From assembly GCA_000827265.1 (NCBI GenBank), contig KN834804.1:72922-136921 (forward strand): a stretch of 64,000 nucleotides of DNA, read 5' to 3'. Below are positions 1 to 64,000 of this stretch, piece by piece (positions within the stretch are counted from its first letter, which is position 1; every line of letters begins with the position of its first letter). The notes beneath the pieces were generated by a model. It was not told the origin of the DNA and searched no databases. It saw only the letters and a program-made list of their open reading frames with translations. The position numbers and the translations under genes are program-made. Source of the stretch: Collybiopsis luxurians FD-317 M1 (taxonomy: Eukaryota; Basidiomycota; Agaricomycetes; Agaricales; Omphalotaceae).

Positions 1-184
1 AGGGCGACTTGTAGAATATCAGTACTATGTCAGTATTCAGGCATATTCTCAATTACAAGCCTTTCGAAGTCAAATAATCATATTTAATGTGTCGGAAATA
101 AGTTTTAATGAGAGTTACATTTTGCCGAGCCTCGGCAAGTTAAGCTGTCAAGCGCGGGAAAAAAAAGTTACTTGGACGTAACTT

Positions 185-2181
185 TCAGGTAACTTTGCGC
201 ACACTCACAGAAAAGTATGGAAACAAAGTTCCTGTCCCATCATTGCAAGCTAATAGCATGTAATATGCTTCCCCTAGACTACAAGTATGAGCCCAACCCC
301 ACAGATCCAGACTGACACAATCCAAAGGCTCCATAGAAGGTACTACAATGTCATCAAAAGGCCATTGCTTCACCTTCACAAACAGACAAACCTTGCATTT
401 CCCACATAGAGAAATCAGAAACTTCCAATCCTTCCACCACCTCTCGCTTTGCCATGATACAGATGAGGTTCACATCAGCATGTCTGAATCTAGTGTGCCA
501 CATCTCCAGTGAACAGGGTTTCAACCGGGAGCAACCAGAGGAAGCCAAAACATAGGAAGAGTCATAACAAGGAACACTGCAAGTTAAAGGTAAGGAAGAA
601 TTATCAATCTCATCAACAACATTCACCTGATATAGCCCATGTTTACCATTTCCGCTAGCCAGATGTCCATCAACAACCACAGCATTAGAAACCAGGTGTT
701 GGACTTCTATACAGCCATTTCCCCATACTCCCCAATACCCCTTCCAATCCATAGATGGCATGGAAAGGAGATTCATAGCAAAGGATGGAGTATGAGAAGC
801 TGGAAAATGAAGGTGATGAACAGATCCCTGTTGAGTCTTCACTGTGATCTCTGCAATTCCATACCCCTCAATGGCGAAAGCTCCTGCTTGTCCTTCAGTA
901 GCCATACGACCAGATGACTTAGCTGGATAATAATGAATAAACCACTGTCAATTCCAAATGCACCAGTGGGAGACCGTGCTATCAATAAAGGTAGGAAATT
1001 GTATTATGCGACACTAGACGACTAGGTATGTGGGACAACTTTACACTATCTGTACTGCTCTGACCATCCCTTAGAAGGGCAGGAGTTTCTCATTCCAATC
1101 TAGCGGAACAGACATTAGGTTTGGCAGAGCAATACAGAAAGTGTCCTGTATCTCTGGGTTCAAAATCACCAAAGTCGTAGATAGCGGCTGCAATGGTAGT
1201 GCTGGATGGAGTAGAGTCAATTGAAGAGGAAGTGATGACAGGAGCTGGACTAGCAGCCTTGGTAGGTTCCATCCCTTTTGGGGCTGTATACCATTTCGGT
1301 CCCTTTCCCTCACTTCTGCCCCCTCTTGCCCAACAATTCTTAACATGACTGGTGCACTTACAATTGTCACAGATGATACCTGAAGTACTCCTAGACCCAG
1401 TGATGAGTGTGTTCAAAGATGAATCAATCACCAACAGAGTTGTCACTGATTTGACCATCATATTGTACTTGATGAGTATGCACTTCAATTCCAGATAGGC
1501 CCTAGCTCCATGTGTTTGGATAATCCACAGGTATTCCAGGGTAAGTAAGGTGAGGAATTGAGAACAAAGATCTTCAGAAGTTATAGTACATCCGATGTCA
1601 CTTGCAGCTTTGCATAAAGCTTCAAGTTGCTGGAAGTACTCTTCAAAGGGTGTACTAGGAGGGTACTTGAACTGTTGAATATGTTCCTTGACCAGGGTCT
1701 GGGCTGCAGCTGAAGTTGTATCAAACTCAGTGGTAAGAGCTGTCCACATAGCCTGAGCAGACAAATCCTGAGAAATGCCTAGGGATCGATGGTCCTTGAT
1801 ATTTTGATAGATGATTCCAGCAATTTGTGCATCACGCAGTTCCCATTCCTCAATGGATGGTGAATGCAAATTTATGGGAGTAGGCCGAGGAACGGCAGTT
1901 GGTATGCCTGCGGCAGGTGGGGTAGGGGAAGGGATGGTACTGTCGAGATACTCAATGAGCCCAGTTGCTTGTGCAACACTTTTAAGATGACCACGAAAGA
2001 TGGCCCAGTTGCTTAGCCCGACGAGTTGGCAATCTTCTGGGAAGACAATGAGATTGGGTAGGGAATTCATGGAGGAAGTAGTCATCTTCGAGGTTGACCG
2101 TTGTGCCAATTTAGGAAGTACAAGATTATCACTATTCTGACTGCGAATCTGTGAAATGGCTAACATCCTAGTTAAGTACAC
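185..2181 (-). mobile_element. Truncated Ty1/copia retrotransposon (gag, protease and integrase start)
   Basis: On the minus strand the open frame at 2181-1090 reads like a copia Gag: a UBN2-like helical capsid region followed by a CCHC-like knuckle (C-X2-C-X4-H-X3-C, one residue short of the usual spacing). A second open stretch, 905-354, carries a GAG-pre-integrase motif (WHTRFRHADVN). The frame at 379-185 resembles the start of the integrase core (CVSLDLWGW). Reverse transcriptase and RNase H are absent, and homology stops near position 185, so this is a 3'-truncated, non-autonomous remnant. The three open pieces lie in different frames, which suggests decay. The domain order Gag-PR-INT identifies copia rather than gypsy. 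Confidence 0.8.
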
Positions 2182-2183
2182 AA

Positions 2184-2568
2184 GGCCTCAGAACGATAGA
2201 AAGGTTCTCTTATTTACCTAATGTCCTACTTAAGTACACAAGGCTATAGGTAAATGTAAGTAAAGAAATGAAGATGAGATAAAAGAGAAATGTACCCTCA
2301 GAATGATAGAAAGGTTCTGAGGGGCGTAGAACAAACTCGAGGAATAAATATGGGAACTCGGGTCAATGAAGAAGCTATGGAATAACTAAGAAGAAGGTGA
2401 AACCAGTAAGAAAAGATACCCGCACGGAAACAGAAACGGAGGCAACATAACACGAAGGTAACTGCCTATATGCAGCCCCTGTGTACGCGGTCACGGGAAC
2501 ATCCCTCAGGACACCAATATGTGCTGCGCCACGCCGCGCCATCCTACTATACCTATACATTTCCAACA
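2184..2568 (-). repeat. Probable 5' LTR and leader of the copia remnant
   Basis: Immediately upstream of the gag frame, minus-strand sequence begins TGTTGGAAATG at about 2568, the usual start of copia LTRs. Inside it is a direct duplication: a 20-bp motif (cagaaygatagaaaggttct) occurs near 2186 and near 2304, and taagtacacaaggc near 2172 and 2233. The inner LTR end and a tRNA primer-binding site were not recognised, so the boundaries are approximate. Confidence 0.45.
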
Positions 2569-2639
2569 CATTTATTTGACTTAAATTGTATAATTGTAAT
2601 TCATAATATTTTATAGAATATACCTCATTACCTTAATAT

Positions 2640-3331
2640 GCACCACTGGCATGCGGTTGTAGTGCTGGTATTTAGGGGGATAAATACTTGTTTTCGCCCG
2701 CTGTCCCGAGGGAGATGGCAGGCAATTGCAATATGTATAAGTATGTCCATAAAGGGTTTGCCATTTGAGAAGGTACCCCTTTTTCCAACGGGTGTAGTGG
2801 TGAGCGACTTCTACCCGTCATGCATTTCCGAGGCTGGAAAGAATATAGTCACGGTGTGTGCGAGCTAGTCCTTATAAGTGCTCTAGGAGTGTGTACAAGG
2901 AACATGTGTTCCATACTTGTACATTGTACATTTGTAGCATTGTAATATATGGTAGTATGGTAAACTCATCTAGCAGGAATTCGACCTCAGTATAATGCAG
3001 TCTCATCCCGCCAAATATTCTAGCCTGGCATAATGATTATCCAAGACTTGTTGACTTTTGCAAACGAGGAATGTTCTTGGTTACATATTGCCCCGAGCCT
3101 GCTATCAATCATGGTGCATGTATATACCAGTTATGACGTGGCTTCTATGTCCTTATGCTGTAGACTTTTCAAGTCCGAACCGTGAAATTTGGTGACCTAG
3201 TTTGAGATGGCACAGATTTGACCTTCCGAAGATCATTAAGTATACACAGAGGGAAAAATTAAATGTACAAGCAATTACAAGGGAAATGGATAGCTAAATC
3301 CGAGAGCAAATCTCTAAAGTGCTCTGTAAAG
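2640..3331. other. Intergenic, no gene recognised
   Basis: Only short open frames (up to 76 codons) without recognisable motifs. The stretch is AT-rich and separates the copia LTR from the 3' end of the G1 GTPase gene. Confidence 0.6.
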
Positions 3332-6279
3332 TTATAAAAATATTAGTAGGTACTGATGGTTTGAATAAATGAATCTAGTGTGCCTACATGAAAAGACAGA
3401 GAGGAACCGATGCTCTAACAATGAGGGTGTGTATCTTATCGCCAATTCCCGCAACTTAGGGCTTTGTAAAGGACCCTCTAAGCCAAATGCTGTATGCTGA
3501 TAGTATGGATGGTTCATCGCCTTGAACAATTTATCGACAGTGGGTCGGATCGACTGTCGCTGCGGACAACTGCCATAGTTCGAAATAATACGACCAATAT
3601 GCTCCCAGGGCCTTTTGTCTTCGAACCAAAATGAGTGTTCCGCAATCATCAGGACGTCTGTATAACAGGGCAGATCGGTTACATCTAGACTTCTCTTTTA
3701 TATAAGATACTAACCAATAAAGTAAGTGAGCAATTGTAAACCCTTCTTGAAGTTTGGATCCACCTAGCAAGAAGCATCAGCGATTGAGACACTGGAAACG
3801 AGTAAATGAGTCTTACCCAGGAAGTACATGCATGCACAACTAGATCCACGGAAGGTGTCGACGGGTTGGTAACCTAGAAAGCTGAAGAACGTACTTCTTG
3901 CAGATGATACGGGACAAACTAACCTCCTATATAATGCTAAGGAAGGATAGACATCTCAGAAAGATATGAACACTTACGACCTATCATGCATAGAGGCAGT
4001 CGGGGATTTCATTCTCCGATTGTTTAAGCGAACTCTCCAACATGTACTTACAGCCTAAGGAAGCAATGCTCAAGGTGTGAAGGGTAAACAGCTCAGAAGT
4101 GAAGGACGCACCAATTTGAACTGTTTCTCAGCAAACTGTATTATTATTGTTAGCTGCCACAAGAGGTAGTCAAGAGTCTCAGAAGACTCACATTCTACCG
4201 CAACAAGACAAGTCTGAGTTATTCAAATATGATCCAAGGAGATATCGACATACCCACTGCCAAAACCGGGTCATTAATGCAAGCGGGCAAATGCTATGCT
4301 CAATAACTTACATTCTGATACAGGACCACAAATTGGTTATTCAATTACTCCCCGCAGCCACTGAAAGTGATCAGACGTACCCACTGGACTCTAAAAGTTA
4401 GTTATAAGACTTAATTCAGAAAAAAAGAGCGCACATGCTAACGGAGACGATCATAAGAATGCATAAACATAAGTAACGAAGGATTTGAAGCGAGTGCTCA
4501 CATGCTAACAATGTTCACTTAGCATCGTGGATAATGCAAATTGTCGAGGTCACTTACTTTCTGGATATGGAATGTAGCTCTACGTGAGCAGACCCTTGAT
4601 TAGTAGTAGTACCAGCAGACTCACCACCTGGAAAAGTTTAGTGTCAGCGAATAATGCTTAAATCTGAATAGATTGAGCAGCGTACTTTCTGGATGAAATG
4701 ACAGAAGACTGCAATCAGTATCATGCAATTTTTTATGCTCTCGACTTACGAGATGCTGAAATTAAAGTATCATCAGAGTAAGCTTCTCAGCCTCCTGAAC
4801 CTCTAACAATTCATCGCTCACATTCTGCATAAGTCATATTAAAGAACAGACAAAAAGCCGGAGGAAAATATTTGCGCACTCACATCCTGATGATGCATAT
4901 CCACAGCAAATATGAATATGACAATGTCAACAGCATAAGGGATTCTACAACTTGCCCAGTATGGAAACAAACTAAGCAGGAAAATTGTCCATTCTCTCAA
5001 TTGGCCATGAGCTCCGACTGCAAACTCATGTTTGTTTGATAAGACTATGGCGCTGATTCAAGAGATTCATCAAAGCATTGGAAAATGGAAAAGGTAGCTA
5101 CTCACTGCACGAGTGCAATAGCCATTGCAATCTTGATATCACCGTGCTTTATCTCCAAGAAGAGCTGTTGATATACTTCATTCAGCACCAACCCTTCGGT
5201 AGATTCCGTGAGTTCATCAAAGCTTCCGGATGGCTGGTCCATTTCTAGTATTGTGTTGGTTCGTATTAGTAATTTTAGGTATGGCAATGAAATACACCTT
5301 TCAAATAAACATAGTATGCGGGTTTATGGCTCACATTGATGAAACGCTCATTTTGAATCACTTCGAAGTCCTGCCTAGCTTTTGCTGGTGCTTCTTTTCT
5401 AGCCTGCGCTATCGATTTGCCATCATCTCGCAATTGGCCAAAAGCTTTAGTGACTCTCCACTCGAATTTTGTAAACACAGCAATGACAGGAACTGTATGA
5501 AGTCTATGACTAGTGCACAGCTGCCAATAAAATCAACAACTGACCTCCCTCTGTACCATGGTTGAAAAAAGCCATTTCCTGCGGTCCCAATGGACGGTCA
5601 TTATCCACAGGAAGACAAAGCCTTTCCAGGAAAACACGATAAGACAGGGGACTAGTAGGGAATACAAAACTTACCAAATGACATGGAGACGCTGAGCGAG
5701 GATTTTTTTTTTCTGTTTATCTTCAATGAATTCGTTCAAGGTTTTAATCTCCGTTTCGGACCCGGCTTCCATCCCTCTTGAGTCGTGAAAAACGTAGTCC
5801 TCATCACTGCGTTGGGGAGATTTAGTACAGGAATTATCCGAATGCTATCAGTGTACCTCGGATAAGTAATTTCGTATTCAATGTGAGAACGACCCCGCTG
5901 CCCAGTTCAATTGCTTCATTAATGATACAGCCCCAAGTAATACTTTTAACAGCTTACTTCTACTGAAGGCCGAAGAATTGTATCGGGATCGATCTAGACA
6001 AATGTAAATCAGTTTATATGCTGAAGGCCCCCCTAAATAGAACCTTACCAGTTCACCTTCGCTGCTGCGAATGAATACTTGCCCGTCTGAGCTACCAGCC
6101 ATTCTCTGCAGCAAGGTGGTTTTGCCGGCATTCCGCCTGCCCATTACCAGGATACGGATCCGAGGACAGTATTCCTTCACCGTTTGTGTAACATCAGCGA
6201 ACTTGTCGAATGCTCGCGAAAGGGTATTTGTTGAGAATGTAGAACCCACGGAAAGAGTACGCTCAGACCGTGGCGGCAT
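3332..6279 (-). CDS. P-loop GTPase-like protein G1 with membrane-type tail and 15 microexons
   Basis: This protein of about 501 residues is assembled from 26 exons. Seen directly: Walker A/G1 GRRNAGKT at residues 47-54, a DxxG/G3 box in HDSRG near 110-114, and a G4-like TKFE near 180-183 where TKxD is usual. A hydrophobic stretch near 303-337 could be a membrane hairpin. Main exons are 6049-6279, 5958-5993, 5857-5897, 5675-5806, 5545-5621, 5298-5492, 5106-5244 and 4884-5052. Fifteen microexons follow, then 3817-3873, 3715-3763 and 3332-3657. Every junction is GT-AG and the frame stays open to the stop. The start at 6279 matches paralogue G2 (40081-43187, plus). The C-terminal 120 residues are strongly shared with G2. 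The GTPase type is known as an expanded Agaricomycete family; its cellular role is not. Confidence 0.85.
3924..4824 (-). other. Microexon array of G1 (15 exons of 3, 6 or 9 nt)
   Basis: In transcript order the microexons lie at 4822-4824, 4750-4755, 4686-4688, 4625-4627, 4558-4560, 4502-4504, 4435-4437, 4381-4383, 4312-4314, 4254-4256, 4192-4194, 4112-4120, 4052-4054, 3978-3980 and 3924-3926. They encode N-HL-K-V-K-H-H-W-N-W-N-FKL-A-V-E. All are phase 0. Introns between them are about 50-71 nt, each starting GT(A/G)(A/C)G, GTACG or GTTAG and ending in AG. The same series occurs in G2 in the same order, with only one amino-acid difference. Confidence 0.85.
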
Positions 6280-6362
6280 CGGTGCCTGATCGCGCTGGGA
6301 GCTGGACTGTAAGAAGCAGAGGAAGGGAAGAAAAGAAAGAACTCAAATTATCCCGCCTTCGG

Positions 6363-6370
6363 TATTTATA
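6363..6370 (-). promoter_or_regulatory. TATA box of G1
   Basis: Minus-strand TATAAATA lies 84 bp upstream of the G1 start codon, in a pyrimidine-rich leader. The distance suits a basidiomycete core promoter. Assignment rests on motif and position only. Confidence 0.45.
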
Positions 6371-6966
6371 GGCGGAAGCCTGGGATCCGTAATTAATGAA
6401 AAAGCGCTGCCATAGTTTTGACTAGTTATATTCCCAGCGTCAACCTTAGTCGAGGCACACACCCATAATTTCCCGTGTTTTGCGCTTTTCAGCAAATAGC
6501 TGTAAGAGCAGTGGAATGACCGAACAGATCAGAAACTGCACGGCACAGTTAAAGAACCGCGCAATGAGTCCTTGTGACTAATCGGCGTAAGTTGCGGATG
6601 ATGCCGCTCTAATGAAATACATGGAACTAATTCTACAAGCAACTGGGTATATGTACAATGGTAGTGCATAGGCCGGAAGATGAACAAACCAACACCGAGG
6701 CTGAAGGGAACGTGTATAGAAAGGACGGTAGGTATAAAGATCTGGCTTGCAGAGAACGATACAGTAAGGGAACAGGATGTAAAGAATGGCAGATACGTGG
6801 ATTTGGTAATAAGGCACGTATTCAAATATGCAAAATGCGGAAGAAAGGCAGGTAAGTTAAAGCAGCTTTCAAGACAAGGCCAAAGTTAGTAAGTCACACG
6901 AGAGACGTGAGTACCCAACCGAAAAAAAGATATTAATGATCAATCAATGAGCGCCGCTGTAAAGAA

Positions 6967-9238
6967 TCAGATCCAAGTCTTTGATGAGCTTCCTTGTAAA
7001 CCTTCTGGTATTTTGGGTACAGGTGGAACAACAGCGTTTCTTCCGATGCCCAAATTAGGCGGTAGTTCCCGTCCATTTTGGTCAAACATGGCTTCAATCC
7101 GTCTGACGAATCGTTCCCGAGCTTCATCACTTTTCTCGGCGTCCATAAAGCTGGTACGAGTCTCCCCTTCATAGCTCATGCTCCACCGACTATCGTCCGC
7201 CCATCCACTCGCAAGGCTCCGGGCCTGACTCGCATTGTTCAACTTGTACATGGAGTGCTTGTCATCAGAGGTGTAGCGCGATTTGTCATCTGATAAGTCG
7301 TCTTCGGAGGCATAAGGACTATAAGAAGGACGAGGAGCACGCTCATAACTAGGACTTCGTCTCCGAGGTGGAGCCATATTGTAGGCGTTGTTACTGTAGT
7401 AATTTTGTAATGCTTCAAGTGATCTTCGCCGTCCCAGCGCCGCCTCGGTTTCGAACTCTCGCTGATGACCCATCACAGAGGCACTGCGCCCGCCGACCGT
7501 GAATTCCCGCAATACATTCCTCAAGTCCTCACTATCAGAGTAATCATCCTCGTCGTCACTGGGCTCCTCAACACTGATCCCCACCCTGGTACTTTGTCGG
7601 CCGTGGCGTCTGAACTGTGAAGATTCGGGGCTAGAAGCGTACCCAGATTCCTTGGTGCTCTGGTATCTACTAACCGGAGGTGGCATCGCGTAGATGCCCC
7701 GATATCTCTCGACATGGACTCGGCTTTCAAAGCCGCGGGTAGGACCTGCATGTTTGGAAGCCACCCCCGAAGGCTGAACTGGTCGAGTAGGAAAAGGTGA
7801 GACCCGACCGCGCTGAGGCGAATTAACCGGAGAAGAGGGTCGAGTGGAGGGTTCAGGGGCATCCAGAAATGGACGCTGCTGATTTTCGAACGCCCCTCTT
7901 CGGCTACGTTTCACTTCAGACTCTGTCGGAACGTCTGGGAGAGGAACAGTAGGTGGAGGACTGGGCGGAGGGAGGTCGTAGTGGCTGAGGTTATTGGGAG
8001 GCACGAAGAGCTCATTCGATGGCGACGGGACAATAAACTCCATGGAAGGAACAACATCTCTGAACGAACCAGCGGGAGATACATCGCGGCTTCGAGCAGG
8101 ACGGGGAGAAGGGACGGGTAAGTGGGTGACGGCGTTGGCACTGTTGGTGCTGCCGGAAGCGGCAGAAGTAAGACCTACGCCATGAGGTTAGCAACTTTAT
8201 TCGAAAGGGGCATGCACATGTACCTGGACGTGCGCTGTTTGCCGAATTAGAACCACTTGCATTGGGCGTAAGAACAACAAACGGAGAACCCGCGCGAGAC
8301 CAATCGGAGGGTGAGTTGGAGTTGGAATTGGGCTGTGAGCCAGCTTTCTTGAGGTCCGAAGGTATCCGCTTGAGAAAGAGCGGTCGTGGAGTTCGCTTCG
8401 TGTTTGACCTGTCGGGCGTAGATGCTGGCACGATCATGGGTTGGGCATTCACCGGAGGAGAGGGGGGTGACGGTGAACGTGTCAAAGGATATGAAATGTT
8501 CAAAGTCTTGGACGTCACTGACTCAGATGTCGAAGCCGAACTAGAGGAGCTAGCAGTGAATCTGGAGAGGAATGAATGCCCATTGCTAGAGCCTGTTCCG
8601 TGATTATCACTACTGTCACTCGCAAAGCGAATAATGGTGCGCTTGCTGGGGGAGGTAGTTGCAGTGTTAGCGGACACTATGCTTGGTTCCGGAACACCAG
8701 CAATAGATTCCGCGTCTTCATTGTATCTGTTGGGTAATGAAGAGAACCCAGAAATTGGTGTAGAGGTGGACGGAGATGCGAAGGTGGAAACAGGAGTTTG
8801 AGCCCTTGACGTCCCAAGAGGGCCAATCGGAGGCTCCAATACCGCGTTTTCTGTGTCTAGATTGAGCGTTGTCGCGAATCTAGCAGCGATGGGCAGGCGA
8901 AAAGCTGGAGCGGGTACAGGAGGAGGAGCTTCGACAGGACTCTGTGTTTCTTCCTCATCGACGCTCGGTTTTGACCTGTTACCGAGCTTGAAGAAACGCG
9001 ATTTAGACTTGCTTTTTCGCAGAGGGGGGTTTGAGGAAGACATGTACCCGTCGTCGGTTGTGTATCCGTCGTCAGTTGTTCGCGATTTCGATTTCTTCCG
9101 CAGCCTGGCTCTGGATTTGGTCGAGGTAGAAGCAGCCCCGTCGGTTTCATATCCAGCATCTCGTTCGTTCTCGTTAACATCCGGTCCACTGCTCTTCTTT
9201 CTTCTCTTCTCGCCATCTTTTCCCCTCTTCTCGACCAT
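6967..9238 (-). CDS. Uncharacterised disordered, Ser/Pro-rich protein
   Basis: Two exons (8224-9238 and 6967-8174), joined across a 49-nt GT-AG intron, give a 740-residue protein. It opens with a basic Lys/Arg-rich segment (MVEKRGKDGEKRRKKSSG) and the repeated phrase TTDDGYTTDDGYM. It is otherwise dominated by Ser, Pro, Thr and Arg with many SP/TP and RSxS sites, so it is probably intrinsically disordered and phosphorylated. Near the C-terminus a more ordered, charged helix can be seen (EKSDEARERFVRRIEAMFDQ). No enzymatic domain, signal peptide or membrane segment was found. The start was chosen as the first ATG in frame after stop codons and before the basic cluster. Function unknown. Confidence 0.75.
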
Positions 9239-10756
9239 CACACTCAAAAGAGAAAGACAACTATAAATGAAGGAGGTAGGTTGGAAAGAAAAAGTCTGGG
9301 CCTTTTCGTCCAGCGACACCAGTCAATGTTTGAGAAAGAGAATAAGAAAGAATTTGAGCGGAATGGGCCTGCTTTTTCCACGAAAATTCAAGGTGTGACG
9401 TAAAAGTGTGATCGTAACTTGCTTGCCGAGAGCATCTTCATGGTAACAGGAGGCTTCTTGTCCCTGTGTACATGCTTCGAAGCTTTGGTCCGTTTGTCGA
9501 GTATAACCGTATACTCTCGTCTTCGAGACGGACTTTTCTCTTTTACATTCAAGTCTTCGAACTTCAAGTCATGTATCGCCCGAATACAACTGGATAAAAT
9601 GTGAAGCTTGGAAATTGCAATATGAATAATCGAACTTCAATTGCGCATAGAAACTCTATATGAAAAAAAAAAGATGTCATCATGAAGAAACGGTGAAATT
9701 GATTAACTCGGAAAGAGTAAACTGTAACGTACAAACAGGTATCAAAGCTTCCTTCGCTTCCTTCGCTTTACTCATTCACTTCGGATTCTAAACGGCTATG
9801 GACGGAAAAAACCGTGCGACTGAGCTAATATCTTGTCATGGATCCCTCTACTAGGATGAGTTCAATTCCAAACGTCGTACTGAGGGAGCGGGACAAGCTG
9901 ATGTGGACTGCCCGAGACAACCGCTGGATTAAAATTCCGAAGATGGATGGATACCAGCGGGTAGCACGGTGCAATATCTAGCTATGGAAGATTTATACAA
10001 GCGCAGCACAACCGACGGATGTTGAAACAGAGAAACGTTAGCAGCGATCACGATCGATTGACCAGAGATAAGTTGCCAACCACAGTCAAGAGCCCGTAGA
10101 GCCTGCCGAGCTGAATTAAACGTTAATATATGCGCGAAGATACCGCTTGACCAGATCTTTAGTTTCATTGAAAGTATCATCTCCTGTGTTCTCCTCAATG
10201 CCATTAAACGGGCCATTGCTTACCTGACAAGATTGATAGCTTAATATGCACCGCGGACTTTGGGTTGCGGGAATTCTTCGTCCGTCCAGTTTATGGAGCA
10301 TGTAATATCTCAATAACGTCGTAGAGTGCCGTACGAGGTATGCTTGGCTGAGAAGCAGGGATTCTAGGCCTCTTTAAAGCACGCCACTGCCAACTGCCAG
10401 TCGCTGGGAGCAATTTGACCAACGGCTGTTACTGTGAGCCGCTATGTCTTGAGGTTGCATTTGTAATTGCGGAAGACATGAGTATCAGTGGAAAGATGCG
10501 AATTGAGAGCAAAAGACGGCTGACCAGTAACCGCGGCGGCGCGACTTTGGGCGACATGTGATATTCACGTGATAATTATAATAACACGTGATGGCCGTCT
10601 CTTGAGTCTTGAAGCTTGACTATTCTAGTAACAGAGCTTTTCCTTGACTCTGGTCAATTGTTGGCTTCACCTCAATATCTCTAGCATAGAAACCTACGTG
10701 ATCATAAGTACAAAGTGTATTTTTAAAATAAATTAAAGAGTTTGTGTAATGCTCAT
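9239..10756. other. Intergenic, no gene recognised
   Basis: Upstream of the disordered-protein gene and downstream of the first cupredoxin gene. It holds short open frames only (largest about 95 codons, no motif). A CACGTGAT-type E-box pair is visible near 10565-10590. Confidence 0.5.
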
Positions 10757-12421
10757 TCACTGACGCTCGTAGCTCCGATACAAGGGCGGGGCGGTCGAAT
10801 GCGTCTCGCGACTTGCATTTTCAACCGCTAGCTCGCTATGATTGGTTTCATTGTGTATACCTCTCATCTTCTCCCGGCTTATCTGTGCATCAAGTCTCCG
10901 ACCTCGACTACCATCCGATCCATCCTCCAGTGGAAACACATTATCCCCGCCCGAAGACGTTGAAGGCGGCGTAGTCTGAAGCAGGACTTTGGCAACCTCC
11001 TTCGCTAAGATATTGAGGTTCGCCGGCACATCACTATCCCCTCCTGGTGAACGAATGAGATCTTCATCATGGTCCTGATCAAAAGCGCTGTTCATCGCGT
11101 ACGGATGGCGAGGAATTTGAGACTGTGGCTGTAATCCTGCTTCGGAGGGCATACGATTTGGTTGAAGAGTACCAGCACTAGGGTACTGTCTAGGCACATT
11201 TTGACTCGGATGGGCGTCGTTGTATCGGTTTGTTTCTCCCCTGTTATCGCGTCCATAGTATCCTAAAGATTGTGTGGCGTATACATCCTTCCCCGACGTT
11301 TTACTTCTTTCGCTCATCCCAGTTAGAGGCGGAGATCCGGGGGATCCAATATCTGCCCTGTCATACCCATCATAAATCCTGTCAACGCTGTACGGGATGA
11401 CTCGGGGTGAAGTTCTGCGATGGTTGTTTCTCCTTATGAGCAAGATAATAATAATGAATCCTCCTATGGCAACTGCTCCTCCAACCGCGCCACCCACCGC
11501 AGGTCCAAGTATATGGGATTCGTTTGAAGCTGAGCTGGCTGGGCTGGTAGTTGCACTGGTAGATGCAGGGGGATTAGTAGGAGTGCTCGTTGCGGTTGTT
11601 GGCTGGACGGACACTGAGCTTGAAACTGGTGCAGGAGACGAGGTTGCAAACGCCCCTACACCATTTGGTACGTACGATACAGCGACCTAGCATTAAGACG
11701 TCGTAAGATTCTGTGCGTAAGTGTCACGGCCATAGGGGATATTAACTCACCGTAGCAGTGGGGGAGGTATTCTTTGCAGCTGCGACAAAGGAGCTATACA
11801 CTTCTTGTGAAGGAGGGTTGATGGCTCTGCAGGAAATGAGTTCCATCTGTCGTATATCAGGTAAAGTAATCAGAAAACTTACCCAACCATGCCAGATGCG
11901 CAATGGAACGTTGGCTCAGTCGCAGCACAGAAGAACCACAAAGCTAGGGCGCTCCATAAACATATATCGTATAGCAGCTTGAACAATCACTCACGTCCAG
12001 ATACGTTCGTAATTTGCAGATTCCATACAGGTGTGGGATTAGAGAAATCCGCCCCACGACCTGCAAAACCGCTGCTGAATCCCCCAGGAAGAGGTACACA
12101 GGGATTCTCAAATGAACTTTGCGTTACATCATGGAAGCTGGAATTGTGTTGGTAAGTAACTGCAATCCGAATAGCTTCAGAAAAAGACTTACTCTCCTCC
12201 AAAAACGAATGTCACAACATCGTTCATACCCGCCGACACCGTACCAGGAGTGTAGAAGCTGCCTTCAACTCCCACTTGTACCTGCACCGAAGAGATTCGG
12301 ATTGCTGAAGTTTGTTATAATAAAGCAAAATACTTACCTGGACATTAAATTGTCCCCGTACTCCAATAATCCACCCAGTGAGGAACAGAAGGAAGAGAGC
12401 AGAGTCTACCATCTTCACCAT
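10757..12421 (-). CDS. Cupredoxin-ectodomain single-pass membrane protein 1
   Basis: Six exons (12338-12421, 12193-12281, 11995-12137, 11883-11943, 11751-11826, 10757-11686) give about 460 residues. A signal peptide (roughly residues 1-23) precedes a cupredoxin-like domain with likely copper ligands in blue-copper order: His in DFHDVTQSSF, Cys in WFFC, then His and Met in FHCASGM. A Ser/Thr/Pro stalk follows, then one TM helix (GGFIIIILLIRR) and a long cytoplasmic tail with the motif NILAKEVAKVLL. This matches the fungal extracellular serine-rich/cupredoxin family, here anchored with an intracellular tail. The neighbouring gene at 14038-15759 is a paralogue with the same exon plan. Whether copper is bound is inferred from ligands only. 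Confidence 0.85.
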
Positions 12422-14037
12422 CTTGCCCTAGGGCTTTGGTTTCTGGTTGATTTTCAGCTGTCAATGGGGGGTTATTGAAGCGGAAAGCAAGAGAAAGTGT
12501 TACCGGAAGGTTCTGTCTCGGGTGCTTAAGAATCTGGTTTTCTCAGCGGCTACGTCCACGATCATGCTTTGAAAGATTGATGCAGACGCGCCGCCGCAAG
12601 GAAACATACCAAACTCAAGGGAGTTTTCTCCTCGAAAAGGGTCCATGTTCACCTGACACGCAGAGAATGCATCCCCTGGGTCACATCCTCGATAGATTTC
12701 TCTCATAATGGCAGGCACCATAATTCAGTCGTTTGAATTCGCGTATAAGCTTCATCTGTTGGCTCCTTGTTCGGGGACAGGATAGCGCTGTGACACTGAC
12801 ATGATGAAGGGAATGGAGAGGCAGGATTAGTCCAGCCGTGCGGGATCTCAAAATAAACGGTACAGCCTGGAAACCTTTTAACGGCTTTAAGTTGACACTG
12901 CTCTAGCGTGTTTTGTGCGGAGGGCATGTAGGAGTCACTGGTGGTCATGATCATTGGCTGTCCTTTCTAACTCGAAATCGAAACTCGCTGATAGCAAGAT
13001 AACATCATGTATGTTAATCTACCATACGCATGATAGAAGAATTCATGAAAAAAAGGTACTTGCCTGTCTCTTCGTTTCGATACTAGGGAGAGGTTACAGC
13101 TTGAGACAGACTTGTGGTGGCTACCTCGAAAGTGAGCACCTTTGTTTTTGCCCCATCCGAACTGTTTGATACCCAATTTCAGTATGCAAAGCACGATGCT
13201 GCATCAGCATAGCCGGTCCAAATCGATGATCAATGATCAATAATTTAATTCGTGTAAATCTGAGCTCCTTCCGGCTGTAGCGGCGAGCTGTTTGCGGTAC
13301 TCCTTATGACCTACTGAGTCGAAGGAGCTGTAGACTGTGGTCTTGTAGACAGCGTAGGGTGTATTACTATGAATGATACTATACAGCAAGCTTCAAGATC
13401 AGAAACAGAAGTGGAGGAAGCGGTAGCAAAGTTTTGGCGGCAGTGCTAAAACGAAGGCAGAAGTCAATGTCTCAACAGCCAGAAATGTAAGGAAGATTAC
13501 TGTGCCCTTACAAGCTCGTTTTACGAACTTCGAAACTGGAAGAAATAAGTACGGAAAGGTACCAACGACTCAGAATCGGAGAATAACGATTGTACAACCA
13601 ATGATCAACTACCCGGCGCGTACATCAGGGATTGAAAGATCTAAACTTTTCACCTGTGTAGAAGCAGAAAACTGATGCGCACTAGGCGTATGGAATAAAG
13701 ATAACACCTACGAGCGAAAGCATGCTTACAACCCCACTAAGGCTCAGGCGCCCAAGAACGGAACTCCCGTCGTACGCTGGGAGGAGGTCGCCAATCCCAG
13801 GCCACTAAACACGCACATAAGATTGGATTTGTCACCCGAGTACTTGACAATGTTCTTCGACCACTTATCACCTTGATACTTGAAACAGAACATCAAGTAT
13901 TCGATTCTATCATATGTACAGGTTTCGAACTCCAAGAAAGCTATGAACTAAAATTCATTATCATAAGTTAGCCTAAATTAGAAACCGTTAACAAGAACAA
14001 TGCACCCGTCTCGGCTGCCCATCATCTGTCCACCAAT
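12422..14037. other. Intergenic between the two cupredoxin genes
   Basis: About 1.6 kb with only short frames. Two adjoining minus-strand frames at 12954-12703 and 12721-12500 (83 and 73 codons) are Cys-containing but match nothing I recognise. I do not call them genes. Confidence 0.45.
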
Positions 14038-15759
14038 CTAGTTCGCTCGATAGTGTGGTGGAGGCGTTGTATAAGCGCGGAGATTCTGGCTCACCGGGTC
14101 CTGTGAGGCTTCAAGGTCTGATACACTCATATTCTTGTTCCACGGGAACGGGTTATCCGGGTTTTGAAGCGCCTCGTCCATATACATTGTTTGTCCACCG
14201 CTCGATCCCGCCATCCCTGAAGCCGATCTCTGCTGCTGATACAAGACCGCAGCAACCTCCTTTGCTAGAGTATTGATGTCTTTACCATGAGGGTGATTAC
14301 TTGCGTTCGTCATCATCGGGGGAGGAGGCGAAGGGAGCGGAAGAGGAGGAGACATGCGTTCTGAACCTGGCGGCGAGAAATCAGGCCGGGAGTGACTGCG
14401 TGATATGTATCCTGTATTCATCGAGTCATCAGGGTTGGAGACAGTGAAAGATGTTTTATGTCTGGGACTGTCTATTGGCTGGGCGTAAAGGCGAGACTCC
14501 TCGAATTGTCGCATACCCATCGGCGCATGTTGATGTTGAGTCGGAGGAGGAGACGAGGATGGCTGCAACATGGCCAACGGCCGAATGGTTTGTTCTTGCT
14601 TGGCCATACTGCCCTCACTCATACTGCGCTCATGTGTCCTCTGCTCCATTACCCGTTCTATCCCCGGTTGATAATCTTGGTAATATATTTCAGAAGGGGG
14701 AGTTTGCCTGCTCCGGCGATGGCGAAGACATAGGTAGACCCCTGCGAGGATCAACAAGCCCAGTCCTATAGCACCACCTACAGCTCCACCCACGATTGCG
14801 CCGGTATCACTGGCAGATTTGCTCGTATTATTGGTTGAGGTGGAAGATGGTGAAGAGGATGATGTGGGAGTCGATGTTGAAGCAGTCGAAGACTGAGACT
14901 GCGTCGCCGTTAGGAATTGAGATCCTACAGATGACAGGATTGGAGTTTCAGCAGCAAATGCACCTACGCCGGTGGCTGCATACGGGAGCGCGCTCTGGAG
15001 GACTGACTATTAGTTTACTTTCAAAGACGGAACGAAGCGAGTTTTTCACCGTAATAGTCGTAGTGCTATTCTTCGCGGCCGCAACAAAAGCGTTGAATTG
15101 GTCTTGAGACGGAGGGTTGATTGCACTAAAAAGTTATTAACTTAATAAAGATGGAATGTCGAATCAAAGTGGCGTATTCGATATACTCACCCGACCATCC
15201 CGGAACCGCAGTGAGAAACTGGATGCGAAACCGCACAGAAATACCATATTGCTGAAAAAGAGAATCAGTGGATGAGCCATCAGTGCTCAACGAATGTGTG
15301 CAAACGCAAACCTGACACTAACGGGCAGATATATTTGTGACTGTCAGCTGCCACACAGGCGCCTCATTTGGATCGGTGGAATTGCTTAGCGAAGCGAAAC
15401 CACTGTTGAACCCTCCCGGAAGAGGCGAGCATGGGTTCTCAAGTGATGATTGAGTTACACCGTGCTGTCTCCTGGAACCGCGAAAATGTTAAGACCACAT
15501 ACGAGGAGAGGTTAAGCGAGACACAACTCACAGTCCAGCGAAAATGAAGTTGACGACATCGTTTAGTCCAGCCGCGATGCTGGGAGGGTCGTAAAAACTG
15601 CCTTCGTCTCCGACAGTGACCTACGACAACGTCGGGTAAGAGGCCTACACCGACGAGCAAAGCATGGCATGGAGGGATGCTCACCGTGTGCGTCGTCTGT
15701 CCTAGCACTTCCAATACCAGCGAGAGAGTGAAGAAGAGTGCACTAGTCGGTATATGCAT
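14038..15759 (-). CDS. Cupredoxin-ectodomain single-pass membrane protein 2
   Basis: Six exons (15685-15759, 15532-15620, 15323-15471, 15191-15251, 15050-15125, 14038-14994) give about 468 residues. Exons 2, 4 and 5 have exactly the same lengths as in the upstream paralogue (89, 61 and 76 nt), so this is a tandem duplication. The order is signal peptide, then cupredoxin fold with candidate ligands in RQHGVTQSS, WYFC and SHCGSGM. A Ser/Thr stalk, a Gly-rich TM helix (GGAIGLGLLILAGVYLCL) and a Pro-rich tail follow. The tail shares the short helix NTLAKEVAAVLY with paralogue 1 although the rest has diverged, which points to a conserved intracellular function. Likely a surface protein; no enzymatic domain is seen. 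Confidence 0.85.
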
Positions 15760-17650
15760 TCTTCTTGGTTGACCGGAGTTAGAACGTGAAGGTTGGTGCT
15801 AAAGGGATAATGGTAGGGGCAAACCAGGACCTTGAGCTAAATCCCACCAGGGTTGGAGCGGTGACTTTGGTTGATCCAATGCAATTCTCAATCTTGAGAT
15901 ATAAATTGGTACAATTCCAGTGTGTAACGTGCCTGAGGTTAAGTGAATTTCATTGGGCAGTGCCGCGCCACCAAGATACAATATACATACTTTAAAGTTT
16001 GGGATGAACTAGAGGGATTGAGGCAGGACTCTGAAGCCCATATGGCATACAATTCGGATATGCCAACTTTCAACGCGAGACGCAATCAAATTGTACTCCG
16101 CTTGGGCCCGCCAAGACAATCGGATCCTGCCCCCGCACTCTCTCCAGTTCAGGTCCCGAAAGCGAAGTTTCATCGATATCAATTCGAGCCTTCAGCTGGT
16201 TCGCTATATCGACGAAATACGACCAGAGAATTTCGATGGTCCTGAGTCAAGTAGGTCCAACTGTAAGAAAAATGACGTTGGCCAGGACCTGACTATGGAT
16301 CGTAGCCCACAGAAAAACGAAGCCTAGATTCTTGCACAGCCACGTACTACCTGAAGCGAGGAAGGAAGGTAGGAAGGAAGTAAATTACCGAGGAAGCTTT
16401 TAGCGCCTCGCATTGATATTGCCGCACCCTCGCTGCATCTGAAGCTTCGGCTGCATCTCGAGCTTCAAACCCGGTCTGACAAATGCAAGGCGGTTCGCAG
16501 CGGGATTGGTGATTGGATAAGACGGGGAAGGGATCGAAGTCAGTCCCCGGGAGAGAGTTTTTATCGACATAAGCTCCTTGCATCGCTACATCGATGCATC
16601 TGAGACGGAGAGCATTCCTGGGGTGGAATATGGTGAAGTAGGTCCCACTGTAACGAAAGCAACCTGAACAAAACTTGACGCCATGGCCCGCTGGATTCTT
16701 GCACAGCCACACGCACGAAGAAAGCGTTTTTAGTGTTTCGAAATCACATCGCAGATCGAAGCTAGAGCTCTCGGCGCCTTCATATTATCCGAAGCTTCGG
16801 CAAGCATTTTTGTCGGTTCGTTAAAGACGCATCGCCACCTGTAGAGAGCTGCTATTTGACCCGCAAATCTTTGCAGGTCGTCGCCCAGCCGTGGACAGAC
16901 TCCGTAATATTACACCCTGTTTTGGCTGTTCTCGCATGGACATATATACCGACGGCCATACTTCATAGCCGGAATGGTAGAAACGTCGGACGGGAAAGGT
17001 ATCGACGTCGATCTCGGTAGGAATGAAACGTAATGAAGAGCGTACTTCAGAGTGGATCGAGCTCCCGGCTCAGTGAGTTACAATGTGTGTGTTGACCAGC
17101 GTTAGCATTACAGGGACAAGTAGTAGGTGTACAGGGCGAATTTGCTGAAGTTATGTAGAGTCGAGTCGGGTGATAAGAATGAATATAGCAAGATCAAGAT
17201 ATAGGTTCAGAAAAATTCTGATTCCGTTCAAGAGACCGAGAGATGATTCGTTGGCGCATCCGTACAAGGCCACCAACCGGTATGGCAGAGAAAAATGCCA
17301 ACGGACGTCTTTCGGAACCCCGTCCAAGCTTCCACCCTATGACTTCTTGCTCTCGCACAACCCGTAAGGCGGGGATCGAAGAACGTGGGACAATGGGGAG
17401 GAGGACATTGAAAAAGAGGAATGAGAAGCAGTGGCAAATTCTTGACTCGCAGTCCCCGTAGGATTGCGAGGGGAGATTCAACATTGACTAGCTAGACAGC
17501 ACACTTTGTGGTGAGAGAAAATTTTGGGGATTCGTTCATTAGCATAGGAACATTGTCAGTAAGTTAGAGAAACAACCTTACCTGCAAGAGGTGAGATATC
17601 CTCACGCCGACATTAAGAATGAGCGACAGGCTCTGAAACCGCTTTATGAC
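15760..17650. other. Intergenic with a diverged direct repeat
   Basis: No gene recognised. Two related blocks are visible: about 16244-16350 and 16628-16715 share aagtaggtcc-actgtaa-gaaa and, at their far ends, gattcttgcacagccac. This suggests an old segmental duplication about 380 bp apart. Repeated aagcttcggc words near 16441 and 16790 add to it. Confidence 0.45.
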
Positions 17651-18652
17651 CTACTCCACGAGGTCGTCCACGCCTGTATCAGATCCGCGGTCGGGTTCAT
17701 TGTCTGTTTGCCCATCCGCTGGACCTTGCACGGCCGAGTCGACGGCATCTTCGGTTTCCTGGTCATCGACGGCCATATGTTCGTCCAGGACGATAGCCCC
17801 TTCGTAAAGATCATCTTCAGGATCGTCTGCCTGCCCATTTTCAGTGTTTCCAGCATCTCTTCCCTCGTCTACCAACATTGCTTCACCAGTAACATTCGAT
17901 TCCGCAACGTCAGCTTCTCCTTCCGGCGCTTCTGTTTCCTTTTCTTTACCCTTGTCTTTCCTTGTCGACTTCCTCCGAGTGGCGGTTTCATTAGCGGTAG
18001 AAGCAGATTTCTTCTTCGACCTCCGCCTTTTTCGCGGTTCTGGCTTTCCAGTCATCCGATTCACAACGCTGGTAGAGCCATCGGTTTGTCCCTGTTCAAC
18101 CCGCTGCTCTCCGCTACTAGGTCCAACCGTCACTGCGTCTGCTGCTGCTGCTGCCGCAGGAGGAGCCTTTGGTCGAAGTAAAACTTCCCTGAAACGGACG
18201 CGTTGAGAAGTTGTGGAGACAAAGGATAGGCGTCGTTTGGTTCGGTCCTGGGAGTCTACGATAAGGAGGATGAATAGATCGTCTAGGATACGTGTAGATG
18301 AATATACCTTTAGCTTCTGTAAATAATAATTCAGAACCCAATAGAGATTCGTGCTTTCCTTGCAGCACAGTCCCGGAAAGCTGCATGAACGGTGTAGGCG
18401 TATCAAGACCCTACAAGAAACAAACGATATCAAGTCTCTATACCAATTCAAAAACTAAAACAAACCACTGACGATAAGCCGATACGTCGATGAACTAGGA
18501 ATCAAGGTAGGCTCTGCTGCACCTAAATCGAGGGTAACGTAAAATTCCTCGATGTCGTCTTCATATTCTTCGTCGGCGTCGAATTCCTCGACTTGTCTGT
18601 ACCCAGGACAAAGACTGTTATTGTCATTGATGATGGTGGTCGTGGTGGTCAT
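17651..18652 (-). CDS. TFC7: TFIIIC tau55/GTF3C6-type subunit
   Basis: Three exons (18473-18652, 18308-18410, 17651-18255) give 295 residues. The N-terminal half has the TFIIIC subunit-6 signature: an acidic lead, then YVTLDLG, then YRLIGLDTPTPFMQLSG and a beta-strand run ending in GSELLFTE. RVRFREVLLRPK follows. The C-terminal half is low-complexity: a basic KRRRSKKK cluster, then a long acidic tail. In yeast and animals this subunit belongs to the tauA module of TFIIIC, which recruits RNA polymerase III to tRNA genes. The start (MTTTTTIIND) is the first in-frame ATG. It is divergent from the transporter gene, whose ATG is 180 bp away, so the two may share a promoter. Confidence 0.8.
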
Positions 18653-18832
18653 CGAGAACCGTGATTGTGATGGATATAAAAGAACCGAAAGATCTCCGGT
18701 CGGGTTATTGTCGTCGTACCCACGGTCTTGCAACGCGCACCCACCATCATCTCCGACGTGTCACTCAACGGGCTCGAAGCCTTTCTTTCCCTTTTCTTCA
18801 CTTTCTCGGCTACTGCTGCTGCTAGTTCAGCC

Positions 18833-20816
18833 ATGGGCAAGAAAAAGTCGACAAATAAACCCAATGGCTCACTATCCAGTTCCATTTCGGATCCAGGCGT
18901 AAGTCTGTCCCAGGCCAGCTCGGCTCTGTTCGATTATTCTGTGGTTGGTGTCAAGGCGTTAGCTCTTGTTTTCCAGATCGCTGTTAACTTGTGGTCAAGT
19001 AGATTCTGTCCCTTGTTTTCGGTGGATGTTGCGCGTATGTGCTGCCAACTTTTTTTTCTTTCATTAAGAACGTGTTGGGGCTCATCGGGATTGGTACAGA
19101 AACGTATGGTCGTACGAGCAGCTGCTCATTATGAACCCTCGTATCGGTAGGAAAGATATTCGATATGTCCAAGTCCATAACTGAGACGTCTGTTACGGCT
19201 TACAGGTTCCGCGTTGACCTTTTCGCAAATGGTCTTCATCACCCTCCAGTCTTTACCCAACTTTCTTACATTTGGCCAGTCTAATCCAAGCAAACAAAAG
19301 CCAACAAGTCCATCTCGGATCCTCGACTGGATCCCGCGTCTCAAGCCCCGTCAAGTCCCCATATTACAATGGGCGTCGCAAGTTCTCGTACACACCACAG
19401 GATCTCTGCTGAACAACTGGGCGTTTGCTTTTAACGTTCCGCTGACTGTGCTCATTGTTTTTCGCTCAGCTGGTAATTATTTGGCTTTCTCGAGCTAGAA
19501 CTAAATTGGAACTTCTTTCTCTCGCTTAACCAGGTCTAGCGGTGTCCATGCTCCTGGGGTTCGTACTTCTCGGCCGGAGATATTCCGTTTCCCAAGTGGT
19601 GTGTGCATGCTTTCCTTCACCTTCGTCGGCTTTCCTTTTCCTTGCGCTTCCGCAGCCTATATCCTCTTCCATTCATTTTCACGCTTCTTTTTCCTTCTTT
19701 TCTAATTCCATCCTATTGCTCCAGCTTTCCGTGCTCGTTGTATCTCTCGGTGCCGTCCTAGCTACTCTATCCAAAACTTCTGGGACCGCCAACAAGAGCA
19801 GCACTGACTCGGCAACTGATCCGGATCTTCAACGCTATGCCCTTGGAATCGTCATGGTCGTCACCTCGCTATTGCTAACTGGAATCCTCGGTGTGTTACA
19901 AGAGCAAACGTACAAGAGGTATGGACCGTGCTGGAAGGAAGGGGTGTTTTACATGGTGAGTGTCGTCGATTGTCGTCGAGTTTTCCAGATTCTCTTGTCC
20001 AGTCTCCCTTTTCTCCGCTATTTCATTGAAATGCCAATCTCCTAACGACACACCTTTGCTCCCTTTCTTCAGCACCTCCTCTCCCTCCCAGTATTCCTCT
20101 TCCTCGCACAAGACGTCAAGCAAGGTCTATCAAGTCTTAATCACCCCAGCTCCTCTGACAGTAGCACCGGTTCCGCTTTTGCCTCGTGGCTCATCCTCGC
20201 TGGTAACCTCGTCACTCAGCTGATATGCGTATCAGGTGTTAATAGGCTCACTTCAGTACGACCCTTTCACTTACTTGTCCTCCGTCAGTTCCGAATGCTA
20301 ACGAATTTCCTTCTTGATCCTTTTCACTTCCTTACCGTTCCATCCTCTCCACCACAGCGCGTCTCATCCGTATCCACCAACCTCGTCTTAACAGCGCGCA
20401 AAGCCATCAGCCTGTGCATCTCCGTCTGGTGGTTCGGATCGGGGTGGAATGCTCAGCTTGCGGCGGGGGCGGGGATGGTGTTTTCGGGGAGTTTGGTGTT
20501 TTCGTTGGTTAGTAGGGGTGGGGAGAGTAAACCTCTGGTGATTGAGGAGAATGGGAGGGCGAGTACGGGTGGGAAGGGAGGGAGGAATGCGAGTCAGAGT
20601 AGGAGTCAGAGTGGTAACAGTGAGGATAGTGATACATCTAGAGGTCATCTTAGACGGAGGAAGGTTGACGACAAGGTGATCAATGGGTTGGGTACAAGTA
20701 ATGGGGTTGGGAATGGGGTTGGGTACGGGTATACGAATGGGAATGGTGTCGTGCGGATAGACGAGGTGAAGGTGAAGGTGAAAGCCAGGGCGAGAGGGAG
20801 AGGGAAGGAGGATTGA
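18833..20816 (+). CDS. UDP-sugar (UAA family) transporter, YEA4/SLC35B4-like
   Basis: Eight exons (18833-18943, 19003-19034, 19100-19146, 19206-19472, 19534-19598, 19725-19955, 20073-20255, 20358-20816) close in frame to a 464-residue protein. UAA-family landmarks are clear: LSLVFGGCC followed by NVWSYEQLL and ALTFSQMVFI, then LLNNWAFAFNVPLTV-IVFRSAG, and later KAISLCISVWWFG. Multiple hydrophobic helices fit a ten-TM Golgi/ER nucleotide-sugar antiporter; UDP-GlcNAc is the usual substrate of this subgroup, which is an inference. The hydrophilic C-terminal tail has short Gly-Asn-Val repeats and a basic end. The exon-1 donor (GTTGGT) is weak but needed to keep the GGCC motif in frame. Confidence 0.85.
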
Positions 20817-21042
20817 GGTTGACCGAAAGAGGTCCTTACCGTTTCTGAAGTATAGTTATTTGTGTAAATGTAAGTATACGTATTTATCTAGCTTGGTGTA
20901 CGAATAGAGACGAGTTCATAGAGTACTTTAGAATGAGGGTAGTGATAGTTCAATTGGTCGTAACGGTAGGTAGTAATAGTAGCGTTAGTTGGGCTCTGAT
21001 AATTAAGTACAGATATTGCTTAACGTTCGTGCTATATTTGCT
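20817..21042. other. Transporter 3' flank
   Basis: Short AT-rich spacer with no gene, ending at the tRNA. Confidence 0.5.
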
Positions 21043-21137
21043 GGGGGTATAGCTCAGCTGGGAGAGCAGCAGACTGAAGTCCTAATGTTGACTTGTTGCC
21101 TTTCTGAAGGTCCCGCGTTCGATCCGCGGTACCCCCA
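21043..21137 (+). tRNA. tRNA-Phe (GAA) with intron
   Basis: Acceptor GGGGGTA pairs with TACCCCC. The D arm is GCTC-AGCTGGGA-GAGC, the anticodon stem starts GCAGA, and the loop CTGAAG places anticodon GAA at 21076-21078. An intron of about 22 nt begins one base after the anticodon, the normal position. The 3' half has TCTGA, variable AGGTC and T arm CCGCG-TTCGATC-CGCGG. Pair 27-43 is a G-A mismatch. Discriminator base is A; CCA is not encoded. A and B box promoters are intact. Confidence 0.85.
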
Positions 21138-21701
21138 TTATTATCAAATCCAAGTTGTCTTTTTTTTTGTACAGACTAGGTTTCAAACGGTCAACCTGTT
21201 GGCAGCTGCCTTGTCCTGCGCCCGAAATGTAATGGCGAAAATTCTTCTTTGCCTTGCAAAAAGTTGATGAGGCAGACGCTGTTTTGCATTAGGATGAGGA
21301 GACGAAGATCAATCTGCTTGGATTCCTTTTGCATGCCCATTCATGAGATGAGTGGTAGGTATATACACAAGTATTCTCACTGAATTGTCCTCCTCCTTCA
21401 CTTCCGCCAAATTTTCGAATCTCCGTGGCGGAAGTCGTTCCTCTGTTGATATTGCGAATGACTGGCAGGACGCCGCAAGTCAGTACAGTCCCCCGATAAC
21501 TTACGGTTTCGAACATATAAGGCACAGCTAGTAATAGTATGTTGCGCTTAATCTCGACATAGTGCCTCTAATGACAACTCTCTTGACGCATTCGATTGAC
21601 AATATCGATCGAGTCCTTATAAGGCGTTATGACAGCCGAGTCGAGTCTAAAGTCTGATATATATGCGGAACCTTCCAATGAACGTACAGGAGTAGTACAA
21701 T

Positions 21702-23452
21702 ATGGACCCAGCTTTTCCTATCCTGCCTTCCCATACCTCACGCGTCGCCCCCAGCAACTTGACATGGCTAGAATTTCAAAGACACAATGCTTCGTTAGAG
21801 TCACCAGGCTACGAAATGGAGGGCGTTATTTTTATATTCCGGCAGGGCCGTGGGGATCATTACTCTTTATCGTACATCATCCAACTTGGCCTGACTATCT
21901 GATGCAGAGGTACGTGTAATTTGTCTTTCTCCAATTGATACTTCGAGAGACTAGTTACTTACATGATACATCTCATCCCCAATGAATATTTCGAGTAGAC
22001 CCAAATTTTTTCGAATGCTGCAACAATCACACAATCTCCCGATCTATAGATAAACAAACGCCTGAAGAAGACCGTACGTATATGTCCCTTTCTCTTGTAC
22101 AGATCTTTACTCGGAAACTCCGTTAGCTCTTAGGATCACCTTTCCATTTCTTCGCAGCTCTTCTGCGACCGGGAAGCATCTTGGGCTTCAAAATTATTGG
22201 TCATAGACTGAGTATGGACTTCGTGTGGAATATCCCATTTCAGAAGAAACGTTGGTTTTTGACTTCATTGGAATTTATGTTATAAGAAAGGAAAACCGCG
22301 GATCTTTAGTATACGACCCCCTACTTCTTGGTGCCGAAGCTGGATTTCATGGATCAGCAATTATCTGTTACTTCTCTAATTCCGACTCCAGCGCCGCAGC
22401 TTTACAATCATGGGTTGATCACACAATGAGGCACGAGCCTCCCTGGACAACATTACTTACAAACAATCCTTACTGGGAAACTAATAGTGAGGAGGATATT
22501 TCATCACTTCTTCTGCCTATCTTGTGGTTTGTTGTCTACTCCTGGGCAGATGCTTTGGAAACCGTCTATCGGCAAATTGAGAATTTGGTAAATACAGTCC
22601 ACTATGATTTGTGTAGTGATTGTTTAAACACTGGCCACAGGAAACCCAAGTCCTAGAGGTGGAATCAACCTCGAAATCTCTTTCACTAAGCGCACAATTG
22701 CATTGCCAGCGTAGATGCCTCCACAACTATCAGTCGCATTTGCAAAATTTGAAAAAAACTGTGGCTTCATTGAATTCAACAGTTTATCAATTTACAACTG
22801 GTCTTTCATTTTCACAGACTATGATTCGAAACTCAGACAGTTTTACTATAAGGAATTGTGGTACTGAACCTGCATTTACAGTCATATCAGACTCGGATAA
22901 CTTTGAGATTGCCAATTATGACGTTGGGAGGGATCAGGTACATTTTTAACTTCTTGAAACTTCTGTTTGAATACCACCCCAAACCAAACCGGGGTCAGGG
23001 TCACCACATCAAGATATCATTTTTCAGCTGACTGGCATGGTTGCTGAGATCGAACAACTCATAAATGCAGTTGCAGTACACAATGACACTATGCGAGATG
23101 TCATGGGGATGGTGTTTCTTATTTTTTTTCGAAGAATTGATAATTGAAGTACTGATCCAAAATCCTCACCAGGTATTCAGTCATGTTTCTATCAGCGATG
23201 GGACAGCTATGAAACAAATTGCCAATGTCACCATGTTTTTCATTCCTCCCACTTTTGCTGCGGTAGGTAATATCAAATAAAAAGTTAGCTCTAGAGTTGT
23301 GATCCGATACTTCTTTTCTCCAGGGTGTTTTTGGTATGAATGTAAAGGGAATTACCTCAGACAGCACTCCCGCATGGAGCTTCGTCATTCTTGCTGTTGG
23401 TCTTACGGTGTTAACTCTGTGGATTTTGATTGGGATCAGGGAAGGTAAATAG
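21702..23452 (+). CDS. CorA-like magnesium transporter family protein
   Basis: The 3' end is clear. An exon with QIANVTMFFIPPTFAA leads into GVFGMNVKG, the diagnostic GMN motif of CorA/Mrs2 channels, then a second TM helix (SFVILAVGLTVLTLWILIG) and a short basic end before TAG at 23450-23452. Upstream exons show the Agaricomycete version: PGSILGFKIIGH near 22170, a long exon at about 22230-22590 (FDFIGIYVIRKENRG, then WVDHTMRHEPPW), and a helical part (LHNYQSHLQNLKKTV). Two C-terminal TM helices and an N-terminal cytosolic domain fit the family. The start (MDPAFPILPSHTS at 21702) and several internal splice sites are uncertain. Confidence 0.7.
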
Positions 23453-23889
23453 TGGCCCGCTATGTGGCTTCAACGGAAGACTTTTGAAATCAAACAATGG
23501 CTCAAAAGGAGTGAGGCTTCCAGGCATTGACATTGCGGCGCCTCGGGGTTCCGCCGCAGGCCCAGCATCCTCAAGTTGTTTAGCCCACGCTTGAGAAGAA
23601 CAATAAGACTTACTCTCGTAAATCTCTTCATTAAATTATCCATTCTAATTGGTGTAGAGCCATTTGGGAATACTGATAACCTATCCGTCGTCAACAGAAC
23701 GAGGCGACAGTTATGGGAAAGCGATGCATGTCGCCGAAGACTTGACAGTCATCTTCACAAGTGGATCACATCATATTTACGCCTTCCGCTACTTTGCAAT
23801 CCTGAGGGTCAATTACGAAGGTGCTACGTGTGATTGTCCCAGTCTACCAAAAGTAGTACTAGAGGTCGCTCTTGGAAGGAGTGTCACAA

Positions 23890-24871
23890 TCAGCCCATAA
23901 CAGATATAGACATTGCACACAATCGAATCCAGCCTCGCCTATCAAAAGCCTTGGGATCTTGTAGGGTCCAAGACTCGGGGTGTACGCTGGACACGCAAAA
24001 TCGTTTCTGTAGTTCGTCAGTCATCCATTTTCAAATCTCCGAAAAATTGAACATACTATGTTCGCTTTCTGCGCCCCTTGCTTCACATCATAGACAAAAT
24101 CCCCATCGTAGTCGACAATTTGAGCAGAGACAATCTTCTTGTTGGCGACTATAACTAAAACGTTTTGCATATTATTATCCCTATTCATTCCGAGTCAGTA
24201 AACATTAGCACAGAAGAAGTTTGCAGCAGGGCCAAACAAGAGTAACGACAGCTCACGCGTGGTACATCTGTAAATCGACAGCCTCTTTCGCAACTTCCTC
24301 ACACAAGAGTTGTATCGCTTGTTTCGTCATTTGCATTTTTTCCTGTTGCGTCGCCTGCTTGTATTCGTCGTTATCAACCAGGACCTCCCCAGACAGCTTC
24401 TGCATGACAATGACTTGCTCCCAACTACCATCCGGCATTCCTACCTGGCCGGACGCAACAAATTGCCCCTTCTTTTTGAGAGCTTTGACTTCGGCCCAAG
24501 TACGCTCTGCATCGTGGAGGACGATCTTAGCTACGAGATCCTTGCCCGCGTGTACTTTACCGGCGGAATCTTTATAAACCCCAGCCACGGAGTAAATACC
24601 CTTGTTATTTAATCCACGATGACTGATTCTCTTATCGAGTTTCAAACCCGGCAGGGGAAACTCTGAGGACGACAGCCTAAGCAAAATTTCCTATGTGTAA
24701 AGTGATAACAGACTTACTGAAAACAGTCTGTTCCGCAGGTGCAAATTGCGAGTCGGTGTAGGGGGTCAGAATCCCAACTTTAGGCTGGAGCGGAGCGGCA
24801 TGGACCAGGACGGGAACAACGATCAAGAGTCCAGCAATGTAGAGCAAGAGGTGGCATTTAGCGACAAACAT
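23890..24871 (-). CDS. Secreted protein with kinase-like (APH/ChoK) fold
   Basis: The first exon starts MFVAKCHLLLY and has a clear signal peptide (about 30 residues, cleavage near VHA-AP). The next exon (to 24257) has GVYKDSAGKVHAGKDLVAKIVLHD, resembling the N-lobe strand with the ATP lysine, then EEVAKEAVDLQMYHA. After a 76-nt intron the exon 24057-24180 reads HADNNMQNVLV, matching the cat-loop pattern HxDxxxxN, and later IVDYDGD, matching the DFD-type metal site. So the catalytic Asp, Asn and second Asp are kept. A kinase fold in a secretory protein is unusual. The intron after the signal exon (about 24685-24717) is too short as written, so that junction and the last exon (to 23890) are uncertain. 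Confidence 0.6.
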
Positions 24872-26536
24872 GAAAAAATAAGACAAATTGATTGTGAAAT
24901 CCGACTAGCGGTTGAAGGAGGTTAGAGTGTCTTGGTCTCTGGCCAGCAGAGACCTCGGAAGAAGAAGAAACTGAAACGACGACCATTCGTTTTCGTGAGC
25001 TTTTAAGCCCTGATCCGAAATGACGGGCCCCCGGAGGCCTAAGGTATCGTTCTATCATTTTGCCATGTCGCAGGATTGACGCATTCTACCAGATTAGCGG
25101 CGAAATATACTCATGTTCCAAGTCGGTCATAGCCTTACCTTACCCTCCTCGTTTTTCCCCTCTTTTCTCTCAGTCCCGAATCTCACGCCTCAATTCTTTG
25201 CTTCCGCATCTTTCGGAGAACACGGTCATGGTCGTTCTCTACAGTCAAATCTACTCGCGTTTTTGTGGGTAATATCACATCATAGCTAAATTTGGTCTTT
25301 CTCTTGGCACAGTGCCTTAATTGTTCCGCCCACATTTTCCAAGACTGAACATCAAAGTCCAACTCCGTCTGAGGGTTCTTACTCTCTTTTGCGTCTCGTA
25401 TCTCCTTTTTTCGAGGCTCTCGGCATTCATCACATCTAGCCTCGGTCATGGGTCACTCATACCAGGAATCCCCGCATTGCCCTGCCATACGGCAAGACAC
25501 TAGTACATAACTACTGTACACACACAACATTGCCGAAAACAATACAACCGTGCTTCACCGTGTGTCGAGTCGGAACAGTCAGGGCCTCGATGTTTTACAC
25601 CATTGCGTCATGGCGCTATGACTGTCTCCCGTTCAGTTGAATTGGTAGAGGAGTTTTGGCGAGCTGGAAACGTACCGTCAGGAGATCGACACTTATACTG
25701 CTCTCTCAGAAACAACTTTGTAAAATCTACAAATCGGACTCGACTTCAATCTAGGTTCCTTTGCAAAAGTGCATGTGAATCTGTTCCTCTGTAATAATGT
25801 AATATCGCCACTCGGCAGTGCGAATTATCACTTACAGTCGAAATCGTAGCGAATAACTCGATAATGATCAAGGTGGCGGCAAATTCATTTTGACAAAGAA
25901 CGAGAGTGGAGCTCATCGGAAGGAGTTAAAATGTAACTACTACCACTACTAAACATAGTCCCTTCAAGAGAGAGTCGGGGATTGACATCGGATTCCGGTG
26001 TTAGTAATACAATGATGAACGATGCCTGCGGTCCGGAAGCGAGTAGGAGTCTGCTCAGCTTAGGATACCGTTCGCTTCTCAACTCTTAGTCCTAATTCAG
26101 CAGCAAAAGCTTTTCGGCCCCATGCATTTGCTTCAGCTGCACGTCGCGGAAGGTCGATCCGCGGAAGATATGCAGAAGAGTCAGCAATCGCCGTTCGGAT
26201 AATGTTAAGACCCGGAATATTAGAGAACTGACTTTCAAGAAATCGGTGTTCGAAAGTTGTCATAAGCCCAAATGAACGCAACACAATATCGCATCAGCGC
26301 GGTATCACTGACGAGAACCAAGGTATCAAGTCATCGCTGACAGATGTCAGTAGTAGCTCACTCAGCGCCCATAATGCTCCGACGTAGTGTCGTGTCAGCC
26401 TACATCATATAAATTACCCGACATCAATGCCTAGTATGTGTTTGACTAGGTGGATGCTTACGGCCGCAAAGCCCATTTTCCGTTGATCATCGTCGCTCGA
26501 GTTCCTCTTCTCTGTCAACGGTTGGAAGCCGGTATC
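24872..26536. other. Intergenic, no gene recognised
   Basis: Short frames only, including an 88-codon Lys/Arg-rich frame at 25449-25183 (minus) without motif. The last part holds the leader of seven-TM gene A: a TATAAATT near 26408 and a stretch (ttgatcatcgtcgctcga near 26482) shared with gene C. Confidence 0.5.
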
Positions 26537-27865
26537 ATGGATATCGATAGTCTGATTATCATCCCGAAGCTGGGATTAGCCATGAAAAATGCAATCGGCA
26601 GATGCATCATTACGTTTGTCTTCTTTGGTGCGCAATATTTTCATCGATTATTCAGAGAAATAGTACTCGAGTACGTGCTCGCTAACTACGGTATTACCAG
26701 GTCTTTACCTTGGAGTTTCAGGACTAGCCATTTTTTTCATAATGTAAGAATTGCGCTTTGAGTTGACTGGATAATAGTACTCATGTTGTTCCGCTTCTCT
26801 AATGCAGCCGCAAAGGTCTTCGATACCGCCCTACACAGATTGCACTTGTACTGCAACTGTGTCTTTTGGTTAGCAGCACCATCACCTTCCTCAGCACCTG
26901 CGTGATAGCGCTCACAATACTACGCTCAATCCTCATTCAACCTATTGCAAGCAATTCATTTTTAGAAAGAGTGAGCAAATTACAGATTCCAGATGGTTAT
27001 ATCTCCATTTTCGGATGGTCTGGTAATATCAATGTCAGTCATCGTCATATCATTAATGATTTGGGCCTTCATCTATTGCTGCTGCGATAGCTTTTGATTG
27101 GAGATACACTGGTGATCTGGAGAGTTTGCGCTATATGGCATGGAAATAAACTCGCTCAGTGGTTTTGGATCCTTCTAGCAATGTGCAATGCAGGTAGGTA
27201 AATCTTCAACCATTAGACTAGTTTGGCCTGACTGAAATCGCAAAAGTGCTACTTATATTGAATGGAATTCGGACAACTATCTTTAGGACATCAAGCCCAG
27301 CTTTTGGGACAGCATTTAGGGACACCTTTTATTTGCTGTTTTCACTCAGCTTGAATGTACTAGCTACATTGGCTATTGCATACAAGGTGTGGTTAATGTA
27401 AGAATATGCCTAAAGCTCCTTGAATGTGCTTGACTATAAGAACTTCCTCACTCAAGAACCAAAGCAACTGGCCAAGGTTTCTTAAGCAGGCCTGGTGAAT
27501 CTCGGGCTTACAAAGTGCTTTGGTTTGTGATAGAATCCGGAGTAATTTTTTGCCTCCTTCAGGTAAGAGATTTATGCTCTAGTGATAGCTGGTTCCTAGC
27601 GGCACTTCTTACGGTTGGAATATTTCAGGCAGTATACTACGCACTTTTGCTGTCAGCTGACTTATCCAGTGGTCATACATTCAATCCAGCTGATTTGTTC
27701 GGAACATTTATCGACCTTGTTGAACCTTTTGCCAGTATGATTTTGGTAAGCAAATTTTGCCCATCCTCATTTCAAAGCTTACCCTACAAAAAATGTATAT
27801 ATTAGCCATTTTATCCTGCTTTAGTTTTTATAATATCCCATATAATTGGAAAATATGATGAATAA
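26537..27865 (+). CDS. Seven-TM Agaricomycete membrane protein A
   Basis: Eight exons (26537-26627, 26701-26743, 26808-27033, 27091-27193, 27247-27397, 27457-27562, 27629-27745, 27806-27865) give 298 residues, all junctions GT-AG and in frame. Hydrophobic segments alternate with short loops: MKNAIGRCIITFVFFG into YLGVSGLAIFFI, the LCLLVSSTITFLSTCVIAL helix, LLIGDTLVIWRVCAIW, FYLLFSLSLNVLATLAIAY, VLWFVIESGVIFCLL, a Tyr-rich helix and a last one ending FIISHIIG. The GDxLVIWRxW and ESGV motifs are typical of a large uncharacterised serpentine family in mushrooms. Genes B and C in the window are paralogues with the same exon plan. No ligand or G-protein role is established. Confidence 0.85.
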
Positions 27866-28634
27866 TAACCAATGCTTAGATTCAAGTGCTTACTGGCATA
27901 CTGTTTTACATTGATCCATGACTTTCAAAGCTTCAATAGCTTACACCAGGGATTTTTTTTGATTGAAAAATGTAGCTTTAGGTCAAGGAATGACAGCGTA
28001 TAGTTACAGCTATTTAATTATTTGTAGTACCGAGTTCAAAAAAATGCACCTTACATAGTGTTTACTACCAATTAAACATGCTATTCATTACTTAAGTATC
28101 TAAAGTAAACAAATCGAGAGAGGCTACAAGGTTCGAATATCCACAAATGGAAAAGAATTACTGAATTTGGACTTTACCGATTGCTTCCGCCGTCGTGTAT
28201 GCATTACCAAATTTGAAGGACTCGCAAGATGACTCATTGAGTCATGTGTAGATATGCATGGAGGGCAATAATGTTAGATTTTTCTGTTGAATTTTCTGTC
28301 CTGTTCATTTATCCTGTTGATTTTGTTCTATCTAAGGGAGAAGCTTGGCCATTGGGGCTACACAGATTCACAAAATAATCATTGACAGCGGTTGAAGAGT
28401 CCTTCAATCAAACTCATCCCGTATCTCATATCCACTTATGTTATTAGCTTAAATTGACTGCAAGCAAATACAGCTGACAAATTACAATCAGTGAGAACGC
28501 CGTAACTACTTTCAAATTAACATATCCCAAAACCTACTGTTTCATTCACTATTTGATCAAAGCAAGTTTGGGGAGGAAGCTAGTAGAGGACCGAGGTTCT
28601 TCCTCAAGTCTGGTAAAGAGTGGCATATTATATA
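27866..28634. other. AT-rich intergenic
   Basis: No gene recognised between the 3' end of gene A and pseudogene D. Confidence 0.5.
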
Positions 28635-29096
28635 CTATTTATTGAATGTTCCAATCAGATGGGAAGCAATAATGACTAAGGCAGGGTATAATGGCTATTA
28701 TGTCCATTTGAAGAAGTTCGAACAAGTAAGGGAAAGATCCAACATACCAAAAATGTTCAACAAAATCTATAAAGGTTCCTGATATATCATATGAGTTGAA
28801 TGTTTGAACTCTGGTTAAGTCAGCTACCATTAAGATTGCATAGTATGTTGCCTGATATTACCAACACAAACAGGGCCATTAGAAGTGGATCAATATGCAG
28901 GAAGGAAAGATTGAAACATATACTTCAATGATACAGAACAAAACTCCAGATTCTATTACAAACCAGAGCACTCTATGTGCTTGGGATTCATCAAGTCTGC
29001 TCATAAATCCTTGGCCTGTTGCTTTAGCTCTTGGATATCCAATAGAGTACATCGGTTGGGTATCTGGTAAGGTTTTTGAGACATACTCACATTAGC
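28635..29096 (-). pseudogene. Seven-TM pseudogene fragment D (exons 5-8)
   Basis: Minus strand keeps the end of exon 5, exon 6 (HRVLWFVIESGVLFCIIE), exon 7 (YYAILMVADLTRVQTFNSYD) and exon 8 (PLYPALVIIASHLIG then stop at 28635-28637), closest to gene B. Exon 7 loses its last codons, so its usual donor is gone. Everything upstream of the exon 5 end is missing. It is a truncated, inactive copy. Confidence 0.8.
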
Positions 29097-31599
29097 CAGA
29101 TCCAGTTAATTTTTCCTCAAATTCATCACCTGAGCCCCTACAGTAATAAGTGAGATCTGAGCTAGTAATGAACTTGCAAAGAATCCACTTTTAACCCAAT
29201 CAGATCAGACTGAAAGGTATAGTATGCGAGTAAGGAGGTTGTCAAAGGTTCCCTTGTGTATAATTGAATAGTGGAACACAGTCAAAGAGAAAGGAAAGGG
29301 TTATGTAGACTTCATTGGTCAACATTGCCAAACACAATTAATACAGAAGAAATGGAAGTGGGGGGGGGGTGTAAAGGTCAATGAGCTTGACTACCAGTCT
29401 TGCTCAGTCAGTGTTGTCGAAGCAACTGAACACCACAAGCTTAGCCAGCTATACTGGAGTTCACTTGTCTTCAGGCTTATTAGGTGCATTCCTAAGGTCA
29501 CTTGGAATAAGGAAGCTTATACAGCACAATCCGCAGGTCACTTTGGTCCCTTCGTTGAACAAGAACCACCAACAATGCTTATACGGCGCAATCTGCAGGT
29601 CACCTTGCAGGCTTTTTACACACTCTACTTCATTTCAAGTGGGCTTAGTGTATTCAGACTGTCTTCACTGAAGCTTATACAAGTCACTGACTGTTCAACC
29701 TATGCCTTTGTAGACTAGAGCCTGGGTGGTATATGCTGGGGAGGTGAGGTCCATATGAGGTTCACCCTATATCCAGTCCCTCTCCTCAAGATATGTCAAC
29801 AACTTTGCAGTCTAGTTTCTGGGAGTTTCAAATGGAAATTCCTATTCAACTGAGTCCAGTGGTCAACGTGAGTGATTATAGCTATTAACAGCTAAGACAC
29901 TTTAACCCCATTGATAATCTTGCCACTCTAGCAAATTGAGATAGGCTCATATCCAAAACTGAGATTCATGCTATCTACTATTACACCTTTTATACTGTAC
30001 AGTACCCTAGCATTCCTAAATATTATTAATATGCATACATCCCAAAGTATTTCTATTTCTATGAATTTGTTTGAATAAACCTTGTAGAACCTTCTTTTGG
30101 TTTCGGCAAGGTACTATTTTTGGTTCATTGAAGTATCATTAAGCCAGAGGCTAAAGGTTCATTCTGCTTCTGCCTGTTCTGCAGTCCTCTGTTGGCCTAT
30201 CAGGCTTCCACAATTTCTTGTTGACTCAAGTCATGTCCAATTTTTATCAGGAGCCCAGCGAGCCAAGCAATTGTCTCCACCCTTTCAGCCAATAACAATA
30301 TTCATGTTTCCTGGCCGGTAGATCTCTTTACACCTATACCATGCTTTGACAACTATTATTAGTACTGCCAAGACAGTCCAGACTTTCAGTCATTGAGTTT
30401 TGCCTCAATGATATCACCCATGTGTCATGTCACAGAACGAAGTCAGCGGAGCCACCTATGACTTCCACGTGATCGTTCATCCTCATCCTATCAATGCCAT
30501 AGAAGCAGACCGAGTTGACAAGGCCTTGTTAATCCAGACTTCGTTGAACACATTCCCTTCATTGACATACTTCGTTACTCAGTCATCAATGTAGCATGAG
30601 CTTTTTGTTTTATCCCTTATGAATAGAAGTCCTTCGACAACCTAGGCCATATTGTGTTTGAGAGATTTTAATAAGCTTTGTTGACTGTGATCCATCAGTC
30701 GCCAACACTTCCTCACAAGCCACTCAGGACTTATAGTATAGGTGCATCACAAGGTACCTTAAACATGTACTGTCATTCAGTGACCCATATTGGTACAATA
30801 GGTCTCTCCAGATTTGACTGACAGCTTCAGGCTCACTACAGTCCTCAATATACCACATAATTGAACATATGAAACACAGGATCAAGTGTTTTGTTTAGAT
30901 TTGAACTGTAGCTGGAAAATCGGCTTATCAATGGAGTCCAAACCCCCATCATCCAAGATTACATTATTCCATGCCTGTGCTAGGAGCTGAGAAGCTGTTA
31001 CTGAGTTACAAGTGTATGGAATGCAATGGAATGCCAAGTTTTTGTGGTGATGAAATCTGTGCCAGATTCTTAACAGGCAATTTTATATTAATGGCACTAT
31101 ACTGATGACACAGCAATATATTACAGTTTCCATCATAATTACATTACAGTTAAATCACCATTTATTGAGAGTCTAGACTAAGCTGGAAGGCGGCAGTGTT
31201 TCAGTCACCAGGTAGGCACCACCGCGCAGAGCATGAGTAGCTGCCATGTGGCAGCATTGGCCCACTACCAATGGCAGGGCCTCAAGTGAAAGTCTATGTT
31301 GTCCCTGTGGCTATTCATTAGTGCTAAGTCCTGAGTGATTAGCTCCACAGTGACATTACCAAAAAGAAGAGTAAGAGAGCAAGGAAGACAGGGTTATTGT
31401 CTGCTGAGATGGATTCAAATCTGAAAGCATTTCTCAATAGCTGCTATGCCAAATGATCCTGTGTCTGTTAAGATCTAGTCAAATTTAGGACCTAATTAGG
31501 AACCAAATTGAGGCCTTAAACCTAACCTTAAGTCTTAAGCACATCACTGCTCAATGATGTTTCCCAAAACAATTCCGCATGCCATTTGTTGGAATGTCC
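29097..31599. other. AT-rich gene-free region with short repeats
   Basis: No gene or element recognised. Between 29500 and 29690 a short word recurs (gcttatac-gcrcaatc-gcaggtcac and a partial third copy gcttatacaagtcac), a weak tandem array. Confidence 0.45.
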
Positions 31600-31940
31600 C
31601 TGGCTCTGGACAAGCTTTAGGAAGCAGAAAAACTTTCCCAAGCTTGCATTCGCCCTTGCAAGTATTGAACTCCAGATGGTAAATTAAAATTGGCTTTTCG
31701 CCGAAAAGTCAATTTGCGCTTGGGCTTCATTGGCCCAATGCCTTTCTCTTCATTATGGAAAATTTAATGAGCCCAGTTTCTCGAGAGTTTAGAAGGCTGC
31801 ACCAGCACCAGTGCCCGCCACGCGTTTGCCTCCAGCACTGGTATATCCAAATTAAGTTACTCATTGACAGATGCAAATCACCTCGCAATCGGTGAACAGT
31901 TGTATCTGTATCTTATGAATTTGTTGATATCAAAGCCTTG
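31600..31940. repeat. Orphan copy of the gene C upstream region
   Basis: This stretch aligns by eye with 34170-34500, the leader of seven-TM gene C. Shared words include a ttggyytttcgccga block, tttctctt, cgccacgcgtt and tgacagatgcrartcacct in the same order. Here it abuts the 3' end of gene B and faces no start codon, so it is a displaced promoter duplicate. Confidence 0.65.
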
Positions 31941-32029
31941 CCATTTGATACAAACAAGTTCTCAGGAGTAATTTAATAGAGCTTCTTGTAAACTTGCGGG
32001 GCTTACTGCATACAATTCCAATGCCGTGA

Positions 32030-33389
32030 TTATTCATTAGATGTTCCAATCAGACGGGATATTATAATAACTAAGGCTGGGTAGAATGGCTGTTATATTC
32101 ATTCAGAAAATTGTGAACAAATGTGAGATTTGGAAGGGTTTCAACTTACCAAAATCATGCTACAAAATGGTCTAACAAAATCTATAAAGGTTCCAGATAT
32201 ATCATAGGAGTTGAAGGTTTGAACTTTGCTTAAGTCAGCTGCCATTAAGATTGCATAGTATGCTGCCTGTGATTTCCAACACAAGCAGAGCGATCAGAGG
32301 TGAATGGGAATGCTGGAAGAACAAGAAATATATACCTCGATAATACAAAATATGACTCCAGATTCTACAAGAAACCAAAGCACTCTATGTGTTTGGGATT
32401 CACCTTGTCTGCTCATATATCCTTCGCCTGTTGTATTTTCGCTTCAATAGACCATGTTAGTCAGGTGTCAGGTGAAGTTTTTGGGACATGCCAGCACTCA
32501 CATTGACCAGATCTTGTATCCAACAGCTAGTGTACTCAGAACATTCAATACAATAGAAAATAGCAAGTAAATAGAATTCTTGAATGCTGTTCCGAAGGTT
32601 TGGGCTGGTGGAAATACAACGTCACTGTGAAGTCCATTTAAAACAAGAAGTGCTTTCAACCAATATCGACAACAGTTAGTACAAAGCCTATGAAAGAAAA
32701 CAATTGAGAACATTGACTCACTGATATTGCCTATTGCTAGAAGGATCCAAATGAATTGCATAAGTTTATTTCCATGCCATATTGCCCAGACTCTCCAGAT
32801 TACTATTATGTCTCCGACTATGAGCTGAAGCAGTCAGAAGAAAGAATGATGAGCCATTGATTTATTAAGTATATGATAATACTAACATTGAAATCACCTG
32901 ACCATCCAAAAATTAAAACATAAAGAGTGGGAATATTCAGTATATTCATTCTGTCTGGAGGCCCTGAAGACTGGCTCGCGTGTGATTGACTCATTGGTAT
33001 GGTCTGTATCACTTGTAGCGCCAGCACACAAGTGCTGAGGAAGAGAATTGTGTTGCTCAACAAGAGACACAGTTGCAAGAAGAGGGCGATCTGTCGGGGG
33101 CGGTTTCCAAGTCCTCTCTGGCTGTATAAGGATGAGGAATGAGTGCAACATACTGAGTACTCAAGTTATCAAGTCCAATTGAATTACTCACCTTAGGCAA
33201 TAAATGGCTGATCCTGAAACACCTAGATAGAGGCCTATGAATGTCATATTCAGCAATTACATTCATACCACAGTTGAGTTTATCCAGTGAATATTACAAA
33301 CCAAAAAGAACAAATGTAATGATGCATCTACCAACGGCATTTTTCAAGGCGTACCCCATCTCAGACATGACAACCTGATTGTCTACCAT
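32030..33389 (-). CDS. Seven-TM Agaricomycete membrane protein B
   Basis: Eight exons (33302-33389, 33192-33234, 32887-33121, 32722-32824, 32502-32652, 32336-32441, 32150-32266, 32030-32089) give 300 residues. Exon sizes equal those of gene A or C except exon 3, which is 9 nt longer in a loop. Landmarks: YALKNAVGRCIITFVLFG, LCLLLSNTILFLSTCVLAL, IVGDIIVIWRVWAIW, VLWFLVESGVIFCII and PFYPALVIIISRLIG. No lesion seen. It lies opposite to A and C, so an inversion or inverted duplication occurred. Confidence 0.85.
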
Positions 33390-34612
33390 AGCTTTAGATC
33401 TAGGGGAGTAAAAGGAATGGAGGTAGGGCCTGGAGGAGAGAGGGCCAACAGGAAATATGCGTTTGGCAGTAAGTGTTCCAACCTGGCCCCAGAAACGGGG
33501 CATTGATATGAAATGTTATATATAATTGCATCTCTGTTAACATACTGAGATGACTCAGGGAGAGGTTTCAAAATTGTGAGGCGGTGGGTGACTAGCATCT
33601 GTCAGTAATATTCACAATAGCACCCGGTACCAAATTCAAAGTTAAGTTTTAGTGTCTAGCCTACACACCAGTAGATGCAAGCATATTAGTGCTAGGTTTG
33701 CTATGTCTTTTTTTATCAAAGGCCAAGATTCACTAAGTTTAGGCACGGTCTAGGAAAAGGACTGATCCTACCGCGCAGCGCAATCCGTTTGAGCAAAGCA
33801 ATATCTCCTTCCGGAGGTATTTGTGTTTCCCTTCATTTCATGAATAGCGCAGTATAGCCATCAGGCAGGGCTAACTATCACTCTTCCTTGCAATTTTGCC
33901 TGGCACAGCAAGTTGTAGACCATCAGTCCACAATCAAGACTCTGGGGATGACCGTCACAAGAGGACTCTCATGAGCGCTTACTTAGGTACTGGTAAGATA
34001 GGATAAAATTGGTGAGGACCGATTCTTAAAGTATCTACCGAATTTGTCCCAAAGATAAAGTTTGAATGTAGAGAGAATGCATGCCATTTTTGTAATCAGA
34101 AGCGCAGTTGCTGTAAACGTTACCGCCATTTCCCGAGTTCGGTGAGCCCGATTCAGTCGTCACCATTATATTTCCCAACAATTCCGATCTGCCCTAGCAA
34201 TTACGAAAGGTCGTCCCGCGGATGGTAATTTAAAGTTGGTCTTTCGCCGAGGAGTCAGTGGTTGCACTTTGAGTTTCGTTGGCCCCATGCTTTTCTCTTT
34301 CTTCTCTTGAACCATAAATGAATTCGGTATTTCGAGAATCTAGAAGAAAGCACCATCACACTAGTGGCCGCCACGCGTTCGCCTTCTGCTCATCCGAAGT
34401 GGGTCACTAATTGACAGATGCGAGTCACCTTCAATGCGACGTGAACGCGCGAACGCAACGTGGACGGCTGTACCTGCTTCTTATAAATGACTTGACGTCG
34501 ATATGTACCTATGTACCTAGTATTGGACTGGGCGGACCAACGAGGCCTTTTCTCGTTGATCATCGTCGCTCGACGTACTACTGTTCTCTGCCAAGGGTTC
34601 GAGGCGGGAATC
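33390..34612. other. Intergenic between divergent seven-TM genes B and C
   Basis: No gene seen. From about 34170 it holds the gene C leader, with TATAAATG at 34492-34499 about 115 bp before the ATG, and the leader block also found upstream of gene A. Confidence 0.5.
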
Positions 34613-35987
34613 ATGGATGTCGACAATTTGATCCTCCCTCAGCTGGGATATGTTCTAAAAAACGCGATTGGTAGATGCATCATCACGTTCTTTTTTTTCG
34701 GTTCGCGAGTTCCATTAGTTGAACGGAAGTACTCGAGTAGCTGTCGGTCGCTAACTATACGGTTTTATAGGTCTTTATCTCGGAGTGTCAGGACTGGTTG
34801 TATTTCTCATAGTGTAAGGATTTGCGCCCCCCAACTCGACTCGGTGATAGCCCAACTGAATTCGCCGTGTTTTTTTTCTTGACTTCAGCCGCAACGGACT
34901 TCGGAAGTTCCCTCGACAGATTGCGCTAGTGCTACAACTGTGTCTCTTGTTCAGCAGCGCCATTGCCTTCATTAGCACCTGCGTGATAGCGCTGACTGTC
35001 ATCCGTACAATCTTAATTCAACCAGATGCCAGCGTTTCGCTTTTGGAAAGGGTGCTCCAATTGAAGATTCCTGGCTTCTATATCGCTATTTTTGGATGGA
35101 CTGGGCTTATCAGTGTCAGTCGCTGTCATATCCTTCAACCGAATCCTTGGTCTGACGGCTTGTCTATTATTTTTCGTGACCGCGCACGATAGCTCATGGT
35201 TGGAGATGCACTGGTGATCTGGAGAGTTTGGGCGGTATGGCGTGGAAATAAACTAGCGCAGTGGATGTGGATGTTTCTGGGGATATGCAATACAGGTGAG
35301 TAAAATGAAAGCATTGCGGTCGGGTCGCCTTTACTGACTTTGTACCGTATGATAGCATTACTTCTTTTGAGTGGCATTCGAACCAGCGGCGTACTGGCAT
35401 CGACTGTTGCTCAAGGTGATGCTTCCAGTCAATCTTTTCAAACGGCTTTGAGGGATAATTTTTATTTGCTATTTTCACTCACATTGAATGCCCTGGCAAC
35501 GTTTGCTACTGCGTACAAAATGTCAATGATGTAAATCTCCATCTCCACTATTCCTTCTGGATACCTGCTCAATACATCGCACTCCAGAACCCACGCGACT
35601 GGCCAAGGATATTTGAGCGGGCCTGGCGAATCCCGGGCACACAGAGTGCTTTGGTTTGTGGTGGAATCCGGAGTGGTGTTTTGCATGATTCAAGTATATG
35701 GCCGAGTTTTTACTGGTGTCTACAGTCTTGAGCTGATCTTCTTATACTTAATTTTAGGCAGCATATTTCGCAATTTTAATTTCGGCTTATCTATCCAGCA
35801 GCCAATCCTTCAGCACCTCCAACACATTTGGAACATTCACAGAAATTGTGGAACCTTTTGCCAGTATGCTTCTGGTGAGTTAATTCTTGTCCGTTCCCGA
35901 TTCAACCTTCTGAAATGAATACCATAGCCATTTTACCCTTCTTTAATCTTTATAGTATCTCACCTAATTGGAAAAGAAGAGGAATAA
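34613..35987 (+). CDS. Seven-TM Agaricomycete membrane protein C
   Basis: Eight exons (34613-34700, 34771-34813, 34889-35114, 35193-35295, 35356-35530, 35588-35693, 35758-35874, 35928-35987) give 305 residues in frame. Landmarks: VLKNAIGRCIITFFFFG, LCLLFSSAIAFISTCVIAL, MVGDALVIWRVWAVW, FYLLFSLTLNALATFATAY, VLWFVVESGVVFCMIQ and PFYPSLIFIVSHLIG. It is closest to gene A and shares the 5' leader and intron positions. A 24-nt longer exon 5 adds a loop after RTSG. Probably plasma-membrane or endomembrane; function unknown. Confidence 0.85.
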
Positions 35988-36120
35988 TATTAATATCTTA
36001 AAACTTGAACAACGTTGCTTTTGATCAGAGGAAATATGTTGACAAGGGTATACTTGTAAAGTAAATTTCTGCAGGGGTTGTAGCTCAGCCGGGAAAACAC
36101 AGTTGGCAGAGAGAAATTAT
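35988..36120. other. Gene C 3' flank with tRNA-like word
   Basis: Contains ggggttgtagctcagccgg at 36074-36092, which resembles the 5' half of a tRNA, but no matching 3' half exists. Confidence 0.4.
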
Positions 36121-36290
36121 ATCGACATTCAGTGCTCAGCATTCATTGATTTGTGGAAATAGTCAACACCAACATGCATCTGACCAATAAAAAATAATCA
36201 TCCTTGTTCTTCGTCTCCTTGCTGCTGCAAGTTTCCAAGAACCTAGAAAACCTATGAAACCTTAATTTGTCGTCGAATGGGAGAAAGAGA
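36121..36290. repeat. Left arm of an imperfect inverted repeat
   Basis: The reverse complement of 36955-37145 matches this stretch along its whole length. Most differences are CpG in the right arm against TpG or CpA here. It has no promoter role now, since no gene starts beside it. Confidence 0.75.
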
Positions 36291-36954
36291 GTAGGTACCC
36301 AGATTGCCTCTGCAAATGCCTTTTTTGGAGTTAGATGGGAGTCTTTATATGAGCCTTCGTTGCGGACCTCTATCGGTGTCGTGGGAAAGATTCAGGTCAC
36401 GACGCCGGCGGTACGCTCAGTGGTACCCGCCGCCCATCTATCTATCAACTTTATTTGCACTCCTTGTTGCCATACCCAAATCCAGGGTGAACCCCCGTTT
36501 TGCACTGAATCATTCCATCTGCCAACTCCAATCACTTGAACGCCAGCTGGTACTTAGGTTCGACGAGAATAGACAGCACTAAACTAAGACTCGGTACGCC
36601 TTTCTGCCGACCGTTCACCTGAGCGCGGCGCTGATTTCTTTTTGGTCTCTTGCCAGCCTTCCACCTTCAGGAGATGGGTCAAAAAGAAGCAAAGACATAC
36701 ATACGAAGGTTTGGGAGGCGACAGCTGTCAGTTAAGACATATATTCCCTGTCGGGGACGGCGCCGCTCGCGTCAAAACATTGGAATTGGAACAGACGCTG
36801 ACATTTGGATTTGGAGCGCCCAGGGTCATAGGATTTAGGATTCCGGAGAATCATTGATTTCACGAACGAAAAGCCAGGAGAGGGAAAAGAGGCTGTGTGA
36901 CATCCGACAGACAGTCCAGACAAGGGGTTTCAACTCAAACGTCCGCCTTCCCAT

Positions 36955-37145
36955 CGTTCCTTCGTCCACCGTTCTTTTTCTCCCATCCGACGACGAAGGA
37001 TTCATAGGTTTTCTGGGTTCTTGGACACTTGCAGCAGCGAGGAGACGAAGAATAATAAAGATATTTTTTTTGGTCGGACGCGTGTTAGCGTTGACTATTT
37101 CCACAAATCGACGAACGCTGAGCGCTGAGCGTCGAATACACATCT
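36955..37145. repeat. Right arm of the inverted repeat (5' leader of the 37201 gene)
   Basis: This arm keeps its CpG sites and lies directly upstream of the single-TM gene at 37201. It is probably the source copy. The spacer to the left arm is about 660 bp and holds no recognised gene. Confidence 0.75.
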
Positions 37146-37200
37146 ACACCCCAGTCATCACCATTTCAGCTCTTTCACCTTATCGACATTGCTATACACC

Positions 37201-37938
37201 ATGTCATCTTACGATGCCTCTCTCCTAGCCTCCGCACCCCAGGCAACAAATGCCATGAAACGAGAGGGGTACGATCCGCATCTCCTCGAACAAGAGCAAA
37301 AAGCAACCGCAGCACAAGCGAGAGCAGCCAACGGAAACGGATCCGGGAGCGCCAGCGATCTAAACGCAAAAGAATACCCTCCTTATCCCCACACTAATGC
37401 CAACGACCGTGGGTTCCCCTCCGCCCGACGCCAAACCCCATTCTGGCGTACAAGGAACGGGATCATCTTTATCGTCGTCCTTTCCGCAGTCGTGTTGGCT
37501 GCGGTCATAGGAGGAGCAGTAGGCGGAACTAGACACAAAAGCCATGCCATAACCACTCCCGACCAAAACCAAACTTCTTCCGCTTCTGGCCCAGCCCCAG
37601 CTCAGAGCGTCGGATCTGCTTCTGGATCCGCTTCAGCGACTGGATCTCCCACGACGACGATCACAACTACGTTTGCTACCACTATACCGGTTTTGTCATT
37701 TAGTGGACTACAGGGTGGGCAGTCAATTACGACGACGATCACGACTACGGAGACATTGTTTGCGCCTGCTTCTACGTCGTCTTCGTCCTCGTCAGATCAA
37801 ACGTCAGGGAATCAGGGAGCGTCGGGGAATGGAGATTCTGGTAATACAATTCCTGGAACAAAGCCAAACTCGCGCTCGGAGCCTAAGGTCATCAGACGAT
37901 GGGGAAGAGGATGGGTAAGGGGTAAGAGGGAGAATTAG
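37201..37938 (+). CDS. Single-pass membrane protein with Ser/Thr-rich ectodomain
   Basis: An intronless frame gives 245 residues from the ATG at 37201 (caccATGTC, a good context; an upstream in-frame ATG at 37189 is less likely). The N-terminal 80 residues are hydrophilic and Ala-rich. One TM helix follows (IIFIVVLSAVVLAAVIGGAVGG), preceded by basic RTRN. After it comes a Ser/Thr/Gly-rich tract with repeated TTTITTTxxTT phrases, and a basic C-terminus (RRWGRGWVRGKREN). The layout suggests a type II protein with an O-glycosylated outer segment. No domain recognised. Confidence 0.75.
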   Translation: MSSYDASLLASAPQATNAMKREGYDPHLLEQEQKATAAQARAANGNGSGSASDLNAKEYPPYPHTNANDRGFPSARRQTPFWRTRNGIIFIVVLSAVVLAAVIGGAVGGTRHKSHAITTPDQNQTSSASGPAPAQSVGSASGSASATGSPTTTITTTFATTIPVLSFSGLQGGQSITTTITTTETLFAPASTSSSSSSDQTSGNQGASGNGDSGNTIPGTKPNSRSEPKVIRRWGRGWVRGKREN

Positions 37939-38463
37939 GTTGTAGGCTTCGTTTGTTGAGAGGTGAGTTGTTGATTTTTTCATGCCCTCCGTCAATGGGA
38001 CTCGTTTAGCTTACTTGAAGTTTTCTTTTGTCTTCTTTTAAGACTTCGAGGCAGGAAGGGACTGTCATTATGGATATCACTCTAGTCATTATTAAACTGT
38101 TATTCTAGCTATTTTTTCTTGTTGAAAAAAACAGTGTTCTCGGTAAATGCAGTGTTTTATCTATTTTCTTTGTCTGCTTTTGCGTTATCGTTCCATTTCC
38201 GCAACTTCTGAATCGTGTTGACGTTCCGGGCTTGAAAAGCTCGAATTCTGTTCAGAACGTTCAAGGTGATGACACTGACACACAGTAAAAGACTTGTCCT
38301 GTACCTGCGAAAAGAATGGATCAAGTTGAAAAGCCTTAGAGGAGTCTTCCGGAACGTACCTATTCAAGCGGTTCTTCACAACTACAGTACATGACTACAC
38401 AAAGGACTGAGCGCTGAGCAAAATTTAAAAAATCAGGACAAAAAAACAATTAATTCAATAATA
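37939..38463. other. Intergenic
   Basis: No gene recognised between the single-TM gene and the tRNA. Confidence 0.5.
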
Positions 38464-38554
38464 TGGGGGTACCGCGGATCGAACGCGGGACCTTCAGAAC
38501 AACAGCCAATCTACAAGCAACTTCAGTCTGCTCTCCCAGCTGAGCTATACCCCC
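38464..38554 (-). tRNA. tRNA-Phe-like gene (GAA), possibly defective
   Basis: Minus strand shows the same acceptor (GGGGGTA/TACCCCC), D arm, CTGAAG loop, T arm and 3' half as the tRNA at 21043, with a different intron of similar size. Between the D arm and the anticodon loop three bases are missing, so GAGC runs straight into AGACTGAAG. Position 26 and the first two anticodon-stem bases cannot all be formed. It is either a pseudogene or uses a shortened arm. Confidence 0.65.
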
Positions 38555-40080
38555 AACAAAAGGTTTATTCAAACCTGTAATGCTAAAGTCATTGACTAAA
38601 GGGCGTTGCCCAGACAAACTTCACATACGCTTGGCAATCTTATCTCAACCATATCAGGCTTATCGACTATGGCATGTGAATATGGCACGCCGGAAGTGGA
38701 AAATTTTCGGCCAATTGAATGATGAATTTTCGGAGCTGATCCTCCACGTGATTTTAGATAAACCTTATAAGGTTTATCTTCTATCGATTTGCTGGTCTAT
38801 GTATCATTATTTGTAACACGATTCAATTGAACCGAATTTTTTCCACCTTCAGTGTGTACATGGACTGAGAACTTTTTTTTAGGTATCCTCCCCTAACCTT
38901 AACCAAGCCCTAACTAGCTAGCAGGCGGACACGCTATGCACACTGCACAATCCCTAACCAACCTAACCCAGCCTCCCGAGCGCTTATCGTTATCAGTGTG
39001 GGAACTTGTGTAAACCTTGTCCGGGCAAGACGCAGATAAATAATTCAGAACGTAATTTTCAATTTTCTTCGGAATCGCGTCTGTCGAGAGAGGAACTTGA
39101 GGGAGCGCTTGGTGATTGTTTTGCCTGCGGCACGATTATACCTTAACCTATAAATCTTGTCTTCTCCCGTTTTTATTACCTACGGCCTACGCTTTCTGAG
39201 CTATCTATATGATAGGCAGGGAAAGTTGCGGCTACTATGGATCTGGCATCAAGGAAGACCTAAGACTCGAAACAATTGGCTTCCGAATTGCATCTATTGA
39301 AGGAGGAACTTGGGAGACCCGTCCAGAGCGCGCCTGATGAATGCCACGAGTGTGGTTTGTGGTACAATTATACCTCATCCTACCGATCTGTTTCGTATTG
39401 ATTGTCTATGTACCACCTACAATATCGGTGTCATTGTTGCTTACAGGATTAGCTTAGCAGTCCCAGAGCCTCTATATATATACAATCATTCCACTTAGAC
39501 CGCCCTCATCCTTTTGTACTTACCTACTCGGATTGTGCATCTGTCATTGAGAATATTTATATATTTTCAAATTCCAATAGCGACTAACCTAATGTATCAA
39601 GGTACTTGAGGTAGGTGAGCGACATCCATCTTGGACTCTAGGAAACGATCTCCGCACTGCATCCATCTATCCAAGGCGGGTTGAAATTTTGCCCTTCATA
39701 TCGGCATTAAACCACAGATTCGGATTGTTGTGACTTTGGATTGGGTTTCCTTCGCGGAAGTTTGCTGACTTCACCGTCGGTCATGTATACCGTATCAGTT
39801 CACTTCAGCTATTCTGCCGCTTCTACAGCCATTGAAAACGCGGAATCATGGATCTGTGCCTCATCCACCAACTAAAGTTTGACGCCGAAGGCATCAGAAA
39901 TATAGAACGTGCCTCAGCGTACATTATCAAGACCACAGCAGCGCTTTTCAATTTCGGGCTTTAATTGCTCGGTTCTCATGCCACACTTCTCCCGCATTTA
40001 TTATAAGATTAAGATACCGTGTACTGAGTGACTTGATCATCTCCTTCCTTCCCTCCCGCCGCTTCTCAAAGCTCTCGATC
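38555..40080. other. Intergenic with a diverged direct repeat
   Basis: No gene seen. Blocks near 39095-39150 and 39300-39385 share gaggaacttg-gga-gcgc and cacgattatacc/tacaattatacct words, a weak direct duplication. Confidence 0.45.
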
Positions 40081-43000
40081 ATGCAACATACTACTATTCC
40101 TACGGTGACACGACCTGAGCGTAGCTTATCTTTGGATTCTACATCCTCGACAAACACTATTTCGAGGGAATTTGAACAGTTCGCCGACATTGCACTGAAA
40201 GTAAAGGAGTACTGCCCTCGAATTCGCATCCTGGTGATAGGAAGGCGGAACGCAGGCAAAACAACGTTACTTCAGAAGGTGGCTCGTAACTCGGTGGGAA
40301 CAGTGATCATTCGCAACAAAGAAGGTAAACTGGTAGGTTCCACTTTGACTTGCTCTATTCAACAATCAAGCTTACATACATCTGTCTAGGTTGACCCCGG
40401 TATCCTCGAGCCTTCAACAGAGGTAAACTGCCAAATATTATGTGGATCTGTCTCTTGACTGAAGCAACTGGATTTGGCAGCGGGGTTGTAGTCTCATTGA
40501 GAACGAAATCACTTATCCTGGGTAAAATTAGTAATACTATTTGAGTGTGGCCCAGACTAAATTCTCCTATTACAGTGACGAAGACTATGTTTTTCATGAC
40601 TCCAGGGGAGTAGAAGCTGGCTTTGAAGAGGAATTGAACATTGTCAAAGAATTTATCAAAAACAAACAAGAAAAGAGATATCTCAGCCAGCGCATCCACG
40701 TCATTTGGTAAGCTTCACATCACCTACTTAACACCAGGTACAGCCTATCTTACTCTTCTTTTTCGGGAACAGGCTTTGCCTTCCAGTGGATAATGATCGC
40801 CCTTTGGGGCCAAAAGAAATGGCCTTCTTCGAACATGGGACAGAAGGAGGTTGGTTTTTAATGTTATGTGCAGAAGCCGTAGCCTGAGACTAACCGACTG
40901 CATGCAGTCCCCGTCATCGCCGTCTTTACAAAATTCGAGTGGAGAATCACCAAAGCCTTCAGCCAGTTGCGAGAAGAGGGGAAACCAGTAGCGCAGGCCA
41001 GAAGAGAAGCAGTGGTCAAAGCCATGGCGGACTTTAATAATATTCAACGCCAGCGCTTTGCCAACATGAGGTATCTGCCAGCATATTGTGTTTATTTGCG
41101 AGGTTTATGATATCACTATTATCCGTTGATTCAAGCTAACAAAATTCCAGAAATGGATAAGCCATCCGGAAACTGTGAAGAGCTTAGGGAAATTACCAGG
41201 CAGTTAGTCCAGAACGAAGTCAATCAACAGCTTTTCTCGGAAATAAAACACAGTGACATCAAGGTTACAGTGGCCATTGCGCTTGTGCAGTGAGTAGCTA
41301 CTCTTTCTATCTTCCTATTCATTGCTGATTCTTCTCCACCAGTGCCATAGTCTTATCAAGCAAGATTGAACTTGCAGTCGGAGCCCACAGTCAGCTGAAG
41401 GAGTGGACGATTTTTCTGCTTTCGTTGTTTCCGCACTGGGCAAGTTAATTTTATACCGTTGTCATCGTTTTAATCACTCTGGTTGTGGACTTTATGCGTC
41501 ATCAGGATGTGAGTATGCACTCTCTCTTCTGTTCTGTTTATTTTAAACATACCTTGAGCAGAATGTAAGGATTGATTTTTTGAAGATTACCAAGTAGTCT
41601 GACAAACCTCACTCTCATGATACTTCAACTTTTGCAGCATCTTGTAAGTCGTTTAAAATCATTGGCAAAGTGCATGGTTTTTATTGTCGTCTTCTATCAT
41701 GTCACCTAGAAAGTAAGCTGTTTAATATACAGGGACTCAAGCATCATTCGCTATACGCTGATCTTTTTCAGGTAGTAAGTCTGTTGGCATAAGTTTACCG
41801 ATCAATGTCTCCTTACATACAGCTATAATCCGTTCCCAGACTGTAAGTGATCCAACTATTCACATTATCCTCGATCCTGAACAAAAGCCATTAGCATGTG
41901 AGCATGGGTCTTGAATCTTTGACACTGATGTATCCCCGGTCTTCTAATGGCCCTCATTAGCATGTGCGCTCTTTTCTTTTGGCCCCGAGTTTTAAGGCTC
42001 AAGACTTTTGGAATGCAGTGGGTATGTCTGAAAACTTTCAGTGATCTCCCGTAGTAATGAAATATTCAATCTGTGGATCCGGTCTTGTACTAGAATGTAA
42101 GTAAACTTTTGAGCATATCATCCTCTTACATTACTGACCTAGCTTCAGTGGGTGCGTTGACACCCTCGTCAGGTAGTGATACTAAAATGATTGAGACTTG
42201 TTCCCATTCGGTAGAATGTGAGCTTTCCGAGTTTTTGACGAGTTCCAGCGGCTAACAATAGACTTGAATGGGGCCATCCAGTTCGCCGAAAAACAGTTCA
42301 AATTAGTGCGTGCTTTATGTATCAGAGGTTTATCCCTTATACACAACCGTCTCCTTAGGCTGTGAGTACATACTTCAAAGAGCCACTTGAATGACTGGAC
42401 AATGAAATCCCTAAATGCCATGATAGGTCGTAAGTATTCAGCGTTATTGGTGCAACGCTGTCCGTTTTTCTTCAACTGTCTACAGGAGGTTAGCTTATCC
42501 TGCAGGTGAATATCGCCGGAAGATACTTTTTTCAGCTTGATAGTGTAACAACCCATCGACACCTTCCGTGGATCTGGTTGTGAGAGCATGTCGTTCCTGG
42601 GTAGGAGTTTCACATCCTCATTTCTGGTTTCTCAATGACTGATGCTTATTGCCAGGTGGACCCAAACTTCCGAAAAGACCTACAACTGCTCACTTATTTT
42701 GTTGGTCAGTATCTGATGCGAATAAGAAGGCTCAGCCGATCTATAACATGATACAGATGTCCTGATGATTGCGGAACACTCGTTCTGGTACGAAGATAGA
42801 AAGCCATGGGAACATATTAATCTCATCATTTCTCAATACAACCATTGCCCTCAACGGAGATCAGTACGACTAACTATCGACCAATTGTTCCAGGCGATAA
42901 ACCACCCAACGTATCAGCATACAGCTTTTGGACTTGAGGGTCCTCTACAAAGTCTCAGCTTGCGGAAATTAGCCACAAAATTCACGCCCTTGTTGTTGCA

Positions 43001-43187
43001 TCATCGGTTCCTTTCTGCGTCCCCAATGCGATCCTGTAGGCTTATTTTGTTTCATTTATATCGTTACCTGCTAAAAGGGGTATACTCAACAGAGCATATT
43101 CGAGATCTAGATTCCGTTCATGATTTTAATTATCTAATAATCTTGTATGTACTTACAATGCAAAATGATCTCTGCCACCCAGCTTGA
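40081..43187 (+). pseudogene. P-loop GTPase-like paralogue G2, premature stop before the microexon tail
   Basis: Paralogue of G1 with the same 26-exon plan. Main exons: 40081-40332, 40390-40422, 40481-40521, 40576-40707, 40773-40849, 40908-41102, 41151-41289, 41343-41508; then 15 microexons; then 42544-42600, 42656-42704, 42757-43187. GRRNAGKT, HDSRG and TKFE are all present. Exon 8 has an in-frame TAA at 41446-41448, where G1 reads on (WASCRIPYAV), after a net 3-nt loss. If translated, about 324 residues carrying the whole GTP-binding part would remain without the tail. Because every downstream exon is still open and in phase, the stop may be recent, or the short form may be functional. G2 has a longer C-terminal end than G1. 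Confidence 0.75.
41562..42488 (+). other. Microexon array of G2 (15 exons of 3, 6 or 9 nt)
   Basis: Microexons: 41562-41564, 41638-41643, 41710-41712, 41772-41774, 41840-41842, 41895-41897, 41961-41963, 42019-42021, 42094-42096, 42149-42151, 42215-42217, 42297-42305, 42359-42361, 42427-42429, 42486-42488. They encode N-HL-K-V-T-H-H-W-N-W-N-FKL-A-V-E. Against G1 there are three silent third-position changes and one replacement (T for K). Introns are 52-79 nt. Confidence 0.85.
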
Positions 43188-43369
43188 AGTCGTGGGAAGT
43201 TGGCCTATGTGTAAAACTAAGCCGGCTTATTTGGGAGCCGCGGCAACCAAGCGGCAACATGGACTGCTGAGGGAAAGCAGACGCGCCGATCCGCCGGCTC
43301 AGGTCTCCGGTGAGCTCCAGTGAGGCCCGCTACTCGCCGATGTATCTGCAGGACGGAATCACTGTGTGC
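43188..43369. other. Intergenic, GC-richer
   Basis: Short spacer between G2 and pseudogene K0 with no gene. Confidence 0.5.
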
Positions 43370-43919
43370 TAATTTACGAAACCCTTACTGTTCCAGAGGC
43401 AGACGAATCAGGGCGAAATATACTGATAATTATGCCATTTCTTGTTGATTGGGATGACCCGGGCTTTGTTACAGTGGGGGAAGTTGTATATTTTTGCTCG
43501 CAAGTATTTCGAAGCTCGCTCTAGATCTAACTTTAGGATCTTCAATATATCCTCAGCTTGAATGTGGCACGCAAGTCCGTTTGTCAGCCGTTTTTTATTT
43601 AAAAACTTGTCGTTGTTGTTTGAGACTCTTATCGATGCAAAAACTACCGACATCATCATGGATTGGTAATATTATGGATACGACCCATGATGATCCAACT
43701 GCACGACCTACGATGAACGAAGTAGTAGTCCGCTTTGAGAAGATTCGGAAAAGGCTCAGCTGGTGGAAATTGCGTTCACGAGTTTCCGACAAGACAGTAC
43801 CTCTTATTCTTCACCGCCTTTATTCGCCAATTCATTGGATCCAGCAACTGAGTTATATCATTCGACGAATACCAGCTATACCAGATTACACAAGGAATAA
43901 AGAATACTCGGATGTGTAG
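43370..43919 (+). pseudogene. Kinase-like pseudogene K0 (internally deleted)
   Basis: It starts abruptly inside exon 2 (ADESGRNILIIMPFLVDWDD, then VGEVVYFCSQVFE), continues with remnants of exons 3-4 up to the IMDW motif, and jumps directly to exon 5 (THDDPTARPTMNEVV, then LSWWKLRSRV and the stop). The N-lobe and the whole activation-segment region are missing relative to K2 at 50253. Confidence 0.85.
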
Positions 43920-44329
43920 GCGGATTATGCTAGATTCACTTTAGTTGGTTTACCAGAATTCACTGGTCTTTATACATAACCAATTGTCCAGCATCGCGCC
44001 AACGCACGGTTCGGATGCTTGGGTTCCAGGTGGGTGCATCAACCGTTCCGCGCCTTACAGCTGTTTCGGAATCTCTTGGTCAGTCAGACTTTTTCAATGG
44101 TCAAATGAGAAATGGTCTGTGGCCAATTATTTGTACATGCTTCCTTACGGTCTTCCGCCACCTCGGCGTCCATGAAACTACTATATAACACTTTCTCTCG
44201 CTGTGCTAAGTACTGCGGGATTCTTCAGTATGATACAATCTGCCGTGCAAGTACAGAACGAGATGGTGTTAAAGATGGCAAGTTTTGTAGCAGCTTGCAT
44301 GGCCGCACTATTATTATTATAGGCTGAAG

Positions 44330-44438
44330 CGATACTCTTCGTTAATGATTTTTCCGAACTGGCGCGTTCATCGGCGTCGCATAAAGCTGAGTGTAGTTGG
44401 GATATGCCGATGATTAAGGCAAAAGCGTCAATAGTCAT
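44330..44438 (-). pseudogene. Small helical protein remnant S1
   Basis: Keeps an ATG and about 35 codons related to S2 (ALCDADERASSEKSL against GVCDADAHLGGSNRS), then similarity stops before the RLLPES motif. It lies divergently from K1 at the same spacing as S2 from K2. Confidence 0.6.
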
Positions 44439-44675
44439 TGTGATGTCAGATAAGAGGTATATCGGAAAGTATAACTCGTCGAAGGTGGTGATGACTCTTT
44501 GACCTCACATTTTGCAGCTAGTCGGATTTCCGAGAGACAGTGGAAATTCCACGGTAGTTTGCCGGCATCGAATCAAGAATACGATGATTTTTGGAGGACG
44601 AAGTCGTCCCAGAGCCTCATAAAGTAACTCGACGCGTAACAGTTTTCATGAATAAGACGCGGCGTCTTAAATTTT

Positions 44676-44691
44676 CCCACGAGTTTGCGGG
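44676..44691. promoter_or_regulatory. Palindromic element in the S1/K1 promoter
   Basis: CCCAC-GAGTTT-GCGGG, a near-palindrome whose K2 counterpart (50150-50165) is perfect. Flanking bases are shared as well. Confidence 0.45.
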
Positions 44692-44779
44692 TCCTAAGGC
44701 CTGATGTACAACCGACAAGAAGCCTTTTGTTCTTGACGATGTTACATACAGCCACGACAAGGTTAGCATTTTTTATATT

Positions 44780-46030
44780 TCCTTCTTCTAGTACCATCGA
44801 GCGAAGCAACGAGACCCAATTGCTCTTTTCGGAACACCCCAATCGAACCCGCTCCTTCGAACAACTCTCAAATTTCCACATTTTCTGGCGTGATCATCAT
44901 GACTGGCTTAAGAACAGAGGATATCTACTTCGTCCGCACTACCGTCCCAGCTGGGTTGGCTCTTGGGTAGGAACTAATAAATCGCGATTTCTCTGTAAGG
45001 CTTATATGGTTCCTCTGGTGAGTCTCGGTTTCAAACACCAGATTGGTTCTCTAAAAGTTAGTAGAATCATCGCAGCGTGGATGCAATTCGCATTGTAGAA
45101 AGAGAGCCTTTCACAATGCTCAGACGTCCTGATTCCTCATTTATATCTGACAAGCTCAAAATCGGTCGATTGCCTTCGTCTAACCCTGCAGACCGACGGA
45201 ACCATTTTGTTCCTACTCTCGAAACTGTCAATCTTCCAGATTCAGATGAGTCTGGAAGAGACTCGACAGTAGTATTGCCTTGTCCCATTCCCTGGGATAC
45301 TCCCGACTTTGGCGCCGTAGGAGAAGTTGTCAATTTTTGCACCCAGGTGTTCGAAGCGGGTAGTTTCGAATTTGAATGCTACTTCTAATACCATCTTTAG
45401 GCCCTTCAATATATACACAGTTTGAATGTCGCACATAAGTATATCCTCTTCTTCAGAATTATGTGCCTCATCCTTAATTTTTAAACCATTTCAGCGACGC
45501 GAATGATACCAATATAGTGATGGATTGGTCACCCTTGTATCCAGATCCTCCCCACCCATTGCTAGATACCCGGAAAATGGACTGGAGTGGACCATCAAAG
45601 CCTCGCAATCGCACTCTCTTTCCGGTTAAATATGATCTTATTGATTGGGATCTGTCGAACGAGTTTGTACGAACCGATGACGCTCCAATTCGGGTGTATC
45701 CAGATATGTGGGGTGATCAGTCAGTCCCCGAATTTCAGAGGAATGAGCTTTGTGATCCCTTTGCAGTGGATGTGTATTGTTTGGTAAATACAATCCAAAG
45801 AAAATTTGTTGCAGTAAGTCTATCTCCTAGCTTCAAGTCCTTTGCAAAGTCTCACCACTGCCTAAGGTGACCCGGTTTTAGATCTTCCACCAAAGCACAA
45901 TGTTGAGTTTTGGAGCTCATTTCGGATATGACACATGATGATCCAACTAAAAGGCCAACAATGGATGAAGTAGTATCCTATTTTGAAAAAATCCGGCAGA
46001 GCTTGAGCTGGTGGAAGCTCCATTCATGAG
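44780..46030 (+). pseudogene. Kinase-like pseudogene K1
   Basis: All five exons can be followed, e.g. FHIFWRDHHDWLKNRGYLLR, DAIRIVEREPF, LQYIHSLNVAH, MDWSGPSKPRNRT and MTHDDPTKRPTMDEVV. Lesions relative to K2: the ATG is ATC (cagtaccATC, near 44799); the exon 2 donor is GC; the exon 5 acceptor is shifted by one base; there is a 4-nt deletion before the MTHDDP block; and TGA replaces CGA in the WWKLRSR block (near 46027). Inactive. Confidence 0.85.
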
Positions 46031-47219
46031 TCCCTGACAAAACCACATTCCTTGATCTTCACTGTCTTTCCGCGCCGCTACATTGAATAGAGTAGTTCAA
46101 ATCAGCTACATCATTCGACAGATACCACCTACACCTGATTACACTAGCATAATTTCTTGTAAATTGATTATGCTGGGATTATGCTTCTTCACTAGTGGGA
46201 GATGAAAAGAAATGGAACGTGCGTGGAGAAGGCCCAAGACTCCAAACCATAACGAATGCCTGGGCACTTGGATTAAGGAGGCCACAGGTTGATAATAAAT
46301 TCCTGATTCTAGGGCGTGCAAAATTTATCACTAGAGCAAGCATAATGTGAGTTTTCGTGTCGCCTAACGCTCAGGTAAAGGTACGTAAATGATGCTTCGC
46401 CATCTATTGGCTATCTCTTACATTCTTCCACTGGTATCCTCTCGAGGTAAGTAAAAGGGAACCATTTACTTGTCACTTTCTTGTACCGTCGGGGCAACAA
46501 CAGAAAAGAAGGCATTGGCCGTTGCTACTGTGTAACGGGATCGCATCGAGTACAAAACCGTACTATTCGGTTTGAGTACAACCTTTAATGAACGTGAATG
46601 CCTGCGAAATCTGTGTCTCAAGTTATTCTATAGAAATTGGCACAAGGGACGTACTAACAAAGGGCGTAGCACCAACTTTGATCATTAGTCCGAATGTTGC
46701 TCAGCAACAGCAGAAATACAGGGGACCGGGGGTGTAAGGGGACAGCTCGTCGCTTGTAGGGAGTCAGTGACATGAGCACATTTGATATGGTAGGTCTTCG
46801 CGGACTTTCATAGTATAACAAACATATACCAGGTTCACGCTTACTAGACCGTTGAATGCTGAATGGGAACCGGGTGCATGAATGAAGTATGAACAGGGAA
46901 TTGAACCACATTCTCCGGTTTTTTTGTCACCGCTTGATTCGACGCCATCATCTCGATCCAAACCCCTACTTCCATCAGCCTCCGAGCCAAAGAGAGTCAG
47001 AATGACTACCGTCTGTATCATCCCAAGAGTAAGGCATCGGACAAAATCGTACTAGTGAAATTACGTTGCATGCAAAGTAATTTCAGCCTTTTTGAGTTCA
47101 AATTCATTTGGGGACATTCTGGAGCTTCGGAGAGTTGTACTGTATTCAATATTCATTTAAAAACACGAGTATAACGAGTATATGTTAGTATATGCTACTT
47201 GATACAGATTTAAAATCAT
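46031..47219. other. Intergenic
   Basis: No gene recognised; K1 3' flank and short frames only. Confidence 0.5.
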
Positions 47220-47223
47220 GGGC

Positions 47224-47655
47224 TAGACAGTAGGGTTGGTCAGAGCGGTCGATTCTGAAGACGATTCATATGCCGCCTCGGACGAGGGTGAATCTCCAGC
47301 TGCTCCCATTTGGTACGTGTCTATAGTAAACACATTAAGAACACCGCCGACCAGAGCGGTCGATCCTGACGACGATTCATGTGCCGCCTCGGACGAGGGT
47401 GAATCTCCAGCTGCTGTCATTTGGTACGTGTCTACAGTAAGCACAATAAGAACACCGCCTACTCGGAAAGGGGGGGAAAGGTCGGTACTTACTTCCCGTA
47501 CATGGTATTGAGTTTTTGAATTTCTGGCATATGTGCGTCATTGTTCGCCGCTAAAATCATTTCGTGAAGCTCCCGTTTGTATCATGTCATTCAAATATGC
47601 CGATATAGTAACGACCTTGTGCTCGGTGTTCTCGCTATTGTCTGAAGTCTAACAT
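47224..47655 (-). pseudogene. Small helical protein remnant S' with duplicated end
   Basis: Minus strand has the second half of an S-type exon 1 (ENTEHKVVTISAYLNDM, then after a frameshift MPEIQKLNTMYGK and a GTAAGT donor), but no N-terminus. Downstream a segment of about 113 bp is tandemly duplicated (47237-47350 and 47351-47462). It encodes AAGDSPSSEAA-ESSS-STAL twice. Confidence 0.6.
47237..47462 (-). repeat. Two-copy tandem repeat of about 113 bp
   Basis: Two near-identical units (gcggtcgat, gccgcctcggacgagggtg, catttggtacgtgtct, aagaacaccgcc in order in each). Differences are scattered single bases, so the duplication is fairly recent. Confidence 0.85.
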
Positions 47656-49139
47656 TAGTAACTATTGAGAGCCAGAGTAAAGATAAAGGGTTAATTTGCT
47701 TCTTGAAGATGAGCACTTGACTCTTGGGCGGCTTTTCATAACACTTCAGAGTTTTTGTGGGTTACTCGAAGAAGGAAAGGAAAAAATGCTTTGTCTTCCG
47801 GGGTCCTCAAATAGGTTACAGCTGTGGAGCATAGCACGCAATACCTCAATTCATTAAGCTTGAACTCCTCTCGGAATAATGAAAAATTCAGATGAGAACA
47901 GATCTGCTTGGGATGGTGAGGGGACCAGAGAAAGGCAGGGATCTGCAGAACCAGCTCTTTGAAGCATGGCGTTTAATAAAGTTTCTCCCACAGGCCACGC
48001 ATTAGAAGTCGTTTGGGCCTATCGAATATTTAGCTAATACAGTCTTGAAGCGATGCTCTTAAAGCTCCTTTACTTTCTTGGATGTTGATTGGCTTGGAAG
48101 GTGGGAAAAAGTAATTGTAAGAGGGGGCGCGTACCATCGTGTGTATCACTCGTAGAGTTCAAAGGAGAAGAGGAATTCGGTGAACGATATTAAGATTTCG
48201 GACGAAGCCGGAGAGGTAGACGGCAGATTAGACGCTCGTTATCCTCGTTGTCTCCTCTCAAGAAGCCACTATCATTCCCGAATTGATATCGCAGGTAAAA
48301 TTTTAAACCACCGAAAGATAAAATAGATGTATCAATTGACTACTATATCTATCCTCTTTCCTGCCTTCTGCGGCTCCGCCCGCAACCCATTTTCGATCAT
48401 TCCATCATAACCAATAAAACGGAACGCAGTTTTCGTCACATAGACTCTACTCTACCAACAAGGCCCATATTGAGGAGTCTTGATCGCCCTCGGGCCTCGG
48501 TCGAACTGTCTTCGCAGAACGAAGTATGTATAGACAAGACCAGGTCAAACCGCAAGCTTTGATTCCATATGAGATACACTGGGAGACTCAGAAAAATACA
48601 ATACAGCTACATCTGTGATTTATATTACATGTCTACGCTTATACCATAATTGACATATATGGCGTGAGTTCATGAAGCAAGTGCGTATAAGAATTGAAGG
48701 AAAGACAAGGCAAGCTTGCAACAGGGTGCTGTCCGAGAGCCAGTAAGTATGAAGTAAACAGATCGTGGATGGAAGACCACTTTGGATCTTTAATGCTGGT
48801 TCCCTGTCAATGATTCGACCCGAATGATCTCATTTTGAGCACTCCAAGGGGATCCCTCTCTAGCGCCGCCAGACTTCTGGGAAAAAATTTGATTAGAACG
48901 GAAGGACTGTAAACCGTATGGACAGTAATAATACCGGCCGAATGCAATGTTCTGAACTCGTCATCCATTTCCAGTGCTATAACAATCTTTGGTTAAATCG
49001 GGTATCAGCTGCAGACACCCTAAACTGCGAAGATGGGCACTAACCGGATTCGATGTTTGCAATTCCGATGGATTGTTTATGCCAGAAAAAACTGATCCTA
49101 TGAGCCAAAGACATAAGTATGCTCTACCACTGGGTAAGT
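47656..49139. other. Intergenic
   Basis: No gene recognised; short frames only. Confidence 0.5.
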
Positions 49140-49894
49140 TTACCAACCTGTCGTGTGGATTTCAATCGAGGACCTGGGAGCATCAGCTGTGGTGTCCGAG
49201 ACAGCAGTCGAGTTGTCCCCGTTGTTCTGGGCTGACGGACCTGTTGAGAGGTTTCCGACTCCAGCTGCCAGGGCGCCCAATGCTAGAGACGAGCTGTCTT
49301 CAACAGGAAGCGTCACAATTCCAGAATCCCTCAATTCATCGCGTATCTGTTTTGAGGTTCTCTGATGAGAGGAAGTTGTTAGCCATGCAAGATTAAAGGA
49401 TCTCAAGTACTTACGACAACTACGACCTGATCCTCAATAACTTTGTTGTGCAACTCTTTCAGACGAGATACTATCCCATCATGGTCCGGCCGAAAAATTG
49501 TCACCCAAATCCCAGTACCTGCAGCTTTGACCTGGTCCTCAAGACGATTCAATTCGCTACTATTTCTAAAGGCAGTGTCAGGTGGGCCTTTTCTTTCTTT
49601 TTTTTTCAGGTATTGAGCGAATACTTACAACATGTAAGTTTTATTCAAGCGGCGAAACTCTCTCTTATGCTCGTTAGTTCCATCCTTCTTGACTGCGTCA
49701 CGAAGCACATCCAATATTCCTGCAGTGGTTTGTAAATCCGCAAAAATGATAGCAACTTTTTGCTGGTTGCTTTCTGGAAGCAGCCTCCTAATGAAAGAGC
49801 GATTAGAACCGCCGAGATGGGCATCGGCATCACAGACACCAGAAGCCATCTGGAAAACGTTTGCAGCTACTGAAAGAGACACAATGGAGGTCAT
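49140..49894 (-). CDS. Small helical protein S2, divergent partner of K2
   Basis: Three exons (49629-49894, 49415-49565, 49140-49361) give 212 residues. Predicted mostly helical. The conserved core is FIRRLLPESNQQKVAIIF, then a second exon with RLEDQVKAAGTGIW-TIFR and LHNKVIEDQVVVV, then KQIRDELRDSGI. The C-terminal 60 residues are Ser/Ala/Asn-rich and absent from S3. No signal peptide or catalytic motif. It starts 358 bp from K2 in head-to-head orientation. Family unknown to me; S3 and S4 are paralogues. Confidence 0.75.
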
Positions 49895-50149
49895 GGCAAG
49901 GTAGGATTTGATAAAATGTTAGGTACTCGGGATGAAAGGAGGGACTGGCAATTTGAAAAAAAAACCGACTCTTTGGCCTCTTTTTATAGCTAGAGTCATT
50001 ATTCGTAAGTAAATCTGTCAGACTGTGACAAGATATCCATGGTGATGGATGGGCAGAGATAGAACAAAGGGGATAAACGCACGACAAAGTCGCCATTACA
50101 ACGGAATTCAGAAAAGTACAAGGACTTAGGACACGGCGTTCTCGACTTT

Positions 50150-50165
50150 CCCACGAGTCTGTGGG
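50150..50165. promoter_or_regulatory. Palindromic element in the S2/K2 promoter
   Basis: CCCAC-GAGTCT-GTGGG, a perfect 5+5 palindrome with a 6-bp centre, in the 358-bp shared promoter. It is conserved upstream of K1 at a similar place. Candidate bidirectional regulator site; the binding factor is unknown. Confidence 0.45.
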
Positions 50166-50252
50166 TCCTGATGTACGTCAACACTCTTTTGTTGTTGTTA
50201 CGTATACGGACACGGTTGACGTTCTGAATGCTACCTCTTTTCCTATCCCACC

Positions 50253-51612
50253 ATGTCTAGCTCGAGCGACAGTGTCAACGAGGATGAACCAGTAAGGCTA
50301 GAAGATCTCCTGGAATTTGAGGTCTTTTGGCGTGACCACTATGAATGGCTCAGGGATAGAGGCTATGTTCTTCGCCCGCGCTATCGTCCGGGATGGGTCG
50401 CGTCTTGGGTTGGAACCAACACGTTCCCGTTTGACTGCGAAGACGGCCAGGTTCAGCCCCTTGTGAGTATTATATTTCAAAAGACAATATGGCCTAAAAT
50501 TTTTGCAGTTTGAATATAATCTAGACGCGATTCGCATTGCAGATGGAAAGCCTGTCATGCTTAGACGCGCCGACCCCCCATCTGTTTCCGACGAGCTTAA
50601 AATCGGTCGATTACTTTCCTCTATGCCTCCTGACCCCCGGAATCATTGTGTGCCCACTTACGAGACCATCACCATCCCGGAATTGGATACGGAAGGAAGG
50701 AACACCCTTGTCGTGATGCCCTTCCTTGTCCCATGGGGTAAACCAGACTTTGACACCGTAGGAGAAGTTGTAGATTTTTGCACTCAAATGTTCGAAGTGA
50801 GTAATGCTTTGGTATTGCTACTGTCCGCTCTAAATTGATCATCAGGGCCTTCAATATATCCACAGTTTGAACGTGGCACACAAGTATGGACTTTCTTTCC
50901 GCAAATTTGGTTGTCTCCTTCTGAAGCATTCCTAGTGACGCAAAAACTACCAATATAATGATGGACTGGTCACCATTATACCCAGATCCTCCCCATTCCC
51001 TACGCTCTTCACGAAGAATGGACTGGAGTGGTCCATCTAAGCCTAGCAGTCGCACTCTCCGCCCCGTCAAGTATTATTTTATCGACTGGAATTTGTCGAG
51101 GTATTTCGATCCCACTAGCGGCACTCCACCTCGGCTGCCCCCAGGATATGGTGGTGATCCGTCAGTGCCTGAGTTCAAAAGAAAGGAACCTTGCGATCCC
51201 TTTGCAGTCGATGTATATTGCTTAGGGAATGTTATTCGAGAGAAATTCATTGTTGTACGTCTGCACACCTGTTCTTGATATCAGTGGAAGCCTAATAGCT
51301 ACCTAGGGTGACCCCGTTTTTCATTACCCTCCCAGGCGCAATGTTGAATTCCTGGAGGAACTTGTTTCAGACATGACTCACGATGATCCTACTAAACGGC
51401 CAACTATGACTGAAGTAGTATCACGTTTCGAAGTCATTCGGAAAGGACTGAGCTGGTGGAAACTGCGTTCCCGAGTTTCAGCCAAGACAGCTTCCTCCCT
51501 TCTTTACCGTCTCTATTCACCATTTCACTGGATTGTCCAACTGAGTTACATCATCCGACGAATACCAGCTATACCGGATTACACAAGGAATAAAGAATAC
51601 TCAAATGTGTAG
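50253..51612 (+). CDS. Kinase-like protein K2 (Agaricomycete family), intact
   Basis: Five exons (50253-50462, 50509-50796, 50846-50883, 50936-51254, 51307-51612) give 386 residues. It opens with FEVFWRDHYEWLRDRGYVLR, typical of this mushroom family. The ATP-lysine position (usual VLK) reads VMLRR near 86-90. The catalytic loop is HNDAKTTNIMM (His178-Asp180-Asn185), so Asp and Asn stay while the HRD Arg is lost. The DFG position is IDWNLS (Asp229), so Asp stays and Gly is lost. The C-lobe has the DP-AVDVYCLGN and DDPTKRPTMTEVV helices. Probably an impaired or atypical kinase. It is the only copy of the array without a lesion. Divergent from S2. Confidence 0.85.
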
Positions 51613-52139
51613 ACTAATTGCAAACTTGATTGTATTGAATTTTATTCCTTTGCCTAGGCAAAATATCTACTGTGCTTAAGATGATTCGGAGACAGGGTAA
51701 TGTATTGCACAAATTGTCACTCAGGCGACTTTGTGTGCCTCTGTTCTGATTCATAGATGGGCACAAGGGACTTGCAACAAATAGTGCTGTTGTACTATTA
51801 TTAATCATTAGTTTGAATGTTACGAAGAAGCTCAGGGACGCTTGTCGCTTGTGGGTTTCGGGGGATACCTTATTGACTTCTAATTCCTTTGTCGACATTC
51901 TAGAGCTTCGGAGAGTTATATTACATTAATTATTGGTTGGGAATACGAGTATATGCTAGTATATGCCACTCCAAACAGATTCATGACGATGGGCTAGACA
52001 AACTCCCTTGAAGATAATATCGGGAACTCCTACACTACATCGTTGGCCAACCTCGTCAGCTGAACTCTCGACTCCACCAGCGGAGTCTGGTACCAAACTT
52101 CGAATATAGCCAAAAGATGGCCAGCGTGATATCTAGGTC
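51613..52139. other. Intergenic between K2 and S3
   Basis: Convergent 3' flanks. No gene recognised. Confidence 0.5.
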
Positions 52140-52685
52140 TTAGATACCGGTATCCAAAATTTCAGAACGTATGCTTCTTACGGTTTTCTAAAGTCAATGA
52201 AGAGATTAAGGACTCAAGAGTCAAGGGCAAGACAAACACTCACTAGAAAGAATGCCTGATCACGAGTAACAACGGCACACAAGCTGTCCAGGTTCCTCCC
52301 TATTTCATCAGAAACCAATCGAAAGATAATCGGCCATTTGTCAGTCTCAGAAGCAAGGGTTTTCAATCGTAGAATATGCCTGAAGATGTACATTATCGAC
52401 TCTGTCGGAAAAGACGAAGATAGGTGAAACTCACGTTCTGCGAATTTCATTGACGCTAGAAAGCCATGCACGATGCTCGTCTGACCCACATCTCATAATC
52501 AAGTAGCGGAAACTCTCCAGTATCTCCGTCATGCTATCCAGTTTTGAAGAAATAACGGCAATCTTGTGCTCGTCGCTCTCGGGGAGTAGTCTCTTGATTA
52601 CTGAATTTTCACCATTGATACGGTCATCAAGATTGTTTACAGCTGATATCAACTCGGTAAATGAGACGGTCGTCAAAAGAGCCAT
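52140..52685 (-). CDS. Small helical protein S3
   Basis: Three exons (52435-52685, 52244-52379, 52140-52187) give 144 residues. Exon 1 has VIKRLLPESDEHKIAVI; exon 2 has WPIIFRLVSDEIG and VVTRDQAFFL, aligning with S2; exon 3 ends RSIRSEILDTGI, the same place where S2 continues. So this is the core form without the Ser-rich tail. It lies head-to-head with K3 but 1.5 kb away. Confidence 0.75.
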
Positions 52686-54199
52686 TGAATCGTAAAGTTC
52701 GTCGGAAGAAGTGATCTGAAGATAAGTGCTCGCCTCGACCCCTTTTGACCCATTTTATAGGGGTACTAACTGTACGTACCAGCTAGGGTAACAACAGGAT
52801 ATCGTCGAGCATCGTTTAGCAGTAGCATAAGAGATAAAGAGCTGCTTCTTTAAGAATAAAGTCGTTTCCAGAGGTCAAATCAATGTACTGTATTGAAACC
52901 TGAGGTGCTGTCGATTCAATTGTGGCAAGATCCCTTGTTGATGTGTCAGAGCAGTGTCCTCTTTGTTCTTTGACCTTGTCGTGAGTACAAGCTGCTTTAA
53001 GCTCATATCGACGTGACAGACTTCAATGTGATACCATGCTGTTACCGGAATATGAACTAGATTTTTTGGGCGTAGTTAAAAGTTTCTCCTATGGAGCGGT
53101 TCTACGATTTCAGCTGATCTCAAATTTAGACTAAAGTATTCAGAAAATGACAGATGTAATTGTGATCGTTTTTGAAGTACAGAACTGGCACAGATGTCAG
53201 GAGCGTGAACATAACCAGTGTCCTAGCAGCGGCACAAATATTATACACGATTCTAGTGAGGAAACGAAACGAAGAGTGCACAATGAAAACTCTTTCAGAA
53301 GCGTGACCATGAGGATAGATATTCGATTCTTTGTCCTTCCAAAGCTTAAATAAAGTAAGTATAGGATTCGTGTTAATCCATCGGGAGGAAATCGGGCATT
53401 CAAAGATGAACAGTTAAAGATCATCTCCTTAAACGACATCACCTATTTATACAATGTTGACTGCTTGTACAACACCACCTGGAAGCTACATGCTGTCAAA
53501 AACAGTTAGATATCATTCCATGGTATCGCATAAATTATTCTAGCATTATAGGTCTTATCCACAAGGAGTACCCGAGCTGCCAGGTAGATGCCGAAAGACG
53601 GGTGATTTTTGATGTGAATGAGTTCACTCTGGACATTTTGCTTAAATTTTGAAAGTATTCAGAGAGACTTTCCGAGATATTTGGAGCATTTTGTTTGCCG
53701 GAGTTTTGGCTAAAACTCAGATTTTGCACCAATATTGTCGAAATATTGGTTTTTGACAATAAATGCGTCGGTTCGCTAAAAATAGCACCGCCACAGAATT
53801 AACTCCGGAGCTGACCGGACGTTTCAGCGCTTAAGTTCTTGGTTTGGTCCCTGTTTTTTTCGTCTGCATTCGATATTCTGACAGGACCTCTAAAGTCGGA
53901 CATATCTCTACCTCAACTCTGCCTTAACTTAGCAAAAAAAAAAAAACAAACCGTATTCGTGAAGTGATCGACCCAAAGGTGGCGGCGTCGTCGGACGTGG
54001 CGAGTTGGTGGCGAATGAAATGTGAACAACAAAATCAGGTCAGCTTGAACAACATTTGCAGCAACAATAAGGCATATAGTTCGACTGATCATCTAATCTC
54101 AAATATTCGCTGGATTATTTATTGGAAGCTTTACTTGCTGCGAGAAGTCGTAAACTATCCCGAACTTCGATTTCATTTGCTTCTTTTACAGCTCCCTCC
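52686..54199. other. Intergenic between S3 and K3
   Basis: Longer than the S2/K2 spacer. No gene recognised and no clear copy of the CCCAC-N6-GTGGG palindrome, suggesting insertion or replacement here. Ends in a pyrimidine-rich leader. Confidence 0.5.
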
Positions 54200-55567
54200 A
54201 TGTCTAGTCCAAGCGAACGCGTCAGCATCGATGAGCCAGCAACCCATCCATTCCGCAAGCGTGAAGAGCTGGCGGATTACGAAGTTTTTTGGCGTGACCA
54301 TTACGACTGGCTCAAGGAAAAAGGCTATCTTCTTCGTGCACGTTACCGTTCCGGTTGGGTAGCATCTTGGGCTGGGACAAACAAGTTCTCGATTCTCTGT
54401 GAAGATTCCCATTATCAGCCACTGGTGAGTGTCCGCGTTTTGAGAGAAAAATTCACTGTAACATGATGAACATTCCACAGTTTCGATATAACATGGACGC
54501 GATTCGCATTGCAGACGGGAAGCCAGTGATGCTTCGCCGACCCGATTCACCCTCCGTTCCCGACGAGCTCAAGATTGGTAAATTGTTGCTCTCTAATCCT
54601 ACAGACCCACGAAATCACTGTGTGCCCGTTCACGAGACTCTCTACCTTCCAGAATCGGATGAGAAAGGGAGAAACTCCATCATAGTCATGCCATATCTCG
54701 TTGAGTGGGATGAAGCCGATTTCAAGACCGTAGGAGAGGTTGTGGACTTCTGCTGTCAAATCTTCGAAGTGAGTAATCGCTATAGTCAGAAGAGACCTCC
54801 AATTTTATCCCAAGGGTCTGCAATATATTCACAGTCTGAACATCGCACACAAGTTTGTTCACTCCTAGTATTTTATGTTCACTATCTAATTCCTTCTCAG
54901 TGACAAAAAATCAACCAACATAATGATGGATTGGTCGCCCTTATATTCGGATCCACCACATTTTGTACGTCCATACAAGAAAATGGACTGGAGTGGTCCA
55001 TCGAAGCCTCACACTCGAACTACTTGCCCTGTCAAGTATTATTTTATAGACTGGGATCTATCGATGGAGTATGATCGCAGTAGGAGTCCTCCACCACGCA
55101 TTCGTCAGGATATGGTGGCGACCGGTCAGTTCCCGAGTTCAAGAGGAACGAACCATGCGATCCTTTTGCGGTGGATGTATATTGTTTAGGAAATGTCATT
55201 CGGAACAAGTTTATCACAGTGAGTTTATTCTCTCCAAACGTGATCCTAAGCTTGAAAAACTGCTTAGGGTCAACAAATCATATTGTACTCGTATCCACCT
55301 CGACGGAATGTTGAGTTTTTGAAGGACCTCATTGCAGATATGACCCATGACGATCCTACAAAGCGACCAACGATGGATGAAGTGGTTCGTCATTTCGAGG
55401 AAATTCGGAAGGGGCTTAGCTGGTGGAAGTTGCGCTCGCGCATATCTGCCAAAACAGTTCTCATCCTTTTCCACCGTCTTTATTCACCTATCCATCGGCT
55501 CATTCAACTGAGTTATATTGTTCGACGAATTCCAGCTATACCCGATTACACCAGGAATAAAGGTTAG
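54200..55567 (+). pseudogene. Kinase-like protein K3 with a single frameshift
   Basis: Exons 54200-54424, 54481-54768, 54815-54852, 54901 to about 55219 and about 55272-55567 follow K2. Start and all splice sites are intact, with EVFWRDHYDWLKEKGYLLR, a catalytic loop HNDKKSTNIMM, and IDWDLS at the DFG position. In exon 4 one base is missing near 55104-55108 (cgtcaggatatgg against K2 ccaggatatgg with a further C). The frame leaves the expected GYGGD-SVPEF path and later stops. Downstream sequence is otherwise intact, so the lesion is recent or a sequencing error. Confidence 0.8.
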
Positions 55568-56134
55568 GTTAATCGTACTTGCTCTGCACCGGGTTACTTT
55601 GAATGTGTTTTTTTACTTGTATCAAGCAGAACGATCGCTCATTATCATGAAAGATATGATGCGGGGATTGCTGGACCAATCTTATTACGATTTATTGTAT
55701 AGTGTAACTTTGTATGAAACTGTAGCGGCGGCAAGCACAATGCGTGAGCGATGTTTTCCCCTTTACGGCGGTTCTGCCATGTTCTTGTCAGATGGCAAGT
55801 ACAAGGCTGCTCATTTGCAGGTCCGGGATCACATCGAGCACCTGGTCAGAGACTGAACCTTAATTCTTGCCAGGCTATCTACTGTATTTGTTCTATCTTC
55901 AGTCTGAATGTTGCGCCGCCACAATAGTACAAGGGAAACGTGGATTTTAGGGTCTTTCGACCTCCAGTATACAACGTTTTGACCGAATAATGAATGCTGA
56001 ATCGAAGCCGCGGGCTCTTTTCGTTGTTGAGACTTGCTCGAATTCAAGCTTTATCCGGAAACTCATTTGGAAGCGAGAACCGCACCGAAATAAACAGGGT
56101 TATCATCATTACACTCTAAATTTGGTTAAACGCT
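55568..56134. other. Intergenic with one unsupported frame
   Basis: A plus-strand frame to 55856 (from KDMMRGLLDQSYYDLL to RDHIEHLVRD) is helical and open but has no motif or relative here. I do not call it a gene. Confidence 0.4.
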
Positions 56135-57809
<1,675 letters not shown>

Positions 57810-58077
57810 CTTTACAAGAATTTTGGCGATAATTGAGAAATCTAGTTACAGTTATAAGATTCGAGCTTTTACTAGCCTCGAAATGAAGGAAAGAGAGAAA
57901 GGTTTGTGGATTGGTAAGATTATCATGACAATTTTGGAAGAACCGGGTTTATCGCCGGCCCGAGGTTATGTTCTTTAAATTAAAGCGGGAGTGTATATAC
58001 ATGCAGTGAAAGAGATTATCAAAGCGATATGTGGAAAGCTTCAAACGTTTCAGGTTCAATACGCCAACTGTAGTACG
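57810..58077. other. Intergenic between the Nudix gene and S4
   Basis: Upstream of the Nudix gene and 3' to S4. No gene. Confidence 0.5.
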
Positions 58078-58664
58078 TTAAGAGCGATGTAAAGTATTTT
58101 TGCTCGTATTTTTAGCCTTCCCCTCTGTGTTGGACGGAATGCTGATATATCGGATCCTTGCCCGTATCTTCCTTGCTGCGCTCTAGAGTCAGAAGAAAAC
58201 AAGACTCGGTTGAGGCGCAATAGTCCTAGTCGAAAGGAAAGCATTGAACTTACGAGCCAGAGCGCATAATCGCGAGCGACAGTGGTGCGCAACGCGTCCA
58301 GTTCCGTTGTATCTCCGACAGCTTCGAAGCGTGCAATGTACCTGTCGTAGATCAGTAAAAGCAATGTACAGTAAGTAAAGCGTGCTTCATTGAAATAAAC
58401 ACCTTGAACTTACCCTTCGCAGCTTTGATTGGCATCCTGAAGCCATGTACGATCGTCGTCTGTCCCATTTTCTATCACCAAGTCACGAAGGTCCTCCAGG
58501 ACCTGCTTCATGCTCCTTAATATTTCGCAGACATCAGTAAGCTTCTCCTCCCTACTCTCCGGGCGTAGTCGCTTGAAAAATGATTTATCACAGGGGATAA
58601 TCTCTTCTGCGTTACGTCCGGCCTCGAATCCCCAGGCAATGAAACGAGTTGTTGGAAAAACCAT
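58078..58664 (-). CDS. Small helical protein S4 (no kinase partner)
   Basis: Three exons (58414-58664, 58254-58341, 58078-58182) give 147 residues. Exon 1 is exactly as long as in S3 and carries FFKRLRPESREEKLTDVC. Exon 2 is shorter (LDALRTTVARDYALWL) and lacks the WPIIF part. Exon 3 reads ARKIRARIRYISI. No kinase-like gene lies divergently upstream, so it is an orphan of the S/K pairing. Confidence 0.75.
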
Positions 58665-59694
58665 TGTAAAGTGAGATTGGTCAGTAGTGGACGTGATGTT
58701 GGTCAGTGTTGGATGTGATGTTGGAGATGATTATTCGCTCTTTGACCCTTTTTATACTCAGAGATGCATGAAACTCGTGAAACAGCGGACAAAGAGTCCC
58801 TTTACGAGATCAAGGTGGTTTCTAGAGATTAAGTCAGGCGAATACTCGGTGGTATTGGGTAGGATACTTGTTGGTGTGTGTCGGAACAATGACATCCTTG
58901 TTCTTTGACCGGGCCTTGTTGCGGATAGATGGTTCGGATCAGTCTTTCGACGTGACAGAGCATGGTATTACAAGTGTGGCGTTGACAGAACTCAAATGCA
59001 GGAGGTTTGGATAAGCTGAGATCGTCAGAGACCGTAGATCCCTTGAATCCACTGGTATACTTTGCGTTCAGTTACTACGTTATGAAGAGAGTATCGCCAG
59101 TGCAGGCTGGATTTTCCTTCCGTTAACAAGTTCTTGCGTTCTCATCTAGTTTCCGGTTATGCTGTGCTCGTTGAACCGTGTGGGTGCTTGTAGGAGTGCA
59201 CGATATAATCGTTGCCATGGGACAAAGTCCAGCATTGAACACTTTGTCCACTAGCTTAACGACCTTAGATTTAAGGTTTCAAAGTTTGAACCAAAATAGA
59301 AGGTCTTCATGAATACATAAAGTAACACAACAACGCACAGGACATACTGAGCTCATGTAGAGAAGCTCAAAGACGTTGACCATTGAATCGACGGAGATGC
59401 GCGTGTCGACTGACATTGTAATGAACCTGCACAAGGCGAGATCATTCTCCCTGAGCTTCCGGCCAGCTGTTCACGCCAGGTTGTGTGATCTGGATTCACA
59501 GAGACGGTTTGAAGCTTACCCCACTCTCGAATCGGATTTACGCTCAGTTGGAAGAATCCACAACTCGCCGTGACGCCGTCGCGTCGCTAGGTACTAAGGT
59601 AGTACGTCCAGGATGCGCATGACTTGAGCAGTGAACAGGACTTTTTCACGTGAGCTTATTTTGCGTTCCAGTGACTTTCTCTTTATCTTCCATC
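58665..59694. other. Intergenic
   Basis: No gene recognised between S4 and the F-box genes; no kinase remnant seen. Confidence 0.5.
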
Positions 59695-61025
59695 ATGGCT
59701 TCAATAATGGATTTACCCACTGAACTTCACGAGCAGATAATCAACTTTGCCTTAGTATCAACATACTCAACAGTCCCATACTCTCCCAATTTCGCCCTCA
59801 ATTTCGCCCTCGTATCTAGGGTATGGACTCCCAGATGCCGGCATCACCTAGCCCTACTCTTAGATGAACGCACAATCAAATCCAAAAAACTGCGGAAACT
59901 CGTTGACCTCTGCCAGCATCCATTATGCACGCTCGCCTTTGTCGGAAGCTTGTCCGTGGCTAACCTTGGAATTCTCTCGAAGCGGAATCCCATCAACGTT
60001 ACTGCCGCCAATGCTCTACTTTCCAGACCGTTCATTAGCGAAGAACGTAAGGGAGAGCAGGTTCTTAAATCTGTCTTTACGCACTTGAAGGAGCTCACAA
60101 TATACCAGGTCGGGTGGTGGACTTTTAAGGATGCAGCTCGGAATAGCCTGTTGGACGGATTCCGCTCAGTTACTCAACTTGGTCTCCACAACGTCAGCTT
60201 CATTGATATCGGGGATTTTCATGAACTTATATGCTCCTTTCCCTTGCTGGAATCCCTCATCTTTGGTTTGCTCCATCCAACTTCAGAATATAACAAGTCG
60301 GTTAAAAAACAAGGCTTACAGCTTCCATCGAATCTTCATTCGATTGAAGTCACTACGATGGATGTGGCTTCGGTTAAAGCCATCTTGATACTATACCCCT
60401 GTCCTTTGCTTCGTCATCTTGGCGATCGGGTGCGTTTTACAGCTTGGAAGAGGCGGAGTGTCGTGCTGTCGGTGAACTCCTGGCTGCCGCTGGGTCTTCC
60501 CTCGTTGACCTATCCCTCATGTTCTATGACTCCCCAAGGATAGATTTAAGGAAATTCATTTTGGATGACACCAGTGAGTGGCAATCGGTCAATACGTGGA
60601 TCAGTCATTAAATTCTCCCGGTAGTTCGTCAGTTTAGCCACTTTCGCAAGTTTGTGGATCTCACAAAGAACCCATTTCTCCAAAATCTCACTCTAGACAT
60701 CCATCCGGATCACTTCCTCCTCCTCTTTCTCAAACATTCTCCCCCACATCCAGATTCATCTATTCCAGCACTCAGCGTGCGACGCATTTCAATCCCGAGT
60801 CTCGAACGCTTCTATTATGGACGAAACAATCGGTTCGGGATTCTAAAGGATACTTTCACGCAAACAGATCTCGACCTTGCGCTACAACACCCAGCGCTGG
60901 CTAACGTTCAGGAACTAGAGTTTAAACTGCTTGGATTTTCTTCGAGAGGTCCCGTGTTGGATAGCATGAGGGGGATTTTGAGTGGTCTTTTGGAGCGCGG
61001 GGTTGAGCTAGTGGCAATAGACTAG
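59695..61025 (+). pseudogene. F-box-like protein F1 with a frameshift
   Basis: Paralogue of F2 with the same two exons (59695-60573, 60625-61025). It starts MASIMDLPTELHEQIINFAL, an F-box-like motif. Relative to F2, four bases are missing near 60413-60418. The frame reads into a stop at 60541-60543 (276 of 307 codons shifted only at the end). The rest of exon 1 and exon 2 remain open in the F2 frame. It may make a truncated protein of 282 residues. The F-box and most of the following repeats are kept. Confidence 0.75.
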
Positions 61026-61299
61026 ATTCATAGGGACAGACTTTTGGAGCTTTTTAGGAGCTTCGGGTCCGACTTTTCGGCCTGCGATGGTTCGGGAACG
61101 TGAGCTAGCTAATCGTTTATGAGTAGATAAGTATTCCAATGAAAATGGACACGATTTTCCGCCTAGTGGGAAGGATCCAGATTCCACAACTCGTCGTGAC
61201 GCGTAGTACGTGTCTAGGAAGCGCATGACTTGAGCACGACTTTTACACGTGAGCTTATTTTGCGTTCCAGTGACTTTCCCTTTCCCTTCATCTTCCATT
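61026..61299. other. F1/F2 spacer with duplicated leader
   Basis: The last 40 bases repeat the F1 leader almost exactly (acgtgagcttattttgcg, then ccagtgactttc), so the duplication unit included the promoter. Confidence 0.6.
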
Positions 61300-62679
61300 A
61301 TGACTTCAATAATGGATTTACCAACTGAACTTCATGAACAAATAATTGACTTTGCCCTACACCCAACACACCGAACCATCTCAGACGACGTTCTCAATTT
61401 CGCCCTCGTATCCAGAGTATGGACTCCCAGATGCCGACATTACCTTGCCCTGTCCCTGGATGAATCCACGGTCAAATTTAAAAAACTATGGAGATTTACC
61501 GACCTCTGCCAACATCCAGCATGTACGCTCGCCTTCGTCGGAACCCTACTTGTGTCCAACGTTGGAAATACCCGCCTTGGCTCGAAGCAGAACCCCCTAG
61601 ACCATACTGCTGTCAGCGCTCTGTTTTCCAGACAGTTCATGAGCAAGGAACGTAAAGGAGAGCGGATTCTTGAATGTGTTTTCACGCACCTGAAGCAGCT
61701 CACGATAGAACGAGTAGGGTGGTGGGCTTTTAAGGATGCAGCTCGGAATAGCCTGCTGGGCGGATTCCGTTCAGTTACTCAACTTGGCCTTCGCAACGTC
61801 AGCTTTAATAGTCTGGGAGACTTTTATGAACTTATATGCTCCTTTCCTATGCTTGAATCCCTCACCTTTAGTTTGCTACATTCACTCCCAGAATTCTCCG
61901 AGCCAGTTAAAAAACAAGGCTTACAGCTTCCATCGAATCTTTATTCGATCGAAGTCACTACGGTGGATATTGCTTCAGTTAAAGCCATCTCGGTACTATG
62001 CCCCTGCCCTTCGCTTCGTCAATTTTCTTGGCGATCTCATGCGTTTTACCGCCTGGAAGAGGTGGAATGTCGTGCTGTTGGTGAACTTTTGGCTTCCGCG
62101 GGGTCTTCCCTCGTCAACCTATCCCTCACATTTGATGTGGACTCTCTAAGCAATGATATAACGATAAGGAAACCCACTCTCAATGTTGCCAGTGAGTGAC
62201 AATCGGTCCATGCGTGCATTATGTACTGATAGCTCCCGGTAGTTCGACAGTTTACTCACTTTCACAAGTTTGTGGACCTTACAAAGAACCCATTTCTCCA
62301 AAACCTCACCCTAGACATCCACCCGGATCACTTCCTCGTTCTCTTTCTCAAACATTCTCTCCCACATCCAAACTCATCTATTCCAGCACTCAATGTGCGA
62401 CGCCTTTCAATCCCGTCTCTCGAGCACGTCCTTTTTGCACTGAAAACTCGCATCATGTTCGGGTTGCCTACCGATAACTTCACCCACACAGATCTCGACC
62501 TTGGGCTACAACACCCGGTGCTGGCTAACGTTCAGGAACTAGAGTTCGAAGAACGTGGACTTTTCCCGAGAGGTACAGCGGTGAATAAAATGGGGGAAGT
62601 TTTGAGTGGTGTTTTGGAGCGCGGCGTTTCGCTAGTGACAAGTAATTCTAATACAAGTTGGAACAGACTAGATTCATAG
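61300..62679 (+). CDS. F-box-like protein F2
   Basis: Two exons (61300-62191, 62243-62679) give 442 residues. N-terminal F-box-like motif IMDLPTELHEQIIDFAL, followed by VSRVWTPRCRHYL, as in many basidiomycete F-box proteins. After it comes a leucine-patterned region (FKDAARNSLLGGFRSVTQLG, CSFPMLESLTF, SLRQFSWRS) likely to form degenerate leucine-rich repeats for substrate binding. The family role is an SCF ubiquitin-ligase adaptor, an inference from the F-box. The true start is the ATG at 61300, since the frame upstream lacks another ATG. Tandem with F1. Confidence 0.8.
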
Positions 62680-62737
62680 AGACTCTCGCATTCCGTAAGA
62701 AAAAAATATATTCAATCCGGGTGCTGCACATTCGCAA

Positions 62738-64000
62738 TTATATATCATCCTCCGGACCTTCCTCGATCAGCTTGGCATAATCTTCATAGCTCGCAAACGT
62801 CGGCAGCGACTTGAGCTTTTTCCTCTTCTTCTTATCCTCCTCTTGTCTCTTCCTCTTCTTACTCTTCCCGTCCCCACTACCAATTCCTCCCCACTCTTCC
62901 TCACCGTCGGGGTCGTCGGCATCAGATCCATCGTACTCGATTAGACCGTCAGGGAAATCACCGTTCAACGAGATGAGATCCTCGTCGTCAGAACCTTCTG
63001 CTAATGACAGACCGTCGTCGTCATCAGAGTCACCTTCAATGTCCTCGTCCTCGTCCTCGTCCAGATCCTCATCGGCGAGAGAGCCCAAATCATCGGAATC
63101 GTCACCGTCGACATCCGAGTCATCCATTATAAGATCATCGTCATCCCCGTGCGCCTTGGGCATGCTAGCTTGCATGGCCTGTGTTTAAAAAAAAAAGTTA
63201 GTGGTAGGAAAAAATAAATAAAAAGGACAAAAAATTTAAACGTACCTTCCAAACCTCATCCTCGTCTAAATCACTCCCCCCCTCTTCCTCCTCGTCGTCA
63301 TCTTCGTCTTCAGCTCCCGCTTTTGTCTTTGTCTTTGTCTTTTCTGCTTCATCTCCCGTTAAATCCATCTCCTCATCGCCACTCGAGTCCGCTTCCTCAT
63401 CCTCATCCTTATCCTCTTCCTCTTCTTCGCCAAGCCCTTCTTCGTCATCCGAAAGCTCCGCATCCTCACCCTTACTCTTCGCTTTGGCACGTTCATTCTT
63501 CCTCGTAAAGAATTTGTGGAAGAACAACTACAAAGATAATCGACGTTAGCTATCCTGTCAGACCCCGCCTACGCAACGAGACAAAACGTACCTGGTCAAC
63601 CGGCACATCCTCCGCCTTCTTCCTAACAAACTTCTCCTCATTCATCAACAAATCCCCAGCGCCGACCGATTCTCCTTTCACAAGCTTAACCCCCTCGATT
63701 CCACTCGCCGCAGGCTGCATCGCACTGACACCCCTCCCTTTGCCTTTCCCGTTGACACCTACATCATCCGTAGTGCTCTTCTTTGCATTTTTGTACACGA
63801 ACCGATCGAGGAAATGCGAGAGCGTGTTGAGGGAGAGGTCAGCGCTGGCGGTGAGCGGTTGCGAGGATAGCAGCTGTCGGGCGTGGAGCGATATCGTTGG
63901 ATGGTAGTGATAGAGAAGTGGTGTCTATATGTAGTCCATCGTTAGAAAATGTTGCTAAAAGTTATGAGCAAAAATTTACCAATTCCCATAAAGGCGATGA
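62738..64000 (-). CDS. MAK21: MAK21/NOC1 (CEBPZ) ribosome biogenesis factor, 3' part
   Basis: Partial gene running out of the window. Exons, minus strand: beyond 64000 to 63980, then 63592-63924, 63246-63527 and 62738-63178, all closing in phase 0. Marks: LYHYHPTISLHAR and TLSHFLDRFVYKN from the CBF/Mak21 domain, LFFHKFFTRKNER, a very acidic DE-rich tail, a basic KKRKRQEEDKKKRKK cluster and the conserved end PTFASYEDYAKLIEEG. Mak21 works with Noc2 in the nucleolus on early 60S pre-ribosomes. Only the C-terminal part (about 360 residues) is in the window. Confidence 0.9.

What the first reader, a model, noticed from the sequence alone, without database searches (positions are those of the whole stretch)
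3924..4824. Fifteen consecutive microexons, thirteen of one codon, in GTPase G1
Between exon 8 (ending 4884) and the exon at 3817-3873, fifteen tiny exons encode 18 residues. All are phase 0 and separated by normal 50-71 nt GT-AG introns. A single 3-nt AG-NNN-GT match is trivial by chance, but the same series occurs in paralogue G2 in the same order while intron sequences have diverged. Differences are three silent changes and one replacement. That pattern means selection on the encoded peptide. I know of no fungal gene described with so long a run; exons of 3 nt need splicing across almost no exon definition.
Basis: partly seen in the sequence, partly recalled or inferred. Interest (0 to 1): 0.95.

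Follow-up and report, generated by a model that had tools for sequence, protein, structure and literature searches.

The report
Protein segment spliced codon by codon
In a mushroom gene for a likely GTPase, a run of sixteen tiny exon-like units, fourteen of them just one codon long, is kept in all four copies of the gene and is predicted to be spliced into a 24-residue piece of the protein, a longer run of minimal exons than any I found described and one that the public gene models seen here miss or cut short.

Summary
The window is from Collybiopsis luxurians. Gene G1 (minus strand, 6279-3332) carries 16 consecutive microexons, not 15, between exon 8 and exon 25. Fourteen are single codons, one is 6 nt and one 24 nt, together 24 residues. 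Exon 8 ends at 4956, not 4884: a GC-AG intron follows, and GAT (4886-4884) is itself a microexon. Four paralogues on the contig keep all 16. In a 3,248-column alignment, the only AG-NNN-GT sites shared by all four are the 14 single-codon exons. Microexon bases vary in 16 of 72 columns, adjoining intron interiors in 460 of 749. At the lowest intron cost tried, spliced alignment to two uninterrupted relatives recovers 16 or 17 of 17 introns in each copy. A C. confluens model joins exon 8 to the 24-nt exon; Rhodocollybia and Stygiomarasmius proteins have W-D contiguous. The likely mechanism is ordinary short-intron (intron-definition) splicing, step by step, helped by strong donors. No transcript of this species was seen, so inclusion and splicing order are predicted. 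Single microexons down to 1 nt are known in fungi; I found no report of such a run.

The parts
4956..5052 (-). G1 exon 8, ends ..LSLFPYW (TGG), followed by a GC-AG intron 4955-4887
   Evidence: in-frame TAA or frameshift if read on in G2, G3, G4; FPYW joined to the 24-nt exon in C. confluens P0048
4884..4886 (-). G1 microexon 9, GAT (D)
   Evidence: GAT in 4 of 4 paralogues; W-D contiguous in Rhodocollybia P0007-P0009 and Stygiomarasmius P0014
4822..4824 (-). G1 microexon 10, AAT (N)
   Evidence: AAT in 4 of 4 paralogues; N in P0010 and P0049
4750..4755 (-). G1 microexon 11, CATCTC (HL), 6 nt
   Evidence: CATCTC/CATCTT/TATCTT/TATTTT in the four
4686..4688 (-). G1 microexon 12, AAA (K)
   Evidence: AAA in 4 of 4
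4625..4627 (-). G1 microexon 13, GTG (V)
   Evidence: GTG/GTA/GTG/GTG
4558..4560 (-). G1 microexon 14, AAA (K; T in the other three)
   Evidence: AAA/ACT/ACA/ACA
4502..4504 (-). G1 microexon 15, CAT (H)
   Evidence: CAT in 4 of 4
4435..4437 (-). G1 microexon 16, CAT (H)
   Evidence: CAT in 4 of 4
4381..4383 (-). G1 microexon 17, TGG (W)
   Evidence: TGG in 4 of 4; W at the same ungapped position in P0049
4312..4314 (-). G1 microexon 18, AAT (N)
   Evidence: AAT/AAT/AAT/AAC
4254..4256 (-). G1 microexon 19, TGG (W)
   Evidence: TGG in 4 of 4; in G2 and G4 an upstream acceptor (LQW / SEW, 9 nt) is an alternative
4192..4194 (-). G1 microexon 20, AAT (N)
   Evidence: AAT in 4 of 4
4112..4135 (-). 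G1 microexon 21, 24 nt, FAEKQFKL
   Evidence: all four; FAEKEFKL joined to FPYW in C. confluens P0048
4052..4054 (-). G1 microexon 22, GCT (A)
   Evidence: GCT in 4 of 4
3978..3980 (-). G1 microexon 23, GTC (V)
   Evidence: GTC in 4 of 4
3924..3926 (-). G1 microexon 24, GAG (E)
   Evidence: GAG in 4 of 4
3817..3873 (-). G1 exon 25, VTNPSTPSVDLVVHACTSW
   Evidence: NNPSTPSVDK.. in C. confluens P0048
3332..6279 (-). Whole gene G1, 27 exons; the database protein P0001 stops after exon 7. The 3' end of exon 27 is uncertain (TAA at 3332 if there is no further intron)
41506..41508 (+). G2 microexon 9, GAT
41562..41564 (+). G2 microexon 10, AAT
41638..41643 (+). G2 microexon 11, CATCTT
41710..41712 (+). 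G2 microexon 12, AAA
41772..41774 (+). G2 microexon 13, GTA
41840..41842 (+). G2 microexon 14, ACT
41895..41897 (+). G2 microexon 15, CAT
41961..41963 (+). G2 microexon 16, CAT
42019..42021 (+). G2 microexon 17, TGG
42094..42096 (+). G2 microexon 18, AAT
42149..42151 (+). G2 microexon 19, TGG (possibly 42143-42151, LQW)
42215..42217 (+). G2 microexon 20, AAT
42282..42305 (+). G2 microexon 21, 24 nt, FAEKQFKL
42359..42361 (+). G2 microexon 22, GCT
42427..42429 (+). G2 microexon 23, GTC
42486..42488 (+). G2 microexon 24, GAG
40081..43007 (+). Gene G2, paralogue with the same 27-exon structure (modelled as far as ..LLLHHR)

Best explanation
Sixteen consecutive phase-0 microexons, fourteen of one codon each, lie between exon 8 and exon 25 of a likely GTPase gene and are predicted to be spliced into its mRNA as a 24-residue stretch of the carboxy-terminal domain. 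Shown by sequence: the sixteen units, their AG and GT borders and most of their codons are kept in four paralogues whose introns have diverged to about 63% identity, and the joined peptide occupies the same place, at nearly the same length, as a contiguous stretch in two uninterrupted relatives. Inferred: the spliceosome pairs donor and acceptor across each 49-81-nt intron (intron definition), so exon length does not matter for recognition. A 3-nt exon cannot hold the donor and acceptor machinery at once, so neighbouring introns would be removed one after another, each removal fusing a codon to the growing exon. The donors next to the tiny exons fit the consensus more often than those of the rest of the gene, which would make up for the missing exonic U1 contact. 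Because every unit is whole codons in phase 0, skipping a unit would cost residues but not the frame; retention of nearly any one intron gives a stop or a frameshift.
For: Four paralogues share all 16 units. The only AGNNNGT aligned in all four over 3,248 columns are the 14 single-codon exons. Variable columns: microexons 16 of 72, adjoining intron interiors 460 of 749 (Fisher p 1.6e-10); those introns are as diverged as the gene's ordinary introns (216 of 334, p 0.34). Third positions vary in 11 of 24, first and second in 5 of 48 (p 0.0017). Spliced alignment with site models trained only on the 36 ordinary introns of the four genes and no minimum exon size recovers 17, 16, 17, 16 of 17 introns in G1-G4 with either P0049 or P0010 at intron cost 10; 15 randomisations of the DNA per gene score at best -20.5 against 56-70. 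With no protein at all it recovers 16, 12, 10, 15 of 17. P0048 of C. confluens reads FPYW-FAEKEFKL-I-NNPSTPSVD, which fits the exon-8 end, the 24-nt exon and exon 25. P0007 and P0009 (Rhodocollybia) and P0014 (Stygiomarasmius) read W-D then V-S or V-R, as a donor read through would; P0008 reads W-D then G-K: in all four D is fused to exon 8. Donors G(T/C)RNGB (pattern chosen after seeing them; it includes four GC donors): 64 of 68 next to microexons, 15 of 36 ordinary, p 6e-9; strict GTRNGY 58 of 68 and 12 of 36. Retention of one intron: stop in 42, frameshift in 22, in frame without a stop in 4 of 68.
Against: No RNA of this species was available, so inclusion in mRNA is not shown. P0010 and P0049 are taken as cDNA-like from contig lengths of 1,435 and 1,708 nt; their DNA was not read, and P0049 begins at the first Met of the exon-7 equivalent, so it could come from genomic DNA with an uninterrupted 3' part. 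Peptide homology within the segment is modest: the score of the joined peptide is reached by 130, 150, 90, 33 (P0049) and 112, 147, 77, 24 (P0010) of 2,000 order shuffles for G1-G4, and in the DP control the best of 15 shuffled proteins exceeded the real one for G1, not for G2-G4. At intron costs 12 and 14, P0049 on G1 gives 13 of 17 introns. Acceptors next to microexons score lower than ordinary ones (mean 4.4 against 5.6 bits), and G4's exon 19 has TGAG. In G2 and G4 exon 19 may be 9 nt. The C. confluens and M. crinis-equi models leave the 3-nt exons out, which I read as a limit of gene prediction.
Confidence: 0.88

Rival explanations
1. The 1.1-kb span is one long intron (or two around the 24-nt exon), and the AG-NNN-GT units are unused or chance.
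For: Skipping all units keeps the frame; the C. confluens model joins FPYW to FAEKEFKL and then to exon 25.
Against: Units and codons conserved in 4 copies with no other conserved AGNNNGT; codon-position bias; ordinary introns here are 47-68 nt, so a 1.1-kb intron would be an outlier; P0010 and P0049 carry a 42-residue stretch between FPYW and SW where the joined model has 41.
Confidence: 0.06
2. The units are recursive splice sites: steps for removing one long intron piecemeal, with the 3 nt not kept in the mRNA or not important.
For: Adjacent AG and GT resemble ratchet sites; sequential removal is expected in either case (inference).
Against: Recursive sites, as recalled, have zero-length exons (AG|GT); here exactly one codon is kept, with mostly third-position changes, D is fused to exon 8 in other genera, and the joined peptide aligns with uninterrupted relatives.
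Confidence: 0.04
3. The units are real exons but mostly alternative: the run works as a codon-by-codon cassette that makes many protein variants. (This shares the exon claim of the best explanation and differs in the use of the exons.)
For: All 16 are whole-codon, phase 0, so any subset keeps frame; microexon genes of schistosomes are a precedent for runs of short exons that are mostly multiples of three (PMC10526429, passages).
Against: Two uninterrupted relatives carry the full-length stretch; donors near the consensus argue for constitutive use; no isoform data.
Confidence: 0.12

Closest known systems
Single tiny exons in fungi: the 1-nt exon of Fusarium CYP621A (PMC12940212, passages seen) and 2-10-residue exons of Phanerochaete P450 genes (PMC1184071, passages seen)
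   Same: Exons of one to a few nt or residues between short fungal introns, hard for gene prediction; the Fusarium one was found from a gap in the protein and a conserved AG-N-GT
   Different: One 1-nt exon in the Fusarium genes; shortest 6 bp in the Phanerochaete P450 set; here 16 in a row, 14 of one codon, in four paralogues
Micro-exon genes (MEG) of Schistosoma mansoni (PMC10526429, passages seen)
   Same: 10-20 very short exons, mostly multiples of three
   Different: MEG exons are 6-81 bp (3-81 in the abstract) with introns of 0.1-5 kb, and encode secreted proteins; here one-codon exons, 49-81-nt introns, one segment of a likely GTPase
Plant microexons (PMC8831610, passages seen)
   Same: Conserved 1-15-nt exons missing from annotation; GTRAGT donors at the 1-nt exon of VPS55
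   Different: Single or, in one validated rice case, a 5-nt and a 12-nt pair; no long run in the passages seen
3-bp micro-exon of Drosophila homothorax (PMC7392893, title and abstract start in a search listing)
   Same: A one-codon exon
   Different: One exon, alternatively spliced; here fourteen in one gene
Immunity-related GTPases such as Irga6 (PDB 4lv5, 1tq6; Foldseek)
   Same: Best-ranked structural matches of the modelled relative P0010 (E 3e-6)
   Different: TM about 0.4, 12-14% identity in the top five, rmsd about 13-14, low confidence in the C-terminal part; no membership claimed

Membership tests
Coding microexon | Exon of 30 nt or less (definition in the abstract of PMC8042270, seen in a listing) between spliceosomal splice sites | tested here: met
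   16 exons of 3, 6 or 24 nt with AG before and GT after in 4 of 4 paralogues; the first intron is GC-AG
Coding microexon | Evolutionary constraint as coding sequence | tested here: met
   16 of 72 against 460 of 749 variable columns; third-position bias p 0.0017
Coding microexon | Present in mature mRNA | tested here: inconclusive
   Only cDNA-like proteins of relatives (P0010, P0049); no RNA of this species
Micro-exon gene (MEG) | Gene made of short exons of 6-81 bp | tested here: not met
   Microexons are 16 of 27 exons but 72 of about 1,400 coding nt, and 14 are 3 nt
Micro-exon gene (MEG) | Long introns (0.1-5 kb) | tested here: not met
   49-81 nt next to microexons
Recursive splice site | Zero-length exon AG|GT (recalled definition) | tested here: not met
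   One codon between AG and GT in all 14 single-codon units in 4 of 4 paralogues
GTPase of the MMR_HSR1 type | Pfam PF01926 above its cut-off | tested here: inconclusive
   G1 20.1 bits, cut-off 21.9; relative P0010 25.3 bits
GTPase of the MMR_HSR1 type | P-loop GxxxxGKT (motif recalled) | tested here: met
   GRRNAGKTT in all four copies
Immunity-related GTPase | Confident fold match over G domain and helical domain | tested here: inconclusive
   Foldseek E 3e-6 but TM 0.42, rmsd 13.9; pLDDT blocks from residue 251 on 32-63

The most novel reading that the evidence does not exclude
This is the first gene known in which a protein segment is assembled almost codon by codon by the spliceosome: an obligate, ordered series of 17 splicing events across 14 one-codon exons, kept over the split between Omphalotaceae and Marasmiaceae, where each codon can be dropped singly without shifting the frame, so splicing can act as a codon-level editor of the GTPase. 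The same hidden array would explain why database proteins of this family break off or jump at the same place in several mushroom genera.
Probability: 0.22. Interest if true: 0.95.

Novelty: new variant of a known kind. Interest (0 to 1): 0.82.

Why it matters
It shows that coding sequence can be cut to a nearly unbroken run of single codons and still be kept through gene duplication, which puts the burden of recognition on the intron and makes the order of splicing directly testable in one small gene. It also exposes an annotation gap: the gene models seen for this family in several mushroom genera stop or jump at or near this segment, so its carboxy-terminal domain has been missed. The uniform phase 0 and exact one-codon spacing leave open how such an array arose.

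Tried and rejected
Origin of the introns as copies of one another: no general similarity (mean z 0.0 to 0.28 in the four genes; best 4.6 of 136 pairs in G1). One pair, the introns after exons 11 and 15, is among the six best in all four genes (z 2.2-3.3). Compared across genes it has the highest mean z, 1.95, followed by the introns after the two TGG exons, 17 and 19, with 1.74. That is a weak hint at internal duplication, not shown; my notebook entry that nothing repeats across genes was too strong. Distant GTPase genes on C35, C51 and C182 as a contiguous-exon reference: tblastn finds no match to the segment in the five stretches fetched. I viewed translations for C35 and C182 only, and the C182 one runs into masked N. 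A non-coding RNA in the span: Rfam at gathering thresholds gives none there. Relatives in viral contigs with P0010 as query: none. A structural role for the segment: the model of P0010 has pLDDT about 42-62 over it (residues 294-335), so nothing can be said beyond partly helical. A Dynamin_N search of the genome was not used further. A first four-way alignment had three genes on the wrong strand and was redone. G2 exon 3 was first cut one base short and corrected.

Literature: searches (open-licence PMC only). No listed title, abstract start or passage that I saw describes a run of one-codon exons; most subscription papers are not held, and lists were capped.
Full report
What was checked. The window lies on contig C56 of a 64-Mb genome. 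P0001 of Collybiopsis luxurians FD-317 M1 (284 aa) aligns at 100% identity to the first seven exons of G1 and lies on a contig of the same length as C56, 363,867. That record stops after exon 7, so the carboxy-terminal part of the gene is missing from it.

Anatomy. Reading G1 on the minus strand gives 27 exons. Exons 9-24 are GAT, AAT, CATCTC, AAA, GTG, AAA, CAT, CAT, TGG, AAT, TGG, AAT, a 24-nt exon (FAEKQFKL), GCT, GTC, GAG; exon 25 starts GTTACCAACCCG. The 17 introns from exon 8 to exon 25 are 50-71 nt in G1 and 49-81 nt over four genes. All 17 are phase 0, while introns 1-7 are phases 0,0,2,2,1,1,2. I place it at 4956: the next bases are GCAAGT, a GC-AG donor, in all four genes. Reading on gives TAA in G2 and a frameshift in G3 and G4. 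Database proteins of other species agree: C. confluens P0048 joins FPYW to FAEKEFKL. Rhodocollybia P0007 and P0009 and Stygiomarasmius P0014 read W-D followed by V-S or V-R, as GAT fused to exon 8 and then a donor read through would give. Rhodocollybia P0008 reads W-D-G-K. Codons there are inferred from the protein; I did not see their DNA.

Paralogues. A DNA search of the own genome finds four copies, all on C56: G1, G2 (window 40081-43007), G3 (C56 60540 downwards) and G4 (C56 66081 downwards). All four give open 27-exon models with the same 16 microexons. Across 3,248 aligned columns, the AGNNNGT sites present in all four number 14, and all 14 are the single-codon exons. Interiors of the microexon introns (6 nt trimmed at each end) are 63% identical on average and vary in 460 of 749 ungapped columns; ordinary introns vary in 216 of 334, which does not differ (p 0.34). 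Microexon columns vary in 16 of 72 (p 1.6e-10), single-codon ones in 4 of 42. Third positions vary in 11 of 24, first and second in 5 of 48. Third positions of the single-codon exons (3 of 14) vary less than those of exons 4-8 (136 of 214, p 0.003), so these bases probably also serve splicing.

Unaided gene finding. I trained donor and acceptor weights on the 36 ordinary introns of the four genes only. A spliced-alignment program with no minimum exon size, given 52 residues of P0049 or P0010 from LLSLFPYW to SW, returned 17, 16, 17, 16 of the 17 model introns for G1-G4 at intron cost 10. At costs 12 and 14 the counts were the same except P0049 on G1, 13 of 17. In G2 and G4 the program prefers an upstream acceptor at exon 19, giving LQW or SEW for W; this is open. 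Without any protein it finds 16, 12, 10, 15 of 17. With the span's DNA randomised (Markov-1, 15 times per gene) the best score is -20.5 against 56-70, and some randomisations have no path at all. With the protein shuffled (15 times per gene) the real score is above all shuffles for G2-G4 but not for G1. Chains of 3-nt exons are short in random DNA: ten 64-kb sequences give 1-3 at the laxest threshold, where G1-G4 give 9, 5, 9, 7; at the two stricter thresholds G1-G4 fall to 4, 3, 3, 7 and to 3 each, random to 1-2 and 1.

Peptide homology. P0010 (372 aa, contig 1,435 nt) and P0049 (233 aa, contig 1,708 nt) read through the segment without a break. P0010 spans the places of introns 1-7 of G1 as well, so cDNA is the simplest reading. 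P0049 begins at the first Met of the exon-7 equivalent, so it could instead come from genomic DNA with an uninterrupted 3' part or from an RNA that kept an upstream intron. In each case its segment is contiguous. Between FPYW and SW both have 42 residues and the joined models 41. NNFFHLEKHWEV of P0049 aligns without gaps to DNYFKVTHHWNW of G4. The first 13 residues are matched or beaten by 35 (G4), 101 (G3), 294 (G1) and 332 (G2) of 20,000 shuffles against P0049, and by 74 to 709 against P0010. Whole-segment order shuffles reach the real score in 33 (G4) to 150 (G2) of 2,000 against P0049 and 24 to 147 against P0010. So homology of the segment is supported but not strong by itself; it stands with the conservation and boundary evidence. 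Within this family, M. crinis-equi P0011 jumps from FPHW to the exon-25 equivalent, and M. tenuissimus P0013 reads W then V-C, at the same point.

Mechanism. Fungal introns of this size are taken to be recognised across the intron (recalled). That frees exon length. Next to microexons the donors match G(T/C)RNGB in 64 of 68 cases against 15 of 36 in the rest of the gene (pattern chosen after inspection), and strict GTRNGY in 58 of 68 against 12 of 36, as expected if intronic bases must replace the exonic part of U1 pairing. Acceptors are somewhat weaker (4.4 against 5.6 bits on average), and a branch-site-like YTNAY occurs in 53 of 68 against 30 of 36. With three bases between acceptor and donor, both are unlikely to be occupied at once, so I infer stepwise removal. 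Retention of a single intron gives an internal stop in 42, a frameshift in 22 and an in-frame insert without a stop in 4 of 68 cases, so the full product depends on nearly all 17 steps, whereas skipping units keeps the frame.

What the protein is. It has a P-loop (GRRNAGKTT) and a weak MMR_HSR1 match (20.1 bits, below the cut-off of 21.9; P0010 25.3, above it). The model of P0010 has a good G domain and an uncertain, partly helical C-terminus; Foldseek's best matches are immunity-related GTPases at TM about 0.4. I claim only 'likely GTPase with a helical carboxy-terminal part'.

Novelty. A 1-nt exon in Fusarium with reads to support it (PMC12940212), 2-10-residue exons in Phanerochaete (PMC1184071), plant 1-nt exons (PMC8831610) and schistosome micro-exon genes (PMC10526429) show that tiny exons and runs of short exons exist; of each I saw passages. 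In the ten literature searches listed I found no run of one-codon exons. I therefore call it a new variant of a known kind, at an extreme. A 2024 paper states that functional microexons had not been described before in filamentous fungi (PMC11121469, abstract).

Limits. No RNA, no orthologous genomic DNA and no genome-wide count of such runs could be obtained here.

Noticed in passing
window 354-2187, minus strand: Copia-type retrotransposon remains on the 3' side of G1: ORF 1090-2187 matches Retrotran_gag_2 (54 bits) and ORF 354-947 weakly matches GAG-pre-integrase (20.5 bits, below the cut-off of 28.4).
   Followed up: partly
window 38463-38555 (-) and 21043-21137 (+): ARAGORN calls one tRNA-Asn at 38463-38555 (-) and not the tRNA that Rfam finds at 21043-21137 (+); Rfam at its gathering score in turn does not list the ARAGORN one.
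   Followed up: no
window 4955-4887 and the same place in G2-G4: A GC-AG intron (GCAAGT) in all four paralogues, while W-D is unbroken in Rhodocollybia and Stygiomarasmius proteins: an intron gain or loss within the family.
   Followed up: partly
G000:C56 56091-117438: Database models split or truncate these genes: P0001 (G1), P0003 (G4) and P0006 (G2) stop after exon 7, P0002 (G3) is partial in exon 8, and P0047 is a separate model of G4's last exon.
   Followed up: partly
proteins P0018, P0019, P0022, P0023, P0024, P0027, P0028, P0030, P0031, P0036, P0040 (Rhizopogon, Scleroderma): These database proteins of the wider family end at the exon-7 position or just after FPH/MPY, so a similar hidden array may reach beyond the genera discussed; their DNA was not seen.
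   Followed up: no
G1-G4, introns after exons 11 and 15, and after exons 17 and 19: Weak similarity between these intron pairs across genes (mean z 1.95 and 1.74); exons 17 and 19 are both TGG and each is followed by AAT, which could be a trace of an internal duplication.
   Followed up: partly
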